DNA from: Methanomicrobium mobile BP
GTDB lineage: Archaea; Halobacteriota; Methanomicrobia; Methanomicrobiales; Methanomicrobiaceae
DNA: 64,000 nt
Assembly: GCF_000711215.1 (NCBI RefSeq)
Contig: NZ_JOMF01000006.1
Location: 186,001-250,000 of the forward strand
Direction of reading: 5' to 3'
The notes beneath the pieces were generated by a model, which searched no databases, was not told the origin of the DNA, and saw nothing but the letters and a program-made list of their open reading frames with translations. Position numbers and translations under genes: made by a program. Of this stretch, positions 1 through 64,000 are shown one piece after another (positions within the stretch are counted from its first letter, which is position 1; each line of letters opens with the position of its first letter).

Positions 1-1681
1 ATTCATCGATATCGTAGGTATTGTCGGGATCGGGTTTGGCTTCGAAACGCACGTTGAGCGGCGCCGTTCCGCTTGTCGGCGATGCCGTGAAGGTCGCAGA
101 CAGTCCCGAACTGACCGTGATATAGTCCGTCTCGGTCTTGGTATTGGACTTGCCGTTCTTATCGGTTACCGTCAGCGATACGGTGTATTTACCGCCATCT
201 TCAAACTTATATGTTAAATCCTGAGTACTTGCGGTCTTTACGGTCGAACCGCCGGAGTTCGTAATCTTCCACGACCACGAGGTTATGGTCGCGTTGCTCG
301 ATGCGGCAGGCTTGGATTTATCGACGAACTTAACTTCCAGCGGGGCATTGCCGCTTCTTGACGAAGAACTCGCCACGTCGAAGTTTGCCGTCGGATAGAG
401 ACCTTCATCGACTACAATATAATCTTTCTTCGTAACTGTATCCGAGTTGGACGTTTTCGTCGAACTGTCCGTATCGCTGACCATAAGCGTTACTGTATAC
501 TTACCCACTTTAGTGTATTTGTGAGTCGGATTTTGCTCATAAACCGGTGAACTACCGTCGCCGAAATCCCATTTCCAGAAATCAATCGTCGCACCCGTAA
601 CTGAATTCTTTGAGGATTTATCTGTAAACTTGACCTCCAGAGGCGCTCCGCCAGATGTCGGATCCGCACTGAAATCGGCGGTTAACCCTTTTATACTGAT
701 AGGCTGCTCGGCTGTTTTGGTCTGACCGCCAACAGTGGTAATTTTCATTTTGACGGTATATGTTCCGGAATTCTTATACTCATAAGTACCTGACTTCGAG
801 GCAGATGTCGCCTTGGAAGAAGTATTGCCTGCATCAAAATCCCAGAGTCTTGACTTGACATATTCATCCGGGACACCCGTTTTATCCTCGAAATTAATCT
901 TATATGTGCCTGCAACAGCATCTACGGAAATTTTAGGCTCAAGTTTAGGCTCCGCGATTGTAACCGTTTTTGTCTCGGTCGGATTTTTAAGAGTTACACC
1001 TTTTGGCGGAGTCGCGGTAACCGTGATTGTTTTAGTGCCTGTTGTACCAAAAGTAAATGTTCCGCTTTTCGCCTCGGGACTACCTTCACCGTTAAAGTCC
1101 CACTTATATGTCGCAGTTCCATATGAGACGGTAGCGGCATATTCCAACTTCAGGAAGTCCGACCATGTTTTTCCGGGCGTAAGTGTAATGTTTAAGGTTG
1201 CGGTTTTATCCACCGTGGATGTTGCGTTGGGTTGCGTAGTCGGAGCGGTTGTTACGGTAGGTGTTGCTGTGGGTGCTGTGGTAGTGGTTCCCGTAGGTGT
1301 GGGTGTCACTGTAGCGGTTGAAGTCGCTGTTGTTGGTGCTTCAGTAGGTGTTTCGGTAGGTGTTTCAGTAGGTGTTTCAGTAGGTGTTTCAGTAGGTGTT
1401 TCAGTAGGTGTTTCAGTAGGTGTTTCGGTAGGCGGTTCGGTATCCGTAGTTGTCGGGGTCGAAGTCGGTGTGTCTGTGGTGTTACCTTCGCCGTCAGCAT
1501 ATACAGGTACAACAGCAAAAAGAAGTAAAAAGATAATCAGCAATCCCGACAGGATCAGCATCTTTGATTTTTTCACGGACTTTCCCGAGGTATCGGCAGT
1601 TCTGCACGATGAACCGCAAAATGCGGAGTCATCCGTGCGGGACGGGGAATTATAATATGAATCTGAACGGCTTAACTTCAT
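1..1681 (-). CDS. PKD-domain surface protein, 5' part (runs off the window)
   Basis: Open frame of 560 codons that leaves the window at base 1, so the C-terminus is missing. A hydrophobic segment (LLIIFLLLFAVVPVYA, about residues 48-63) reads as a signal peptide. It is followed by a Thr/Pro/Glu spacer of repeated TPTE units and then by tandem PKD-type Ig-like domains with the usual WDFGDG/WDFN cores and YTV-type strands. Known PKD proteins of this kind are extracellular or S-layer-associated. The ATG at 1681 gives a 40-residue Ser-rich leader before the signal peptide; a GTG at codon 37 (VKKSKM...) would give a normal signal peptide and may be the true start. Product location is inferred from these features. 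Confidence 0.85.
   Translation of the reverse strand, partial: MKLSRSDSYYNSPSRTDDSAFCGSSCRTADTSGKSVKKSKMLILSGLLIIFLLLFAVVPVYADGEGNTTDTPTSTPTTTDTEPPTETPTETPTETPTETPTETPTETPTETPTEAPTTATSTATVTPTPTGTTTTAPTATPTVTTAPTTQPNATSTVDKTATLNITLTPGKTWSDFLKLEYAATVSYGTATYKWDFNGEGSPEAKSGTFTFGTTGTKTITVTATPPKGVTLKNPTETKTVTIAEPKLEPKISVDAVAGTYKINFEDKTGVPDEYVKSRLWDFDAGNTSSKATSASKSGTYEYKNSGTYTVKMKITTVGGQTKTAEQPISIKGLTADFSADPTSGGAPLEVKFTDKSSKNSVTGATIDFWKWDFGDGSSPVYEQNPTHKYTKVGKYTVTLMVSDTDSSTKTSNSDTVTKKDYIVVDEGLYPTANFDVASSSSRSGNAPLEVKFVDKSKPAASSNATITSWSWKITNSGGSTVKTASTQDLTYKFEDGGKYTVSLTVTDKNGKSNTKTETDYITVSSGLSATFTASPTSGTAPLNVRFEAKPDPDNTYDIDE
1335..1442. repeat. 12-bp tandem repeat inside the PKD protein gene
   Basis: Nine consecutive copies of a 12-bp unit (ggtgtttcagta on the plus strand); the central seven differ only at one a/g position. 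On the coding (minus) strand it gives repeated Thr-Pro-Thr-Glu, a stiff, probably glycosylated stalk. Because the unit is a multiple of three, copy-number change alters stalk length without breaking the frame. Confidence 0.95.
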
Positions 1682-1861
1682 GGAGAAACACTTGCGGACG
1701 GTATATTATTGTAATAATTTTCACACGCAATCAATAATATTCTTTATGCAATTTCTTAAATTTACGGCAGGATGATATCGCCGGCAAAAATACGCAAAAA
1801 TCTATTTAACATAAAATATCATTAGTAATTATCCGGATCATACGGAAAAACGGTGATAATC

Positions 1862-2440
1862 ATGACTGAAGAAGTATCAACCAGCTGTACCGCGGTTTCG
1901 TTAAGTATTACACCCGAATGGTGGACATTCGTGTTAACCGGAATCATAGCGGTAATCCTTGGTTTCCTCGCATTTACGTGGACGCCGGCATTCATACTTT
2001 CGTTAGGATACCTTATCGGAATAATGGTCATTGCATGGAGTGTAATCTCCATAATTCAGGGAATTACGACTAAAGAAGGAACGGGCGCAAGACTTGCGCT
2101 TTTGATACTCGGCATTCTCGGACTGATAGTCGGCATATTCGTCTTTACGGACATACTTGCGACATGGCTACTTGTCAACTACCTTGTCGCCATATGGGCA
2201 TTCATGACGGGATTTTCGAATATACTGATGGGATTTTACGGCACTTTCGGAAACGGTTACAAAGCGCTGCTCATCATAGCGGGTATCATCTCGGTACTTC
2301 TTGCAATCTACCTTATCGTATATCCGTTCATCGGTAACGTCATACTCTTCCAGGTATTCGGACTCTTCGCGATGATCTGGGGAATCATGCACGTGGCAAC
2401 CGGCATCGTCGCAAAATGTGCAAAAGGTGCATCACAGTAA
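1862..2440 (+). CDS. HdeD-like (DUF308) membrane protein
   Basis: 192 residues, almost entirely hydrophobic, with about six membrane segments in three pairs, each hairpin containing the GI..V.LG.....P pattern of the HdeD/DUF308 family. Family members are small integral membrane proteins; HdeD of E. coli is tied to acid resistance, but the archaeal role is not known. The ATG at 1862 is preferred over the in-frame GTG at 1853 because GGTGAT sits 4 nt upstream of it as a ribosome site. It stands alone, and the gene is followed by A/T-rich short repeats (about 2490-2530). Confidence 0.8.
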   Translation: MTEEVSTSCTAVSLSITPEWWTFVLTGIIAVILGFLAFTWTPAFILSLGYLIGIMVIAWSVISIIQGITTKEGTGARLALLILGILGLIVGIFVFTDILATWLLVNYLVAIWAFMTGFSNILMGFYGTFGNGYKALLIIAGIISVLLAIYLIVYPFIGNVILFQVFGLFAMIWGIMHVATGIVAKCAKGASQ

Positions 2441-2683
2441 GCAGAAATCCGAACGGAAATGACAAAACCGAAACTAAAAATCTCAAAACTCAAAAATATA
2501 AAATCTAAAATCTAAAATCCAAAATCCTTTTTTATTGCCCGAGTTTTATCATCCTACGTGCAATACGCGCAATCTCATGTAAACGGCGGGGAAGATATTG
2601 CAAAACAGCGTGCAAAACAGCGAAAGCTAAATGAATGAAAATAAGAAGCGAAATAAATTATAGTATGAGATTCTGCCGGATTC

Positions 2684-3490
2684 TCAGATGATTGTCCAGC
2701 TTACCGCCTGTGACGGGGAATCCTCCTTTTTACTGACGACAAAGCGGCAGAAACCGTCGCCCGCGGCATAACAGTGCGTCTCTACCGCCTCATACCGCTC
2801 CTGCTTCTGAATCGAGAAGACCTCGGAGAGAAGTCCCGCATCGAAATAACAGACGGGTCTGCCCATATGCGGCAGCGACTGGCATTCATAGCAGCCCTTT
2901 ACGGTAAGCACGAACGGAGAGATCTGGTCGACGGTGACCGTTCCAAGCTCGTTTCCGGAGAAGAATACCGCAAGATTCTCTAAGAATACATCGTCCGAAC
3001 TGTCGCAGACGAGCTTAGCGACGTATTTGCCGACCGAGGTCCCCGCCGCATACATGATGGGCTCAACGTTAACGCCGTTATCGATAAGTCCCGTGCGTAT
3101 CGAGTTGAAGATGACGCGAAATACCTTTGCGGGATCGTCAAACCTTGTGAGGGACAGCTCCGGCATTATCGGAGTCATGGGCGGCTCGTTTGCGGACGGT
3201 CCCGTAACAACGCCCAGGAACTTGGCGCCGAGGCTCAGGACTTTGCGCCTCGCATCTTCCTCGTCAATCCTTTCAACCAGAAGACCGTCGTCTATAAGAG
3301 ACCTGATCTGAACGGAGATCGTCGACTTGGCTTTGCCTATCTCGTCGACAACCTCATCGAATCGGGATTCCTTATTCAGAATAATACTGAGAATCTTTAT
3401 TTTAGCCGGACTGTCGACTAATATAGTACGGTTATTCTTTGAAAAAATAAGCGCTTCGGGAAGTTTTTCCGGCACGGCTCTGGCAATCAT
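2684..3490 (-). CDS. wHTH + V4R domain transcriptional regulator
   Basis: 268 residues. The N-terminal third is a winged helix (SPAKIKILSIIL..., then STISVQIRSLIDDGLL as recognition helix and wing). The C-terminal part matches the V4R (vinyl-4-reductase) small-molecule-binding domain, with AAGTSVGKYVA and the Cys pairs typical of its zinc site (GCYECQS, CYFDAG, THCYAAGDGFCRF). Methanogens carry several such V4R regulators; the ligand is unknown here. ATG at 3490 is chosen because GGAGTGA lies upstream; an in-frame GTG at 3502 is the alternative. It follows the aromatic operon on the same strand, but a 260-bp gap holding its own TATA-like sequences separates the two. Two direct decamers (aacgcaacta at 3563, aacgcaagta at 3579) lie in that gap. 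Confidence 0.8.
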   Translation of the reverse strand: MIARAVPEKLPEALIFSKNNRTILVDSPAKIKILSIILNKESRFDEVVDEIGKAKSTISVQIRSLIDDGLLVERIDEEDARRKVLSLGAKFLGVVTGPSANEPPMTPIMPELSLTRFDDPAKVFRVIFNSIRTGLIDNGVNVEPIMYAAGTSVGKYVAKLVCDSSDDVFLENLAVFFSGNELGTVTVDQISPFVLTVKGCYECQSLPHMGRPVCYFDAGLLSEVFSIQKQERYEAVETHCYAAGDGFCRFVVSKKEDSPSQAVSWTII

Positions 3491-3754
3491 AGCAAAGGTC
3501 ACTCCAAATTACATATACTATGAACTTACATAATATAATTGTTCGGTTTATGGCTAATTATTAACGCAACTATAAACTAAACGCAAGTAATATATAGATT
3601 TATACATTTGTATAATTCGGCAATTATTATTTTAGCCGCAACCAATTCAGCCGCACCCGTAATATGATGCGCAAACGCAGTCCGCGGCAATCAGGGATCA
3701 AAAAAGATTTTGAAATTTTTCGGATGAGAGATATCAAAAAAGGGAACTGTCCTG

Positions 3755-4771
3755 TCAGAATGACTGCGCCGAACTCTCCATCCAGCTGTCGAGAATGACC
3801 ATCGCGGTCATGCATTCGGCGACCACGAGAATTCTCGGCACAATGCAGGGGTCATGCCTGCCTTTTACCGATATTTCGGCGTTATTGCCGTCGGCATCAA
3901 TCGTCTCCTGAACTTTCGAGATCGACGGCGTCGGCTTTACGGCGAAACGGATGACGATATCGTTTCCGTTCGAGATGCCGCCGAGGATACCGCCCGCATG
4001 ATTGGAGAGATACGGCGTCCCCGCGGATTTGTCCGACCGCGACCGCATGCAGTCATTGTTCTCGCTTCCGAAGGCGTCTGCGGCAGAAAAACCGTCGCCT
4101 ATCTCAACGCCCTTCACCGCACCTACGGACATGACTGCGTCGGCAATCAGTGCGTCGAGCTTTCCGAAGACGGGGTTTCCTATGCCTGCCGGAAGCCCGC
4201 TGACCGTTATCTCGGCAACTCCGCCTACCGAATCGCCGTTCCCCTTCGCCGCAAGAATCTCGGATTCAAACTTTTCCGGCGCGGTTTCGCCGTGAATCGA
4301 GACGATTTTGCTCCGAACGGTGACGCCGCGCTCCGCAAGTATCTTCACGGCAAGAGAGCCGCCGAGAACGCGGGCGACCGTTTCGCGTCCCGAACTGCGC
4401 CCGCCGCCGCGCCAGTCGCGGTTTTCGTGCCCGTATCTTGCATCATATGTATAATCGGCATGTCCGGGGCGGCAGAGGTCTTTGATGGCTTCGTAGTCGC
4501 CGCTGTTCTGATTGGTATTTCTGACGATTATCGCAACCGGCGTTCCCGTCGTCTTCCCGTTAAAGACGCCCGAAAGAATCTCGGGCATATCCTCCTCTTT
4601 GCGCGGGGTGGAGAGCGGACTTAAACCCGGGCGCCGTCTCTGAAGAAGCGGGATTATATCTTCTTCGCGGAAAGGAATCCCCGACGGCGCTCCGTCAATC
4701 ACAACGCCCAGTGCCTTTCCGTGACTCTCGCCGAAAGTCGTGCATCTGTAAAATCTGCCGAATGTGTTCAT
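3755..4771 (-). CDS. aroC: chorismate synthase
   Basis: 338 residues, last gene of the aromatic operon. It makes chorismate from 5-enolpyruvylshikimate-3-phosphate using reduced flavin. The family signatures are plain: GESHG at 14-18, RPGHADYTY at 101-109 and GGGRSSGRET at 122-131. The N-terminus (MNTFGRFYRCTTFGESHG) matches the family start, and GGAGTAACTGAT precedes the ATG. A short gap of 38 bp separates it from the upstream fused kinase/dehydrogenase gene. Confidence 0.97.
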   Translation of the reverse strand: MNTFGRFYRCTTFGESHGKALGVVIDGAPSGIPFREEDIIPLLQRRRPGLSPLSTPRKEEDMPEILSGVFNGKTTGTPVAIIVRNTNQNSGDYEAIKDLCRPGHADYTYDARYGHENRDWRGGGRSSGRETVARVLGGSLAVKILAERGVTVRSKIVSIHGETAPEKFESEILAAKGNGDSVGGVAEITVSGLPAGIGNPVFGKLDALIADAVMSVGAVKGVEIGDGFSAADAFGSENNDCMRSRSDKSAGTPYLSNHAGGILGGISNGNDIVIRFAVKPTPSISKVQETIDADGNNAEISVKGRHDPCIVPRILVVAECMTAMVILDSWMESSAQSF

Positions 4772-4809
4772 ATCAGTTACTCCTCTGTTTACCCGTTATT
4801 ATCTTAAAA

Positions 4810-6327
4810 TCATCTCAGAATATTCCTAATCTCATCGGCATCGACGCGGATTCCGAAGTAACGGAACAGCTGTTCCGCCGCCTGATAAACAAACATCTCC
4901 ACTCCCGAGATAACCGTGCATCCAGCCGTCCGCGCCTCGAAGAGCAGACGGGTCACCGGCGGCGTATAGACAAGATCGAATACGCAGACGCCTTTTCTGA
5001 GGCATACGCGGTTCTCCCTGTCAACCGGCGTATCCTCGGCACGCATGCCGATTGATGTCGCATTTATGATGATATCCGGCATTATCTCGCGCAACATTTC
5101 GATTTCGCCCGCTTTGCACGGAATTTCGACGGGCTTGCCGTCCGTCTGAAGGCAGCCGCCTTCAATTAGACTTGCGTTCATATCCGCGGCAAGCTTCTCC
5201 GCCCTCCCGACCGTCCTGTTGACAACGGTAACGTCGGCGCCGAGTTTCATGAGCGCGTATACGGCAGCCCTCGATGCTCCGCCGGCGCCGATTACCACCG
5301 CTTTCTTCGATTTCACCTTAACGCCGCTTTCTACAAGCGGTTTCATGACGCCGTACCAGTCCGTGTTCGAACCGAGGAGTCTGCCGCCGGCGCCGCCCGT
5401 ATTGCTCATATTGCCCGTGTTGAATACGGTATTTACCGCGCCTATTGCCCTTGCATCCTCGTTGATCTCGTCAAGATACGGGATAATTTCCTCCTTAAAC
5501 GGAATCGTCACGCTTACCGCCCGCAGTCCGCAGGATCTGACGGTGTCTGCGACATCGCCCGCGGTCTCCTTCTCAAGATATGTGCAGTGTGCGGGAATGC
5601 CGTAACGCTCAAAGATTGTATTGAACAGATACGGCGTTCTGCTGTGACCGCTCGGTCTTCCCGCAATCGCACAGATACTGCCGAGCGGGTGCTTCCTCAC
5701 ATAAGAGAAGAGCTGCTCGCTCTTTCTTTCGGGCATGGGCACACCCGAAAACGACCGCAGGACTTCACGGTAACGCAGGACGCCTGCGGAATCTTCGCCC
5801 GCGGCAATATCCGAATCCGATACGGGGGTTGCGGCATCGGCAATGATGCGGACGATATCGTCCGCGACGGCACCCGCTTCGCGGTCGGCGTCGATACGGA
5901 AATCGGATGACCTCAGATATGCGGGATATCTCAGATTTATCAGATATTTTACCTCGTCAACGGGGTCTTTGTCGGTGAGCGCCGGTCGGCTGCTCTCCGA
6001 TATCCTGCCGTAAGAAACATCGGGGCTTACATCGAGGAAGAAGACAAGGGAGTCATGCCGCAGATTTGCCGCATTTTCGGCAGACTGGACACAGCCGCCG
6101 CCGGTTGCGACAACGCAGTCCGATTCGGGAAGTGACGCGATAACCTCGCGCTCAAGATTCCTGAAATGAGCCTCGCCGTATTCTTTGAAGATCTCTTCAA
6201 TCGGCATCCCGCTCTTATTCTCTATCTCGCTATCCGTATCAATAAACGGCTGTCCCAGACGATCCGCAAGAATGCCGCCGACCGTCGTCTTTCCGCTTCC
6301 GCGAAAACCTGTTAATACTACTCTGAT
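4810..6327 (-). CDS. aroKE: fused shikimate kinase (AroK type) - shikimate dehydrogenase
   Basis: About 505 residues. Residues 1-164 are a bacterial-type P-loop shikimate kinase: GFRGSGKTT (7-15), the DxD shikimate motif (D30, D32), FRNLE, ATGGG and the lid motif SSRPAL. After a linker of about 50 residues, 216-505 is shikimate dehydrogenase: GRPSGHSRTP, VTIPFK, GSNTDW, the GAGGASRAA nucleotide loop and NATSIGM. Most archaea use a GHMP-type shikimate kinase, so an AroK P-loop enzyme fused ahead of AroE is unusual. No ATG, GTG or TTG lies upstream of the P-loop in frame; the first ATG (6207) would delete it. A GGAGG ribosome site is followed by ATT (6330) and ATC (6327); ATC has the better spacing and gives the expected start xRVVLTG. 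The gene overlaps the aroA stop by about 10 bp. Confidence 0.9.
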   Translation of the reverse strand: MRVVLTGFRGSGKTTVGGILADRLGQPFIDTDSEIENKSGMPIEEIFKEYGEAHFRNLEREVIASLPESDCVVATGGGCVQSAENAANLRHDSLVFFLDVSPDVSYGRISESSRPALTDKDPVDEVKYLINLRYPAYLRSSDFRIDADREAGAVADDIVRIIADAATPVSDSDIAAGEDSAGVLRYREVLRSFSGVPMPERKSEQLFSYVRKHPLGSICAIAGRPSGHSRTPYLFNTIFERYGIPAHCTYLEKETAGDVADTVRSCGLRAVSVTIPFKEEIIPYLDEINEDARAIGAVNTVFNTGNMSNTGGAGGRLLGSNTDWYGVMKPLVESGVKVKSKKAVVIGAGGASRAAVYALMKLGADVTVVNRTVGRAEKLAADMNASLIEGGCLQTDGKPVEIPCKAGEIEMLREIMPDIIINATSIGMRAEDTPVDRENRVCLRKGVCVFDLVYTPPVTRLLFEARTAGCTVISGVEMFVYQAAEQLFRYFGIRVDADEIRNILR

Positions 6328-7622
6328 AATCCCGCCTCCTTCAAATTTTCCCAGAAATCGGGAAACGACTTAGAGACGCATTCGGCGCCGCGGATAAGGA
6401 CATCGCCGCATCCCAGACCGATTACCGCCGCCGACATGGCAGTCCTGTGATCGTTATTAGGGTCGCATTCGAAACCGTGAACACCGCCGTCACTCGGGAT
6501 AATCTCGATAACGTCGTCACGGAGAACAAAACCGCATCCGCAGGACTCGGTGAGGATGCGGATTGCCTCAATCCTGTCGCTCTCCTTGTATCTGAGATGC
6601 GATATTCCGCGTATTCTGCTCGGCGATTTCGCAAAGACACAAACCGCACAGAGAGTCTGCACGATATCGGGCGATGAACTCATGTCGATATCAATACCGT
6701 TCAGATTGCCGTCGGACTCCACCTTTATCGCGGGGTCGCCGGGACTGTCCCCGCACGACGCGACCGAAACGCGGCAGCCCATCTTCGAGAGTGCCGCAAG
6801 AAACACCCTGTCGCCCTGAACGGAATCGGGATTCAGTCCCTTTACCGTAACCGACCCCCCGCATACGGCAGCGGCGGCAAAGAAGTAGGATGCCGAGGAA
6901 TAATCGCCCTCGACCGTATAAACGCCGTCGGGCGCTTTGTAGACCGCCGGCATTACCTTCCAGATACCGTCCGGAGTAAGATCGACTTCGGCGCCGAAGG
7001 TTCTCATGACCGCGATTGTAAGATCAATATACGACCTCGAGGCGACACTGCCTTTGGGCATCAGTTCTACCGCGGATTCCGCATACGGCGCACAGATGAG
7101 GATTGAGGAGACATACTGACTGCTCTTTGAGGCGTCTATCGTGATTCTGCCGCCGGAAAAGCCGCCGCCGTTGACACTTACGGGCGGACATCCTGCCGCG
7201 CCGAGATACTCAATATCGGCGCCGCATCCTTTCAGCGCTTCGCAGAGCGCCCCGATTGGTCTTTCCTGCATCCTCTTAGTACCCGTAAGTACGGTCTTCG
7301 AAGGCGAGAGCAGGGAGAGGGTGACGAGATGCCTCAGACTTGTCCCCGAATTTTTGCAGTCTATGGTCTGATTGCCGCACTGCGGCATAACGCCCGCACA
7401 GCCCTCGACGACGATCTCCGAAGGGCTGCATTCGATTGCAATACCAAGCGCCCTGAGGGCATTGACCGTAACCTCGGTATCTTCGGAGAAGAGCGGATTC
7501 CTTATAGTCGTGCGACCTTCAGAGAGCGCCGCGGCGATTATCGCCCGATGCGTAAAACTCTTCGAAGCGGGGGCAGTGAATTCCGCGTTTATATTCGCCG
7601 CTTTCCGAAGGATTATCTCCAT
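6318..7622 (-). CDS. aroA: 3-phosphoshikimate 1-carboxyvinyltransferase (EPSP synthase)
   Basis: 434 residues. It transfers enolpyruvate from PEP to shikimate-3-phosphate. Motifs seen: ASKSFTHRA near the N-terminus, NSGTSLRHL (the NxGT PEP loop), ASKSSQYVSS, HLRYKESDRIEA and NDHRTAMSAA. Length and order fit the family. The ATG at 7622 overlaps the pheA stop (TGATG) and has GGAGGG upstream; the adjacent GTG at 7625 is a weaker choice. Its own tail contains the ribosome site for the fused kinase/dehydrogenase, so translation of the two is probably coupled. Confidence 0.97.
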   Translation of the reverse strand: MEIILRKAANINAEFTAPASKSFTHRAIIAAALSEGRTTIRNPLFSEDTEVTVNALRALGIAIECSPSEIVVEGCAGVMPQCGNQTIDCKNSGTSLRHLVTLSLLSPSKTVLTGTKRMQERPIGALCEALKGCGADIEYLGAAGCPPVSVNGGGFSGGRITIDASKSSQYVSSILICAPYAESAVELMPKGSVASRSYIDLTIAVMRTFGAEVDLTPDGIWKVMPAVYKAPDGVYTVEGDYSSASYFFAAAAVCGGSVTVKGLNPDSVQGDRVFLAALSKMGCRVSVASCGDSPGDPAIKVESDGNLNGIDIDMSSSPDIVQTLCAVCVFAKSPSRIRGISHLRYKESDRIEAIRILTESCGCGFVLRDDVIEIIPSDGGVHGFECDPNNDHRTAMSAAVIGLGCGDVLIRGAECVSKSFPDFWENLKEAGLSE

Positions 7623-8539
7623 CACTGTCCCTCCAGATTCGCTTCCGGATAGTATCCGAGTTCCTTTACCTCAGTAATGGTGCGCAGCCAGTCAAGCAAT
7701 TTCTTATTTCCGTCGGCGTCCAGCTCACTACCAAACTCATAATCGATGAAGAAAACGTATTTCCCCATCATATCTCCCGAAGGACGGGACTCAATTCTTG
7801 TCAGATTGATCTCCCTGCCGGCAAATACGCTCAGTATGCGATACAGAAGCCCGGGGTAGTTACCTTTGGGCATTACCACGATACTGCATTTCGTCCCGCA
7901 ACCGTCGCTGCCGTCGCAACCGCAGCAATCTCCCGAATCCGCGGAACTGCCGTACACACGGGGCTTCTCCGGCGCAGCCTTGCGGATCTCGAGGAAACGT
8001 GTTGTATTTGTGTCGTAATTCTGAATATTCTCGCGGATAATCTCAAGTCCGTATATTCCCGCGGCACTGCGCGTGGTAACCGCGGCGGTAAGCTCGGATA
8101 CATCGTTTAACGTCTCTTCGGCGCTCTTTGCATTGCTCGTCGTGTGAACGACCGCGGCATTGCCGAGTCCCGCAAGAAAAGCACTGCACTGGGCATGCGC
8201 CTGCGGATGCGCATAGACCTTCGCGAGCACCTGCGCCCGCATATCCGCGCTTTTTCCCTTTGCGACCGCAAATACGTAGCGAATCGGCAGATAATACTCG
8301 GCACGGACCGTGCAGTCCTCTTTTAAAAGACACTCAAGAGTCTCGAAGACGCCTCCCGCACCGCTGTTCTCGACGGGGACAATGCCTCTGAGGTCGGGAT
8401 ATTCGGATGAACGCTCCGTTACAGCAGCGAAAACCTCACGAATCGTCGGGAAAAAGATAATTTCTTCGTCGCGGTCGCAGACCGTCTCTGCAATCTCATG
8501 GGAGAACGTTCCCTTCGGACCCAATACTGCTATTGTCAG
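7622..8539 (-). CDS. pheA: prephenate dehydratase with ACT domain
   Basis: About 305 residues. It converts prephenate to phenylpyruvate for phenylalanine. The catalytic part holds GPKGTFSHE, VPVENSGAGGV and the NTTRFLEI motif; the C-terminal ACT domain holds the phenylalanine-site ESRPSG sequence, so feedback control is expected. Between them is a Cys/Gly/Asp-rich linker (Cys at about 205, 206, 208, 214, 218). The first standard start in frame is TTG (8524), but that would remove the first strand; the family N-terminus MTIAVLGPKGTF points to the CTG at 8539, nine bases after GGAGG. No chorismate mutase domain is present. Confidence 0.92.
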   Translation of the reverse strand: MTIAVLGPKGTFSHEIAETVCDRDEEIIFFPTIREVFAAVTERSSEYPDLRGIVPVENSGAGGVFETLECLLKEDCTVRAEYYLPIRYVFAVAKGKSADMRAQVLAKVYAHPQAHAQCSAFLAGLGNAAVVHTTSNAKSAEETLNDVSELTAAVTTRSAAGIYGLEIIRENIQNYDTNTTRFLEIRKAAPEKPRVYGSSADSGDCCGCDGSDGCGTKCSIVVMPKGNYPGLLYRILSVFAGREINLTRIESRPSGDMMGKYVFFIDYEFGSELDADGNKKLLDWLRTITEVKELGYYPEANLEGQ

Positions 8540-8543
8540 GATA

Positions 8544-9536
8544 TCATTCCTCCTTTGTCATTGCAACTATGAGCTTATCCGTATCCGCGGTTGCCTGCGG
8601 GAGATACGATGAGAAAGCCTCACGATTATTCAGGAAAAACCTGTCAAAGTCATCAAAGCTCTCCTTTGAGTCATCCTCGACTATGCCCTTAAGCTTTGAG
8701 ACCGCCGCAGACATCTCTTCGATAACGGGAACGACTGACGGGTTCATCTTGAGAATATCGCCGTATAAGCCCGCATCCTGTCCGAGAATCCTTCCGATAA
8801 GCCCCATCTCTATGCGGTAAACGGGGCTCATCACCGAGATCACGGTATCGAGTGTGAGTTTATCTCCGGATTGCTCCGATTTTTCGAGCGTATTTCGGAC
8901 TGCCTCGGCAACCGAGAGCGTTGCGAAATGCACAAGCCCCTGAACAATGCTCATTACCCGGTCATGCTCCCCGGGGGTCATGATGCAGACCGACGCACCT
9001 TCGTTTCTGAAGATATCAAAGAGCAGTTTTTTATCGGATTCGCTGCATCTCACGGGTGTTGCGACTATGGTCTGACCCTTTATCGACGAAAGCGAGGGTC
9101 CGAACATGGGATGAAGCCCCATGACCCGCGCTTCCGATTTGAGCATTGCCTCGACGGGCGGTGTCTTAATGGAGGTAAAATCGCAGAGGAGCTGATTTTT
9201 GTTCATTATCGGCGCTATCTCTTCGATCACCCCGATTGTCTCGTGAATGGGCACGGAAACAATCACGATATCGCATTTGGCGGCAAGATAGCGGTTGGAA
9301 TAGAAGGTATTGACACCCGAACATATGACCTCGATGCCGGCTCTCTCGAATATGCCTCTGAAGAGAGTGCCCATGCCTCCGAAACCGCCGATAATGCCGA
9401 TAAGGACACCGTTATTATCCGCGGAAGAGATACTTCCGCACCCGCGTCCCGCACATCCGGCACATGCAGACTCGCCGTTTAAGGCACGGTCGCCGCATGA
9501 GGCGCAACCTTCTCCGATACCGCATCGAACAGTCAT
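8544..9536 (-). CDS. tyrA: prephenate dehydrogenase with Cys-rich N-terminal extension
   Basis: 330 residues. NAD(P)-dependent oxidative decarboxylation of prephenate, leading to tyrosine. The Rossmann fold starts only at residue 44 (LIGIIGGFGGMG), with GLHPMFGP and the helical C-terminal domain following. The first 42 residues are an extra Gly/Ala/Ser-rich segment with six cysteines (5, 11, 14, 25, 28, 33), including two CxxC pairs. The extension is supported by the short 16-bp gap to the upstream stop and by GAGGT before the ATG. Whether it binds metal is unknown. Confidence 0.93.
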   Translation of the reverse strand: MTVRCGIGEGCASCGDRALNGESACAGCAGRGCGSISSADNNGVLIGIIGGFGGMGTLFRGIFERAGIEVICSGVNTFYSNRYLAAKCDIVIVSVPIHETIGVIEEIAPIMNKNQLLCDFTSIKTPPVEAMLKSEARVMGLHPMFGPSLSSIKGQTIVATPVRCSESDKKLLFDIFRNEGASVCIMTPGEHDRVMSIVQGLVHFATLSVAEAVRNTLEKSEQSGDKLTLDTVISVMSPVYRIEMGLIGRILGQDAGLYGDILKMNPSVVPVIEEMSAAVSKLKGIVEDDSKESFDDFDRFFLNNREAFSSYLPQATADTDKLIVAMTKEE

Positions 9537-9552
9537 TGCATCGAACCTCGGG

Positions 9553-10614
9553 TTATTTCTCCAGAATAGTCTCTTTTACGGCATATCCGAAGTGACGCCC
9601 GCCTTCCTCGACCCTTCCGAGTATGATGTCGCCGGCTTTGAGGTCGACGACGGAGACGGGTTTCCTGTCTCCGCTTACGAGGCGTATCGTCTCAGCATTC
9701 TGAAGGATTGCCGAGATCTCCTTGCCGCCGCTGTCACATTTTCCGCCGTTGCCGACGCTGACCGCCGTCACCAGAAGCATGGGGCGGCGCTCTATCTTCA
9801 CGCGCCCGACCGTCGCCTCGGAGGTCTTTCCGTCCGCACCGGCAATCAGAACGCTGTCGCCTGCCTTAACCTCGGCGAGATACTTTGTCCTGCCGTCCGC
9901 CATCACGGCATAGGCATGGACCGCGCCCGCATTGACACGGAAGGGACGCGGGGCAACATACGGATTTTCAAGCGTTTCGGCATGAACGAGCAGAAATGCC
10001 GAGGAGGAACTGCCTATCATCATACCTTCGCCGTCTTTTAAGAGCGAGCATGTATCGACGCAGACGCGGTCGCCCATGCCGACGGGCTCAACGGATTTTA
10101 CCTTAAACTGCGTCAGCTCGACGCTGCCCGAATTCTCTTTCATCAGTTTTGCGACATCGGATATCACCGACGGCGACGAGGGCTTGAGCATAATGCCGCT
10201 TACGCCTTTTTCGAGAACGCCCAGAGCCATCGCGGCTTCTTTCGCATCCGAGACCGCGGCTATAATCATCTCGGACTGTGCCGCAAGGTTCTCCAGCGGA
10301 ATCACGTTCCAGTCCGTTGTTTTGACAACGACATAGCCCTTCTTCGAGAGTTTTACCGCCTCGTTCTCGCTCTTCTTGTCAGTTATCTCTACTTCGAATA
10401 CGTCTTCGCCGAGAACGAGTTCATCCTTCGGGGAGCACTTTTTTGCCGCGGGGTTCGCCGAATCGGACGATATGACCGCCTTTATCCTTCCCAGACGTTT
10501 TGCCTCATCCAGACTGCCGCCGTCAAGAACAAGCCTGTCGGCGCCCGACTCAATCGCCGTAACCGCGTATTCCTTGTTCCAGCTGCGCAGATCTACCCAG
10601 AATTCTTTCTTCAT
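9553..10614 (-). CDS. aroB': 3-dehydroquinate synthase II
   Basis: 353 residues, matching the archaeal DHQ synthase II family (MJ1249 type), which makes 3-dehydroquinate from the ADH synthase product by oxidative deamination and cyclisation with NAD, not from DAHP. Family landmarks seen: KKEFWVDLRSWNKE at the start, GMGDRVCVDTCSLL, GMMIGSSSSAFLLVHAET and FRVNAGAVHAYAV. It follows the ADH synthase gene by about 50 bp, so the two archaeal first steps are adjacent. Confidence 0.95.
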   Translation of the reverse strand: MKKEFWVDLRSWNKEYAVTAIESGADRLVLDGGSLDEAKRLGRIKAVISSDSANPAAKKCSPKDELVLGEDVFEVEITDKKSENEAVKLSKKGYVVVKTTDWNVIPLENLAAQSEMIIAAVSDAKEAAMALGVLEKGVSGIMLKPSSPSVISDVAKLMKENSGSVELTQFKVKSVEPVGMGDRVCVDTCSLLKDGEGMMIGSSSSAFLLVHAETLENPYVAPRPFRVNAGAVHAYAVMADGRTKYLAEVKAGDSVLIAGADGKTSEATVGRVKIERRPMLLVTAVSVGNGGKCDSGGKEISAILQNAETIRLVSGDRKPVSVVDLKAGDIILGRVEEGGRHFGYAVKETILEK

Positions 10615-10662
10615 GATTATTCCGTTAAATGATGGATATCGGTTATAACCCGAATCCTGAGT

Positions 10663-11445
10663 TTACAGCTTCAATGCCTCTCTGGGATCTTTGTTCCCGT
10701 GGACAACGCAGCAGAGCGCCTGAATGAACTCTTTCGGATTCTCCCTCTGGAACGAGTTTCTTCCGAGTGCCACACCCGCGGCACCGCCCTTTGTGATTGC
10801 CTCGCGGACGGTCTCGAGCGACTCCAGATCCGCGGCTTTTTCGCCGCCCGCAATCAGAACGGGGACGGAACATGCCGAGGTAATCTTCTTGAAACTCACC
10901 GGATCGCCTGTGTAACTTGTCTTGATGAGATCCGCGCCCAGCTCTTCGGCGACTCTGACGCAGTGACCGATTGCCTGCGGAGATTTCGGGTCAATACCCT
11001 CTCCTCTCGGGTAGATCATGATTAAAAGCGGCATTCCCCACTTCGTGCACTCGCGGGAGACCCTGCCGACTTCTTCAATCATCTTGGATTCGTGCGGCGC
11101 TCCGAGGTTTATATGCACGGATACGGCGTCGGCGCCGAGTGCAATCGCCTCTTCGACCGTGCAGACCATGACTTTGTCGTTCGGGTCGGGGTTGAGCGAG
11201 GTGCTTGCCGATAAGTGAACGATAAGCCCTATATCGCGGCCGTGCTTTCTGTGTCCCGCTTTTACCATTCCTTTGTGCAGGACGATTGCGTTTGCGCCGC
11301 CGTCCGAGATGTCGGCTATAATCTTGGGCATATCTCCGAGCCCTTCGATCTGTCCCATGCTGAAACCGTGATCAAGCGGTATGACAACCGTTCTTCCCGT
11401 GTTACGATTCATTATTCTTTCGAGTCTTATTGCTTTTCCAATCAT
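10663..11445 (-). CDS. aroA': ADH synthase (2-amino-3,7-dideoxy-D-threo-hept-6-ulosonate synthase)
   Basis: 260 residues, class I aldolase fold of the MJ0400 family, catalysing the first archaeal step to 3-dehydroquinate. Seen: VVIPLDHGFSMG, LSASTSLNPDPNDK, the tyrosine segment PLLIMIYPRG, the Schiff-base lysine in LIKTSYTGDP and the phosphate loop AGGEKA/GVALGRN. It is one of two paralogues side by side; this copy is nearer DHQ synthase II and so the better candidate for the ADH synthase role. Class I fructose-bisphosphate aldolase is the alternative reading for either copy. Confidence 0.88.
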   Translation of the reverse strand: MIGKAIRLERIMNRNTGRTVVIPLDHGFSMGQIEGLGDMPKIIADISDGGANAIVLHKGMVKAGHRKHGRDIGLIVHLSASTSLNPDPNDKVMVCTVEEAIALGADAVSVHINLGAPHESKMIEEVGRVSRECTKWGMPLLIMIYPRGEGIDPKSPQAIGHCVRVAEELGADLIKTSYTGDPVSFKKITSACSVPVLIAGGEKAADLESLETVREAITKGGAAGVALGRNSFQRENPKEFIQALCCVVHGNKDPREALKL

Positions 11446-11677
11446 TTTGCACTTCTTTTTAATTTTTTATACGTTGTTTTAGACGATTTTAGACTTTCTT
11501 AGACATTATATGACTTATTTTCAGCCTTATATTCACTCTTTTGAGCTGTTTTCAGAGTTCGAACGGTTTTCATGCCCGAACATTTTTGAACATCAATCAG
11601 GTGTACTTATCAGGTGTATATATTAAGTGATCTTGATGGGTTTTTTATTTTTGGTGAGTGACATTTCCGATGCGGCA
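11446..11677. other. intergenic spacer between the aldolase paralogues
   Basis: A/T-rich, 232 bp, no open frame of note. It contains several near-repeats of ttttagac (about 11477-11505) and T-runs. It may hold a separate promoter for the downstream part of the operon, but I see no clear TATA/ribosome-site pair that proves it. Confidence 0.4.
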
Positions 11678-12475
11678 TCACATCTCCGATCTCATGAACT
11701 CTATCGCTTCCGCCGCCGTTCTGCGTTCATGAACTATCATGGTTGCGGCTTTGACGAACAGGTCGGGACGGCTGTGCTGGAAAGCATTCCTTCCGATGGA
11801 TACACCCGCGGCGCCGCCGAGCATCGCGCCCTCGATAATCTCCATTGTCGCCAGATCGTCGGTCTTTGAGCCGCCGGCGATAACAACGGGCACATGGCAG
11901 CCCTCGGTTACCTCGCGGAACGAGTCGGGATCGCCGGTATACACCGTCTTTACGATATCGGCGCCGAGCTCCGAGCCCACGCGTGCGGCAATCTTCACGG
12001 CTTCGAGCGTGTTGTCGCAGTTTATCGATTTGCCGCGCGGATACATCATCGCGAGAAGCGGCATTCCCCATTCCATGCACTCTACGGCGACGCGACCGAG
12101 ATCGGCAAGCATCTGCGCCTCACTGGGAGCGCCGATGTTGACGTGCATCGATACGCCGTCGGCACCCATCTTGAGCGCATTCTGGACGGTGTTCACGATT
12201 ACCTTGTTGTTCGGGTCGGGACCCAGATCGGTGCTTGCCGACAGATGAAGAATCAGACCGATATCGGGACCGATTTTTCTGTGACCGTGGAGTGCAAGTC
12301 CGATATGACCTATGACGGCGTTTGCCCCTCCCTTTGCAAGAAGGTTTACGGTCTCGTCGAGATTTATGAGTCCCGGCAACGGTCCCGATGTGACTCCGTG
12401 ATCCATGGGCACTATGACCGTCGTTTTCGTATCTCTCTTCATGATTCTTTCAAGTCTTATCTCTTTTCCTCTCAT
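11678..12475 (-). CDS. ADH synthase / class I aldolase family paralogue
   Basis: 265 residues, clearly homologous to the next gene (RLERIM, IVPMDHG, LHLSASTDLGPDPNNK, PLLAMMYPRG, Schiff-base lysine in DIVKTVYTGDP, IAGGSK, SIGRNAFQ). Methanogens commonly carry two members, one acting as ADH synthase and the other as a fructose-bisphosphate aldolase-type enzyme that helps make the deoxyhexose precursor; which copy does which cannot be decided by eye. Start at 12475 matches the paralogue's N-terminus; an in-frame ATG at 12511 would add 12 unmatched residues. It appears to be the first gene of the operon, with a TATA-like AAATATATC on the minus strand at about 12658-12666. Confidence 0.85.
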   Translation of the reverse strand: MRGKEIRLERIMKRDTKTTVIVPMDHGVTSGPLPGLINLDETVNLLAKGGANAVIGHIGLALHGHRKIGPDIGLILHLSASTDLGPDPNNKVIVNTVQNALKMGADGVSMHVNIGAPSEAQMLADLGRVAVECMEWGMPLLAMMYPRGKSINCDNTLEAVKIAARVGSELGADIVKTVYTGDPDSFREVTEGCHVPVVIAGGSKTDDLATMEIIEGAMLGGAAGVSIGRNAFQHSRPDLFVKAATMIVHERRTAAEAIEFMRSEM

Positions 12476-13861
12476 TTTAACCCCGTTTTTTTGATAATTT
12501 TGCGTTTTCAATGTTTTTCGGGTTTGCTTTACGCAATTTTACGATTTGCCGATTACATCAGGATTTTCGGATTTCTCTTCAGACTTTGCGGGATCACGAT
12601 TTTTGATATTGACGATAGCTGCGGCTGCACCGAAAAAACAGTAAAATCTCACGATATGATATATTTGCTTGCTTATTTCCGGCGCAGTCATTACTTACTG
12701 ACGATACCAGAAATAGCGATAATAGCCAAAGCTAAAGAAGAATGCGCTGAATACGCTGAATGATTCTGCGAGTACGGACAGCAACTGCTCAGGGACTTTT
12801 GCCGATAACTGAGTCGGTGCTCCGCACATGCCATAATATGTCAATCTGACGGATAATATATTTTATGCCGCCGGAGACGGACGCACGAGTACGGCAAAAA
12901 GAGTCGTTTACAGAATAGTTTGACGTAATTTGACGAGTTTCAAGAATTGAAAAGCAAAATTGTAGATAATCCGCGGGTTTTGATTCCGCGTCATATCCGG
13001 TTTTTCTTATGGGAGGTTTTCTGCTTTTTCGTGTGGGTTTTCGTGCTTGACGCACGTTTTGTTGGATGAAAAGATGACTTATCCGTATGATGTGTGGGTT
13101 TTTGGATTTTCGTTCTTGAGATTTTCAGGTTTTTAGGACTTTAGGTTTTCAGGTCTTGAAATTTTGGGGTTGGGGGTTTTGTGGTTTTGGGGTTTTAGCT
13201 TTAGATTCGGTTTTGTGGTTTCCGGATTTGTTGTGGTTTGTGGTTAGTTTCCGGTTTGTGCTTGTGCTTGTGGACTTGGTTTGTGGTTTTAGTTTATGGA
13301 TTTGCAAGTCTTGATTTTTGGTTTTGGAAGTTTGACTGTTTGTGGTTGCTTATGGTTGCTTTATCTTTTTGGGGGTTGGAATTTCTTTTAGGGTTGGATT
13401 TGTTTGGATTTGTTTGGATTTGTTTGGATTTGTTTGGATTTGTTTGGATTTGTTTGGATTTGTTTGGATTTGTTTGGATTTGTTTGGATTTGTTTGTATG
13501 TTTTCCTGTGCCGTATGTTTGGATTATGCTTGAATGATTACGGAGTTTTCCTTACTTTGTAGCCGTTGTGTATATTTTGACGAGTTGTCAGGTTTCCGAA
13601 AGACCCAGATATTTTGCGGTTATCCGAGCAGGTTTCTGCCTGCTTTTTGTTGTCTGCCCTTCTCCGACACTCTATACAATAAAACCATTCCGCGGCATAT
13701 ATATGAATAATATACCCAAGGAGAGTCGATATAACAAATACGGAGGAGTGTCTGCCGTTTTGTATTGCCGCATTGAACGGAGAAGTTCAATGAAGATACC
13801 GCTGCGGAAAAAAAGATTCGCGGATATCTTGAATTGTTAAGGATTTGACGCAGTTTCGTCA
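12476..13861. other. long non-coding stretch (about 1.4 kb)
   Basis: No convincing gene. The right part of the aromatic operon promoter lies near 12640-12670. From about 13080 to 13500 the plus strand is strongly G+T-biased with runs of G4-G5 separated by T-runs (13166-13192), then nine decamer repeats. Near 13628-13643 there is a small hairpin (gcagg/cctgc) followed by T5. A 45-codon frame from an ATG at 13703 with a TATA-like catatatatga before it is possible but unsupported. The hydrophobic open frame across the decamers is an effect of the repeat. Confidence 0.6.
13401..13490. repeat. decamer tandem repeat (tgtttggatt)n
   Basis: Nine perfect head-to-tail copies of a 10-bp unit, with imperfect copies on both sides (about 13391-13500). 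No spacer sequences, so not a CRISPR. The unit is one helical turn long and lies in a G/T-rich strand-biased region. Confidence 0.97.
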
Positions 13862-14491
13862 TTATTTCAGCTTTATCAGATCCATCTTATTGAAGAACCA
13901 GAACATCCCCGCAAACATCGGAATCATAAGAATGAGTATGACATATGTCATGTCGCCGTACATTCCGAGCGCATACAGCAGAGTGTAAACATAAATGATA
14001 TACATATAGAGTACAATCAGCAGAAGAATCCCCGCAGTTCCCGCATCGTATCTCTCGAGTTCAAGACGGCTCTTATGCTTCCTGCGCCTGTCATACTTCT
14101 TCATATACCAGACAAAGCCCGCAATACACACCATAGCTACGGGAACGGCGAAGACGCCGACCGTCTTATCCGCATACGAATCGACCTCACCGTTTAAGCC
14201 CCAGTGGGTCGGCATTATATCGGGCATCATCGGATATGCAATGAACGCCGTTACGAAATAAAGTGCCAGAAGTATCAGAACCGCGATTTTCAGACATTTT
14301 TCATGCTTTTTTGTCAGAACAATACCCTTCTTTGCGGGCGGGTTCATCGTGTTCGCAGCCGTATCCGCATGTTTTGCACCGCTATTGCCGTCTTTATTGC
14401 CGTATTGATTACCGCTGCCATTGTTGTCTTTATTGCCGCTGTAATTACCGCAGTTCTTGCCGCCGTTATTCACGGACTTCTTTGCCGTCAT
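13862..14491 (-). CDS. DUF1648-domain membrane protein
   Basis: 209 residues. After an odd N-terminal 50 residues rich in Asn, Gly and Lys (low complexity), there are about four membrane segments. The DUF1648 signature (MPDIMPTHWGLNGEVDSYADK) sits between the first and second. This domain occurs in SdpI-type immunity and related membrane proteins; the role in archaea is not known. It is divergent from iorA. Confidence 0.8.
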   Translation of the reverse strand: MTAKKSVNNGGKNCGNYSGNKDNNGSGNQYGNKDGNSGAKHADTAANTMNPPAKKGIVLTKKHEKCLKIAVLILLALYFVTAFIAYPMMPDIMPTHWGLNGEVDSYADKTVGVFAVPVAMVCIAGFVWYMKKYDRRRKHKSRLELERYDAGTAGILLLIVLYMYIIYVYTLLYALGMYGDMTYVILILMIPMFAGMFWFFNKMDLIKLK

Positions 14492-14638
14492 TCGGATATA
14501 TGTTGTATTTCCGCTCTAAAAAAGATACACGAACTTAAACCCGTGACGGCGGCGGCAGTCGCGGCGGCATAATAAAAAATGCCGCATAACAATTCATTCA
14601 GACAGATTAAAGGCAATATACATACAAATACTGGTAAT

Positions 14639-16426
14639 ATGGTTACAAGATACATGCTTGGAAACGAGGCAATAGCATATGCCTGCTGTGAGGCAAACCT
14701 CGACTTTGCAAGCGGATATCCGGGAACACCTTCATCCGAGGTCATAGACACTCTCAGGGCACAGAAACTGCGCGATTTTTACGTTGAATGGTCGGTAAAC
14801 GAAAAAGTGGCGTTCGAGAACGCACTCGGAGCGGCATGGACGGGTGTTCGCTCGCTCTTTACCACCAAACATGTCGGACTTAACGTCGCCGCCGACCCGC
14901 TCATGACAAGCGGATATACTGGCGTAAAAGGCGGATTCGTCATTCTCTCGGCAGACGACCCGTATGCACACAGCTCACAGAACGAACAGGATTCAAGAAT
15001 ATATGCGAAGTTTGCCGGCATTTTCTGTCTGGACCCGGCAAATGTCCAGGAGGCGCATGACATGATACTCACAGCGTATCCGCTGTCAGAAGAGTTCGAG
15101 ATACCCGTCCTCTTCCGCCCGACCACAAGAATCTGCCATTCCAAGAGCAATGTCGGGTTAAACGAAATAGGTAAGGACGGAGTCGGAACGGAGCACAGAA
15201 CCGGCGACTTCGGTAAAGACCCCAAGCAGTATGTCGTCGTTCCGGCGCATACCCGCATCCTTCACAAGAAACTCATAGAGAAGCAGGATGCGATGGCAGA
15301 GCATCTCGTCAAACTCGGTCTGAACCGTGCGGAGATAAAGGAAGGAAGCAAGACCGCGGTTATCGCCGGCGGCATCGCTGCGGAATACGTAAGAGAGATT
15401 CTGCCCGATGACATGTCCTTTGCCGTGATAGGCGCATATCCGATTGACACGGAGTGGCTCGCCTCTTTTGTCGGTCGGCATGAGAAAGTCCTCGTCGTCG
15501 AGGAACTTGCTCCGGTCATCGAGGAGGAAGTAAGGCAGGTTGCCGGCAAGACAGGTGTCTTCGGAAAGAAAAACGGCTGCGTCCCCTACGACGGCGAACT
15601 CACACTCGAGAAAGTATCCGCCGCATTCGAAAAAGCGGGCATAAAAAGCCGCCGCTCTTTTGCACCGGTCGCTCCCGTCGCCGACCTTCCGCCCAGACCG
15701 CCGATTCTCTGCGCAGGCTGCGGACACCGTGCGGTATTCTACGCGATGAAGAAGGTATTCGGAAAAGATGCGGTCTTCCCCTCGGATATCGGCTGCTATA
15801 CTCTGGGCATTCAGCTCGGAACCGTCGACACCACAATCTGTATGGGTGCATCGATAACAATCGGCAGCGGCATCTCCCACGTCGACAATAAACAGATTGT
15901 CAGCACAATCGGCGACTCCACCTTCCTGCACACGGGAATTCCGGGACTCATCAACGCCGTTTACAACGGAGCAAACCAGACCGTGGTCATCCTCGATAAC
16001 AGAATCACGGCAATGACCGGACATCAGCCCAACCCGAACACGGGAATAACGGCAAAGGGCGAAATATCGCCGACAATCTCCCTCGAAGCAATCTGTCGCG
16101 CCTGCGGTGCGACCTTTGTCGAGACCGTCGATCCCTACGATCTACTTCTGCTCCTTCAGACATCTACAAAGGCAAAGGATACGAAAGGCGTCAAGGTCAT
16201 CATTGCAAGGCAGCCCTGCGTTATCGCCGCAAAGAAGAGCGGACTCAAACGGAGAAGGCTTACGGTTAACCCAGATGTCTGCATAGGCTGTAAGGCATGT
16301 GTCAGATTCGGATGCCCGGCAATAGAGTTCTTCGACAAGACGGCGTCAATCACCGAACTTTGCAGCGGATGCGGAATCTGCGCGGAGATTTGTCCCAAAT
16401 CAGCCATATCGCAGGAGGTAATCTGA
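14639..16426 (+). CDS. iorA: indolepyruvate:ferredoxin oxidoreductase, alpha subunit
   Basis: About 595 residues. Oxidatively decarboxylates aryl pyruvates (indolepyruvate, phenylpyruvate, hydroxyphenylpyruvate) with CoA, reducing ferredoxin; in methanogens it can also run toward aromatic amino acid salvage. Seen: GYPGTPSSEVIDTL near the N-terminus, the TPP-binding segment GDSTFLHTG...NAVYN...DNRITAMTGHQPNP, and two 4Fe-4S motifs at the end (CIGCKACVRFGCP, CSGCGICAEICP). The start at 14639 (MVTRYMLGNEAIA) matches the family; an ATG at 14579 would add 20 residues. It overlaps iorB directly (TGAATG). Confidence 0.95.
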   Translation: MVTRYMLGNEAIAYACCEANLDFASGYPGTPSSEVIDTLRAQKLRDFYVEWSVNEKVAFENALGAAWTGVRSLFTTKHVGLNVAADPLMTSGYTGVKGGFVILSADDPYAHSSQNEQDSRIYAKFAGIFCLDPANVQEAHDMILTAYPLSEEFEIPVLFRPTTRICHSKSNVGLNEIGKDGVGTEHRTGDFGKDPKQYVVVPAHTRILHKKLIEKQDAMAEHLVKLGLNRAEIKEGSKTAVIAGGIAAEYVREILPDDMSFAVIGAYPIDTEWLASFVGRHEKVLVVEELAPVIEEEVRQVAGKTGVFGKKNGCVPYDGELTLEKVSAAFEKAGIKSRRSFAPVAPVADLPPRPPILCAGCGHRAVFYAMKKVFGKDAVFPSDIGCYTLGIQLGTVDTTICMGASITIGSGISHVDNKQIVSTIGDSTFLHTGIPGLINAVYNGANQTVVILDNRITAMTGHQPNPNTGITAKGEISPTISLEAICRACGATFVETVDPYDLLLLLQTSTKAKDTKGVKVIIARQPCVIAAKKSGLKRRRLTVNPDVCIGCKACVRFGCPAIEFFDKTASITELCSGCGICAEICPKSAISQEVI

Positions 16427-17056
16427 ATGACGCAACAGGCAGGCACAGGCACAAAGGCAGGCACTTCACGCGGAACCGGGGACAACGACAGCTTTGATCT
16501 CCTTATCGTAGGCGTCGGCGGTCAGGGAACCATTCTGGCGTCCAACATCATAGGCGAGGCATGCATACTCGAGGGGCGCAATGTCCGTTCCGCCGAGACG
16601 CACGGCATGGCACAGAGAGGCGGCAGTGTCGAGACGCATATCAGAATCGACGGCAGATACGGTCCGCTTGTCCCCACGGGTGCGGCGGACATGATTATCT
16701 CGTTCGATCTCCTTGAAGCACTGCGCTATCGCCATTTCCTTAAGCCGAGCGGCACCGTGGTCTCGGCTGAGGGTATCGTCGTCCCCATCTCCGCATTCCA
16801 GAACAATATCGAGATTCCGTCCGCGGATTGGATAAAAGAGCAGATGTCGGATATAAAACTGATTACGGTCGATGCCGGAAAACTGGCAAAGGATGCCGGA
16901 AGCATTCTCTCCCAGAATGTCGTGATGCTCGGCGCCGCCGCAAAGATACTGCCGCTTAATAAGGAATCTCTTCTTAAAGCAGTGGAAGAACTTGTCCCGA
17001 AGAAGACGGTTGAGATCAACAAAAAGGCTTTCCTTCTGGGATACGAGAGCGCTTAA
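16427..17056 (+). CDS. iorB: indolepyruvate:ferredoxin oxidoreductase, beta subunit
   Basis: 209 residues, starting immediately after the iorA stop. Gamma-type 2-oxoacid oxidoreductase fold with VGVGGQGTILASNIIGEA and ETHGMAQRGGSVETHI. The first 20 or so residues are a Thr/Gly-rich low-complexity tail not expected in the family. Together with IorA it forms the heterodimeric enzyme. Its place next to the aromatic operon suits a role in aryl-acid assimilation. Confidence 0.95.
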   Translation: MTQQAGTGTKAGTSRGTGDNDSFDLLIVGVGGQGTILASNIIGEACILEGRNVRSAETHGMAQRGGSVETHIRIDGRYGPLVPTGAADMIISFDLLEALRYRHFLKPSGTVVSAEGIVVPISAFQNNIEIPSADWIKEQMSDIKLITVDAGKLAKDAGSILSQNVVMLGAAAKILPLNKESLLKAVEELVPKKTVEINKKAFLLGYESA

Positions 17057-17161
17057 GCTCTCATTTTGACTTTTTTGCCGCGGGGATCATGCGGTCCCGC
17101 ATATTTGCAATATTGCAAGAGTTTAAAAAGAATTAAAATGTGACAGGAAAAAGTACTAGTC

Positions 17162-17401
17162 ATGAATGAACGACAAATATACGGCGGCGCTATGCTGTCG
17201 GCTGCCAGCCTTACGGTCTCGTGCGTACTGGTTACAATGATTATTCTTGCCAGAAACGCGGGAAACGAGGTAGACGCATGGGTGGGATACGCGCTTATAG
17301 GCACTGCGGTTCTTCTTATCGTTGGGATATTTACAATAATCTACAAAATGAATGCGGACGAGAGTCCCGAGAGCACAACGGCGGCATCTCCCGCAAAATA
17401 A
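17162..17401 (+). CDS. small two-helix membrane protein
   Basis: 79 residues with two hydrophobic segments (about 9-30 and 41-62) and a charged, Ser/Thr/Ala-rich C-tail. No family recognised. The start is the ATG at 17162, about 105 bp after iorB and on the same strand; codon use resembles its neighbours, so it is probably a real gene. Confidence 0.6.
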   Translation: MNERQIYGGAMLSAASLTVSCVLVTMIILARNAGNEVDAWVGYALIGTAVLLIVGIFTIIYKMNADESPESTTAASPAK

Positions 17402-17535
17402 TGCGGTTTTTGCGGTTAACGCGAGAAACCTTGAGACACGTGACAGACGCAGAGGTCTCGGAGGCGTATGTCTCCCGTGAAGATCTTCGCACGCATCCGT
17501 GACACAACCGAAAACAACCTGAATTACTCCTTTTT

Positions 17536-18402
17536 ATGACGAAATTAAAGACAGCACTTGCTCAGTTGAGTCCCGAAAAAGACAATGTCGAAAAGAACAT
17601 CGCGACTGCCGCGTCATACATAAAAAGCGCCGCCGAGAGCAATGCCGATTTAATCATCTTTCCCGAGCAGTATTTTAACAACTGGGACCCGCTGTGTACA
17701 CGATACTCACGCGAAGAGCAGGACGGCATAATCGCGGCGCTTAAGGACGAAGCATCCGCAAACGGCATCGCGGTCCTCGGTTCGTATTACAAAGCACATG
17801 ATGCCAAAGCGCATGATGCGGCGGAAATTGCAGGGGATAGTTGCGGGGATTATTGCGGGTATAATGTCGACACCACACCAAAAGAGAACACATCGGTTTT
17901 CATCGACGACAGCGGAAAAATCCTCGCCGAATACTCAAAAATACATCTCTTCAGCCCCGCAGGCGAAGACAGAAGTTTTGTCGCGGGGGAGAAACCCGCC
18001 GTATGCACCTACGGAGGATTCAAATTCGGACTTACAATCTGCTATGACCTGCGTTTTCCGGAACTGTTCTCTTATTACGCGGCAGTCGGCTGCAACTGCG
18101 TCATTAACCAGTCGGCATGGGCGAAAGCACGCATGGAACAGAGAAGAATACTCTCGGGAGCAAGGGCGGTCGAGAACCAGTATTACTTCATCGGCGTCAA
18201 CATCGCAGGTAAAAACCCGCAGGATGAGTATTTCGGAGAAAGCAACGTAATCGACCCCGCAGGCGCCGCGATCCTTGAGGCGGACGGCACGGAGGGGCTC
18301 TTTTTTGCCGAAATCGACTCCGAATGCGTAAATGCCGTAAGACAAAACCTTCCTACACTTTCGGACCGCAGGGAATCACTTTACATGGAATGGCGAAGAT
18401 AG
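17536..18402 (+). CDS. nitrilase-family amidohydrolase (omega-amidase type)
   Basis: 288 residues. The Glu-Lys-Cys triad is seen in IIFPEQYF, YSKIHLFSP and LTICYDLRFPE, and the C-terminal IDPAGAAI...EIDSE pattern matches branch 3-type carbon-nitrogen hydrolases. Such enzymes hydrolyse omega-amides or similar small amides; the substrate is not predictable. An insertion of about 30 residues around 90-120 is rich in Asp, His, Ala, Gly with two Cys and repeats KAHDA; it is not a family element. Confidence 0.9.
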   Translation: MTKLKTALAQLSPEKDNVEKNIATAASYIKSAAESNADLIIFPEQYFNNWDPLCTRYSREEQDGIIAALKDEASANGIAVLGSYYKAHDAKAHDAAEIAGDSCGDYCGYNVDTTPKENTSVFIDDSGKILAEYSKIHLFSPAGEDRSFVAGEKPAVCTYGGFKFGLTICYDLRFPELFSYYAAVGCNCVINQSAWAKARMEQRRILSGARAVENQYYFIGVNIAGKNPQDEYFGESNVIDPAGAAILEADGTEGLFFAEIDSECVNAVRQNLPTLSDRRESLYMEWRR

Positions 18403-18426
18403 TTCATCCAAAAGGAATGAATCGCC

Positions 18427-19287
18427 ATGAAGGGTGAACAGCACGTATTCTACACACTTCTCTCGCTTGCCGTTCTGCTCCCCCTCATACTCGCCGGTTT
18501 TCTCTCATCGGGGTATACGACCCTTACGGCACTGATTGTCTTCACAGCCGGCGTCTTCATAGGCTCTCTCGCACCCGACGCCGATGCGGCTGACTCGGCG
18601 ATAATGCACGGTCTTGCCGGCGGAAAAGGCACGGTGAGAACGGCAAGACGTCATACGGTCATAATACTGCCCTTCTTCGGATATCTCATCCGCTATCTCA
18701 TATACTACCCGATATCGGCGCTGGTGTTCATATTCTCTCTCGGTCGCATAAAACCCAGACACCGCGGACTCCTCCACTCGCTCTTCGGAACGCTCGCAGC
18801 CGCACTAATCCTCGCAATCTACCTCCGGCTGATTACCGATATCCTGCTCGCGGCGATCTTTGCCGCGGAGGTCACTGCCGCCATCGATTCGTATCTTCCG
18901 GCATTCTGCGCAGGCATACTCTTCGGCGCCGTCATGCACCTCATCGAAGATTCATGCACCCATGAAGGCGTATACTGGCTATTTCCGTTCAGTAGCGTAA
19001 AGCTCTCGGGCAATCTGACCCCGAAAGGCAGGAGAAACTGGCTGATTGTCGTAACACTCGGAATCGCGGCAATAATCTCGCTAACATTCGGCAATACATA
19101 TCGCATCAACGGCATAACGGGAATAAACCTGACGGAAAGCATAACGGCAGACATAACGACGGATATAACCCTGGCAGCCGCATCGACAGTAACACCCGAG
19201 ATGATACCGTACCTGATAATGCCGATCATATACCTTGCGGCCGCGTGGATAACGGCATTTTACATCTCGGGAACACACAGAGGGTAG
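18427..19287 (+). CDS. DUF457/YdjM-like integral membrane protein
   Basis: 286 residues with several membrane helices. Conserved polar sites of the family are present: GSLAPDADAADS near residue 45-60, HRGLLHSLFG near 115 and MHLIEDSCTHEGVYWLFPF near 175-195. The family is annotated as putative metal-dependent membrane hydrolases; activity is not proven. It starts 24 bp after the amidase and probably shares its transcript. Confidence 0.82.
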   Translation: MKGEQHVFYTLLSLAVLLPLILAGFLSSGYTTLTALIVFTAGVFIGSLAPDADAADSAIMHGLAGGKGTVRTARRHTVIILPFFGYLIRYLIYYPISALVFIFSLGRIKPRHRGLLHSLFGTLAAALILAIYLRLITDILLAAIFAAEVTAAIDSYLPAFCAGILFGAVMHLIEDSCTHEGVYWLFPFSSVKLSGNLTPKGRRNWLIVVTLGIAAIISLTFGNTYRINGITGINLTESITADITTDITLAAASTVTPEMIPYLIMPIIYLAAAWITAFYISGTHRG

Positions 19288-19422
19288 CCGCCGCAGGCAG
19301 AGGATGTTGCGGATGTGCGGATACACACAATGACCCATAGCATCATGACCATCTGTATACATTACTATTCGTATTCATGACCATCCATATCTATAATTTA
19401 TAAGAAAACACATTCTGTTATC

Positions 19423-20625
19423 ATGTTTCGTTTAGTCTGTGTGCATTGCGGCGCAGAATACAGCCAGGACGAGATTATCTACAGATGTAAGAAGTGCGAC
19501 CACCTTCTTACCGTAAAATACGACCTGGACTCAATCGGTATCGACAAGAAAGAGATGGACAAGAGACCCTTACGTCTCTGGAAATACAAAGAACTTCTCC
19601 CCGTCACACGTGAACCAATTTCACTTCAGGAAGGCGGCACTCCGCTCTATCACTTAAAGGCACTCGGTGAAGAGCTTGGACTCAAGCACCTCTACGCAAA
19701 GCACGAGGGAATGAACCCGTCGGGATCCTTCAAGGACAGGGGAATGACGGTCGGCGTCTCGATGGCACTGCAGCTCGGAAAGAGAACGGTTGCCTGCGCA
19801 AGCACGGGAAACACCTCGGCAAGTCTCTCGGTATATGCGGCTAAAGCAGGCATTCCCGCCGTCGTTCTCCTGCCCGCAGGCAAAGTTGCGCTCGGAAAGG
19901 TTGCACAGGCACTCATGCACGGCGCCAGAGTTATCGCAATCCGCGGCAACTTCGACAAGGCTTTAGAGATGGTGCACGAGCTCTGCGTTACCGACGGCAT
20001 ATACCTCTTAAACTCGGTCAACCCATACCGCCTTGAGGGTCAGAAGACAATCGGATACGAAGCCGTAGACCAGCTCGGCTGCGTCCCCGACAGATTCGTA
20101 CTCCCCGTCGGCAACGCGGGCAATATCTCGGCGGTCTACAAGGGACTTCTTGAGTTTAAGGAACTCGGCTGGACGGATTCGATGCCGAAGATGACCGCGG
20201 TTCAGGCCGAAGGTGCGGCGCCGGTCGTCTCCGCAATAAAGAATAACCTCGATGTTCTGGTCCCCGAACTTAACCCCGAGACGGTCGCCACCGCTATCAG
20301 AATAGGTGCGCCGGTAAACGCCGAGAAGGCACTTACCGCAATCAGAAAGACAAACGGTCATGCATTGAGCGTCACCGACGACGAAATACTTGCAATGCAG
20401 CGCGATCTCGCACGCAAAGAGGGTATCGGAGTCGAGCCTGCATCTGCGGCATCGGTCGCGGGTATCAGGAAGATGGCGGAGCAGGGTCTCCTCGATGCCG
20501 ATGAGAAGATTGTATGCGTGGTTACGGGACACCTGTTAAAAGATCCCGAGACAGTTATCAAACAATGTGCACCTCCGACGGAGATAGACGCGACAATAGA
20601 CGCTCTTCGAGCCGTTCTTCGCTGA
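19423..20625 (+). CDS. thrC: threonine synthase
   Basis: 400 residues. PLP-dependent conversion of O-phosphohomoserine to threonine. An N-terminal zinc-ribbon-like segment (CVHCGAEY...CKKC) is followed by NPSGSFKDRGM with the PLP lysine, STGNTSASL, and GNAGNISA. Upstream, TTTATAAG lies about 25 bp before the ATG with no ribosome site between, so the message may be leaderless. The last 60 bases overlap the next gene. Confidence 0.95.
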   Translation: MFRLVCVHCGAEYSQDEIIYRCKKCDHLLTVKYDLDSIGIDKKEMDKRPLRLWKYKELLPVTREPISLQEGGTPLYHLKALGEELGLKHLYAKHEGMNPSGSFKDRGMTVGVSMALQLGKRTVACASTGNTSASLSVYAAKAGIPAVVLLPAGKVALGKVAQALMHGARVIAIRGNFDKALEMVHELCVTDGIYLLNSVNPYRLEGQKTIGYEAVDQLGCVPDRFVLPVGNAGNISAVYKGLLEFKELGWTDSMPKMTAVQAEGAAPVVSAIKNNLDVLVPELNPETVATAIRIGAPVNAEKALTAIRKTNGHALSVTDDEILAMQRDLARKEGIGVEPASAASVAGIRKMAEQGLLDADEKIVCVVTGHLLKDPETVIKQCAPPTEIDATIDALRAVLR

Positions 20626-21281
20626 TACTTTTATCAGCGGCAATCTTCTTTTTAGCTGCGGCTGTCATTCCCGTATGCGCGGCTGCGCCTTTGAACGCGA
20701 CATTCTGCGTGCATGACGGCGCCGAAGCGTTCCATGCCGAGATTGAGATAATTAATGCCGAGCGATACGCTTTTGTCGAGCCCGGCATTCTTGGTGAGGA
20801 AGTCCCTCGAAGCGTGACCAATACGACGCTCAGGTATACCGATAATAGGACCGCGGCCGGGTTCAAAGAGGATGCTTTCGGGCGCTCGATCTCCTTTGAG
20901 AAGGGCAATTACACGATAGAATACGATGCCGCGCTGAAAAACAAGAATTTCCAGTTCATATTCAACGCTCTTTACAATATAACGCTTTATCTGCCGCAGG
21001 GCTACGATGTGAGAAATCCGCTTCTCGGCGCGACAGGCACGGGCTCTGTCGTAAGCACGGTCGATTCACGTTATCTGACGGAAGAGCTTGCCGCAAAGAA
21101 CGTGACGTTTACCGGCGGCAACGGGACGATTAAGGTCTTCTGGCAGAATCGTGCATTTGCGGATTGCAGATTCTACGACGATCAGCAGGTCTTCCTGCTG
21201 GAAGTTTTCGGATCAATCTGGCTTGCGGTCGCCGCCATTTTCGCCGTGCCGTATATCATGACAAGGCGCAGAATGGAATAA
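20565..21281 (+). CDS. secreted, C-terminally membrane-anchored protein (DUF5803-like)
   Basis: 238 residues from an ATG inside the 3' end of thrC (61 bp overlap in a different frame). An Arg/Ser-rich lead is followed by a signal peptide (LILLSAAIFFLAAAVIPVCAA), a soluble domain of beta type, a C-terminal membrane helix (SIWLAVAAIFAVPYIM) and a short basic tail. It looks like the archaeal DUF5803 group, but I am only moderately sure. Role unknown. The long overlap suggests coupled translation with thrC, though the two functions are not obviously related. Confidence 0.7.
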   Translation: MCTSDGDRRDNRRSSSRSSLILLSAAIFFLAAAVIPVCAAAPLNATFCVHDGAEAFHAEIEIINAERYAFVEPGILGEEVPRSVTNTTLRYTDNRTAAGFKEDAFGRSISFEKGNYTIEYDAALKNKNFQFIFNALYNITLYLPQGYDVRNPLLGATGTGSVVSTVDSRYLTEELAAKNVTFTGGNGTIKVFWQNRAFADCRFYDDQQVFLLEVFGSIWLAVAAIFAVPYIMTRRRME

Positions 21282-21361
21282 AATGGATAAATACCAAAAA
21301 AGAAAGAAGACCAAATTATTAAGAAAAATTCTTATTTTTATTCACTGATTTTCTTAGGCGT

Positions 21362-22222
21362 TCAGTCACCTACAACTACCTTTACCTCTGCATACAACTC
21401 GGGCACGAGTTTTTGTTGTATTCTGAACTTTGTGCCGTGATTGTGCCCTGTTCTTGCATCAAAGTCCACGAATGCCCTGCCGCTTTCAATTGCATCAAGG
21501 AATTTGTTAAAATCAAAGTCTTTTAGCATCAGCGCACGGTCAAATTTGAAATACAATTCGCCGTTTATCTTTTTACTGTCAGCTTCCACATAGAAGCAAT
21601 TCCGCAATTTGACGTGTATTAAACTTTTAAGGTCGTCAAATCCCCAATACGGTTTATCTTTTAGATCTTCCAATCCGACCCTGTCTTTGACGCTCTGTTT
21701 CCAATCGGCATGTTTGCTCTCATCAACGGCATCGGCATTGAAGGATATCTCAATCTTCTTCTCTTCACGATTAACAATAACCTTGAAACCGCGTTCGGAA
21801 TAACTCAGACCTGAAATAGTCTGCCTAAAACTCATCTCATCCGCCGGATGTCTTACACCCGCATCCTTGTGTTTCCATCCATACTTGGGCAACAGGGTTT
21901 TCGGAACATGTTTGCACGCAAGCGGTGAAGGTTCACTGTGAAGGAGAGTTAAAAGACTTGATGAATTTTTCTGATGCGTTTTTAACTCCCATTCTGCCGC
22001 GTTCGGTATCGGCAGATTATTCTCGACCATACCGAGCAGATCTTCCAATGTGTTTCCCGCAGAGCCGCAATTTCCTTTACGTGTACCTTTTACCCATCCG
22101 TACTCCGCAATCTCCTGCAATCGTGCTATTAACTCCTTTTTTGTGTATCTTTCGACATGTGCGGGAACATCAAATGGTATCTCACATTTGTTCGTTTCAT
22201 CCCATCTAATTAATTCTGTCAT
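21362..22222 (-). CDS. type II restriction endonuclease, MvaI/BcnI family
   Basis: 286 residues. The catalytic block GNTLEDLLGM-ENN-LPIPNAAEWELKT matches MvaI and BcnI, monomeric nickase-like enzymes that cut CC(W or S)GG. The metal ligands in this family are the acidic residues of NTLED and the E-x-K of WELKT, both present. The start at 22222 is 2 nt after the methyltransferase stop and follows a strong GGAGTGATC ribosome site; GTG at 22228 is the alternative. The pair appears somewhat A/T-richer than its neighbours, which suits horizontal transfer. Exact recognition sequence is inferred only. Confidence 0.85.
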   Translation of the reverse strand: MTELIRWDETNKCEIPFDVPAHVERYTKKELIARLQEIAEYGWVKGTRKGNCGSAGNTLEDLLGMVENNLPIPNAAEWELKTHQKNSSSLLTLLHSEPSPLACKHVPKTLLPKYGWKHKDAGVRHPADEMSFRQTISGLSYSERGFKVIVNREEKKIEISFNADAVDESKHADWKQSVKDRVGLEDLKDKPYWGFDDLKSLIHVKLRNCFYVEADSKKINGELYFKFDRALMLKDFDFNKFLDAIESGRAFVDFDARTGHNHGTKFRIQQKLVPELYAEVKVVVGD

Positions 22223-22224
22223 GA

Positions 22225-22998
22225 TCACTCCGTAAAAGAATACAATGAAATTGGCTGTTTCTTTGATTCCGCCTTAGTATTGGCAATCCTCTCTTCCGCC
22301 ATTTGGCAATATTCCGGCGATATCTCGATACCGACATAGTGTCTTCCGAGTTGTTTAGCGGCTACCGCAGTAGTGCCGCTTCCCATAAACGGGTCGAGAA
22401 TTATCTGCGCATTTGTCGAAGATATTATCCGGTCTATCAACGCCACAGGATACGGCGCCGGATGCTTATTATTGAGTTCCTGCGTAAATTCCCAGATATC
22501 TCCATAGGCATTGGCTTTGGGAACGAGTTTAAATTTCGGTTTGGCAATAAGATAAATAACCTCATAGGTAGGCAGGAAATAACCGGGATTGAAATTAATT
22601 CCGCCCTTTCTTCTCCAGATAATTATCTGCCGCACAGGAAGGTCATATACGATATCGGCACGGTCTTGCAGTAATCCCGCCTGCACCCTCCATTTGTGAT
22701 TGTAAAATATTGCCCCGTCATCCTTCAGTACACGCATACACTCAAGCAATACCTCATGCTGCCACGCCGCATACTCCTCATGCGGCATATTGTCATCATA
22801 GTTTGCGTATCCGTGCACCAGAGCCGCATTCTGCCATTTTCCGTGATTGGGATTTTTCATCCCATTTCCCGTGGAATTTTTGAGATTGTACGGCGGAGAT
22901 GTAACTACCAGATCAACGGAATTGTCGGGGAAAGTCCTCAGAACGGGTAATACATCGCCGCATACGATCCTGTCAAGCGGCAGGGTTAATTTAGACAT
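22225..22998 (-). CDS. DNA methyltransferase (probable N4-cytosine) of the MvaI/BcnI-like system
   Basis: 257 residues. Beta-class order: the catalytic TSPPYNL motif near residue 33, then the AdoMet motif DPFMGSGTTAVAA near the C-terminus. An S-P-P-Y catalytic motif is typical of N4-cytosine enzymes, which fits an MvaI/BcnI partner. It protects host DNA from the nuclease encoded directly downstream. Methylase first and nuclease second, tightly coupled, is a common safe order. Confidence 0.9.
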   Translation of the reverse strand: MSKLTLPLDRIVCGDVLPVLRTFPDNSVDLVVTSPPYNLKNSTGNGMKNPNHGKWQNAALVHGYANYDDNMPHEEYAAWQHEVLLECMRVLKDDGAIFYNHKWRVQAGLLQDRADIVYDLPVRQIIIWRRKGGINFNPGYFLPTYEVIYLIAKPKFKLVPKANAYGDIWEFTQELNNKHPAPYPVALIDRIISSTNAQIILDPFMGSGTTAVAAKQLGRHYVGIEISPEYCQMAEERIANTKAESKKQPISLYSFTE

Positions 22999-23053
22999 CT
23001 CTCTTTATTGATATGACTCACGCAGTGATAAAATATAATCACTGCCGAAGGAC

Positions 23054-23554
23054 TTACTGCACAGCCGCCCTTGCAGCCGCGGCAATCTCTTCTATTTTCT
23101 CATCGATTCTGGATTCTTTCTCGGTGAGCGCGAATTTGCCGGCGACTTTCACACCCTTCTCACTAAGCAGTTTCTCCGCGGCATCAAGAGTTTCCGTGCC
23201 GCCGCTGCCCTTCATCGTCGAAAAAATCACCGCCGGTTTTCCGGCGCCGCCCGTAATATCGCTTATGAGCGTGTTTATCGGAGGTGCGGGACGTGCCGCC
23301 CAGACCGGCATTCCGAGAAGGAAGACCTCGCAGTCGGAGACGTCGGCATTTATCTCCTCAATCGGGTCGCAGTCACCGCAGCGTGCACGCTTGATGCCGA
23401 CGGAATACGCGGTAAGCGAATTATAGGCTTTTTTCGGTTTTATCTCAACGACATCGACGAGATCGTCGGTACCCGACGAGAGCTTTGCTTTCAGAGTCAG
23501 AGCAAGCTCGCGTGTCACGCCCGAGTATGAATAATAGAATATCTTCGTTTTCAT
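23054..23554 (-). CDS. flavodoxin
   Basis: 166 residues. The FMN phosphate loop is YYSYSGVTRELA near residue 7, with the MPVWAARPAPPI loop and the later FSTMKGSGG loop stacking on the flavin. Single-domain electron carrier of the flavodoxin family. It stands alone between the restriction-modification pair and the NAD cassette. Confidence 0.9.
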   Translation of the reverse strand: MKTKIFYYSYSGVTRELALTLKAKLSSGTDDLVDVVEIKPKKAYNSLTAYSVGIKRARCGDCDPIEEINADVSDCEVFLLGMPVWAARPAPPINTLISDITGGAGKPAVIFSTMKGSGGTETLDAAEKLLSEKGVKVAGKFALTEKESRIDEKIEEIAAAARAAVQ

Positions 23555-23678
23555 CTTGTAATGAATAATTTACGGGTTTTGATATATATTTGCGTATTAT
23601 TTGCGTATGGTGAGAACTGCCGAATCAGCCTGATTGGGGTCTTTTAAAAACGGAGTTCATCAAATAAGAAGTTGCATC

Positions 23679-23711
23679 TTTATATAATAATTAGTACAAA
23701 GATGCTACTAA
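23679..23711 (+). promoter_or_regulatory. nrtR promoter with 21-bp palindromic operator
   Basis: A TATA-like tttatataataa (23679-23690) is followed at once by TTAGTA-N9-TACTAA (23691-23711). The palindrome covers the place where transcription should begin, so binding there would block initiation. The same palindrome appears in the pnuC promoter; 21-bp palindromes are the known operator form of NrtR regulators. Autoregulation is inferred. Confidence 0.75.
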
Positions 23712-23769
23712 CCAAAATAGATCAGCAAACCGATTGTTCGGCAAAAAAATTCTCAAAAAGGGTGTTTAA

Positions 23770-24414
23770 ATGACGGATAATACACCGCATCAAAAGATAT
23801 CGGTCGCAATCGACGTTCTTATTTTCACCGTCGAAGACGACACACTCAAGATAGTTCTCGTAAAACGAAACGAAAAACCGTTCAAAGATTTATACGCTCT
23901 TCCCGGAGTTGCACTGCGCGAATCGGAAACTCTCGAGGAAGCGGCTGAGAGATCGGTCGGAGAACGCACCGGACTCAAAAACATATTTCTCGAACAACTT
24001 TACACCTTCGGCGCTATCGACCGCGATCCGCGAAACAGGACGGTTTCGGTGGCATACTACGCCCTCACCGATCCCGAAAAGCTCATCGCCGTTCATAACG
24101 CCGACGGAGTCTCACTTGTGCCTGTGAATGAAGTACTTGCAGGCATTTCGCCGCTTGCCTTCGACCACCGCGAGATGATAGATTACGGCAGAAAAAGGCT
24201 CTGCGGGAAGGTAAGTTACTCGGGGATTGCCTTTGAATTTGTTCCCGAGGAGTTTACCCTGCCGCAGCTTCAGAGAGTCTACGAGATACTCCTCGGCGAA
24301 AAACTCTACAAGGCAAACTTCAGGAAAATGATATCGCCGCTCGTAGAGGAGACCGGAAACATGCTCACGGGTCAGGCACACAGACCGAGCAAACTCTACA
24401 GGAGAAAAGGCTGA
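23770..24414 (+). CDS. nrtR: NrtR-like Nudix-wHTH regulator of NAD metabolism
   Basis: 214 residues. Residues about 8-145 form a Nudix fold and about 150-214 a winged helix ending in the NrtR-type tail (FRKM...HRPSKLYR). The Nudix box is degenerate: where catalytic members have REUxEExGU this has RSVGERTGL, so hydrolase activity is probably lost and only ligand sensing remains. Known NrtR proteins bind ADP-ribose-type metabolites and leave DNA. The downstream genes pnuC and nadR, and the shared palindromes, give the regulatory target. GTGTTTAA precedes the ATG with no strong ribosome site. Confidence 0.88.
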   Translation: MTDNTPHQKISVAIDVLIFTVEDDTLKIVLVKRNEKPFKDLYALPGVALRESETLEEAAERSVGERTGLKNIFLEQLYTFGAIDRDPRNRTVSVAYYALTDPEKLIAVHNADGVSLVPVNEVLAGISPLAFDHREMIDYGRKRLCGKVSYSGIAFEFVPEEFTLPQLQRVYEILLGEKLYKANFRKMISPLVEETGNMLTGQAHRPSKLYRRKG

Positions 24415-24527
24415 TATAGCAATTTTGACTATTTTTAGGGCACATCTCATCGCTCTCACTATTTTAATTCACACTTTTAAATTTTCAATTTTAAATTATC
24501 ACTTTTTTGCCTGCACTATCACACGAC

Positions 24528-24589
24528 ATAGTAGTATTTTTATACTATGCTTAGTACATATATACTACTAAGTAGTGAACTTATACTAA
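24528..24589 (+). promoter_or_regulatory. pnuC-nadR promoter with three operator copies
   Basis: Three tandem copies of the nrtR operator: ATAGTA-N9-TACTAT (24528-24548), TTAGTA-N9-TACTAA (24551-24571) and TAAGTA-N9-TACTAA (24569-24589). The second carries a TATA-like catatatac in its spacer. Centres are about 23 and 18 bp apart. The following 120 bp to the ATG hold imperfect ctgtca repeats and no gene. Repression of NAD-salvage genes is inferred. Confidence 0.78.
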
Positions 24590-24710
24590 GTCACTGACGG
24601 GTACAACTGTCATAGCTGCTGTCAGCGCTGTTTCAGTGTAACTGTCAGCGCAACCGTCATTGCCGCTTTGTATGGGATCACTGCGGAAACTACACAAAGG
24701 ATAGTGCAGT

Positions 24711-25433
24711 ATGAACAACTTAACCGAATTCTGGAAAAATGAGATCACCGGATGGAAGAAAAGCGAAATATTCTGGCTTGCATTTGCCAACGTCGCTATC
24801 CTTGGCATCTCACTTTACATGGGCGACACTGCCATAGGAATAATTGCTTCACTTACCGGTGTCACCTGCGTAATACTCTGCGGCAAAGGTAAACTTTCAA
24901 ACTACATATTCGGAGCCGTGAACGTGGTATTATACGCCGTTGTCGCATGGAACGCAAAATACTACGGGGACGTAATGCTCAATCTCCTCTACTACCTCCC
25001 CGCCAACATCATAGGATGGTTTGTGTGGAAAAAGTATCTGGACAGCGAAACCGGCGAGGTCATCAAAAAGAGGATGACCATACGTCAGGACATAGTCGTA
25101 ACCGTCATCTGTATTGCGGGCATTATCGGCTACAGTTGGATTCTCAAAGCCCTCGGCGGCAATCTGCCGCTGATAGACAGTATGAGCACGGTTCTGTCCG
25201 TAGTGGCACAGATACTCATGATCAAACGCTTCACCGAGCAGTGGATAGTCTGGATAATCGTCGACGCGGTCTCGGTTGTAATGTGGATTGCGGCATACTT
25301 CAACGGAACCGAAAGCATTGCAGTTCTCCTCATGTGGATAATCTTCCTGCTCAACGCAATCATAATGTATGTAAAATGGTACAGGGATTCAGCGGAAACC
25401 ATGAGATACGAAGCAGAACCGATGGGGGCGTAA
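24711..25433 (+). CDS. pnuC: PnuC-type nicotinamide riboside transporter
   Basis: 240 residues with about seven hydrophobic segments. Family sites seen: the N-terminal region leading to YYLPANIIGWFVWKKY and the C-terminal QWIVWIIVDAVSVVMW motif, which forms the vitamin site in PnuC. It imports nicotinamide riboside by facilitated diffusion, trapped by the kinase domain of the next gene. The stop is 3 bp before nadR. Confidence 0.93.
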   Translation: MNNLTEFWKNEITGWKKSEIFWLAFANVAILGISLYMGDTAIGIIASLTGVTCVILCGKGKLSNYIFGAVNVVLYAVVAWNAKYYGDVMLNLLYYLPANIIGWFVWKKYLDSETGEVIKKRMTIRQDIVVTVICIAGIIGYSWILKALGGNLPLIDSMSTVLSVVAQILMIKRFTEQWIVWIIVDAVSVVMWIAAYFNGTESIAVLLMWIIFLLNAIIMYVKWYRDSAETMRYEAEPMGA

Positions 25434-25436
25434 ATT

Positions 25437-26477
25437 ATGGGCAATGAACTCAAAGCGGGAATGAAATATCATGTCGGAATGTACGGCGGCGCTTTCAATC
25501 CCATGCACAACGGTCACATGGAATGCATTCTTAAAGCCGCTTCCATGTGCGAAAAGCTCTTCGTGGTCATTTCATACCGCAACGACGCATCCGACATCGA
25601 CGTAAAGGTAAAATACCGCTGGGTCTACACACTGACTTCGCACATCGGCAATGTAAAGATAATCCTTCTCGAAGACAGACTGAAGAACAAGAGCGAATAC
25701 ACACGCAAATACTGGGAGGAAGACAGCCGAAAGATAAAAGCTGCGATAGGCGAAAAGATAGACGCGGTCTTCTTCGGCAGCGACTACGATAAGGACGGCA
25801 TCTGGAAAGAGTGCTATCCGGAAAGCGAACCCGTAATCTTCGAACGCGACGGATGCAACTCGACCGCGATTCGCAATGATGTTTACGGGAACTGGGACCT
25901 GCTGCCGTTATTCGTAAGACCCTACTATGTAAAGAAAGTCCTGATAATCGGCATTGAAAGCTGCGGTAAATCGGTGCTTGCAATAAATCTTGCACACCAC
26001 TACCACACAAACTTTCTTGAAGAAGTCGGACGCGATATGTCCTTTCTTTCAGGTTCTCCGACCATGATGCTCACCGAAGACTATACAAGGATACTTCTTG
26101 AGCACAAGGCAAAGGAGATGCGTCTTATAGAGTTCAGCAACAAGGTACTCATAGAGGATACGGACTGTCTTATCACCCGTTTCTTTATGGATTTCCTCGA
26201 AAACGAAAGCGAAGATAATCTGGCTCTTGCGGAAAGTATTGCAAAACTCAATCACTATGACCTCATACTCCTTGCCGAACCGGACGTCGAATGGGTGCAG
26301 GACGGTGACCGCAGCGAGAAAATGGCTGCAAATCGCAGGCACTACAGCGAACGTGTGGAAAAACTCTACAACCGCTTCGGGTTCAGGTGCGAACACATTT
26401 CGGGAACCTACGCCGAAAGATACGAAAAAGCGATAAAACTGATAGATGCGCTTTTTGTACCGAACGATAAAAAATAA
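25437..26477 (+). CDS. nadR: NadR-type NMN adenylyltransferase / ribosylnicotinamide kinase
   Basis: 346 residues. The N-terminal half is a nucleotidyltransferase (MYGGAFNPMHNGHM, the HxGH site, and the ST.IR motif in NSTAIRNDVYGNW). The C-terminal half is a P-loop kinase (GIESCGKSVLA) with LIEDTDCL downstream. It phosphorylates nicotinamide riboside and adenylates NMN to NAD. The HTH domain of enterobacterial NadR is absent, so regulation falls to the NrtR-like protein. GGGGGCG before the ATG is the ribosome site. A bacterial-style salvage route in an archaeon points to transfer. Confidence 0.93.
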   Translation: MGNELKAGMKYHVGMYGGAFNPMHNGHMECILKAASMCEKLFVVISYRNDASDIDVKVKYRWVYTLTSHIGNVKIILLEDRLKNKSEYTRKYWEEDSRKIKAAIGEKIDAVFFGSDYDKDGIWKECYPESEPVIFERDGCNSTAIRNDVYGNWDLLPLFVRPYYVKKVLIIGIESCGKSVLAINLAHHYHTNFLEEVGRDMSFLSGSPTMMLTEDYTRILLEHKAKEMRLIEFSNKVLIEDTDCLITRFFMDFLENESEDNLALAESIAKLNHYDLILLAEPDVEWVQDGDRSEKMAANRRHYSERVEKLYNRFGFRCEHISGTYAERYEKAIKLIDALFVPNDKK

Positions 26478-26702
26478 GCCGAAACGATATACAAAAAATA
26501 TATTCAAAAACTATATGCACAAACGATGCGGATCACATATCTGCGTGATCTGCACCTTTTTTAAGAAAATACGCTGTTTACTCAGAAACATCTCTGCCCT
26601 TCATCGTTGAAAGAATCACGGCATCATCTTCATTTTCGCTTTTTTACGAAAGATTTCCGCAGGATTATATCTTACGAGAGTCCATTTCTGTTTGGAATAC
26701 TA

Positions 26703-27515
26703 ATGCCCGTCGATCTGAGAAAAATATCCAAAATTATTCTTGTCATGATAATCATTGCAGTCAATGTTTTGGTTATTCTATACTGCGGATACGCTTATTT
26801 CGGGATGAGAAACACTCCCTATGTCGAGATGAATTGGTTCGGTCCATATTCCATAAGTCTCATGAACCCATGGATAACTCAGGAAATTGTCGCGGCGAAT
26901 AATTCACACAGTATTTTTCAGATCACAAAAGATTATGCCGACAATCAGATAATCTACTACCCCATGAATCATACTTATGCGCTGAACTGCTCTTTTGAGC
27001 CGGAGATAGAATTTGATCATTACTACATACTCGATTATAATACTTTTAAGCAGCTTGAACCCTACCCTGTCGTCTCAACCAAGGATTTTAAGATGCCGCA
27101 GGATTACTACAATCCGAAATACGCACAGTGCATGCATGTAGTCTATCATCCGTATGCCGTTATAGAAAACAACACGCTGAAGTATAACATACTGGTCTTC
27201 AATTACCGCGATGAGCCTGTCTCAATAACAGAAATAGGGGCGTATACGGATGTTGACGGTCAGGCAGTTATCTATAATAGGGAATATGATTATCCGGGCA
27301 ATGATTATGAACGCCATACGCTGAATATTTCTATTCCGCCAAAAAGTTATTCGGAAATCGATGTCGAAACTCAGTTGCCGAAAATAGAGATAGATTACAA
27401 ACTGTTGGAACGTTATCCTGATCCGCATATAGGAAGCAACGTAAGAATATTCGGACATGATCCTGAAAATGCACGATTTACACATATGGGCGGCATATTG
27501 AGTATCTCGCTTTGA
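26703..27515 (+). CDS. membrane-anchored orphan protein
   Basis: 270 residues from an ATG preceded by GGAATACTA. One N-terminal membrane anchor (about 8-33: KIILVMIIIAVNVLVILYCGYAYF) then an external domain rich in Tyr, Asn, Pro and His with NxT/S sites. No family recognised. Upstream in-frame starts from 26607 would add a charged, unlikely leader. Base composition is lower in G+C than the housekeeping genes. Confidence 0.6.
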   Translation: MPVDLRKISKIILVMIIIAVNVLVILYCGYAYFGMRNTPYVEMNWFGPYSISLMNPWITQEIVAANNSHSIFQITKDYADNQIIYYPMNHTYALNCSFEPEIEFDHYYILDYNTFKQLEPYPVVSTKDFKMPQDYYNPKYAQCMHVVYHPYAVIENNTLKYNILVFNYRDEPVSITEIGAYTDVDGQAVIYNREYDYPGNDYERHTLNISIPPKSYSEIDVETQLPKIEIDYKLLERYPDPHIGSNVRIFGHDPENARFTHMGGILSISL

Positions 27516-27695
27516 GATCTTAAACATTTTTTCATCATATTACCCCGATGCATAAGTGCTATTTGATATTTCGGAAAAAACCGAAAGAAAAACCAGATCT
27601 CATATAAATCGCCGCCATAATTATGATTGCAGTACAGGGAAGATGCTCGGGCAGTATTCAGATAATCACACAGTATTTGAAAATCAGGTGTTTTA

Positions 27696-28478
27696 ATGAA
27701 TAAGAGAATTATACCGATAGTAATTGTTGCCGTATTAATCGCAGTTCTTTCCGTTTCAGCAATAAATAGCAATAACGAATCGGCGGTGGAAATAGCGGAA
27801 AGTTCACTTCATGAATTTTTAGGGGCAAAAGACCGCGATGTGACGTTTAAAGGGACTGAGGATTTGTATTTTACCAAGCACTACATCTTTACCTCTAAAG
27901 ACGGAAGCATGTTTCGGGTTGACGGAAATCTGAAAGATGTTGTCAGCGCACTTTTCGCCGAGAACTATGATGACGGAAATACATTGGATGTCTTGATAAC
28001 CATGGATGAAGCGGAAGAGTATGCACGCAAATACATTGAATATGCCTCAGGGGGCAAGAAAAGAGAACTCAGTATTATAGAGAAATCTCTGAAAGATCAT
28101 GGGGCATTCAAGGATTATTACTTTATATTCTGCGAAGTATCAAATGATGTAATGCTGTTTAACAGAGTTATTATCAAAATTAATCCATCAAACGGAGATG
28201 TCATGAGTTATAACTCAATTAACAGTCCGCTTAATGTATCTCTTAATCCTAAGATATCAATTGAAAAAGCAGAAGAAATTGCAGTCGCACAATATAAGGA
28301 CATATCGGGCGCCAAGTGCAATTCAAAACTTATTGTGGATTATCCGAACGGAAAAGACCAAAAACTTATCTGGTTCATTACGGTTACGGGCGAACCCAAA
28401 GACATGATTACGCAGGGCGGCGATGTAACAATCGATGCAATGGACGGAACAGTCTACACGGTTAACGGCTTTAAGTAG
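27696..28478 (+). CDS. secreted protein with PepSY-like repeats
   Basis: 260 residues. A signal peptide or anchor (residues 5-23) precedes two segments of PepSY style: MDEAEEYARKYIEY and ISIEKAEEIAVAQYKD, each followed by a strand pair, and GGDVTIDAMDGTVYTVNG at the end, the typical xDAxTGxV close. PepSY domains are often peptidase inhibitors or envelope proteins. Lower G+C than neighbours. Stands alone. Confidence 0.65.
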   Translation: MNKRIIPIVIVAVLIAVLSVSAINSNNESAVEIAESSLHEFLGAKDRDVTFKGTEDLYFTKHYIFTSKDGSMFRVDGNLKDVVSALFAENYDDGNTLDVLITMDEAEEYARKYIEYASGGKKRELSIIEKSLKDHGAFKDYYFIFCEVSNDVMLFNRVIIKINPSNGDVMSYNSINSPLNVSLNPKISIEKAEEIAVAQYKDISGAKCNSKLIVDYPNGKDQKLIWFITVTGEPKDMITQGGDVTIDAMDGTVYTVNGFK

Positions 28479-28615
28479 ACATGTAAAATTACATATCCCA
28501 CATAAAATTTGTGATAACAAAACACCCTTTTTTTAAAATCTTTCTCGCGCCATTCATACTTTCAAATAGAACAAATCAGAAAATAATAATTCCTTTGCTA
28601 TCAAATTACTGATAA

Positions 28616-29104
28616 ATGGCGCTCGATGAAATCATCTTAAATCCCGAAAAGATTGACGCACTGTCATCAAAATCAAGACGGGAGATATTGAAACTGCTCA
28701 AAGGGCGCCGGATGACATTATCGGAGATATCGGAAGAACTTAACCTTTCGGTCTCCACGGTTCACGACCATATGACAAAACTCACGGAATCGGGACTGGT
28801 TAACCTCGACGATGACGGCAGAAAATGGAAGTATTATTCGCTGACGAGGGAAACAAGGAAGATCCTTGACGGCGGAAGCAGCCATAACGTCATATTTGTC
28901 TTTTCGGCTATTCTGATGTTTTCAGCCGCAATATACTCCTTTGCAGTCTTCATACGCGGATATGAACCCAAAGCCGCGGCGGCATTCACCCTTCACGATC
29001 CTGTTTTCTTCTTCGTCGGAGAGTTCCTTCTCTTTGCGGCGGTCTACCTCGGCTACATTACGATATGCAGGAAGAGATATGCGGAATATGCAAAAACTGA
29101 TTGA
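28616..29104 (+). CDS. ArsR-like wHTH protein with two membrane helices
   Basis: 162 residues. Residues 10-85 are a winged helix (SSKSRREILKLL, then LSVSTVHDHMTKLTESGLV). Two hydrophobic segments (about 92-112 and 128-150) follow. A DNA-binding domain tied to the membrane suggests a regulator that senses something at the cell envelope. Such HTH-membrane proteins are frequent in archaea; the signal is unknown. Confidence 0.78.
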   Translation: MALDEIILNPEKIDALSSKSRREILKLLKGRRMTLSEISEELNLSVSTVHDHMTKLTESGLVNLDDDGRKWKYYSLTRETRKILDGGSSHNVIFVFSAILMFSAAIYSFAVFIRGYEPKAAAAFTLHDPVFFFVGEFLLFAAVYLGYITICRKRYAEYAKTD

Positions 29105-29165
29105 TACCTGATTGACAATTTAGGAAAGCAGTTGCGGTTTCGGTCGCGACCACAATTCCGTCCGA

Positions 29166-29867
29166 TTACCGCCTGCTCTTCAATTCCGCAATCCTCTCCT
29201 TAACAACGCCGAGCACTTCGCGGGCGTCACGTTCCTTCTGAGAGAACCAGCGGCTTTTACGGTATTCCGTGAGTTGTTTCAGAGCCGCATCCGAGATTAC
29301 CCTACGCGATGCCGCCTCCTTGATAAGGGAATTGAAATTCCGCCGCGGATAGTAGACCGCCGCCGCAATCCGCACCATCTCGGCCGCCTCATCCGCGGTT
29401 AGAATTCCCGAATAAACGCAGTTATCCAGATTTGCGCGGATATCGACAAGCGCCTCGCTTACGGCTTCGTTGGTGAACGGGTCGCAGGCAAGCGCAACCT
29501 CATCGTCGGACTCGATAACGCCGTCGCGATACATCTCATAGACCCTTCCCACGCCGGTCATGCCGAAGGTATCCAGCTCGCAGGCCCGCAGTGCACCCAT
29601 CGATGACGCACCGAAGACCTCGATTCCGGCATTAAGGACCCTGAGCAGCTCGCGGTGTCCCACCGAACAGTCCTGGAAGAAAAGACCGTCGATGATGCAG
29701 ACAATCCGCGGTTTCTGTTCAAGCACGTACTCAATATCACCGCGCTTTATCGGCGGCATGTATTCAACGCTTACTCTCCCGCAGTCGCCGTCGAAATCCC
29801 GCGGCAGAATGCGTTCGGCCTCACTCTGTCTGAGACTTGGCCCCAGAAAAACGATTACGTCTGGCAT
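29166..29867 (-). CDS. tfuA: TfuA-like protein, YcaO partner
   Basis: 233 residues with the TfuA core: VIVFLGPSL at the start and VFGASSMGALRACELDTFGMTGVGRVYEMYRDG in the middle. In methanogens TfuA assists YcaO in thioamidating the active-site glycine of McrA, probably by delivering sulfide. The start (MPDVIVFLGPS) lies inside the 3' end of ycaO with a 47-bp overlap and AGAGGTGCAGGA before it. Confidence 0.9.
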   Translation of the reverse strand: MPDVIVFLGPSLRQSEAERILPRDFDGDCGRVSVEYMPPIKRGDIEYVLEQKPRIVCIIDGLFFQDCSVGHRELLRVLNAGIEVFGASSMGALRACELDTFGMTGVGRVYEMYRDGVIESDDEVALACDPFTNEAVSEALVDIRANLDNCVYSGILTADEAAEMVRIAAAVYYPRRNFNSLIKEAASRRVISDAALKQLTEYRKSRWFSQKERDAREVLGVVKERIAELKSRR

Positions 29868-31095
29868 TCCTGCACCTCTCTCCCATTCTCTGATTATCTA
29901 TTGCAAAAGATTCAAGCCCCGGGACTATAACCCTTACCACCTCGATATCGGCATCGAGGGTAGAGAGACTTGCCGCGAATATATGTTTCGTGCCGCAACT
30001 CGCGAGCCTCTCCGAGATATACTCAAGTTCCTTCGAGAAATCGCAGACGCCGCTGCCGTAATCCGCCTCAAACCGCGGAATATCGGCAAAGTTCCGCATA
30101 TCGGCCCTAGATTCGGGAACGCCGAACCATTTTTTGTTAAGCCGCTTCGTCCTATCGTAGCCTATCTGCTTCCGAAACTCGGCCTCGGTCGTATCCTCGC
30201 GTGCGCCGTGTATCTGGGTCAGACGGCTCTGTGCGGTCTCGGTAACGGCACGTATCGCGGCGACCGCCGGCGAAAGACTCGTCCCCATGCCTATGCAGAG
30301 AAGAGACGGGTCTTTGAGTCTTACGTCGTCGCTGACGGCGGCAATAGTAGGAATACCGTTATCAGCGGTTATGTCCCGCAGGATTACGTCAACGCCGTTA
30401 TCCGCAAATCTCCTCAGAAGCTCACGAAGTTCGGCGCATTTATCAAGGTATTCCCCCGCGGCAGATGCGGATGCCTCATCCGCTCCGGAGGGCTTTTCGG
30501 GTATGGTATCGATATCGATTACCTTTCCCGCAACGCCCGAAGCCTCGACAAGCGACCACGCATCGCGCTCGATAACCTCGCAAAGACCGTATAACGCCGC
30601 TTCGTTGAAGGTGTTGCCCGACGCTATTCCGTTTGTGCTCGTCCGCATGAATCGACCGTGGGTATGCGGCACGGGGTGAAAGACCGCATGTGCCGGAAGA
30701 AGGAGTTCGTCGCCGCTTACGAGATCGCGGCACTGATACCACGGGATTACGGTATCGGGGCTAATCCCCTGCGGCAGAATCAGTTCCGCGGGATCCAAAG
30801 CCTCCGCAGGATTCAGATTCGAATATCTGTCAAATATCAGTTTGCGGTCGCCGACTTCGGCACAGTAGCGTTCTATTCCCTCCATTACCGCCGAAACCCT
30901 TGCTTCGTCGTCGGTAAGCCCCTTGCCGTTGTAGACCGATATTGCACCGTCGGCAGCCCCCGGGCGTATGCAGGAGAAGACGGGAATACCTATCCTGTCA
31001 AGTCCGGTTATCTCCGCAATGCGTGTAATTCCGCATTTTTTTGCCAGCGGCAACACAATCTCCAAAGTTTCCGCAGGAGTTCGGGTTCGAAGCAT
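29821..31095 (-). CDS. ycaO: YcaO-domain protein (McrA thioamidation, methanogenesis marker 1)
   Basis: 424 residues. ATP-binding features of YcaO are visible: EGIERYCAE, the STNGIASGNTFNEA block with EVIERDAW, and GMGTSLSPAVAAIRAVTE. Methanogen YcaO uses ATP to activate the McrA backbone amide so that it can be replaced by sulfur, forming thioglycine. The C-terminus lies in the overlap with tfuA and is basic and low in homology. The pair is one of the strongest marks that the host is a methanogen (or relative with Mcr). Confidence 0.92.
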   Translation of the reverse strand: MLRTRTPAETLEIVLPLAKKCGITRIAEITGLDRIGIPVFSCIRPGAADGAISVYNGKGLTDDEARVSAVMEGIERYCAEVGDRKLIFDRYSNLNPAEALDPAELILPQGISPDTVIPWYQCRDLVSGDELLLPAHAVFHPVPHTHGRFMRTSTNGIASGNTFNEAALYGLCEVIERDAWSLVEASGVAGKVIDIDTIPEKPSGADEASASAAGEYLDKCAELRELLRRFADNGVDVILRDITADNGIPTIAAVSDDVRLKDPSLLCIGMGTSLSPAVAAIRAVTETAQSRLTQIHGAREDTTEAEFRKQIGYDRTKRLNKKWFGVPESRADMRNFADIPRFEADYGSGVCDFSKELEYISERLASCGTKHIFAASLSTLDADIEVVRVIVPGLESFAIDNQRMGERCRNARRNRFSGAKSQTE

Positions 31096-31227
31096 TCAAT
31101 AGATTATTGACGGATCTTTTTTTATATCTGTCGAAGATGTGTAAACCGGAAAAGTGAAAATACATTTTTATTTACCATCATAAAGATTCATTAACGATTA
31201 CATCAGTAATATTTGCGAAGTGATAAT

Positions 31228-32289
31228 ATGTCAGATATCTTCAAATTCTCAGTATTTTTATTAATTCTGCTATCGCTTGTCTCGATAGCGGGAGCAACCA
31301 CCACAGAAATTCATCAGGGAAACACGGTCTTTGTCGGCGAAGACGGACTGCATTTAAACGACGATGTCTTTTACGACGATGACACAAAGATAGCGTTCTT
31401 CGGATCGGGTAAGACGACAGGTGCCCCGGCATACGTAGATACCCCTTCAAAGTCAAGCTTTTCGGTTATGGCAAGCACATTTAAGGACAGACAGGGTGCA
31501 TGGTATTCATATCCCAAAGGCGCGGAAAACGGTCATGTGGCATTCTATGTAGACTATCCCAGCATTGATATGAGACTATACGCATACCGCGGCGGCGACA
31601 GCTTCGATATCACGAACGGAAAGATAGTCTCGGGTGAGACTCTTGACTTCAGAATCGACTCCAATCTTGCCCCCATATTCTCCAGAACGGGTGTCACGTC
31701 CTCGGATGAAGGAGTGGACATTGTATTCACCAATAATTACGGTGCCACACTGACGTCCCTTTACAACTGTGCGGGCGTCCCCGTTTCAATAGTTAATCTG
31801 CATCCCACAACTTCCTCGTTCTTTGCGCCATCGGGCTCACTGACATGCTTATGGGATACGGGAAATTCCGCATACAAAACGGGTGATTACACAATCTATG
31901 CCAAGGTAAATGTCAACAATATCTACAATAATCTCGGCTCGATACAGGGCGTTACCGTATCGCCGACAATAGGCACGAAGACAAAGACCGAGGAGGTATC
32001 CATGGGAATAGATACCCCAACGCCGACACCCACTTCATCTGTCTCGACCTCGGGTTCACCGAGTTCGATAAAGACAACGGCGCCGACCGTAAAGCCGACG
32101 GCAAAACCGACGACGGCAACACCCACACCAACGCCGACTTCGACAGCCGAGCCGACAGCGGCAGTAACCGAGACACCTGCACCTACTCCGGTACCGACGC
32201 AAACACCCTCATCGCCGCTCGGCACGGTTACCATTATGTCCGCATTGATACTCGGAATTTTAGCATTTGCGGCAATTAGAAAAGACTGA
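31228..32289 (+). CDS. DUF3821 surface protein with Thr/Pro stalk
   Basis: 353 residues. Signal peptide (FLLILLSLVSIAGATT), then the DUF3821 start pattern EIHQGNTVFVGEDGLHL, a beta-rich domain, a Thr/Pro-rich stalk from about 265 to 325 and a C-terminal membrane segment with RKD tail. Typical Methanomicrobiales surface protein. The ATG at 31228 has GTGATA before it and is preferred to the TTG at 31213. Confidence 0.85.
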   Translation: MSDIFKFSVFLLILLSLVSIAGATTTEIHQGNTVFVGEDGLHLNDDVFYDDDTKIAFFGSGKTTGAPAYVDTPSKSSFSVMASTFKDRQGAWYSYPKGAENGHVAFYVDYPSIDMRLYAYRGGDSFDITNGKIVSGETLDFRIDSNLAPIFSRTGVTSSDEGVDIVFTNNYGATLTSLYNCAGVPVSIVNLHPTTSSFFAPSGSLTCLWDTGNSAYKTGDYTIYAKVNVNNIYNNLGSIQGVTVSPTIGTKTKTEEVSMGIDTPTPTPTSSVSTSGSPSSIKTTAPTVKPTAKPTTATPTPTPTSTAEPTAAVTETPAPTPVPTQTPSSPLGTVTIMSALILGILAFAAIRKD

Positions 32290-32412
32290 AATCCAATACC
32301 GAATTTCAATATCTTTTTTGCAAAATTGCCACTCGGAAAAAATCGGAAAAAACGAAATTAAAGTTAAGTTTAGAATTAATTCTTAATTCTTAGTATCAGT
32401 TTTGAATATAGG

Positions 32413-33198
32413 TTATTTTCTTCTCAGCGCAAGGAATACCGCACCGATAACGCCCAGAACGACAACTGCCGCAGATACCGGGGATGTCTGCTTCTTCTCT
32501 ACCTTGTTCTCCGCATAGTTCAGATTTGCAAGAAGGAGATTGTTCATCGGGTCTATCTTCAAGCCCTCTTTCGAGACCGCAATCTCTTCATCATATCTTC
32601 CGAGACCGCCGAGCGCCGTTCCCTTGTTCGCGTATGCCGCAAGAAGAGTCTCGGTATCCTTCAGATTCAGGGCAAGTGCGGTGTCACAGGCGGCGATTGC
32701 CTCATTGTATCTGCCGAGCGCATTCAGAATAGATGCCTTGTTGACATAGCCTTCACCCTGCTTCGGGTTTAACTCGATTGCCTTGTCGGCCGCTTTCAGT
32801 GCCTCATCATATAATCCGTCATACTTTTCGCCGTTTTCCTTAAGGATGCCGGCTTTGATACTCAGAATGCCGGCTTTTGCAGAATATGCAACCGCGAGGT
32901 TGGGATTTAACTCGACAGCACGATCCAGATATTCAAGAGCCTTATCCAGATATCCCTGATAGGCAAGATCGTTTGCCCTGTTGTAATAATCTATGGCGGA
33001 GACGGGAGCACCGCTCATCACAAGTCCGTCATCGGACTTAATCGCCGCCGGCGTCTCGACGACAACGTTGTCGCCTGTGACCGAGATTTTAACGGAATCT
33101 CCGGCGGAATTTGTCTCGTTTTCCGCAGCCGATACCGCAGATACGGCAAGCAGCAGGATAAAGAGAACTGCCGATACTGTTACAATATTAATCTTCAT
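32413..33198 (-). CDS. secreted TPR-repeat protein with C-terminal anchor
   Basis: 261 residues. Signal peptide (LFILLLAVSAVSAAE), a short strand region, then about four TPR units (for example YYNRANDLAYQGYLDKALEY and GYVNKASILNALGRYNEAIA), and a final hydrophobic segment followed by RRK. The tail resembles archaeal sorting/anchor signals. TPR repeats mediate protein contacts outside the cell; partner unknown. Confidence 0.82.
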   Translation of the reverse strand: MKINIVTVSAVLFILLLAVSAVSAAENETNSAGDSVKISVTGDNVVVETPAAIKSDDGLVMSGAPVSAIDYYNRANDLAYQGYLDKALEYLDRAVELNPNLAVAYSAKAGILSIKAGILKENGEKYDGLYDEALKAADKAIELNPKQGEGYVNKASILNALGRYNEAIAACDTALALNLKDTETLLAAYANKGTALGGLGRYDEEIAVSKEGLKIDPMNNLLLANLNYAENKVEKKQTSPVSAAVVVLGVIGAVFLALRRK

Positions 33199-33400
33199 GG
33201 ATCTCTCATATTAAGTAGATCTGCTCGGTATTCAAATTTAGGATTGAAACGGTTAAACGGATGCAGACTTTTTCTCTGCAAAATAAAAAAATAGGGATTT
33301 TAGGGATTTTAAGGATTTTATGAGTTCATGAATTTATGTGTCTATGAATTTATGAATTTATGAGTTTATGATTTATGAATTTACTATTTTAGCAGTGATA
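33199..33400. repeat. A/T-rich microrepeats downstream of porB
   Basis: About 200 bp with degenerate direct repeats such as gggattttag/aaggatttta and gaatttatg (33285-33385). No gene. Similar degenerate microrepeats occur in other intergenic gaps of the window. Confidence 0.6.
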
Positions 33401-34312
33401 TTACTTCTTTACTGGAATATCAATGCCGTATTTCTGAGCATTGCTGTCGGCGATTGCCTGAATCTTTGCAATCTCGTCTTTGTTCTCCTGCGGCCTGTAA
33501 AGATGTCTGAATCTCTTCTGAGCCTTGAGATAATCATCGACGGGTATACGCTTTACCTTCTTTACCTTCTCGACAACGCCGTTTACCATCTCGTAATTGA
33601 CCCAAAGACCTGAATTCAGCGCGAGTCTTCCGAGTTCCATGGTCTTGCAGCCGTCAAAGCCCCATCCGGTGCAGCAGGGTGCATGAACCTGAATATAGCA
33701 GGGACCTTTGATGCTTAAAGCACGCTTTACCTTGTCCATGAGATCCTTCGGAGTCGCAATCGAGGTCGTCGCAACATACGGACTTCCGTGCGCCGCGAGA
33801 ATCGCGGGAATATCCTTCTTTGGTCTTGAGTTGCCGTTCGAAAGTTTACCCGCGGGGCTTGTCGTCGTGCTGGCGTCAAAGGGCGTCGCACCCGAGCGCT
33901 GGATACCCGTATTCATGTAAGCCTCGTTATCGTAGCAGATATAGGTGACATCGTGACCACGCTCGAACATGCCGCTGATACAGAGCATGCCGATATCGAA
34001 TGTGGCGCCGTCGCCGGCGATTACGATTACCTTCTCGTCGCGTCCCTGCCTCTTGAGCGAAGCCTCGACGCCGGATGCGACAGCCGCGGCATTCTGGAAG
34101 AGAGAGTGAATCCACGGTGTCTTCCATGCTGTCTCGGGATACGGCGTCGAGAAGACCTCCATACATCCCGTGGACGCGACTATGATTGTATTCGGACCTG
34201 CCGCCCTTGCAATCAGTTTACCCGCAAGTGCCGGGCCGCATCCGCCGCATGCACGGTGACCCGATTCGAAGTAATCGACGGAAACGTTCTCTTTCTCTGT
34301 ATTCCCTGTCAT
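33401..34312 (-). CDS. porB: pyruvate:ferredoxin oxidoreductase, beta subunit
   Basis: 303 residues. TPP-binding subunit: CGGCGPALAGKL with cluster Cys pair, GDGATFDIGMLC and YDNEAYMNTGIQRS. The late Cys pair (APCCTGWGFDG) completes the cluster ligands. It interconverts pyruvate and acetyl-CoA with ferredoxin; in methanogens it mainly fixes CO2 onto acetyl-CoA. Overlaps porA by 4 bp. Confidence 0.93.
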   Translation of the reverse strand: MTGNTEKENVSVDYFESGHRACGGCGPALAGKLIARAAGPNTIIVASTGCMEVFSTPYPETAWKTPWIHSLFQNAAAVASGVEASLKRQGRDEKVIVIAGDGATFDIGMLCISGMFERGHDVTYICYDNEAYMNTGIQRSGATPFDASTTTSPAGKLSNGNSRPKKDIPAILAAHGSPYVATTSIATPKDLMDKVKRALSIKGPCYIQVHAPCCTGWGFDGCKTMELGRLALNSGLWVNYEMVNGVVEKVKKVKRIPVDDYLKAQKRFRHLYRPQENKDEIAKIQAIADSNAQKYGIDIPVKK

Positions 34313-35472
34313 TTCAGCAACTCCTCCCGAAGACCGAAGAAGCAGTCATTTCTGCCCTCCTTTGCCCACTGCACTATCTGTTTGATATCTCTCTTCCTTA
34401 TGTCGCGACCGCCGAGACCGCCGACATACGAGAAGATATTCGGACTGTCTTTGTAGACGGCATCCTTTACCTCGAGACCGACCGCGCCAAGCATCCTCGA
34501 ACCGATACTTATGTTCTTCTCGATTACGGCGATGTTCTTCACGCCTTTGAGAGCCGTTCTGACCTCTTCGGACGGGAAGGGTCTGAACGAGCGGATCTTA
34601 AGTAGACCGACCTTCTCGCCGGCATCCCTCATCTCATCGATGGCATCTTTTGCCGTTCCGCATATCGAGCCCATGGCAACGATTGCCGTCTCGGCATCCT
34701 CAAGCCTGTATCCTTCGACGAGACCCGTGTAGTCGCGACCGAACTTCGCCTTGAATTCGGCGGCAATCTCACGGTATGCCGCTTTTGCACGTATCATGGC
34801 GGCGTTAATCTCGTAGCGGAACTCCTGATAGCAGTCGGGGGTTGCATACATACCGAATGACATCGGGTTCTTCGCGTCAAGTCTGTGAAGCGGGTTGAAT
34901 GCCGGCAGGAACTCGTCAATCTCTTTCTGCGAGGGGATATCGACCGGCTCGAAGGTGTGCGAGACAATGAATCCGTCAAGGCAGACAAAGCACGGGAGCA
35001 GAACATCATGTCGTTCCGCAAGCTTATAGGCGATGAAATGGAGATCCATTGCCTCCTGTGCGTCCTCTCCGTATATCTGCATCCATCCGGAATCGCGGAG
35101 GAAGATTGAATCCTGCTGATCGTTCCAGATATTGAGCGGCGCTCCGAGCGCACGGTTGGCAATCGTCATGACTATGGGCAGGCGCATACCTGCGGCATTG
35201 AAGACAACCTCCGCCATGAAAGCTAGACCCTGTGATGTCGTTGCGGAATATACGCGCGAACCCGCGGCGGATGCACCCACACAGGATGACAGCGCCGAGA
35301 ACTCGCTCTCGACGCAGATATATTCCCCGTTGAGATCGCCGTCTGCGACCATCTCGGCAAGACGCTCGACTATATGCGTCTGCGGGGTGATGGGGTATGC
35401 GGATACAACCTGCGGGCGGCAGAGCTTTACCGCTTCCGCCACGGCATGCGATCCTTCGGTTATCTGAAGCAT
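34309..35472 (-). CDS. porA: pyruvate:ferredoxin oxidoreductase, alpha subunit
   Basis: 387 residues. AYPITPQTHIVE, SEFSALSSCVGASAAGSRV and YSATTSQGLAFM mark the alpha subunit; GSRMLGAVGLEVKDAVY lies near the end. Start at 35472 with GGAGGAAAAATA as ribosome site, overlapping the porD stop by one base; an upstream ATG in frame would add 14 residues inside porD. Confidence 0.93.
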   Translation of the reverse strand: MLQITEGSHAVAEAVKLCRPQVVSAYPITPQTHIVERLAEMVADGDLNGEYICVESEFSALSSCVGASAAGSRVYSATTSQGLAFMAEVVFNAAGMRLPIVMTIANRALGAPLNIWNDQQDSIFLRDSGWMQIYGEDAQEAMDLHFIAYKLAERHDVLLPCFVCLDGFIVSHTFEPVDIPSQKEIDEFLPAFNPLHRLDAKNPMSFGMYATPDCYQEFRYEINAAMIRAKAAYREIAAEFKAKFGRDYTGLVEGYRLEDAETAIVAMGSICGTAKDAIDEMRDAGEKVGLLKIRSFRPFPSEEVRTALKGVKNIAVIEKNISIGSRMLGAVGLEVKDAVYKDSPNIFSYVGGLGGRDIRKRDIKQIVQWAKEGRNDCFFGLREELLK

Positions 35473-35729
35473 TATTTTTCCTCCTTCTTCATTGTGATTG
35501 CATCCTTGGGGCATTCTTCCGCGCAGAGACCGCAGCCTTTACAGAAGTCATAGTCCACGCTGTAGAATTCACCGCTCAGGGTTATGCAGACCTCGGGGCA
35601 GATTAGCGCACATGTGCCGCATTTGTTACACTTTGCGGTATCGAGCGTCGGGCAGAAGACACGCCATGAGCCCGTTTTATTGTTGCGTGCATGTCCCGGT
35701 GCCGCAACCGCGCCTACGTTAAGTGCCAT
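35472..35729 (-). CDS. porD: pyruvate:ferredoxin oxidoreductase, delta (ferredoxin) subunit
   Basis: 85 residues with two 4Fe-4S motifs, CNKCGTCALICPE and CKGCGLCAEECPK. It carries electrons from the TPP site to external ferredoxin. Gene order C-D-A-B is the methanogen arrangement. Confidence 0.93.
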   Translation of the reverse strand: MALNVGAVAAPGHARNNKTGSWRVFCPTLDTAKCNKCGTCALICPEVCITLSGEFYSVDYDFCKGCGLCAEECPKDAITMKKEEK

Positions 35730-36268
35730 TACATCTCACCCTTTACGATATTGTAGGCGGTCTCTGCCGCACGTATGTTCTTTTCGGCAAGAGGTCCGGC
35801 AAATCTCTCGTTAAGCGAGGCTTTGAGGGCATCGAGGGAGATTTCACCCGTTGCCGCCGCAAACGCGCCCATGAGTGTGGTGTTCTCGATAGGAAGACCG
35901 AGCACCTCAAGTGCGATCTTTGTGGCATTTATCTTCAGGATCTTTACGCCGGCGGGGGCGTTCTCGACATCCTTCTCGGTGTTGATTACGGCAATGCCGC
36001 CTTCTTTCAGTCCCGCAAATACGTTTACGTCTTTGAGAAGGGTAATATCCTGAACAATGATGTAGTCCGGCTCGTAGATCTGACTTCGAAGTCTTATCTT
36101 GCGGTCGTCAAACCTAACGAATGCCTGTACCGGTGCACCCCTTCGTTCGACGCCAAACGCGGGAAATGCCTGAGAATAGACATTGCTCTTGAATGCCGCC
36201 ATTGCTATAAGCTCGGCGGCGGTCACGGAGCCCTGTCCTCCTCTTCCATGTATTCTAAGTTCTCTCAA
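35729..36268 (-). CDS. porC: pyruvate:ferredoxin oxidoreductase, gamma subunit
   Basis: 179 residues, first gene of porCDAB. GRGGQGSVTAAELIAMAAF and FPAFGVERRGAPVQAFVR are the gamma-subunit signatures. The family start is MRELRIHGRGGQG, so the TTG at 36268 (after AGGGATTTTA) is the probable start; the ATG at 36292 would add eight residues and has no ribosome site. Confidence 0.9.
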   Translation of the reverse strand: MRELRIHGRGGQGSVTAAELIAMAAFKSNVYSQAFPAFGVERRGAPVQAFVRFDDRKIRLRSQIYEPDYIIVQDITLLKDVNVFAGLKEGGIAVINTEKDVENAPAGVKILKINATKIALEVLGLPIENTTLMGAFAAATGEISLDALKASLNERFAGPLAEKNIRAAETAYNIVKGEM

Positions 36269-36449
36269 TAAAATCCCTAATAGATTTATCATGATTATTT
36301 ATTAAGAATTTTCTATACGTACCTTTTGCGCAAAATAATTCTGCACAAATTATGGCTGTTTTTCAAAAATAAATTCAATTTACTGCAATATCCCCAATCA
36401 AGAATTATCTGTACAAAGTTTTTTGGTTCATGGGAATAATCAATATACA

Positions 36450-36782
36450 ATGGATCTGAGTACAGAGCGCTGTAACCCCAACATTGAGAGATTGCCGCCA
36501 CTTACACGCAAAGAGACACTGGAGTTAATCAGAGTGGTTCCGGGGTGGTCCGTGGTTGACGGAAAACTGAGGCGCATATATGTGAAGGAGAGTTTTGAGG
36601 ACTGCGTCAGGTTCCTTACCGAGCTTGACGACCTTGCAAAACGCGAAGGGCATTTCCCCGATGTTTCGATTACAAAAGGCTCATCCCTTGAGGTTGCATG
36701 GTACACCTACAAATGCGGCGGCATTACCAGAAATGATTTCATAATGGCGTCCAGAATGAATCACAGCGACAGATTCCAGTGA
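36450..36782 (+). CDS. pterin-4a-carbinolamine dehydratase family protein
   Basis: 110 residues. The family pattern is present: PGWSVVDGKLRR, EGHFPDVSI with the catalytic-site His, VAWYTYKCGGITRNDFIMA. Classical members recycle 4a-hydroxy-tetrahydrobiopterin; in archaea without aromatic hydroxylases the substrate is uncertain. ATG at 36450 is chosen; TTG at 36423 would extend it by nine residues. Divergent from porC. Confidence 0.85.
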   Translation: MDLSTERCNPNIERLPPLTRKETLELIRVVPGWSVVDGKLRRIYVKESFEDCVRFLTELDDLAKREGHFPDVSITKGSSLEVAWYTYKCGGITRNDFIMASRMNHSDRFQ

Positions 36783-36945
36783 GTATTCCGCAGTGATTAT
36801 TCCCGAGATTATTCAGAGATAATTACAAAGCAAATTCCGAAGGGAATCACGAAGATAATTCCGAAGGAAAATTGTATTATAAACAGAACGGAATAATCGC
36901 GGCAAAATAATTAAAAAGAGATATAATTAATCCTCTTTCAAAACA

Positions 36946-36978
36946 TATTTATGCATAAAATACCATGTAGTATGGTAC
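36946..36978 (+). promoter_or_regulatory. tRNA-Met(i) promoter region with palindrome
   Basis: A TATA-like catatttatgc (about 36945-36955) lies at the right distance before the tRNA, and TACCAT-N5-ATGGTA (36961-36977) sits just upstream of the mature 5' end, probably in the transcribed leader removed by RNase P. Confidence 0.45.
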
Positions 36979-36982
36979 ACGA

Positions 36983-37057
36983 AGCGAGGTGGGGTAGTCA
37001 GGAAATCCCGACGGGCTCATAACCCGTAGATCATTGGTTCAAATCCAGTCCTCGCTA
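36983..37057 (+). tRNA. initiator tRNA-Met (CAT)
   Basis: 75 nt. Acceptor arms AGCGAGG and CCTCGCT pair fully, anticodon loop CTCATAA on stem ACGGG/CCCGT, T loop TTCAAAT, discriminator A. The A1-U72 pair and three G-C pairs next to the anticodon loop are the archaeal initiator marks. No intron; CCA is not encoded. Confidence 0.95.
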
Positions 37058-37191
37058 CTCATCTGTTTTGGTTCAGTTTTAAGATTTTTAGCTGTTTTGT
37101 CAGTATTTTTAGCTACATTTCATTTATTTTTCAGTCTTGTTGAGTTTTATTTAGTTTTTTAGGCTATTTTTTCTCGGAGCAATTCGCTTTT

Positions 37192-39357
37192 TCAGTCCTC
37201 GGAACCCGAGAACATGTTGAAGATGTTAATCTTCTCCAGCATCTCATCGATAAACGATTTCTCCGAGTTATCATCCGTATGCGGCATCAGAAGCGCAGGT
37301 GCGGCAGTGCCGTTTCTGAACTGCTCATCGCCGACTATGACCGTTGCCTGCGCCATCAGGCTTCCGTATCTGCACGTAATGTATGAACTTCCGCGTCCTT
37401 TTGCCGTCATGAGACCGTCCTGCGTAATCTCTATGACCTCGGGATTCGTGACCGACCATTCGGGGAAGACAAGCCTGTTCTGACCCGAGGAATCCTTTGC
37501 CGATGCCACGAACTGCACGGTATCGCCGACCAGAGCGCCTACTCTGTCGGGCGTAATCATCATGTCCGTCAGCACAAACGAGGTGCTGTCATCATCGATA
37601 ACGAGACCCCACTCGGTATGGATATCCGAACCGTATCTGTTTACGGTCTTGAGGCTCACGTCGTAGATGCCCGGCGCTTTAAATCTGTGCACGGGATTCT
37701 CCTCGGTCGAGAATTCGCCGTCGCCGAAATACCAGAGATATTCGGTCGGACTTCCGGTAGTGGTGCTCGTAAACCTGACCACGGGGCTCTTTGCAGTGCT
37801 CTCAGCAGCGTAAGCGTAGACGAATGCCGACTCGGGCTTGCCGCCGACCTCGATGTAATCCTTACGATACTCGACGACTTCGCCGTATTTGCTGTAAGCC
37901 GTAAGACTTACGTCATATGTTCCGGCACGGATATAGTTATGATACGGGTCTTTGAGAACCGAGCCAACGCCGTCGCCGAAGTTCCAGAGATGTTTATCGT
38001 AGCTTCCCGTTATCGTCGAATGGAATCTGGTGACGAACGGAATCGCGCCCAGAGTGTTCTCGCAGGTGAAGGTTACCGTAGGCAGTTCGCCGACCGTTAC
38101 ATAATCCTTTATCACCGAGACATCGTTTCCGAACCTGTTCGAGACCGTAAGGGTCACGGTGTAGACTCCTGGCTTCAGATAGGTGTGCGTCGGCGCTCCC
38201 TCGGTCGATGTGCTGCCGTCACCGAAATCCCAGACATAGTTTGTCGCGGTTCCCGGGGATATCGAGGATATACCGCGGAAGGTGACGCTTAAGGGCGCAA
38301 GTCCGTCCAGAACCGAGGATGCCGTAGCCGAAAATCCTGCCTTCGGCGCCGCAACCGAATTTATCCTGAAGTATGCGATATTGGATCTGCCGTTTGTCTG
38401 ATCAATCCAGACAATTCTCTCGCCGGAGATCTTCGGCGATATCTGGTCGCCGCCCGTCCTGCATGCCGATGCCGAGATGCCCGTATAGAGATCGTAAATC
38501 CAGACATCCGAATCGCCGCTCACGTAGGACTCATAGACAATTATCGATCCCGATACGCAGGGATGGCGGCAGTCATAACTGCCGTCCGTGATATCGACGG
38601 TCTTGCCGCTCTCGAGATCGTGCATGACTACCCTGTAGTGTCCGCCGGCAGTCTTCATCTCCCAGACTGCTTTGTTGTCCGCGACCGAGTAATCGCCCGG
38701 GACTCCTTTGGCAATCAGCTGCGGAGTGCCGCGCGGGTTGCTTATCGCCATTCTGTAGAGATTGCCCTTCTCGACCCAGTAGACATAGCCGCCGGAGATT
38801 GTCGGCGACAGCTTGTCACTGGTGCCGGACTGGTGGAAGAGATACGACTTGCCCGTCTTCGTATCCTTCATCATGATATTGATGAACCCGCCGTAGCGGC
38901 TGTCAAGCCAGACCGCATAGCCGCCCGCATAATCGGGGCTGCCCTGATTGGCCGGATACGGGTCAATGGTGCCTTTCTGACGGGTTATCATGAAATAGCC
39001 GTTTATCTGCGAAGGCGACTGATAACTGCTCCTTTCGCCCCACAGGACATAATTTCCGGAGAGCGCAGGGTCAACATCCGAGTATTGCGTCTTTGTAACG
39101 AGCAGTTTTTTTCCGGAGAGCAGGTTGTAATAGTAGATGTTCTGCTGCGCCTGACTGTTCTTACCCTCGACCCAGATCAGTTTGCCGCCGTCGATATCGA
39201 GATTCCAGCGCGCCATGTTGTCGTCCGTGATAAATCTGAGATCGCCCGCGACGGTATAATCCAGAGTCTCGGCTGCGCCTGCGGGTGCGGCAAGTGAACA
39301 GACAAATATCGCGAGAAATAAAGAATAAACCGATAATCTTCCAATTTTAGCGGACAT
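37192..39357 (-). CDS. secreted beta-propeller and PKD-repeat protein
   Basis: 721 residues. Signal peptide (LFLAIFVCSLAAPAGA), about 300 residues of TolB/PQQ-like blades (recurring ISG..VYWVE, VWEM, IVWID units, each about 45 residues), three PKD domains with WDFGDGS/WNFGDG/WYFGDG cores, and a final Ig-like BIG2-type domain (SVTNPEVIEITQDGLMTAKGRG). Probably a cell-surface adhesion protein. ATG at 39357 gives a clean signal peptide; the ATG at 39384 is the alternative. Confidence 0.87.
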   Translation of the reverse strand: MSAKIGRLSVYSLFLAIFVCSLAAPAGAAETLDYTVAGDLRFITDDNMARWNLDIDGGKLIWVEGKNSQAQQNIYYYNLLSGKKLLVTKTQYSDVDPALSGNYVLWGERSSYQSPSQINGYFMITRQKGTIDPYPANQGSPDYAGGYAVWLDSRYGGFINIMMKDTKTGKSYLFHQSGTSDKLSPTISGGYVYWVEKGNLYRMAISNPRGTPQLIAKGVPGDYSVADNKAVWEMKTAGGHYRVVMHDLESGKTVDITDGSYDCRHPCVSGSIIVYESYVSGDSDVWIYDLYTGISASACRTGGDQISPKISGERIVWIDQTNGRSNIAYFRINSVAAPKAGFSATASSVLDGLAPLSVTFRGISSISPGTATNYVWDFGDGSTSTEGAPTHTYLKPGVYTVTLTVSNRFGNDVSVIKDYVTVGELPTVTFTCENTLGAIPFVTRFHSTITGSYDKHLWNFGDGVGSVLKDPYHNYIRAGTYDVSLTAYSKYGEVVEYRKDYIEVGGKPESAFVYAYAAESTAKSPVVRFTSTTTGSPTEYLWYFGDGEFSTEENPVHRFKAPGIYDVSLKTVNRYGSDIHTEWGLVIDDDSTSFVLTDMMITPDRVGALVGDTVQFVASAKDSSGQNRLVFPEWSVTNPEVIEITQDGLMTAKGRGSSYITCRYGSLMAQATVIVGDEQFRNGTAAPALLMPHTDDNSEKSFIDEMLEKINIFNMFSGSED

Positions 39358-39568
39358 AAGCAACCACGGAAACACAGACGGCATATCTTTGCGGCAATAA
39401 CCCGCGGAATTATCCGCGCAAAATACCGCAACATTAACCTGTATATAGTAATTTAAGCGCGTATTAAAAAAAAGTTGCTTTAACGTGCAAAGTTCATTGA
39501 GCGAGGTCTTTGCCGGGGATTAAAAAAATAAAATATTATCTGAGACATCTGAGAAATATATCCCGAAA

Positions 39569-40999
39569 TCACTTCTTCGGCTTGAACTCGTCGAGATCGG
39601 ACTGATATGTGCCGGCGATAAAATCGATGTGCCGCGGGCAGGACTTCTCGCCTTTTATGCAGAGCGGATACTCGCCGGTAAGACATCCGAGGCAGAGATC
39701 GTCATAATTATGCCCCGTTGCGCGAATGAGCGACTCGATTGAGATATGGTGCAGCGTGGTCGCGCCTATCTTCTCACGGACCTCCTCGCAGGAGAGTTTG
39801 CTTGCAATCAGTTCCTCGCGTGTCGGCATGTCAACTCCCAGATAACAGGGGGCAATGATTGCGGGAGAACCCACTCTCATGTGAATTGCGCGGGCACCTG
39901 CGGCACGGACAAGGTCCACGAGGCGGCGCGATGTGGTGCCGCGGACAATCGAGTCGTCCACAAGAACGACGGACTTGCCGTTCAGGTGCTTCTTTACGGG
40001 ATTCAACTTGATTCTGACGGCATTCTCGCGCATCTTTTGAGTCGGCATAATGAAGGTTCTGCCCATATACCTGTTCTTTATGAGACCCTCGCGGAACGGA
40101 ATACCCGAGCTCTCGGAGTAACCCGTTGCATGAGCCGTTCCCGAATCGGGTACCGGCGAGATGATATCGGCATCAATCGGCGCCTCAAGATGAAGCGATT
40201 TTCCTATGCGTCTTCTCACATCATAGACGAGCTGACCGTCGATAACCGAATCGGCGCGTGCAAAATAGATATACTCGAAAATACAGAGGGCATGGCTCGA
40301 TGCCTCGGCTATCTGAACCGACTCGACGCCGGAGGCGGAGATTGTAACAAGCTCGCCGGGGTTGACGTCGCGGATGAACTCCCCGTTGAGCGCATCGATT
40401 GCCACCGATTCCGAGCAGACGATATGACCCTCATGAGTCTTTCCGAGACAGAGCGGACGAATACCCAGAGGGTCGCGGAAAGCATACACCTTATCGTCGA
40501 CAAGAACAACGACCGAATACGACCCTTCGAGCTTCTTCATGCACGCAAGGACCGCATCCGTCATCGAATTGGATACTCTCAGTTCGTCGACGATGATCTT
40601 GCCGATAAGCTCGGTATCGGTTGTCGTGCAGAAGGTCTGACCGCGGTCTTCCTCAAAATAGTTTCTTAATTCAACGGTATTCGTCAGATTGCCGTTGTGG
40701 ACAACGGCGATATTTTTTCCCTGAAACGTAAAATTGAACGGCTGCACATTCTCGGGGATCTTTGCGCCCGTCGTCGGATATCTTACATGCCCGACACCGA
40801 CATTGCCCTTAAGCGATGAGAGAACGGATGCATCGAAAACTTCGGAAACCAGCCCCTGCCCTTTGTGTTTAAAGAGCTGCGTGCCGTTAAAAGTAGTGAT
40901 TCCCGCGCTTTCCTGCCCCCTGTGCTGCAAGGCATACAGGGCATAGTAAAGCGGGAATGAAACGCCGCCAGCATCGACGATGCCAACGATTCCGCACAT
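39569..40999 (-). CDS. purF: amidophosphoribosyltransferase
   Basis: 476 residues. The nucleophile Cys2 (MCGIVGIVDAGG) starts the Ntn glutaminase domain; the PRPP site VVLVDDSIVRGTTSRRL lies in the C-terminal half, and Cys clusters (CLGCLTGEYPLC) near the end suit an Fe-S cluster. It commits PRPP to purine synthesis. Four bp downstream of rpl37e; lsm-rpl37e-purF order is widespread in archaea. Confidence 0.96.
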   Translation of the reverse strand: MCGIVGIVDAGGVSFPLYYALYALQHRGQESAGITTFNGTQLFKHKGQGLVSEVFDASVLSSLKGNVGVGHVRYPTTGAKIPENVQPFNFTFQGKNIAVVHNGNLTNTVELRNYFEEDRGQTFCTTTDTELIGKIIVDELRVSNSMTDAVLACMKKLEGSYSVVVLVDDKVYAFRDPLGIRPLCLGKTHEGHIVCSESVAIDALNGEFIRDVNPGELVTISASGVESVQIAEASSHALCIFEYIYFARADSVIDGQLVYDVRRRIGKSLHLEAPIDADIISPVPDSGTAHATGYSESSGIPFREGLIKNRYMGRTFIMPTQKMRENAVRIKLNPVKKHLNGKSVVLVDDSIVRGTTSRRLVDLVRAAGARAIHMRVGSPAIIAPCYLGVDMPTREELIASKLSCEEVREKIGATTLHHISIESLIRATGHNYDDLCLGCLTGEYPLCIKGEKSCPRHIDFIAGTYQSDLDEFKPKK

Positions 41000-41003
41000 A
41001 ATT

Positions 41004-41183
41004 TCAGTGGGTAGGTACCCTTGACTTCTTGGTTACCCAGTTATACTTGCGCAGTTTGCTGGATCTGCCGAAACCGCAGGCGGAGCATACTTTATCGCGC
41101 TTGTGGTAAGACATCTTACCGCATCTTCTACAGATTACATGTGTCTGAGTCTGTCTTTTTCCTCTTGATGGAGTTCCTTTCAT
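41004..41183 (-). CDS. rpl37e: large-subunit ribosomal protein eL37
   Basis: 59 residues, found by translating the gap between purF and lsm. Starts [20 protein letters not shown] and contains the zinc-ribbon CRRCG...CSACGFG with [11 protein letters not shown], as in L37e. The ATG at 41183 and stop at 41004-41006 fit tightly between neighbours. Confidence 0.95.
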
Positions 41184-41221
41184 CTTAATTCACCTTGTTA
41201 AAAAATTATCATTTAGAGTTC

Positions 41222-41449
41222 TCAGTTGACTGACGGCGAGATATAAATCACATTATCGCCGCGAACAATCAATGTTGCGAATTTCGAGACAGCACCGTCA
41301 GTCTCCTCTTCTGCGTTCTCAAGTACAAGATTCATATGAATATCGTAGCCCTGAAGTACGCCGCGAATTTCTCTCCCGCCCTTCAGGCTGACAATAACAG
41401 GCTTCTGATTCAGAGCCTTATCTAAAATTTCCAACGGTCTTTGTGTCAT
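41222..41449 (-). CDS. LSm (Sm-like archaeal) RNA-binding protein
   Basis: 75 residues, one Sm fold: Sm1 ([31 protein letters not shown]) and Sm2 ([11 protein letters not shown]) motifs. Forms a heptameric ring that binds U-rich RNA. First gene of the lsm-rpl37e-purF operon. Confidence 0.95.
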
Positions 41450-41850
41450 GAGATTCCCTAATTAGTTTTATGAGGATTACTATAATTGCGAGCGTAATCT
41501 ACATAAATATAGCGCAGACCCCTCCCGCATGTACATCGGAAAAACGCACATAGCGGGTTTTCGATGACGGTATTTAAGGAAACGCACGCGCTCCCGCAAC
41601 TGCCGGCAACATTCCACTACACGCGACAGCCCGCCATATCAGATGACAGTCCGGCATATCCGGCATATCCGATAACAGCCTCTTAAGATTGTACTAAGAT
41701 AGAGTAATTACACCATACGGTAAATAATGAAAGGGAATCATGAACGGTAATCAGATACTTACCGATTCATAAAATGCACTATTAAGAAAATTAAGATTAG
41801 TGAGATTATTAAGATAATTAAGATATTTCAGATATTTAAGGCGATTAAAG
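41450..41850. promoter_or_regulatory. divergent promoter region between lsm and the PUA gene
   Basis: About 400 bp without a gene. On the minus strand a TATA-like CTATATTTATG (41501-41512) suits the lsm operon. Repeated ggcatatcc/ccatatcag words (41635-41670) and attaaga words (41785-41835) lie in the middle and before the PUA gene. Confidence 0.5.
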
Positions 41851-42351
41851 ATGGGCAAACTGACAGTAAGAAAGAGATATGCGGTTCGAAAATCCAAGCT
41901 TTCCGAGATATACAAAAAACTTGAGGCAACCATAGGCAAGAGCGCCGAACTCTTCAAGTCGGATATGGTGGAAGTCGCCGAGTTGTCCGGCGGCGAGATC
42001 GTGGTATATCTCCTCGACAAAAAGCCGCATCTGATGGAGGTTAACGGCAATATCTTCCCGACACTCCGCGGCGCCGTCGAAAAACCCTTTGATAAGCGAA
42101 GAATCGTCGTCGATACCGGCGCCATACCCTTCATGGTAAAGGGCGCAGACCTCATGCGCCCCGGCGTTCTTGAGATCTCCTATGACGTGAAAAAAGACGA
42201 GCCCGTCGTTATCGTGGACGCCAATCACAAAAAACCGCTGGCAATCGGCATTGCCCTCCTGGAAGCGGACGAGATGCAGAGTGCGCAGTCCGGAAAAGTC
42301 GCTAAAAATATCCACTATGTCGGCGACGACCTCTGGAATCTGGAGATCTGA
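41851..42351 (+). CDS. DUF1947/PUA-domain RNA-binding protein (MCT-1/Tma20-like)
   Basis: 166 residues. N-terminal pre-PUA domain and a C-terminal PUA fold (RRIVVDTGAIPFMVKGADLMRPGV...KPLAIGIALL). In eukaryotes MCT-1 relatives act in ribosome recycling and re-initiation; archaeal members are probably RNA or ribosome factors. Stands before sepF on the same strand. Confidence 0.87.
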   Translation: MGKLTVRKRYAVRKSKLSEIYKKLEATIGKSAELFKSDMVEVAELSGGEIVVYLLDKKPHLMEVNGNIFPTLRGAVEKPFDKRRIVVDTGAIPFMVKGADLMRPGVLEISYDVKKDEPVVIVDANHKKPLAIGIALLEADEMQSAQSGKVAKNIHYVGDDLWNLEI

Positions 42352-42504
42352 ATTCCGCCGCGTTTCATGCCGCGGTCTGCGGCGCGACCCCGATAACTCC
42401 GATAAAATACAAAAATAATACACAAAAGTCGGACCCGCAGCGCGACCCGCACCACCGACCTTAATGGATACAGTTAAATAAAATTCAGTCGACATTTTGT
42501 TATT

Positions 42505-42876
42505 ATGGGAAAGATCTCTTCTCTTTTTAAAAAGAACAATCAGCCCGATGAAGCAGACTACATGGAGCTGGACTTAGCCTCCATCGAAAAGACCACGCCC
42601 GGAGAGGGTCCGGCATCAATGTACGTCAAGATAGCTACAATAAACGAGCTCCGCGACACGCCCAGAATCAAAGACGAGGTCTACAACGGAAATATCGTTA
42701 TCGTTGATATCGGACGGTTAAAGATGGACAAGATAACATACGAGCGCGTATTGAAAGACCTCCGCGACGTTGCCGCAGACGTGAACGGCGATATCGTCGG
42801 TCTCGGCGACCAGAAATACGTAATTCTCACACCGATGTCCGTAAAGGTCTCGCGCGAGAAGATCGGGGGGGTATAA
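42505..42876 (+). CDS. sepF: SepF-like cell division protein
   Basis: 123 residues. N-terminal amphipathic helix (MGKISSLFKKN) as membrane anchor, then the SepF core (MYVKIATINELRDTPRIKDEVYNGNIVIVDIGRLKMD). In archaea SepF tethers FtsZ to the membrane. A TATA-like element lies about 28 bp before the ATG and no ribosome site, so the message may be leaderless. Confidence 0.9.
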   Translation: MGKISSLFKKNNQPDEADYMELDLASIEKTTPGEGPASMYVKIATINELRDTPRIKDEVYNGNIVIVDIGRLKMDKITYERVLKDLRDVAADVNGDIVGLGDQKYVILTPMSVKVSREKIGGV

Positions 42877-42882
42877 ACTTCC

Positions 42883-43416
42883 GTGCGGCGCGTAATGACC
42901 GCACCCTGCCCAAACTGTTCAAAAGAGATTCAATATATATATCAGACCGAAAGGATACCGTATTTCGCGGAAGTGATGTTCGCATCGGCAGTCTGCGACT
43001 GCGGTTTCAAATCGGTCGAGACTTATGTCATGGGCGACGGCGAGCCCGTCAGATATACTTTTAGAGTTGAAAATGCCGACGATCTCTCCGCCCGCGTCAT
43101 CAGAAGCAGTTCCGCCGAGATGCGCATACCCGAATTCGGTATCGAGGTGACGCCGGGACCCATGTGTGAGGCATTTATCTCGAATGTGGAAGGGGTGCTT
43201 CTCAGAATGAGCGATGCGCTCGATACGATTGCACGCACCGCGACCGATGAAGAGAAAGAGAAGATTGCCGCATTGAAAGAGAAACTTGATGCGGCACGCG
43301 ATGGGAACTTCGAATTTACTCTTGTCATCGAGGACATGAGCGGCAACTCGGGCATTGTCAGCAAGAAGGCGGCTAAGGAGATACTCCCAAAGACCGCGCA
43401 GGAGACCGCCGCCTGA
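42883..43416 (+). CDS. ZPR1-type zinc finger protein
   Basis: 177 residues. CPNC...CDCG zinc site followed by the ZPR1 alpha/beta domain (RVIRSSSAEMRIPEFGIEVTPG and the ISNVEGVLLRM helix). Archaeal single-module ZPR1; its eukaryotic relatives bind translation elongation factor 1A. The start may be GTG 42883 or ATG 42895. It follows sepF by 6 bp. Confidence 0.87.
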   Translation: MRRVMTAPCPNCSKEIQYIYQTERIPYFAEVMFASAVCDCGFKSVETYVMGDGEPVRYTFRVENADDLSARVIRSSSAEMRIPEFGIEVTPGPMCEAFISNVEGVLLRMSDALDTIARTATDEEKEKIAALKEKLDAARDGNFEFTLVIEDMSGNSGIVSKKAAKEILPKTAQETAA

Positions 43417-43513
43417 GGATACGGGATTGTACTGACCGAAGAACAGGATTTAAGGCTGCGTTGAATCGGTTTAAAACAATTCACGGCAAAATCAAACCGA
43501 ATTTTTCTTTTTT

Positions 43514-44494
43514 ATGATAGGCAGTTATTTCAGAAAGGACCTTGAGGAGAAAGTCGCCGAACTCGGCGCGGAGATTGAGGCGCTTAAGAAAGAGAACGAT
43601 AAACTCAGAACGCGGCTTTCAAAACGCGAGGAGAAAGCGCAGAGCGATCCCGTGCGCTATCAGGAGACGGTCGAAGAGCTTAAGCGTGCCCGCGTTGAGA
43701 TTGAAGCACTTAAAAGCCGCGTCGGATTTCTGGAGAGGGAGGAATCCCTTGAGGAACTCGGCGTAAATATCCGCGCAGAGAACTTTTACCTCCCGAAGAA
43801 AGGCTCACTCGAACTTCTCGATAAGATAGCCCCGATAAAGTCCTCCAAAGAGTCGCTGATAACCCTCTATCTCCGCCCGAACGAGAAGATACCCAACCGC
43901 GAGAGTCTCGGTGAGGATGTCTGCATCTATATCGAGAGCCTCAAGTCCGAGACGGGAATTATCGGTTTCTTCGATACCGAAGCCCCGTTTATCCTCTCGC
44001 TCTTTGCGGTCCCGCCGTTTCAGCCAGACAAAACCGAGATGATACGCGGTACCTCGTTTGAATGCGCCAAAGCAAAGGATATCTTCGAGCGCAGCCGGCA
44101 TGCGGCATTCGTCATAGGTCATGCGGGTGAGTCGTTCATGGGATTTGCCACGGAATCGGAACTCCTGAGAGAGGAGTTCGTATCCAGCAGCGTCATGGAC
44201 AAGCACAGCAAAGGCGGCTGGTCACAGAAGCGCTTCGAGAAACTCCGCGATGAGGATATCCGCCATCACATAGAGAAGGCTTCGGAGGTCTTCACTGAAA
44301 TCCTTGACGAATATCGCGGAATCACGGATACGATTGTCATCGCCGGCGACAAAAAGACGGCAACGGATATCGCGGGCGCAGAGGCAATGCGCGAATATAA
44401 AACGGTTTACAGGCAGTTTGAGACAAAACCCAACAGACATTGCGGAGATAAGGCATTCAGGGAACTTTTCTCGGCAAGATGGTACAGACTGTAA
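43514..44494 (+). CDS. Vms1/Ankzf1-like peptidyl-tRNA hydrolase
   Basis: 326 residues. An N-terminal coiled coil (about 5-90) then a release-factor-like domain with the catalytic glutamine loop GGWSQKRFEKLRDE and the helix after it, as in the VLRF1 domain of Vms1. Those enzymes free stalled nascent chains from tRNA on split ribosomes. Close to other ribosome-linked genes (eL37, MCT-1-like, ZPR1), which supports a quality-control role. An aRF1/Pelota-type relation is the alternative. Confidence 0.8.
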   Translation: MIGSYFRKDLEEKVAELGAEIEALKKENDKLRTRLSKREEKAQSDPVRYQETVEELKRARVEIEALKSRVGFLEREESLEELGVNIRAENFYLPKKGSLELLDKIAPIKSSKESLITLYLRPNEKIPNRESLGEDVCIYIESLKSETGIIGFFDTEAPFILSLFAVPPFQPDKTEMIRGTSFECAKAKDIFERSRHAAFVIGHAGESFMGFATESELLREEFVSSSVMDKHSKGGWSQKRFEKLRDEDIRHHIEKASEVFTEILDEYRGITDTIVIAGDKKTATDIAGAEAMREYKTVYRQFETKPNRHCGDKAFRELFSARWYRL

Positions 44495-44545
44495 ATTACG
44501 AACGTAATCCGCGAAATATCCGAATTGAAAAAAAAGTGCGGGGGC

Positions 44546-45391
44546 TCAGAGCCTTCTCACAGCTCCGATTGCCGCGACAATGCCGATGACGGCAATCACA
44601 AACCCGAATCCGGGGGATGCCTGTGTCGGAACGGGTGTCGGTACCGCGGTTGCCTCGGTCGGCACCGCAATTACGGGAACATAATCCTGCACGCTGCCCT
44701 TGGGGACAACCTCAATTGTAAAGACCGAGAATGGCTGTCTGCCTACAGCCGATGCGGAACTGCAAAGACCTGCGGAGGCTTCTCCTTTTACGAAGGTCAC
44801 GGAGAGTTCCTGAAGGCAGCCTTCGGGGCTCTTAAAGACATGGCGCTCGCCCGGAATCATCTGCGCATCCGAGGGGTAGTTCTTCTCGTTCCAGCCCTGC
44901 ACTACCTTTACGTAGGCGGAACTTGCCGTGCAGACCGAGCCCGAACAGGAGTCGCAGTCGGGCGCGGTATCAAAGGTTACCTTGAAGTTGTTCTGGAAAG
45001 AGTTCACAATCTTTGACGGATCGCCGAATGAGGCGAGGAGGAACTTGCCGGCAGGGTCGGTGCCGTCAACCTTTGAGACCGTCACCCATGCCGCCTGCGA
45101 AGATACCCCCGTGAATGTCGCCTGGACCGTATCGCCGACGCTTAAGTAGGCAAGCGCTTCCGAAGACGGCGCAGTGCCGGTTATTTTATGATCGGCGGCG
45201 AATTGAACCGATATTCCCGTCCATGTGACGCCGTTCCACATCTTATCCGCATATATGTCAATGGTGCCCTTTGCCTGATTGACATTCGTAATCGTTCCCG
45301 CAACCGTAGTCTCCTGCACGGCTGCCGCGACCGGCGCCGCCGCAATAAGCAGGATAACTGCCGCCGCAATCAATTTTATCGATAATCTCAT
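44546..45391 (-). CDS. secreted protein with PGF-type C-terminal sorting signal
   Basis: 281 residues. Signal peptide (AAAVILLIAAAPVAAA), a beta-barrel-like OB segment, several Cys (CDSCSGSVC), a PTPVPTQA spacer and a tail PGFGFVIAVIGIVAAIGAVRR. PGF plus hydrophobic stretch plus Arg is the archaeosortase substrate signal. Function unknown. Confidence 0.83.
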   Translation of the reverse strand: MRLSIKLIAAAVILLIAAAPVAAAVQETTVAGTITNVNQAKGTIDIYADKMWNGVTWTGISVQFAADHKITGTAPSSEALAYLSVGDTVQATFTGVSSQAAWVTVSKVDGTDPAGKFLLASFGDPSKIVNSFQNNFKVTFDTAPDCDSCSGSVCTASSAYVKVVQGWNEKNYPSDAQMIPGERHVFKSPEGCLQELSVTFVKGEASAGLCSSASAVGRQPFSVFTIEVVPKGSVQDYVPVIAVPTEATAVPTPVPTQASPGFGFVIAVIGIVAAIGAVRRL

Positions 45392-45481
45392 TATTTCACC
45401 CTCTTTAAGAATATAATCAGCCTTTGGGCTGTGATATGAAAAAAGTATGTGTTCTTTTCAGGTTTTTATGGTCGGCGAAGG

Positions 45482-46069
45482 TCACCTTGACAGGCACAGC
45501 TTTTTACCGAGTTCCTCCGCCGCATTCATGATGTCAGGTCTGCCCCCGATTCCGCCGTATTTATCCATTGCATCCGCGGTAATATTCTCGGAATACGTAA
45601 AACCCGCGTCATTGAAGAGGGCACGCACGGTCGGATACGCGGAGTCGAAGACGGTCGGCATGTCCATGCCGGCGGTCGAGATAAAAACACCGATATGCGT
45701 CTTCAAATGCTCTTCGCTGTATTCGGTCTCGTTCGTCCTGAACCTCCTTGCCCAGAGGTACTGACCGCGGTCTATGAACCCTTTCATCTCGGCAGTCACG
45801 GTCATGGAATATATCGGGGATGAAAGAACGAGTATGTCACAGACGGTGATTATTTCCTCGAATACCTGCGTGAGATCATCCTTCATGACGCATCTGCCCG
45901 TTTCGTGACATTTGTTGCAGCCCATACAACTTTTGTACTTCAGTTTTTTCAGCATCACCTTGGTGATCTCCGCACCCGCGGATTCCGCGCCTTTAAGGAA
46001 GCAGTCCGTAAGTTTCTCGGTATTTCCGAGATGCTTGGGACTTCCGATTATTGCAGTTACCTTTACCAT
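45482..46069 (-). CDS. NADPH-dependent FMN reductase / iron-sulfur flavoprotein family
   Basis: 195 residues. FMN loop IIGSPKHLGNTEKL near the start; CMGCNKCHETGRC with four Cys is a cluster-like site; SSPIYSMTVTAEMKGFIDRG is the second flavin loop. Resembles methanogen iron-sulfur flavoproteins (Isf), which reduce O2 or peroxide using ferredoxin. One of three related genes here. Confidence 0.85.
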   Translation of the reverse strand: MVKVTAIIGSPKHLGNTEKLTDCFLKGAESAGAEITKVMLKKLKYKSCMGCNKCHETGRCVMKDDLTQVFEEIITVCDILVLSSPIYSMTVTAEMKGFIDRGQYLWARRFRTNETEYSEEHLKTHIGVFISTAGMDMPTVFDSAYPTVRALFNDAGFTYSENITADAMDKYGGIGGRPDIMNAAEELGKKLCLSR

Positions 46070-46178
46070 TTCATACCGCCCGCATTTTACCTATTCTTGT
46101 TTCCGATTATTCTTTCCGATTCCTGTTTCCGATTCGTGTATCCGATTCCGATTCTATTACTCTGATTCCAACAGACTT

Positions 46179-46790
46179 CTAATTTATCATAGCGGTTATC
46201 TTAGCCATGACGCCGTCGGCAAGAGCCTGCGCATCCTCTTTTGCGCCCGCCATATTCTTAACCGCACCTTTCTCATCGGCGCCGCCGACAAGGAGATACT
46301 CGATATTTTTGTTCCCGATTCCGCAATGATGGAAGAAGCACTTCATTACGGCAACCGACGGCTTAAACATGCCCTCGTCGGGCTGACCTGCCGTTGATAT
46401 AAAAACGCCGATTCGTTTTCCCTTTCGTTCGGGTTCGACGGTCTCCAGATTTAAAACATCCTTTTGCGACCGAAGAACCTGAACGCGGTCGATAAACGCT
46501 TTTGCCTGCGCACATACGCCGACGCAGTATATCGGCGCCGCAAACACTACGATATCGGCGGCGAGAACCTTATCGATAATGCCGATAAAGTCATCGGAGA
46601 TAAGACACTTTCCTTTCTTCTCGCAGGCATTGCAACCCCTGCACGGATTGATATCGTAATCCGAGAGGATTATCTTCCCGCACTCCGCGGATTCATGCTT
46701 TGAGGCGGCTTCGATAAACCAGTCCAGAAGGGTCTCGGAGTTGCCGTGCCTTCGCGGACTCGACGATATGCACAGAATTTTGACGATCAT
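46179..46790 (-). CDS. NADPH-dependent FMN reductase / iron-sulfur flavoprotein family
   Basis: 203 residues, paralogous to its neighbour: SSSPRRHGNSETL, CRGCNACEKKGKC and AAPIYCVGVCAQAKAFIDR. Cys spacing CxxCxxCxxxxxC is kept, so an Fe-S cluster is likely. Confidence 0.85.
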   Translation of the reverse strand: MIVKILCISSSPRRHGNSETLLDWFIEAASKHESAECGKIILSDYDINPCRGCNACEKKGKCLISDDFIGIIDKVLAADIVVFAAPIYCVGVCAQAKAFIDRVQVLRSQKDVLNLETVEPERKGKRIGVFISTAGQPDEGMFKPSVAVMKCFFHHCGIGNKNIEYLLVGGADEKGAVKNMAGAKEDAQALADGVMAKITAMIN

Positions 46791-46895
46791 ACATTCTCAT
46801 GATTTCAATACAAAATTACTGCTTATTAAGATTTGCGGCAGTTTGCAAGACAGAAAAAATAGGATAATGACGGATCTTATGATGAATCCGCCGGA

Positions 46896-47276
46896 TTACT
46901 CGGAGTATATCTCTTCGAGCTTGCTCTTGCCGTAGACATACGCCGGCATTCCGGCAAGAAGGAAAGCTACGCGAAGTCCTTCTTCAATCTCCGCCTTCTT
47001 TATACCTAGATTCTTTGCGCCGCTTATCTGTGCGGAAACCGCATGCTCGTCCCTCAGTGCCGCCGCTATCGCAATCGCGATTACCTTCTTTGTCTGGCGT
47101 GTCAGTGCTCCGTCATCCCAGACCATCTGGTCAAATGCCATAACTTTCTCGAACATCTCGGGATCCGTCTTTTCGAGTTCCTTGAAGATTACCGGCACCT
47201 TGCCGATTTTCTGTCCGAGTTTGTCCATTTCGCAGCACATCTTGCCTTTGCCGTTTTTATTCATTCCGCAGGTCAT
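46896..47276 (-). CDS. carboxymuconolactone decarboxylase-like (AhpD family) protein
   Basis: 126 residues. Helical CMD fold with ALTRQTKKVIAIAIAAALRDEHAVSAQISGAKNLG. The position of the usual redox CxxC is taken by HAVSAQ, so thiol peroxidase-reductase activity at that site is unlikely. A Cys-rich N-terminus (C3, C14, C15) is extra. Placed among the flavoproteins. Confidence 0.83.
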   Translation of the reverse strand: MTCGMNKNGKGKMCCEMDKLGQKIGKVPVIFKELEKTDPEMFEKVMAFDQMVWDDGALTRQTKKVIAIAIAAALRDEHAVSAQISGAKNLGIKKAEIEEGLRVAFLLAGMPAYVYGKSKLEEIYSE

Positions 47277-47350
47277 TTTTGTCTCCTGTTTACTCGTTTA
47301 TATTTTGATAAATGTACTCGTATGTTTAAATGTTTTCCCATGATACCGCA

Positions 47351-47402
47351 GGATACGGTATTTGGATTCGGTATTTGGATACGGTAATTGGATGCAGTAA
47401 TT
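47351..47402. repeat. 13-bp tandem repeat upstream of the third flavoprotein gene
   Basis: Four head-to-tail copies of a 13-bp unit (ggatacggtattt and variants) just before the plus-strand gene, in the promoter space shared with the divergent CMD gene. It may affect promoter spacing; no function shown. Confidence 0.85.
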
Positions 47403-47433
47403 TTAAATTATCCTGTTTAACAATACAATTATC

Positions 47434-48048
47434 ATGACATGTCAGATTCTTGCAATAATGGGAAGCCCAATCCCCGACGGCAACATTGCAAAACTGCTTA
47501 AAGCGGCAAAAGAAGGAGCGGAAGAGTGCGGTTGCACGGTTTCGGTGATAGATGTGACGGCTCTTAAATTCTCGGGATGCATGGAATACTTTTACTGCAA
47601 ACAGAACGAGGGTTGCATGATTCACGACGACATTACCCAGATTATCAAAAGGGTGAAAAATGCGGACGGCATCATCCTTGCGGCGCCGGTCATGACAATG
47701 GGCTTTCCCGGGATGATTAAATCGTTCATAGACAGGATGCAGCCGTTTTTCATGGCGAAATATATCCGAAAAGAGCCGATGATCACGAAGAATCAGGCAA
47801 AATGGAGAAAGACCCTCCTCATTTCAATCGGCGGCATGAACGTCGACAACGACTTCGACGGAATCAGACTCACGACGAATGCCTTCTGCGATATCGTCGA
47901 TTCGAAACTCTATGCCGAGGTCCTTCAGAACAATATGGACAGTATCGGCGATGTCGCGTCAAAAGAAGGGCTTCTTGAAGAGACACGCAGGGTATCAGCC
48001 GAGATGTGCAGACAGATCATCGCGGATAAAGAAAAATACGGCAATTGA
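47434..48048 (+). CDS. NADPH-dependent FMN reductase family protein
   Basis: 204 residues. Flavin loop MGSPIPDGNIAKL, MEYFYCKQNEGC with only part of the Cys motif, and AAPVMTMGFPGMIKSFIDRM. Third member of the local flavoprotein set; the reduced Cys motif may mean no cluster. Convergent with radC, 1 bp apart. Confidence 0.83.
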   Translation: MTCQILAIMGSPIPDGNIAKLLKAAKEGAEECGCTVSVIDVTALKFSGCMEYFYCKQNEGCMIHDDITQIIKRVKNADGIILAAPVMTMGFPGMIKSFIDRMQPFFMAKYIRKEPMITKNQAKWRKTLLISIGGMNVDNDFDGIRLTTNAFCDIVDSKLYAEVLQNNMDSIGDVASKEGLLEETRRVSAEMCRQIIADKEKYGN

Positions 48049-48049
48049 A

Positions 48050-48727
48050 TCAGACCGATTCGGGCATCAGCCCCTCTTTTTTCAGGCTTACCCAGCCCTT
48101 TTTTGTCACGATAACGTGGTCCAGAACCTCGATACCAAGGATATTTCCCGAGTTGCAGAGTCTTTTCGTGACATCGAGATCTGCCTGCGATGGCTTCAGA
48201 TTCCCCGACGGATGATTGTGCACGAGTATCACGGAGGCACATCTCTCGACAATCGCGTCCGCAAAGACCTCACGCGGATGGACAAGGCTCTGATTTAACA
48301 GCCCTTTGCTTATCGTATGCCTCTTTATGACCTCGCATGCGCCGTTTAACGTAATACAGATGAAGTATTCCTGCTGCTTCGAGCGGATATCCTCCACAAC
48401 CGGCAGCACGTCTTCGGGACAGCTTATCTTTACAACCTTGCTGTCATCTTCCATGTAACGTCTGGAAAGTTCAAAGACGGCAACGATCTGCGCCGCTTTT
48501 GCCATACCCATCCCCGTGACTTCGAGAAGCTCCTTATAAGAGGGGTCGCCACCGGTTTTATCGAGAATCTTCTCTATATCCGCGGATATCTTCGTCACAT
48601 CGCGACCGCTTACGCCGCGACCGAGTATCGCGGAGATAAGTTCCCTGTTAGAGAGTGTTCCGACGCCTTTCTTCGCTATCTTCTCACGCGGTCTGTCATC
48701 GTCATAGAGGTCGGTTATCTTCGGCAT
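48050..48727 (-). CDS. radC: RadC/JAB-domain protein
   Basis: 225 residues. A helix-hairpin-helix region (LLEVTGMGMAKAAQIVAVFEL) precedes the JAMM site HNHPSGNLKPSQADLD. RadC proteins are tied to genome maintenance by name only; the biochemical role is unsettled. It is a full-length copy with all metal ligands. Confidence 0.92.
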   Translation of the reverse strand: MPKITDLYDDDRPREKIAKKGVGTLSNRELISAILGRGVSGRDVTKISADIEKILDKTGGDPSYKELLEVTGMGMAKAAQIVAVFELSRRYMEDDSKVVKISCPEDVLPVVEDIRSKQQEYFICITLNGACEVIKRHTISKGLLNQSLVHPREVFADAIVERCASVILVHNHPSGNLKPSQADLDVTKRLCNSGNILGIEVLDHVIVTKKGWVSLKKEGLMPESV

Positions 48728-48930
48728 TACAGAATAGTCTTTTTTGAGTGGGGACTTATAGATTTAGCGATTTTGAAAAACGGAACATCATAAGGACTTA
48801 TTTAGTGTTCATCAATGCGTGCATCGGGACACGAATCGGGGCGGGAGGGGCATTCGTCATCACCCGCATTATCAAAAAACATATATCAAAAAACTGCCTA
48901 TTCTCTGTTATAAACATAGGTGACTGAAAA

Positions 48931-49431
48931 ATGACAACAATGGAAAACGCAGCGGCGGCATACGCAGGTGAATCACAGGCAAACAGGAAATACAGCAATT
49001 TCTCTGAGAAAGCGGAGTCGGAAGGCTTCCCGATGGTAGCCAAGCTCTTTAAAGCGGCATCCGAGGCAGAGGCAATTCACGCAAAGAGACTTCTCTTCGT
49101 TATGGACAAGATAGGCTCAACCGAAGACAACCTTAAGGCATCCGTCGCCGGCGAGACCGACGAGTTTGAGACGATGTATCCGGGATTCATCAAGACCGCG
49201 GAGGCGGAAGGAAAGACCGAGGCAAAGGCAGTATTCACACATGCGATGAAAGCCGAAGAGGTTCATGCAGGCAAATACAAAGAGGCACTGGCGGCAATCT
49301 CAAAGGGCTCGGATATCTCGGCAAAGAAGATCTTCCTCTGTCCCGTCTGCGGTAACATAGAGTATGACGAAGCACCTTCGACATGTCCTATCTGCGGCGT
49401 TCCTGCAAGAATGTTCAGAGAGATTGAATAA
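48931..49431 (+). CDS. rbr: rubrerythrin
   Basis: 166 residues. Diiron four-helix bundle with ExxH-type helices (AGESQANRKY, EAEAIHAKR, EAKAVFTHAMKAEEVHAGKY) and a C-terminal rubredoxin domain (CPVCGNIEYDEAPSTCPICG). Peroxide reductase in anaerobes. GGTGAC lies 7 nt before the ATG. Confidence 0.95.
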   Translation: MTTMENAAAAYAGESQANRKYSNFSEKAESEGFPMVAKLFKAASEAEAIHAKRLLFVMDKIGSTEDNLKASVAGETDEFETMYPGFIKTAEAEGKTEAKAVFTHAMKAEEVHAGKYKEALAAISKGSDISAKKIFLCPVCGNIEYDEAPSTCPICGVPARMFREIE

Positions 49432-49523
49432 ACGGGATGAATAAAATAAATTATAATCCTTTTTTAAAATCTATTTAAAAACCACCTTAAAAGACCATAT
49501 TTGAATGCTATTTTTAATTATTT

Positions 49524-49940
49524 TCAGGCATATCCGACGGCTTCGGGATCGGGGACCGTATCATTTGCGAGAGGCTTTGCGTTTACCTCTTTATGCGTCA
49601 TACTGAGGTCGCGGCATTTCGCGTAGAAAGAGTTGAGCGACTGCTCGAATTCAGCCATTTTATCCTGCTTATAGTATTCTTTTGCATCCCGATATATTTC
49701 GTTTAAAGAGGAGACATCCTTCCCCTGCATGCGCATCTCGGATAACAATTCTTTCATGAACGCAAGTTCTTCGGAGGCATCGTGCAGAGATATAGATACC
49801 GAAGATACGGGCGTGATATTGCCGGCGGCGCCCGTGTCGCTGCGGACATTGTCGCCCGGAGCACCCGTGCATCCGCAGGAAAGAGCGGTTGCAAAAACTG
49901 CGATAAGCGTTAAACCCACTGCCATTCTTCTTGTATTCAA
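49524..49940 (-). CDS. small lipoprotein
   Basis: 138 residues. Signal with lipobox ALSCGC, then a helical soluble domain of charged residues. TTG at 49940 keeps the positive N-terminus (MNTRR); ATG at 49925 is possible. No family recognised. Confidence 0.7.
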   Translation of the reverse strand: MNTRRMAVGLTLIAVFATALSCGCTGAPGDNVRSDTGAAGNITPVSSVSISLHDASEELAFMKELLSEMRMQGKDVSSLNEIYRDAKEYYKQDKMAEFEQSLNSFYAKCRDLSMTHKEVNAKPLANDTVPDPEAVGYA

Positions 49941-50128
49941 TCCAATCAGGTCCCTTATATTGATATTTACGGAGATACCGACCCGTATCCCCGTGATTAT
50001 TGTAATATACGGAATTTGGCGGGAAATGGGATAAATGAATCAATAGATTCTATTCATTCGTTTAACCGAACGGTTAAACACATCCGATGATTAAAAAAAT
50101 AAAACAATTGAAAAAAAGCATTCGCATG

Positions 50129-50153
50129 GAATCTGCAAAGTCATTGCAGATTC
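50129..50153 (-). terminator. hairpin terminator of the small-peptide gene
   Basis: Perfect 10-bp stem GAATCTGCAA/TTGCAGATTC with a 5-nt loop, followed on the minus strand by T-runs (about 50120-50085). It lies 30 bp after the stop of the 28-residue frame. Confidence 0.7.
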
Positions 50154-50183
50154 GTGATTTAGATTCGTGATTTAACGGTCTTC

Positions 50184-50270
50184 TTATGCTACCGTTGCCA
50201 GCGCAATTCCCGCTATTACAAGAATGAAAGTTACGTGCATGGTAATTGCGGCTCGTAATCCTCTTGACAT
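50184..50270 (-). CDS. 28-residue hydrophobic membrane peptide
   Basis: A frame of 28 codons: basic start (MSRGLRAA), then a single hydrophobic segment of about 17 residues with a His and ending LATVA. AAAGGAGGTAATAACAT before the ATG is one of the strongest ribosome sites in the window. Upstream are TATA-like sequences (about 50356-50385 on the minus strand) and a leader with a perfect CCCGT-T-ACGGG hairpin and a TCGG-ATT-CCGA hairpin; downstream is a hairpin plus T-run. All this marks a real, separately transcribed gene. No homologue recognised. Confidence 0.65.
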   Translation of the reverse strand: MSRGLRAAITMHVTFILVIAGIALATVA

Positions 50271-50550
50271 ATGTTATTACCTCCTTTCTGTTTTCGGTCG
50301 GAATCCGATCCGTCCCGTTACGGGTCGTTAACGGGTCTTCACGGGATTTCCGTCTTACATATACAAAATCGGCCCGTAAGTATATGAATGAGTAAAACGC
50401 CGATTATTAGACTATCTTACGCGGCGGTTATACAGAATAACCCGCAGACCGACCGAAATAATGTTATAGTCATAAAAAATCGTCATACCGAATGACCGAT
50501 CGAAAGATTAAATCCCGGACAGACGGGGAAAGTCTCAAAAGTGTGTATTA
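50271..50550. promoter_or_regulatory. promoter and structured leader of the small peptide
   Basis: On the minus strand, TATA-like TTGTATATG and TTCATATAC, then a G/C-rich leader with four CCCGT words and two short hairpins (near 50314-50324 and 50298-50308), then the GGAGGT site. Confidence 0.5.
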
Positions 50551-50590
50551 GTGTAAATGTGTGTAAATGTGTGTAAATGTGTGTAAATGT
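50551..50590. repeat. 10-bp tandem repeat (gtgtaaatgt)4
   Basis: Four perfect decamers with degenerate flanking copies, ending about 20 bp before a strong TATA-like element. No spacers, so not a CRISPR. Confidence 0.95.
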
Positions 50591-50610
50591 GTCCAAAAGT
50601 GTAAAAGTGT

Positions 50611-51040
50611 CTTATATATATTAACCGCAAGAGAAGAGGGACATATGCTTTTACACATATGCCCGCAGGGTCTGGAGTCGAGTGTGTTTTTACTTCCCTT
50701 GCAGTCTTCGCTTAAAAGCGAAGGATATTCTGGCAATTAATGGTTTTATGTCTGGTGATTTTTGGAATGTATGATCCTACCTGATGAATTTTTGGCGTTG
50801 TCTGTTGAATCAAGTTATGAGTTTTGTATGCAGGCTGTCTGAATTCCTGCACATCGCATTGTCCGCAGGTATATCTGCCTTATACCTGCAGCGGTTTTCC
50901 ATTTGTCTGCTTTTTCCACACACTGTAAGATGAAACCGTCTGATCTTTTCATCTCACACTGCATTTCCAGATGCTTACAAGAGGTAATACCCCCCCTAAG
51001 TCATCCTTACATCTTAGTGGTCCCGTCAGAATATAAATGG
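50611..51040 (+). ncRNA. candidate structured non-coding RNA
   Basis: A clear TATA-like cttatatata (50611-50620) precedes about 400 bp with no gene but several perfect hairpins: CTTCGCTT/AAGCGAAG (50706-50723), GCAGGTATA/TATACCTGC with a 7-nt loop (50865-50889) and AGATGAAA/TTTCATCT (50928-50954). GCAGG and CCTGC words alternate (50830, 50846, 50865, 50885), so alternative pairings are possible. It matches no RNA family I recognise. Strand is inferred from the TATA position. Confidence 0.4.
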
Positions 51041-51156
51041 GTCCAATAGAGATAATTCATTCATTTATCCGAATGGTTAAACACATCCGGAATTGACGTA
51101 AAAAAGGTTATTTTCAAGATTTGGCGAAATATATCGGATAAATTATCGATCTGTTT

Positions 51157-53820
51157 TCAATCCGAATCGCTCCGTGATTCCCATGCGGAGATAAGATCGT
51201 CTATCATATCGTCGACGGACTGATACCTGTCGTCCGGATTCTTGGCAATCATCTTCATGATGATATCGTCAAATACCGCGCCGTCGGCAACTCTCTCGGA
51301 GGGCTTTACAGGCTCTTTGTAGAGGATCTCCTCGCTCATGTCGGCAACGCCGTCGCCTGAGAACGGGCGCGTTCCGGTGACGAGTTCATAGAACAGGATA
51401 CCCAACTGATAGATATCCGTCCGCATTGTGGGCATGCCGTATTTCTTGGGCGCAATCTGTTCGGGCGATGCGTAGTTCAGCGAGAATCCTATGGTCGTGG
51501 TCTCGTTTCCGCTGCCGTCGCCGACGATCTTACCGAGTCCCCAATCGGTTATCTTGGGTGTGTTGTCCCCGTCTATGAGGATGTTCTGCGGCTTTATGTC
51601 GCGGTGGATTATCTGTCTCGCATGTGCATAGGAGAGTCCGCGCGCTATGCCCAGAATAATCTCATAGACATCGGAGAGCGGCAGGGGAATGTCCATATCC
51701 GCGAGTGCCCTGGGGACATACTCCATCTCCACAAACGGAATAGGGAGGATGTTGACGGAGTAGAATCTGACAATATTGGGATGATCCAGACCGTCCCAGA
51801 TCTTCATCTCTTTCATGAACATCCTTCCCGTCGCCTCATCGAAGTTTATAGGCACTTTTACGGCGACCGTCATGTCGTCGGTGCGGCGCTGTGCCTTGAA
51901 TACTCTTGCAATGCCGCCTTTTCCGATAAACTCCACATTGTGATAGCGTTCGTTCAGAACTTCAGGGAAATAGGTCGACCCGAGACTCGTCGACATTATG
52001 TTGTTCTCGTCGATAAACAGCACGGTCTCATCGTCGGACTTCGAGTCGGCGTTGCCGTGCCCTGAGGTATACTTCGTAAGATTCGTGTCGAAGACGCGGA
52101 GTTTCCATAGGGCGATTGTATCCGCAAACATCTTGCCGAAGACCACCGGAACGGCGGCGGAAAGCAGGAGCGATGCGGGATACACAAGACCCGTAATGGG
52201 TCCGAGCACGACATCCGAGTTGTAAATGAAGAGAATGAAGATTACCAACGCGATTATCGAGATAATCGGGTGAATCCTGAAAAGTCCCACAGGTACTTTC
52301 GAGCGCAGATGTCCGAACGAGAGGAGGAGCGACGAGGATATGATGTATGCCGTGAGAAGCAGGAAGCCGACCTCGGCATAACCCGAACTGACGCCCTGAT
52401 AGATAAGCCTCGATGTATAGGATATGAAGGCGTAGAGCAACGCAACCGCAAGTCCGGCATAAACCAGCTCGAAGAAGACAAGCTCAAGACCTCTCTTCAT
52501 TCTTACCGCCGCCAGCGAGCCGTAATCGAACGAAAGTCCGATGAGTCCCGCGGTTATTCCCGCGATTATCATCAGTATGAAGACTATCTCAAACGGCGAC
52601 TGATCCATGAAGACCACACGTGTGGGTCTCGAAGGGGTATCCGGTCTGAACGAGCCGTTGTAGCCGTTCAAGCCGGGGAAATTCTCGGGATTGTTCGGGT
52701 CAAAGACATCGGGATTATCGGGACTGCCCGGACCCGGACCTGCAGGGGTGGTCGGATTCAGAACGCCGCCCGGAATATCCGGCGTTGCCGTGCTGTTTGT
52801 CGAATTATCCTGCGGCAGCTCCTGTGCGGGCGTACCTGTCGGTACCGGCGTCGGCTGAGTCTGCGTCTCATCGGGGACCGTCGTGCCCGCAGGTCCGTAG
52901 AGGACATACTCCGCGTTATGGGAGATAAGCGGCGAAGAATCTACCAGGTTGTTTCCGGAATAGAAGAGGTTCTGCCAGAACCTGCCTGAAGTGGCAAGAT
53001 TTTGCAGATTGATATTGTTGATTATCAACTGGTTCTGGAGATTGTACTGACCCGCGCCGTAAGGATCGTAGGGCTTAGAGCCGACACCTGATTTTTCGGG
53101 GCTGCTCTCACCGTAATAGTCGTTCCAGAAGTTTCCGAGCGTTGATGTGAAGGAATTGCCCTCGTAACCGTAGACCAGATCGTTTGTGGACCAGCGGATA
53201 CTCCTGGATACGGACTTGCCGTTGACGATATTCTCGAAATCGTTCAGATACACCGCGCAGTCAACCGAGTCGTCGATATAGATACCCACCCTGTGACCGC
53301 TTATCGTATTCCTTGCAACCGTGGTGCCCGCGGACGAATAAAGAGTGAGTCCCAGAGGAGTCTCTTCGATATCGTTATTCAGGATATTGCAGTTGTCGCC
53401 GCTTACGAGCACTGCGCATACCGCATTGCCGTTTACTTTGAAACCCTCGAAGGTTACGTCCGAGCCCGAGATATGCACGCCGTAATTTCCTTTCTGTGTA
53501 TTGATTACCGGCTTTGTGCCGTCTTCTGAGGCAACTCCGGCAAGATTGACCGATTTTGTTATCTCTATATTCTCGGGATAGACTCCGCCGTAGACAATAA
53601 TTGTACTTCCGGGCGCGGCTTGCGAAAGCGCTTCGTTTATCGTGGAATAGACATTGGCGCCGATGCGGACATCGCCGGCGGATACCGGAACAAAAAATGC
53701 CGACAGGAGCAGGCATGCAAAGAGGAATATGTACAGACCGCGGCTTACCTGGATATTGCCTGCCGATTCCGCCCCGTAACTTCTCTTTACAGCCATATTC
53801 ATCATACACCCCAGCCGCAT
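51157..53820 (-). CDS. receptor-like Ser/Thr kinase with external beta-helix domain
   Basis: 887 residues. Signal or anchor (about 28-48), a NosD-type right-handed beta-helix (about 50-235), a Gly/Pro/Asn-rich linker (about 315-400), about five membrane helices (410-570), and a Hanks-type kinase (about 625-880). Kinase sites: glycine loop GKGGIARVF, VAVK lysine at about 655, HRDIKPQN at 739-746, ASPEQ and DIYQLGILFYEL. DFG is replaced by DWG. The activation segment has several Thr (NETTTIGFS). Gene order puts it after a PP2C phosphatase and a wHTH-FHA protein on the same strand. Autophosphorylation and partner phosphorylation are inferred. A bacterial-style kinase of this layout is unusual in archaea. 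Confidence 0.92.
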   Translation of the reverse strand: MRLGCMMNMAVKRSYGAESAGNIQVSRGLYIFLFACLLLSAFFVPVSAGDVRIGANVYSTINEALSQAAPGSTIIVYGGVYPENIEITKSVNLAGVASEDGTKPVINTQKGNYGVHISGSDVTFEGFKVNGNAVCAVLVSGDNCNILNNDIEETPLGLTLYSSAGTTVARNTISGHRVGIYIDDSVDCAVYLNDFENIVNGKSVSRSIRWSTNDLVYGYEGNSFTSTLGNFWNDYYGESSPEKSGVGSKPYDPYGAGQYNLQNQLIINNINLQNLATSGRFWQNLFYSGNNLVDSSPLISHNAEYVLYGPAGTTVPDETQTQPTPVPTGTPAQELPQDNSTNSTATPDIPGGVLNPTTPAGPGPGSPDNPDVFDPNNPENFPGLNGYNGSFRPDTPSRPTRVVFMDQSPFEIVFILMIIAGITAGLIGLSFDYGSLAAVRMKRGLELVFFELVYAGLAVALLYAFISYTSRLIYQGVSSGYAEVGFLLLTAYIISSSLLLSFGHLRSKVPVGLFRIHPIISIIALVIFILFIYNSDVVLGPITGLVYPASLLLSAAVPVVFGKMFADTIALWKLRVFDTNLTKYTSGHGNADSKSDDETVLFIDENNIMSTSLGSTYFPEVLNERYHNVEFIGKGGIARVFKAQRRTDDMTVAVKVPINFDEATGRMFMKEMKIWDGLDHPNIVRFYSVNILPIPFVEMEYVPRALADMDIPLPLSDVYEIILGIARGLSYAHARQIIHRDIKPQNILIDGDNTPKITDWGLGKIVGDGSGNETTTIGFSLNYASPEQIAPKKYGMPTMRTDIYQLGILFYELVTGTRPFSGDGVADMSEEILYKEPVKPSERVADGAVFDDIIMKMIAKNPDDRYQSVDDMIDDLISAWESRSDSD

Positions 53821-53961
53821 TCCCCTAAACCTTCGGGACCGTGACTCGGGCAGCCCGTCGGGAGACAGGGAATATCATGAAAATATATATGTCATTATAG
53901 TATCATTTAATTGACGATCCAAAAACCCGCGTGTGATCGGTTCCGTGATGTCAGGAAAAAT

Positions 53962-54738
53962 TTAATTGAGATTGAAGATGAGTCTTGCACCTTTTGCGCC
54001 GCGTGCAAGGTCAAGCATGTCGCCGTTGCGGATGGGATACTCTTTTGAGGGCGAAAGCTGTTTGTTGTTGATAAGACTGCCTCCCGTGCTCCTGCAGTCC
54101 TCGTAGTACCATTCGTTGCCGCGAAGTTTGAATATGCCGTGCGGCTTCGTGACACGCGATACCGCCTCATAGCCCGACGAGAGAGCAATCGAGAAGTTCC
54201 CGTCCTTAAGGTATTCGGGCGCGGATGCATCCTCACGACCGATTCTGACCTCCTTCTCTTTGAGGGGCCATGCCTTGCCGTCGTCGTCGCCGCCGAGGAC
54301 GATCAACACGGGAACGCCGGTCTTATTATCTTCCTCGAGCATGCTTCTTACGGCCTTTAACTTCTGATTGAGTTCCTCTTCGCCGATTCTGACGTCGATA
54401 TTGCTGAATATGCTCAGGTTTCTGATGATTCCCTCCATGCCGCCGGGGATGAGGGAGTATTTCCAGACGGGGAGACTTCCCTTTGAGGTTTCTCTTCCCA
54501 TACCCGCCTCTTTCTTGATGACGCCGGTATTCAGAAGCTTATCCAGGTGCTTCTTGGTATTCTCATAGCTCGTGTCTATCTCTTTTGCAATCTCGCGCAC
54601 CTCTTTCGGCTGGTGCTCAATGAGTTTGAGTATCTTTAAGCGCGTGGGATTCGAGAGCACGTTCAGATATTCCGAGAGATCCTCGTAGAAGTCGGGATCG
54701 TTCGAGATTGCAATCGTATTATCGTTTGAATCGCCCAT
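53962..54738 (-). CDS. wHTH-FHA transcriptional regulator
   Basis: 258 residues. Residues about 25-95 are an ArsR-like winged helix (LSNPTRLKILKLIE, SYENTKKHLDKLL). Residues about 145-258 are an FHA domain (VRIGRED, SR at 194, H at 200, STGGSLINN, GDMLDLA) that binds phosphothreonine. The domain pair suggests that a phosphorylated partner, probably the neighbouring kinase or the regulator's own phosphosite, controls DNA binding. It lies between the kinase (gap 141 bp) and the phosphatase (gap 51 bp). Confidence 0.9.
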   Translation of the reverse strand: MGDSNDNTIAISNDPDFYEDLSEYLNVLSNPTRLKILKLIEHQPKEVREIAKEIDTSYENTKKHLDKLLNTGVIKKEAGMGRETSKGSLPVWKYSLIPGGMEGIIRNLSIFSNIDVRIGEEELNQKLKAVRSMLEEDNKTGVPVLIVLGGDDDGKAWPLKEKEVRIGREDASAPEYLKDGNFSIALSSGYEAVSRVTKPHGIFKLRGNEWYYEDCRSTGGSLINNKQLSPSKEYPIRNGDMLDLARGAKGARLIFNLN

Positions 54739-54789
54739 CTTATCACATATATCTCAATTTTTGTCTTTTTTACTTTTTTACCTATTTTT

Positions 54790-55494
54790 TCAGAACCTCA
54801 GCACAACCGCGGTAATGTTGTCGTCCGAGGTTTCAAAAGCCTCTTTAATCAGAGTTTTGGCAATTCCGTTTGCCGATTTAATGTCGAATGCCGATTCAAT
54901 CACATCTTCGTCGAGGTAGTCGTGAAGACCGTCGCTCGAGAGAAGAATGGCATCCCCCTCCTGCGCATTGAAACAGAAAGTATCGACATTGAAGTCGCCC
55001 CCGAGAGAGTGGTTGATGATATTCTTCATCGGATGGAACCTTGCCGATTTTCTCTCAATCAGACCCCTGTTCACCAGATCCTGAACGAGAGAATGGTCGA
55101 CGGTTATCTGACGGAGAGTACTGCTGTAGAGATAGAGCCGCGAATCTCCGGTATTTGCGCAGACAACCGTCCCGTTCTCGACGAATGCGGCAACAAGAGT
55201 CGTGCCCATACCTTTCCGGTCGCCGACGGCGTTCTCGCAGACGGCGCTGTCCGCTTCCTTGAAAGCAAGGATAAGAAGCTCTTTTATCTCGTCTTCCGCC
55301 ATGCCCTCGCGGTATCCGTCCTGAAAAACAGCTCTCAGTCTGGTTACGGCAATATTTGAGGCAATTTCGCCCGCGGCATGTCCTCCCAGACCATCGGCGA
55401 CTGCAAGCAGTATCCCTTTACCGATGGGAACGGCGATGGATGAGTCCTCGTTATGCTCTCTCTTTCCCGCCACCGATACCGAACTGTAATCCAT
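54790..55494 (-). CDS. PP2C-type Ser/Thr protein phosphatase
   Basis: 234 residues. Metal-binding PP2C motifs in order: KREHNEDSS, VADGLGGHAAGE, GTTLVAAF, NTGDSRLYLY, LSSDGLHDYLDE and SDDNITAVVLRF. It should reverse the neighbouring kinase. First gene of the three-gene set; TATA-like sequences lie upstream on the minus strand (about 55556-55594). Confidence 0.95.
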   Translation of the reverse strand: MDYSSVSVAGKREHNEDSSIAVPIGKGILLAVADGLGGHAAGEIASNIAVTRLRAVFQDGYREGMAEDEIKELLILAFKEADSAVCENAVGDRKGMGTTLVAAFVENGTVVCANTGDSRLYLYSSTLRQITVDHSLVQDLVNRGLIERKSARFHPMKNIINHSLGGDFNVDTFCFNAQEGDAILLSSDGLHDYLDEDVIESAFDIKSANGIAKTLIKEAFETSDDNITAVVLRF

Positions 55495-55813
55495 TGGTTC
55501 AAGCTACCTCTAAAACAGATTTTACAAGTAATTACAAGTAATCTATTCTCTTTATCAGAATATATTCTATCTTAATGCTTAAATCTTATATTAATTTTCA
55601 CTATCCGCGCGGTGTTTCCGTATAACCGCGGAGTTATACGCGGAACTTTGCGGTAAATATCAAAGGCTCAGGGTATCTGTAATCATTTCACATTTCATAT
55701 AGCGACATGAATTATGGTGACGTGAATTTTATTGTTGAATATTATGAAACATTACAGAATACTGCAGAATATACATATATGCATAATATGCAGATAAATT
55801 CGGAGAGAAAAAT
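55495..55813. other. divergent spacer between PP2C and the HEAT lipoprotein
   Basis: About 320 bp, no gene. Holds A/T-rich promoter-like sequence for the phosphatase on the left, a G/C-rich palindrome block near 55605-55645 in the middle, and an A/T-rich stretch with atatgcataatatg near 55780 before the lipoprotein gene. Confidence 0.5.
55620..55639. promoter_or_regulatory. perfect inverted repeat GTATAAC-N6-GTTATAC
   Basis: Twenty bp, 7-bp arms without mismatch, between the divergent PP2C and HEAT genes and about 25-60 bp upstream of the phosphatase TATA-like sequences. A plausible operator; the wHTH-FHA protein is the obvious candidate ligand, by position only. Confidence 0.5.
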
Positions 55814-56497
55814 ATGAAGACAAAAATCCGTAATGACGGGAGAATTCTCGGCAGATTACTCAATAACGGCACAATACGCAATGCCGCAAAGGCGACCGCG
55901 ATTGCCGCAGTCATCCTCGCGGTTATCCTTACCTGCGGGTGCACGGGTAACGGCGGCGGCAACGACAAGCCCGTAAGTCCCAAAATCGAGCAGAACATAA
56001 AGGATCTTTACTCGGCAGACGATGCGGTGCGAAAGACCGCCGTCAATAACCTAATACTTGCGGGTGACGAGGCGATAGTTCCGCTCACAAAGGTCTTTTC
56101 GTCCGGCGACAAAACGGCGTCGATGAATGCCGCCGTTGCACTCTATACCATTGGCGAGTCCTCGATTGATCCGCTTATCGACGTTCTTAACACCGGCTCA
56201 CAGACCGAGCGCGAATGGGCTGCAAATACCTTATGCCTCTTTGAAGCCCGCGCCGTGCCCTCACTCATAAACGTCGTAAAGACCGGCAGCAAACAGGGTC
56301 AGGAGATTGCCGAGATTGCGATAATAAAGATAGGTGAACCCGCATTGCCCTTCCTTGAGCTTGAAGCGAACAGGGGAAGTCCCGTAACCGCCGATAAGAT
56401 GAACTCGCTCATCTATTCAATCCGCGCAACCGAAGGTTTGCAGCAGAGACTCTCGGCGGAAGGAAATACAACGACTTCTACTGCCGCGGCTGCCTGA
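55814..56497 (+). CDS. HEAT-repeat lipoprotein
   Basis: 227 residues. A long basic lead, signal and lipobox LTCGC, then about four to five HEAT-like helical repeats (AVRKTAVNNLILAGDEAIVPL, SSIDPLIDVLNTGSQTEREWA). Surface scaffold of unknown partner. Ends with a Thr/Ala tail. Confidence 0.8.
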   Translation: MKTKIRNDGRILGRLLNNGTIRNAAKATAIAAVILAVILTCGCTGNGGGNDKPVSPKIEQNIKDLYSADDAVRKTAVNNLILAGDEAIVPLTKVFSSGDKTASMNAAVALYTIGESSIDPLIDVLNTGSQTEREWAANTLCLFEARAVPSLINVVKTGSKQGQEIAEIAIIKIGEPALPFLELEANRGSPVTADKMNSLIYSIRATEGLQQRLSAEGNTTTSTAAAA

Positions 56498-56562
56498 AAA
56501 AATAAAGATTAATTTCCTTTTTTTTGAAAAACAAGGGTAGTGCAGAGGTAGTGGTGAGACAG

Positions 56563-57180
56563 CTATTGCCGAGCAATCTTATCCGTGTCCACGACCCTTG
56601 TGTTGTAACCGTAGTAGGTGTCTTCAAGGTAGTAGAACATGGCTTTCCGCAATATGACGACATCGCGCTCGCTCAGGATTTTGCCGTCCGACTCCGCCGT
56701 AAGATGAATCACATAGGATTCGGGCGCAACAAGCGGATCGTAATCGCGGCATGAGAACCATACGGTCTCGTTCGGTCGGGTGCGCGTGTCATTGCCCAGA
56801 TCCTCGACCTTTCCCGTGACGCCGCTGTCCCATGAGAGAAGCATGACGTATTCTCCGAATTTCCCAGTCGCATTCCAGTGATATGTGATGTCACCGGCGT
56901 TGTATTGACTTACGGAATCATCGGATGAAACATTGCCCGATCCCGAGTCCGATTGCGGGGAGGGGTAAACGGGCGTTATGTCAAGACCCGGGATTGAGGA
57001 CATCGCGGGGCTCCAGTATTTATGCACGTTCTTCAGCGTGATGTCGTGATTCACCTTGGCTTTATCAACGGTCGTGCATCCCGAAAAGACCGCTGCGGAA
57101 AATAATAGCAACAGTATAAGTGCCGCAAATATCATTTTCGACCGTGATTTTGGTGAATTTGATAATTTTGATATGAACAT
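56563..57180 (-). CDS. lipoprotein of unknown function
   Basis: 205 residues. Signal with lipobox-like FSGC, then a soluble domain with several Tyr/Trp. No family recognised. Directly downstream of tfrB (7 bp after its stop) but on the same strand, so possibly co-transcribed. Confidence 0.65.
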   Translation of the reverse strand: MFISKLSNSPKSRSKMIFAALILLLLFSAAVFSGCTTVDKAKVNHDITLKNVHKYWSPAMSSIPGLDITPVYPSPQSDSGSGNVSSDDSVSQYNAGDITYHWNATGKFGEYVMLLSWDSGVTGKVEDLGNDTRTRPNETVWFSCRDYDPLVAPESYVIHLTAESDGKILSERDVVILRKAMFYYLEDTYYGYNTRVVDTDKIARQ

Positions 57181-57186
57181 GCCGCT

Positions 57187-58785
57187 TCACTGCTCCTGCG
57201 GGGCATTTTTCACAGATGCATTCTCGGCATTTTTCGCGTCCTTCTTCCGATAGCCCTCGACAAGAAGGGTATTGATATTCCTAACGGGCTTATCGGTCAC
57301 GGACCCGACGTGAATCTCACAGAACGGGCAGGATGTCGCCACGATATCGCAGCCGCTCTCCTTTATCTCTTCGCCGCGGAGTTTTCCTATGGCTTCGGCC
57401 TCGGCGGGATTGCCGGACTTCACACCGCCGCCCGAGCCGCAGCATTCCGAGGGCATCTCCACGAAATCGTCGGTTATGAGCCTTAAGAGACGGCGCGGCT
57501 GCTCGCGGATTCCCTGACCGCGAAGAAGGTGACAGGGATCGTGATAGGCTATCTTCAGCCCGATTTTCTCGGGCTTTTCGATATCAATCGCGGTCAGAAT
57601 CTCGTTTATGTCCTTAACCTCGAAAGGCGTGTCGTAGTCGTTCTTAAGGGTGGAACCGCAGCCTGCGCAGACGGTCATGACTGTCTTTATTCCGTGTTTT
57701 ACGAAACAGTCGATGTTCTTCTTCATGAGCTCGGGCACAATCGCGGTCTGACCCGTTCTTATAAGCGGCGATCCGCAGCAGACCTGTTCTTTCGGAGTGA
57801 TAATGCGGATTCCGTTCCGCCTTAAGACCTCGATCGCATCGAGCGCCGTGCTCTGCATTCGCAGGTCGTAAAGGCATCCGGTAAAGAAGCCGACCTCGCC
57901 TTTTACATCGCCGTAGGGCTCAAGAACCTCGTCAATCGATTCGATAAGACCTTTCCTGTCGGGCAGGGGTTGAACGCTGCGTCCCGTGGTCTTTACAAGC
58001 CCGGCAACCTCCTTATGCCGCGGCAATGTGAGACCTTCGCGGTTTGCGAGAATCCTCAGTTTTTCTATCGCTTTTCCGGGTATCTTTATGCTCTTGGGGC
58101 AGGCAAGGACACATGCCTGACATGTCGTGCAGTTGAAGAGCCCTTTCTCCGTAATGCCTATTATGCGGTCTTTGTCGCAATCGCGGGGATCGAGTGCGAG
58201 CCGCATCTCCTGACGCATGTAGGTCGGTCCCGCAAAATCCGTGACCTTCACGGCGGGACAGACCGAGACACAGCAGAGACACTCGATGCAGTCGCGCAGG
58301 GGTTTCATCTCCGCGGTCTCCTCCTTTGAGGGCATTGCAAAGGAGCACGAACATGCGCAGGAGCATGAGCCGGATGAAGAGGCATCCGAACCGTCAGAAC
58401 CGGCGCATTCTTCGCAGGCGGGGACAAGATACGGCATCTCTTTCAGATATTTGCCGATATCAGTGACCAAATCCCTGATTACCGGCAGATCTAGAGGCTC
58501 GAGGAGCATGCCGTCCGCCGCCTCGGTCATGCAGGCAAGCCGCGGTTCGCCGTTGACCTTCAGTGCGCAGCTTCCGCACTGACCCGCGCCGCAGCAGTGC
58601 CTGAAGAGAAGGGTCGGGTCAAGGGTATCGCGAACGGCTTTCAATACATCCAGAACTCTCGCGCCCTCATGGACTTTTACGGAATACTCCTTTATTTTGG
58701 GGGCGCTTTGATCGGCGGGGTTAAAGCGCGAAATTCTGACGCTCAGCATCTTCTCTCCGACCTTCACCTTATCTTTTCCGCTCAT
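57187..58785 (-). CDS. tfrB: thiol:fumarate reductase, subunit B
   Basis: 532 residues. A 2Fe-2S domain (CCGAGQCGSC), two 4Fe-4S motifs (CIECLCCVSVCP, CTTCQACVLACP) and two CCG domains like heterodisulfide reductase subunit B (GCLYDLR..., CCGSPL, CAGCGSTLK, DPCHLLRG, CCGSGGG). With TfrA it reduces fumarate with coenzymes M and B, yielding the heterodisulfide. An insertion at about 124-149 is Ser/Gly/Asp/Cys-rich (CSCACSCS). GGAGGTAATGTGCA precedes the ATG, which overlaps the tfrA stop. Confidence 0.93.
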   Translation of the reverse strand: MSGKDKVKVGEKMLSVRISRFNPADQSAPKIKEYSVKVHEGARVLDVLKAVRDTLDPTLLFRHCCGAGQCGSCALKVNGEPRLACMTEAADGMLLEPLDLPVIRDLVTDIGKYLKEMPYLVPACEECAGSDGSDASSSGSCSCACSCSFAMPSKEETAEMKPLRDCIECLCCVSVCPAVKVTDFAGPTYMRQEMRLALDPRDCDKDRIIGITEKGLFNCTTCQACVLACPKSIKIPGKAIEKLRILANREGLTLPRHKEVAGLVKTTGRSVQPLPDRKGLIESIDEVLEPYGDVKGEVGFFTGCLYDLRMQSTALDAIEVLRRNGIRIITPKEQVCCGSPLIRTGQTAIVPELMKKNIDCFVKHGIKTVMTVCAGCGSTLKNDYDTPFEVKDINEILTAIDIEKPEKIGLKIAYHDPCHLLRGQGIREQPRRLLRLITDDFVEMPSECCGSGGGVKSGNPAEAEAIGKLRGEEIKESGCDIVATSCPFCEIHVGSVTDKPVRNINTLLVEGYRKKDAKNAENASVKNAPQEQ

Positions 58786-60494
58786 TGCACATTACCTCCT
58801 TTCCCTGCGCCTTCGGCACTTATGTCCTCAGCACCCGCTTTCTCTATACCCTCGCGGTATATCGACTGGTAAGTATGCCCGTACGGGGATGTTTCCGGCG
58901 TCCAGTCCTGCACGATATCCTTTCTTACATGGGCGCCGCGGGACTCCTCGCGAAGAAGGGCGCCCCTTACGACAAGCGCCGCCACGGTAAGCATATCTTC
59001 AAGAACGCAGCATTCAGCAAGAACCGCGGGGGAATCAGCCTTAGGAGTCATCTCCGAAAGTTCCTCGATTTCCGCGAGTGCGGTTTCAAGCTCCTCAGCC
59101 GTTCTGAATATGCCGACATTCTCCCACATCGTCTTCCTCAGTCTCTCCTTTATCTCCGCAATGCTGTCGCTGCCGTTGAGGAACCTGTTGAATCTCAGCT
59201 CTTCGGCGGCGAGCTGACCCACAATAGCGGGGGAGTTCATGAGCGCCCTGTGCATGACCGACTTACCCGCAAATTCACCCGCACGCTTGCCGAAAACCTG
59301 TGTATCCGCAAGTGAATTTCCTCCGAGACGGTTTGCGCCGTGTATGCCGCCTGTGACCTCTCCGCATGCGAAGAGACCCTTGATCGTCGTTCTGCACTCG
59401 GGCGTTATCCTTAAGCCCCCCATCATATGATGCGCCGTCGGTGCAACCTCCATCGGCTCTTTCCTGATATCGACGCCGAAGTTCAGTAACTGAGCAAGCA
59501 TCATGGGAAGGCGCTCCTCAATCACGGCTGCGCCCAGATGCGTCACATCGAGATATACGCCGCCCTTGTCCGTCCCGCGTCCTTCGGCAATCTCGGTAGC
59601 AATCGATCTTGCGACAACGTCCCTTGTCGAAAGTTCCATCCTCTCGGGGTCGTATTTCGCCATGAAACGCTCACCGCGTGAATTCTTGAGGTATCCGCCC
59701 TCGCCGCGGACAGCCTCGGTAATCAGCCTGCCGCGTGCGTCATACGGATAGACCGCGCCAGTGGGGTGAAACTGCACCATCTCCATATCTATGAGTTCGG
59801 CGCCGGCGCGGTATGCCATTGCATAACCCTGTCCGTTTCCGGTCGCACAGTTCGTGCAGACATCATATATCTGACCCGTTCCGCCGGTTGCCAGCACAAC
59901 GGCATCGCAGCGTAAGACGATCATATTGCCGTCGCGGTCAAGACCGACAGCACCGCATACACGCACTTCTCCGCCGGAGAGCGTCTCGGTAAGCAGATCG
60001 ATTACGGTGACTTCCTGAATAATGCGGATATCACCGCCGCGTACCTTCTCCATCAGCGTCGCCATTATCTCATGCCCCGTCCTGTCGCCCGAATAACAGG
60101 TGCGGTTGAACTTCTGACCGCCGAAATGGCGCTGTGCGGGATGAGTGCCCTCAAAACCGTCGCAGTCGCAGCTTAAGTCAAAGACCGCGCCCCAGTTCAT
60201 GAGGTCGGCAAACCTCTCGGGCGCCTCCTCCACAAGAATCTTCACGAGTTCGCGGTCATTGAGGTAGGCGCCGCCGCGAATCGTATCCTCAAAATGAGAA
60301 CTGCATGAATCTTTCGGGTTAAGGACGGCATTGTATCCGCCTTCCGCCATGGTGGTGCATCCGCCCTTTCCCGTGACCGAGCGCGAGAGAAGGATAACAT
60401 CGCCGTATTTTGCGGCTTCCACAGCCGCTCTGCATCCCGCTCCGCCGCTGCCCACAACAAGCACATGACAGTCCGTTACATTATCAGCAAGCAT
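58782..60494 (-). CDS. tfrA: thiol:fumarate reductase, subunit A (flavoprotein)
   Basis: 570 residues. FAD domain starts VLVVGSGGAGCRAAVEAAK; TMAEGGYNAVL, MGGLRITPECRT and GEVTGGIHGANRLGGNSLAD are those of fumarate reductase/succinate dehydrogenase flavoproteins. Catalytic subunit of Tfr. Start at 60494 (MLADNVTDCHVLVVG); an upstream in-frame ATG at 60590 would add an unlikely leader. ATGA overlap with tfrB. Confidence 0.93.
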   Translation of the reverse strand: MLADNVTDCHVLVVGSGGAGCRAAVEAAKYGDVILLSRSVTGKGGCTTMAEGGYNAVLNPKDSCSSHFEDTIRGGAYLNDRELVKILVEEAPERFADLMNWGAVFDLSCDCDGFEGTHPAQRHFGGQKFNRTCYSGDRTGHEIMATLMEKVRGGDIRIIQEVTVIDLLTETLSGGEVRVCGAVGLDRDGNMIVLRCDAVVLATGGTGQIYDVCTNCATGNGQGYAMAYRAGAELIDMEMVQFHPTGAVYPYDARGRLITEAVRGEGGYLKNSRGERFMAKYDPERMELSTRDVVARSIATEIAEGRGTDKGGVYLDVTHLGAAVIEERLPMMLAQLLNFGVDIRKEPMEVAPTAHHMMGGLRITPECRTTIKGLFACGEVTGGIHGANRLGGNSLADTQVFGKRAGEFAGKSVMHRALMNSPAIVGQLAAEELRFNRFLNGSDSIAEIKERLRKTMWENVGIFRTAEELETALAEIEELSEMTPKADSPAVLAECCVLEDMLTVAALVVRGALLREESRGAHVRKDIVQDWTPETSPYGHTYQSIYREGIEKAGAEDISAEGAGKGGNVQ

Positions 60495-60705
60495 ATCTAA
60501 GAAAGAATTGGTTCTAAAATATGATAAACAATTATATGCGGATATTACGCCGAAAATTTCCGGCGGATTTTGCGCACGGTATAATAACACGGTTTTATAG
60601 CACGAATTTGGCGCTCGCTATTATCTCATAATCACATTAATTACTTCGCACACTTAATTATATGATACAAATTATCTTCGGTAAGTGAGTGAATTGAGGA
60701 TTTTA

Positions 60706-62094
60706 ATGAAATTCGGCGGCACATCCGTCGGCGATGAGGAATGTATAGCCCGCGTTGTCTCAATAATAGAACAATACAGAAAAGAGGGCAATGAGATTGC
60801 GGTAGTAGTATCGGCAATGTCGGGAGTCACCGACCAGCTGCACGCGATAGCGGCGGAAGTGGAAAGCTCAAAGGATACACCCCCAATTGAGGCATTTATC
60901 ACATCCATTCGCGCAAAACACGAGAGCGTGCTGAAAGCGGTCGCACCCGATGAGGCCGAGACCGTAATGGTCGAGATTGACAAGCGCCTCTCGAACCTGA
61001 GAAATATCCTTACGGCAATTCACAATCTGCGTGAACTGACTCCGCGTTCAAAGGATTATATCATCTCGTTCGGAGAGAGGCTCTCGGCTCAGATCTTAAG
61101 CGCGGCGCTCCGTCAGGCAGGCATCAAATCCCAGCCGCTCAACGGTTGTCAGGCGGGAATCGTCACGAACGAGAGGCACGGCTGTGCGCAGGTGCTTCCC
61201 GAGAGCGAGCCGAAGATCAAATCGAGAGTCATTCCGCTCATGCACGACGGCGTTCCCGTCGTTATGGGATATATGGGCTGCACGGGCGACGGTATCGTCA
61301 CGACTCTCGGACGTTCGGGCTCGGATTACTCCGCGGCAATAGTCGGCGCGGGAATTGACGCGGACGAGATCTGGATCTGGACCGATGTCGACGGAATCAT
61401 GACATCCGACCCGCGCATCATCAACGATGCAAGAGTAATACCCGAGATCTCATACCTCGAGGCAATGGAACTCTCCTACTTCGGTGCCGAAGTTCTGCAC
61501 CCGAGGACAATCGAGCCCGCAATGCAGAAGGGCATCCCCGTGCGTGTCAAGAACACCTTCAACCCCTCGGCAAAGGGCAGCTGCGTGCTTGCACAGGCGC
61601 ACAGGGATTCGCGCGTGGTTAAAGCAATCACCTTCATAGACAAGGTTTCGCTCGTAAACCTTGCCGGCGCACAGATGTTCGGAAGACCGGGCGTCGCAAG
61701 AGCAATCTTCACATCGCTTGCCGAGAGCGGTGTAAACGTCATGATGATCTCGCAGGGATCGTCCGAGGCAAATATATCGCTCATTGTCGACGACGACCAT
61801 CTCAATGCCGCCGTTACCGCGATGAACAAGGTTCAGCTCGGCGGATATATCCGCGAGGTTACCTTCGACAAAGAGGTCTGCGTCGTTGCGGTCGTGGGCG
61901 TCGGTATGGCGGGCGCTCCCGGAATTGCGGGACGCATCTTCACGGCGCTCGGAAAGGCGGAGGTTAACGTCATGATGATCTCACAGGGATCGTCCGAGGC
62001 AAATGTCTCCTTTGTCGTCGCGCATGAGGACGGAAGGAAGGCACTTCGCGTCCTGCACGACGAATTCAGACTCTCGGAGGACCTTTCGGAATGA
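60706..62094 (+). CDS. lysC: aspartate kinase
   Basis: 462 residues. MKFGGTSVGDEE begins the kinase; SFGERLSAQ and TDVDGIMTSDPR are the later catalytic segments; two ACT domains at the end share the exact words VNVMMISQGSSEAN, so allosteric control by an end product is expected. First step to lysine/threonine/methionine. ATG at 60706 has GAGG before it; GTG at 60685 would add seven residues. Overlaps purM by 4 bp. Confidence 0.94.
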   Translation: MKFGGTSVGDEECIARVVSIIEQYRKEGNEIAVVVSAMSGVTDQLHAIAAEVESSKDTPPIEAFITSIRAKHESVLKAVAPDEAETVMVEIDKRLSNLRNILTAIHNLRELTPRSKDYIISFGERLSAQILSAALRQAGIKSQPLNGCQAGIVTNERHGCAQVLPESEPKIKSRVIPLMHDGVPVVMGYMGCTGDGIVTTLGRSGSDYSAAIVGAGIDADEIWIWTDVDGIMTSDPRIINDARVIPEISYLEAMELSYFGAEVLHPRTIEPAMQKGIPVRVKNTFNPSAKGSCVLAQAHRDSRVVKAITFIDKVSLVNLAGAQMFGRPGVARAIFTSLAESGVNVMMISQGSSEANISLIVDDDHLNAAVTAMNKVQLGGYIREVTFDKEVCVVAVVGVGMAGAPGIAGRIFTALGKAEVNVMMISQGSSEANVSFVVAHEDGRKALRVLHDEFRLSEDLSE

Positions 62095-63194
62095 GCGGCT
62101 ACGGATGCGGATTGGGCGACGGCACGGGATGCGGCTGCGGAAGCGGGAACAGGAACAAAAAGACTGAAAAATCGGAAAAACCGGAAAAATCCGAAAACAA
62201 TAACGGAAAACACACTTACCGCGATGCCGGTGTTGATATCGACCTCGAGGCCGACGGCGTAAAGGCTCTCGTGAATATGCTCACATTCCGCAGGAAAGGC
62301 AGTTTCGAGATGTGCAGCGACGTCGGACATTTCGCGGGTCTTGTGGAGTTCGGCGAATATGCCCTTGCGCTTGCCGTCGACGGCGTGGGCACAAAGATGC
62401 TCGTCGCCGATATCATGAAAGACTGGTCCACGCTCGGTATCGACTGCATTGCTATGAACGTGAACGATCTCTATGTCATGAACATAGAGCCGATTGCCTT
62501 CGTCGATTACGTGGCAACCGAGGGTGTCGAGGTCGATAAGATGAGGCAGATAGGTATCGGTCTCAACGAGGGCGCAAGGCTATCTAATATGAACCTTGTC
62601 GGCGGCGAGACCGCGACTCTGAAGGGTATCGTAAACGGTCTTGACCTTGCGGGAACATGCCTCGGCATTCAGAAGAAAGACAAGATTATCACCGGTGCTT
62701 CCATCAGAAAGGGGGATCTCATCATAGGTGTCCCGTCTACGGGTATCCACTCGAACGGTCTTACACTTGCAAGAAAGATTGTCGAGGACTGCGCATCCTT
62801 CGATACAAAGATGCCGTGGGGCAAAACTATCGGTCAGGAACTTCTGACGCCGACGAGGATATACTCCGAGGTTCTCAAGGTCACGGCGGAGTGCGATGTC
62901 CACGGAATGTGCCACATCACCGGCGGCGGCCTGAGAAACCTCACCAGACTCGGAAAGCACGGCTTCGATATCACGGACCCGATAACTCCGCAGCCGATAT
63001 ATCAGTGGCTTCAGACCGCCGGAAAGGTGGACGAGCACGAGATGTATCGCACATTCAATATGGGAATGGGCTATGTCTTCGTTGTCGCGCCCGAAGATGC
63101 CGAAAAGGTTCTTAAGATTGTCCCCGATGCCAAGGTTGTAGGTTCAATCCGCGAAGAAGAGGGAATCCGGCTGAAGGGCAAAGAATTCCACTGA
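62091..63194 (+). CDS. purM: AIR synthase (phosphoribosylformylglycinamidine cyclo-ligase), N-terminally extended
   Basis: 367 residues. The core begins at about residue 41 (TYRDAGVDIDLEADG), with GVGTKMLVA, GETATLKG, GVPSTGIHSNGLTLAR and HITGGGLRNLTR. It makes aminoimidazole ribotide. The first 40 residues are extra: a Gly-rich stretch with Cys 6, 14, 16 and then charged KTEKSEKPEK. The start overlaps lysC (ATGA), so the extension is real in the DNA. Confidence 0.93.
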   Translation: MSGYGCGLGDGTGCGCGSGNRNKKTEKSEKPEKSENNNGKHTYRDAGVDIDLEADGVKALVNMLTFRRKGSFEMCSDVGHFAGLVEFGEYALALAVDGVGTKMLVADIMKDWSTLGIDCIAMNVNDLYVMNIEPIAFVDYVATEGVEVDKMRQIGIGLNEGARLSNMNLVGGETATLKGIVNGLDLAGTCLGIQKKDKIITGASIRKGDLIIGVPSTGIHSNGLTLARKIVEDCASFDTKMPWGKTIGQELLTPTRIYSEVLKVTAECDVHGMCHITGGGLRNLTRLGKHGFDITDPITPQPIYQWLQTAGKVDEHEMYRTFNMGMGYVFVVAPEDAEKVLKIVPDAKVVGSIREEEGIRLKGKEFH

Positions 63195-63310
63195 ACATTC
63201 CGCGGAAAATTCCGCTGAATCAACCGAAAAATTCACTCACTACACTTTTTTAACGCTTTTTAAACGCTTTTTTAACTGTTTTATTCGCGGTTGGAAAAAA
63301 GATTAAAATC

Positions 63311-63355
63311 GGATTTTGAAATTTTGGATTTTGAAATTTTGGATTTTGAAATTTT
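63311..63355. repeat. 15-bp tandem repeat (ggattttgaaatttt)3
   Basis: Three perfect copies between the convergent purM and cyclophilin genes, with related A/T-rich words after them. Similar words occur in other gaps of the window. Confidence 0.95.
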
Positions 63356-63401
63356 CGATTTCCAGATTCTCAGATTTTTAGAATTTCAAATCTTTAGATA
63401 T

Positions 63402-63878
63402 TCAGATAATCGAAGCCTTAATTATCTTTACTTCGGTCATCGGTCTGTCGCTGTAGTCGGTCTTAACCGCCGCAATCTTATCGACAACGTTCATGCCGTC
63501 GATGACCTCGCCGAAGACGGGGTGCTTGTAGGGTGTGGAACGGTTATCCCAGTCCAGATAGGAGTTGTCGACAAGGTTGATGAAGAACTGACTGCCGCCG
63601 CTGTTGGGCTGTCCCGTGTTTGCCATCGAGATTGTTCCGCGCTGGTTCGAGTGTCCGGGCACGAATTCGTCCTGTATGTTGTATCCGGGACCGCCAGTAC
63701 CGGTGCCGTTGGGACAGCCTCCCTGAATCATGAATCCCGCGATTACGCGGTGGAATATAATTCCGTCATAGAAGCCTTCTTTTACGAGTTTTTCGAAGTT
63801 GCCTGCCGTTATCGGCATGTCGTCATAGAGTTTTATGACGATATCGCCCATTGTTGTCTCTAATTTTACTGTAGTCAT
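63402..63878 (-). CDS. peptidyl-prolyl cis-trans isomerase, cyclophilin type
   Basis: 158 residues. ITAGNFEKLVKEGFYDGIIFHRVIAGFMIQGG, GTISMANTGQPNSGGSQFFI and HPVFGEVIDGMNVVDKI are the cyclophilin core, including the catalytic Arg (FHRV) and the Q/F site. Cytoplasmic; assists proline isomerisation. GAGATG precedes the ATG. Confidence 0.95.
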   Translation of the reverse strand: MTTVKLETTMGDIVIKLYDDMPITAGNFEKLVKEGFYDGIIFHRVIAGFMIQGGCPNGTGTGGPGYNIQDEFVPGHSNQRGTISMANTGQPNSGGSQFFINLVDNSYLDWDNRSTPYKHPVFGEVIDGMNVVDKIAAVKTDYSDRPMTEVKIIKASII

Positions 63879-63913
63879 TTCATCTCACTTTCGTGACGGT
63901 TTTCGGTCTGCCG

Positions 63914-64000
63914 TTATTCTTCAGATATAGGCATTCTTAAAATAACATCCTTTCTTTTTGAAACCGCTTCCGCACCCACTGCCGGCGGATTAATCACGGC
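63914..64000 (-). CDS. 3' end of an unidentified gene
   Basis: An open frame enters from the right edge and ends at a TAA (63914-63916), giving about 28 residues that close ...KRKDVILRMPISEE. Too short to identify; it lies 35 bp before the cyclophilin start and may be in the same operon. Confidence 0.35.
   Translation of the reverse strand, partial: AVINPPAVGAEAVSKRKDVILRMPISEE

Follow-up and report, generated by a model that had tools for sequence, protein, structure and literature searches.

A receptor serine/threonine kinase and its adjacent wHTH-FHA regulator form a putative phosphothreonine signalling pair in Methanomicrobiales

The window, that is the whole stretch of 64,000 nucleotides of the gut methanogen Methanomicrobium mobile BP analysed here, contains three genes on its minus strand, which are transcribed in the order PP2C phosphatase (55494-54790), wHTH-FHA regulator (54738-53962) and receptor kinase (53820-51157). 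These three same-strand genes had been recognised in the sequence-only reading, with which the Pfam and NCBIfam domain matches agree. Given the gap of 141 nt between regulator and kinase, their co-transcription is likely, although it has not been shown.

54790..55494, minus strand: Stp1-like PP2C phosphatase of 234 aa, encoded at the start of the operon; PP2C_2 and Stp1 model matches, conserved metal/catalytic residues
53962..54738, minus strand: wHTH-FHA regulator, 258 aa; HTH_5 and FHA Pfam matches
54715..54717, minus strand: codon of Thr8, the proposed phospho-switch residue of the regulator; Thr in 80/80 relatives
51157..53820, minus strand: receptor kinase, 887 aa; Pkinase and NosD beta-helix matches

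The kinase had been described as an external beta-helix, membrane helices and an internal Hanks-type domain, all of which are present, and only the layout had to be corrected. An N-terminal signal/anchor helix (residues 20-43) is followed by the beta-helix ectodomain (~50-226), a disordered Pro-rich linker and, in the AF2 model, five membrane helices (~409-584) and the Hanks kinase domain (~619-883); the Pfam/NCBIfam matches are Pkinase with 1.2e-41 and NosD beta-helix with 4.4e-15. The catalytic residues K655, E671, D741 (HRD-Asp), N746 and D759 (DxG-Asp) are kept in all 79 aligned kinases, and among the members scanned the kinase domain is preceded by hydrophobic membrane segments. By its catalytic residues and its membrane anchoring with an outer sensor, the window kinase qualifies as a Hanks-type (PknB-like) receptor Ser/Thr kinase, and its closest structures include PknB, also in complex with GarA. 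It does not qualify as a Stk1/PknB PASTA kinase (NF033483), as the match reaches 206.7 bits against a cut-off of 450, covers the kinase part only, and a NosD beta-helix is found instead of PASTA repeats. The motif DWG in place of DFG is invariant in 79/79 related kinases in which every catalytic residue is kept. A decayed or inactive kinase was therefore rejected, activity itself being inferred, and by its conservation DWG is a family signature and not a sign of decay.

The regulator consists of a disordered tail (1-13), an ArsR-like wHTH (~15-96), helices (100-137) and an FHA domain (~144-256), with matches to HTH_5 (2e-8) and FHA (PF00498, 2.7e-8). The recognition helix TSYxNTKKH is nearly invariant. 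In the FHA domain, the phosphothreonine-binding set G167 R168, S/T194 R195, H200 and N224 is kept, with GR, S/T-R, H and N invariant or conservatively replaced across the relatives; judged by these positions the canonical binding residues are intact, while binding itself is inferred. FHA structures top the fold search with the regulator, so that both fold and binding residues identify an FHA domain, and the closest are GarA, EmbR, pOdhI and the DgcB FHA domain bound to its own phospho-tail. An assignment to the EmbR/SARP regulators is not supported, since the DNA-binding domain is an ArsR-type HTH_5, no BTAD match was obtained with Pfam, and the EmbR alignment is only 13% identical with a TM of 0.33. 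In the AF2 model the tail lacks structure (pLDDT about 33), and its sequence is variable, with an entropy of 1.9-3.4 bits at positions 2-7 and 9-13 and of zero at Thr8. This threonine occurs in 80/80 related regulators, encoded by ACA, ACC, ACG and ACT in 30, 21, 18 and 11 cases; one divergent paralogue lacks it. The wHTH-FHA protein thus has the conserved phosphorylatable threonine in a disordered tail that is expected of a GarA/OdhI-type tail switch. From this pattern Thr8 is the likely phosphorylation site; its phosphorylation and its capture by the FHA domain are inferences.

It is also conceivable, if unlikely, that the FHA domain binds autophosphorylated threonines in the activation loop of the kinase, so that the active kinase would hold the regulator at the membrane and free the promoters, with Thr8 playing a secondary role. 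GarA is recruited by the PknB activation loop (reference cited in PMC6151718), the loop of the window kinase contains ETTTIGFS, and no second FHA protein that could read the kinase was detected in the genome. However, the activation-loop threonines are not conserved in all kinase groups, one of which carries KKSSIAGFS without a threonine, which means that docking on the kinase in the manner of GarA is not general, whereas the tail threonine is invariant.

A palindrome, TWNAACC-N4-GGTTNWA, precedes the operon and neighbouring genes, usually 24-26 bp upstream of a TATA box, which is a new observation. The predicted operators and the features around them are as follows.

55814..56497, plus strand: divergent gene with HEAT repeats, next to the 55621 operator; a conserved neighbour that may be a target
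55621..55638: predicted operator TATAACTCCGCGGTTATA (minus strand) of the PP2C-regulator-kinase operon, one mismatch to the consensus, conserved in relatives; TATA-like box ATTAATATA at 55595-55587 (minus)
51064..51081: predicted operator TTTAACCATTCGGATAAA (minus strand), directly 3' of the gene for the kinase, with the TATA box ATTTATAT at 51038-51031 (minus)
50600..51015, minus strand (approximate limits): predicted transcript, noncoding-like, in which alignment A2 of 9 loci shows conserved stretches
50415..50432: weak candidate for a fourth operator, TATAACCGCCGCGTAAGA, read by eye; left half intact, three mismatches, TATA-like box at the same spacing
50184..50270, minus strand: 28-codon hydrophobic micro-ORF, predicted target; three relatives have comparable micro-ORFs in the equivalent position
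50061..50078: predicted operator TTTAACCGTTCGGTTAAA (minus strand); the genome of 1.71 Mb has no other perfect copy of TWTAACCNNNNGGTTAWA; TATA-like box at ~50036-50029 (minus)
49524..49940, minus strand: small secreted protein of 138 aa resembling a lipoprotein, syntenic in relatives; it lies behind the perfect operator and is a predicted target

The 79 regulator loci contain 36 exact palindrome copies as opposed to 0 for the reversed control, and the exact core lies upstream of the operon in 18/80 cases compared with 0.37 expected. A TATA-like box follows at a distance of 22-30 nt in 41 of 65 sites, and the six best copies of the 1.71-Mb genome all show the TATA geometry, three of them flanking the kinase-regulator module. 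At the place aligned with the weak fourth candidate, two relatives (L051, L054) have sites with two mismatches. A position ~25 bp upstream of the TATA box is of the activator type, from which activation rather than repression is inferred. The wHTH-FHA protein is the likely palindrome-binding protein, an inference from the distribution of the sites for which there are no binding data.

The palindrome could instead belong to another regulator, with wHTH-FHA acting at different sites, which we hold to be rather improbable. Exact palindromes do persist in some genomes without a detected regulator (three each in G049 and G063, two each in G133 and G134), and in Methanoculleus (e.g., G046) they lie far from the regulator gene; in addition, several genomes with the regulator carry no exact palindrome. 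This mismatch may mean that another protein binds the site or that the assemblies hide the gene. On the other hand, across genera the sites are strongly enriched at the regulator operon and in its surroundings, the palindrome is also found in front of a paralogous regulator (L272), and in family f3 it is nearly absent from genomes without the regulator (one site in 18 genomes) and present in G017, the f3 genome that has it.

The predicted targets of wHTH-FHA, as derived from these sites, are the module itself, small secreted proteins and lipoproteins, an ABC exporter and noncoding-like transcripts. The 138-aa protein has no Pfam match. For the transcript at 50600..51015, there is no Rfam match and no conserved long ORF in the nine-locus alignment, RNAalifold gave no consensus fold across all copies, and single hairpins have modest z-scores, so that neither a known RNA nor a structured RNA family is claimed.

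In Methanomicrobiales, an order of methane producers, the regulator was found in 155 of 232 genomes, and in a phylum sample this order accounts for 34 of the 35 genomes bearing FHA. The kinase lies directly downstream on the same strand in 78/79 readable loci, the exception being a locus (L085) in which a second, divergent wHTH-FHA gene lies 1 nt before the kinase. The two proteins co-evolve (Mantel r 0.83 vs <=0.10 for random and 0.77 for within-genome swaps), and 33 of 34 paralogous pairs keep their own partner. The neighbourhood check proposed at the outset is thereby passed for the pair, and by gene order and co-evolution kinase and regulator are an order-wide unit. The phosphatase, which had been counted as the third member of the set, adjoins the pair in only 18/80 loci and was rejected as an obligatory member; as far as the neighbourhoods tell, the obligatory unit is kinase plus wHTH-FHA. 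Similarly, the beta-helix receptor stands beside the regulator in the window but is one of several interchangeable sensors, as ectodomains are swapped among relatives, and it was rejected as an essential part.

By its motifs with the metal-binding Asp the first gene product is a PP2C phosphatase (PP2C_2, 1.5e-13), and the metal/catalytic residues are conserved in the 18 adjacent PP2Cs. The narrower Stp1 equivalog label does not apply, the Stp1-type model (4.5e-58) scoring 196.5 bits and thus under the 230-bit cut-off. The other PP2C of the genome belongs to a triad of vWA, PP2C and kinase genes that is a system of its own; with this and the single FHA protein detected, a second FHA or Hanks system feeding the module was rejected. 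An antiphage function was also rejected, as the PADLOC matches reflect a generic kinase domain and a generic HTH, and no phage homologue of the regulator was found.

That the kinase is mainly a PknB-like receptor kinase of broad specificity with other substrates, wHTH-FHA being a mere feedback reporter, appears very unlikely to us. Its domain is of the PknB type and pleiotropic targets are frequent for bacterial receptor kinases (PMC4601284), but the one-to-one pairing together with the co-evolution of paralogues suggests dedicated partners. Feedback on the own operon is compatible with both models. That unrelated genes are neighbours by chance, or that the kinase is decayed, has only the replacement of DFG by DWG in its favour; it is contradicted by the census of adjacency, DWG and catalytic residues and can practically be ruled out.

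Gene order, order-wide pairing, co-evolution, intact active sites, the invariant Thr8, the conserved palindrome and its promoter geometry can be read directly from the genomes. Our main reading, to which we assign a probability of roughly 70%, is that kinase, wHTH-FHA and palindrome form a dedicated and self-contained threonine-phosphorylation counterpart of a two-component system. An envelope signal, itself inferred, would activate the membrane kinase through its exchangeable outer sensor domain, and the kinase would phosphorylate the regulator encoded next to it on Thr8 of the flexible N-terminal tail. The regulator's own FHA domain would then capture phospho-Thr8, intramolecularly or across a dimer, and thereby alter the DNA-binding state of the ArsR-like wHTH. 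Bound to TWNAACC-N4-GGTTNWA in the activator-type position, the regulator would control its own operon, genes of small envelope proteins, an ABC exporter and conserved noncoding-like transcripts, and a PP2C, neighbouring or encoded elsewhere, would reset Thr8. No biochemical or expression data exist for phosphorylation, capture, the identity of the binding protein or the direction of control. The short route from the cell surface to the promoter that had been suggested is nevertheless supported, and strengthened by the tail threonine and the operator.

We see even odds for the broader proposal that Methanomicrobiales possess a class of 'phosphothreonine two-component systems', in which receptor Ser/Thr kinases, each with a dedicated wHTH-FHA response regulator, share one tail-threonine switch and a defined palindrome at a fixed TATA distance, have been duplicated and fitted with new sensors in the manner of histidine kinase systems, and control envelope genes and noncoding transcripts. 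No description of the kinase/wHTH-FHA pair was found in the open-licence literature, and it looks like an undescribed signalling route from the cell surface to genes. The path from Ser/Thr kinases to transcription in euryarchaea is for the most part unresolved, and the archaeal FHA work found concerns ArnA of Sulfolobus. The system is compact, and because residues (Thr8, Arg168, the DWG kinase), DNA site and promoters can be named in cultured Methanomicrobiales genera, each step is directly testable.

Among known systems, PknH-EmbR with MstP from Mycobacterium tuberculosis likewise combines a membrane receptor Ser/Thr kinase, a DNA-binding protein with a C-terminal FHA domain and a reversing phosphatase; the FHA domain is required for the interaction, and phosphorylation stimulates promoter binding (PMC4601284). 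EmbR, however, is a SARP (OmpR-type DNA-binding domain, BTAD and FHA), whereas the regulator described here has an ArsR-like wHTH without BTAD, an invariant N-terminal tail threonine and a TATA promoter of the archaeal kind; its one-to-one pairs with the kinase extend over the order, have paralogues and carry swapped sensors. In PknB-GarA (OdhI), a PknB-type kinase phosphorylates a tail threonine that the protein's own FHA domain contacts, namely Thr22 within the N-terminal TTSVF motif of GarA, contacted by Arg81 and Ser95 (PMC6151718). The structures of this pair rank among the best matches to both proteins, but GarA lacks the DNA-binding domain that wHTH-FHA has. GarA controls metabolic enzymes. 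Rv2175c, a wHTH DNA-binding protein and substrate of PknL in M. tuberculosis, is phosphorylated on Thr9 in its disordered N-terminal part, which lowers DNA binding (PMC6151718), but no FHA domain has been described for it. ArnA/ArnB with ArnC/ArnD of Sulfolobus also link an FHA protein and Hanks kinases of an archaeon to the control of transcription (PMC6509490; PMC5300886; PMC10470591). There, ArnA is paired with vWA-containing ArnB, a gene pair of receptor kinase and regulator has not been described and FHA is not fused to an ArsR-like wHTH; an FHA gene with a vWA gene, which would define such a module, is not what is seen here, where the downstream neighbour is the kinase. With two-component systems, the module shares a sensor kinase of variable input, a dedicated DNA-binding regulator and co-evolving paralogues, but it uses a Ser/Thr kinase and FHA instead of a histidine kinase and receiver, for neither of which a Pfam/NCBIfam match was obtained in the three proteins. 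By analogy, we infer that it works like PknH-EmbR plus GarA in a different architecture. The finding also suggests that the logic of histidine-kinase systems, with a swappable sensor, a dedicated regulator and insulated paralogues, has been reached with Ser/Thr phosphorylation.

In the window genome (1.71 Mb), the module is transcribed in the order PP2C phosphatase, wHTH-FHA regulator, receptor kinase, and the sequence-only reading had correctly placed the three genes on the same strand:

55494-54790, minus strand, PP2C phosphatase
54738-53962, minus strand, wHTH-FHA regulator
53820-51157, minus strand, receptor Hanks kinase

No FHA protein other than the regulator, which shares 98-99% identity with those of two ruminant-gut Methanomicrobium assemblies, was detected in this genome. 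The module kinase is its one strong Hanks kinase; a further, weak match is part of a vWA-PP2C-kinase triad elsewhere. This triad of consecutive genes, the kinase being divergent (L222:8398-12228, own-genome contig C5), resembles the TerY-type phosphorylation triad and is a separate phosphosignalling system. Beside the module (55814-60590) lie a HEAT-repeat gene and a gene pair resembling, by eye, succinate/fumarate reductase-type TfrB/TfrA, a position that is kept in relatives.

With the regulator as query, it was found in 155 of 232 genomes and 33 of the 40 genera of the order Methanomicrobiales, and among 393 genomes sampled from the phylum only members of this order had it. A scan of 84,980 species returned 134 relatives; nearly all of the best 80 are labelled as Methanomicrobiales (genera, families or members), and for a few the label is merely broad or is doubtful ('Euryarchaeota archaeon', one 'Thermoplasmata' MAG). 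Eighty loci were read, namely 79 relatives and the window. In 78 of 79 readable loci the gene directly after the regulator, in the same orientation, encodes a Hanks kinase, a count that includes L031, where the kinase frame is broken; L095 stops at a contig edge and is not readable. Co-conservation, which the earlier reading had left to be checked for the three-gene set, is thereby borne out across the order for kinase and regulator, and the kinase-regulator pair is an order-wide unit of Methanomicrobiales. The exception is L085, where a second, divergent wHTH-FHA gene (10051-10854), lacking the tail threonine and changed in the recognition helix, lies 1 nt before the kinase; it is possibly a decoy or an altered regulator. 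FHA domains were detected in 35 genomes of a 197-genome phylum sample, 34 of them Methanomicrobiales, at places that agree with the regulator family in position or frame length, so that the DNA-binding regulator is the sole detected phosphothreonine reader in these cells.

Distances between kinase domains and between regulators are correlated (r = 0.83), a value attained by none of 1000 randomisations (random permutations reach 0.10, within-genome partner swaps 0.77 at most). Where a genome holds several pairs, 33 of 34 regulators stand with the kinase that their closest counterpart in another genome would predict. This co-evolution is the pattern of insulated, dedicated kinase-regulator pairs. 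A divergent third pair (L274:8377-11048, genome G118) has HHD in place of HRD in the kinase, and its regulator keeps a tail threonine with unchanged spacing to the first helix.

The kinase retains all catalytic residues, and DWG shows no variation among the kinases (79/79); CK2alpha, an active kinase, likewise carries DWG. The nearest solved structure is PknB. Membrane segments precede the kinase domain in family members, and the ectodomain is exchanged between them (NosD beta-helix, PEGA repeats or short loops). The model of the window kinase comprises an N-terminal helix, a beta-helix (50-226), a disordered linker, five membrane helices and the kinase domain, which would lie inside the cell if, as we infer, the N-terminal helix is a signal peptide or anchor. 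All 80 regulator sequences have threonine, never serine, at position 8, encoded by four different codons; the other tail positions are variable, and mostly hydrophobic residues follow the threonine (I/L/V at +1 to +3). Residues 1-13 are disordered in the AF2 model. The FHA residues G167 R168, S/T194 R195, P199 H200 and N224 are kept, and the recognition helix, TSYxNTKKH, hardly varies, from which one shared DNA site is predicted.

A palindrome is common to the upstream regions of regulator operons. Its exact core, AACCN4GGTT, occurs in 18 of 80 such regions (0.37 expected from shuffles), and TWNAACCN4GGTTNWA has 36 copies, as against none for the reversed control, in 79 loci (1.22 Mb) selected solely for the regulator. 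The window genome holds one perfect copy of TWTAACCN4GGTTAWA (50061-50078) and five with one mismatch, two of them at 51064-51081 and 55621-55638; a TATA-like box lies 24-26 nt downstream of these best copies (6/6), and the two-mismatch copies inspected generally lack one at that spacing. A TATA-like hexamer stands 22-30 nt away at 41 of 65 non-redundant sites, and a secondary peak lies two helical turns (about 20 nt) further away; this set takes in loci fetched for the palindrome, and the 36-to-none count is less biased. Activators typically bind upstream of the TATA box, and activation is therefore inferred. Two observations limit the operator assignment: two or three sites occur in at least four genomes in which no regulator was detected, and several regulator genomes carry none. 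Family f3, mostly without the regulator, has one site in 18 regulator-free genomes, and its regulator-bearing member G017 has two. The predicted targets are as follows (L-numbers denote loci):

Window, the module itself
Window 50600-51015, noncoding-like transcript just behind the kinase gene
Window 50184-50270, hydrophobic micro-ORF of 28 codons; three relatives have comparable micro-ORFs at the matching position
Window 49524-49940, small lipoprotein
Relatives (L267, L270, L274, L275), ABC exporter ATPase, with permease and secreted partner in G118
Relatives, genus g23 (L269), PP2C and CARDB-type secreted protein
Relatives, genus g23 (L263, L268), small secreted protein
Relatives (L272), paralogous regulator

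Genus g23 probably includes Methanofollis. The cell envelope is the theme common to these predicted targets, and an envelope signal is therefore proposed, by inference, as the input of the system. The transcript behind the kinase gene, for which no Rfam match was found, has conserved stretches in the window and in L051-L059, including AATTGATTCGACAGACCA, ATCAGGTAGGATCA and CTCGACTCC, with GGAGGTGATG in several relatives. Downstream of several palindrome promoters the transcripts lack a long ORF, and their 5' ends resemble AUCAGRGUG. Two near-identical intergenic promoter units stand in tandem (L239:5344-5361 and 5858-5875; own-genome contig C4:413343 and 413857). In each, the palindrome is accompanied by a TATA box at the fixed spacing, and the transcript has no evident long ORF; genomes G111 and G112 (L264, L265) contain similar copies, likewise in tandem. 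By eye, a small two-helix domain appears common to several predicted targets (the window lipoprotein at 49524-49940; L263, L266, L280), among them a secreted protein and proteins of 114 and 132 aa; no Pfam match was found for those scanned.

Fold searches with the regulator matched GarA, EmbR, phosphorylated OdhI, the DgcB FHA domain with its own phospho-tail, and ArnA. Its tail, Thr8 with the hydrophobic residues, is comparable to the TTSVF motif of GarA, in which Thr22 is phosphorylated and contacted by FHA Arg81 and Ser95 (PMC6151718). In its inferred mode of working, the pair is like GarA (PMC6151718) and like PknH-EmbR with its phosphatase (PMC4601284). However, EmbR has SARP/BTAD domains, which the regulator lacks, so that it is not EmbR, nor is the pair the ArnA-ArnB module (PMC6509490). 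Since literature searches, restricted to open-licence papers, found no description of a kinase with wHTH-FHA pair and the known systems differ, the pair is rated as a variant within a known kind of system, in which a receptor kinase acts on an FHA transcription factor; there is a fair chance that it would count as a new class among specialists.
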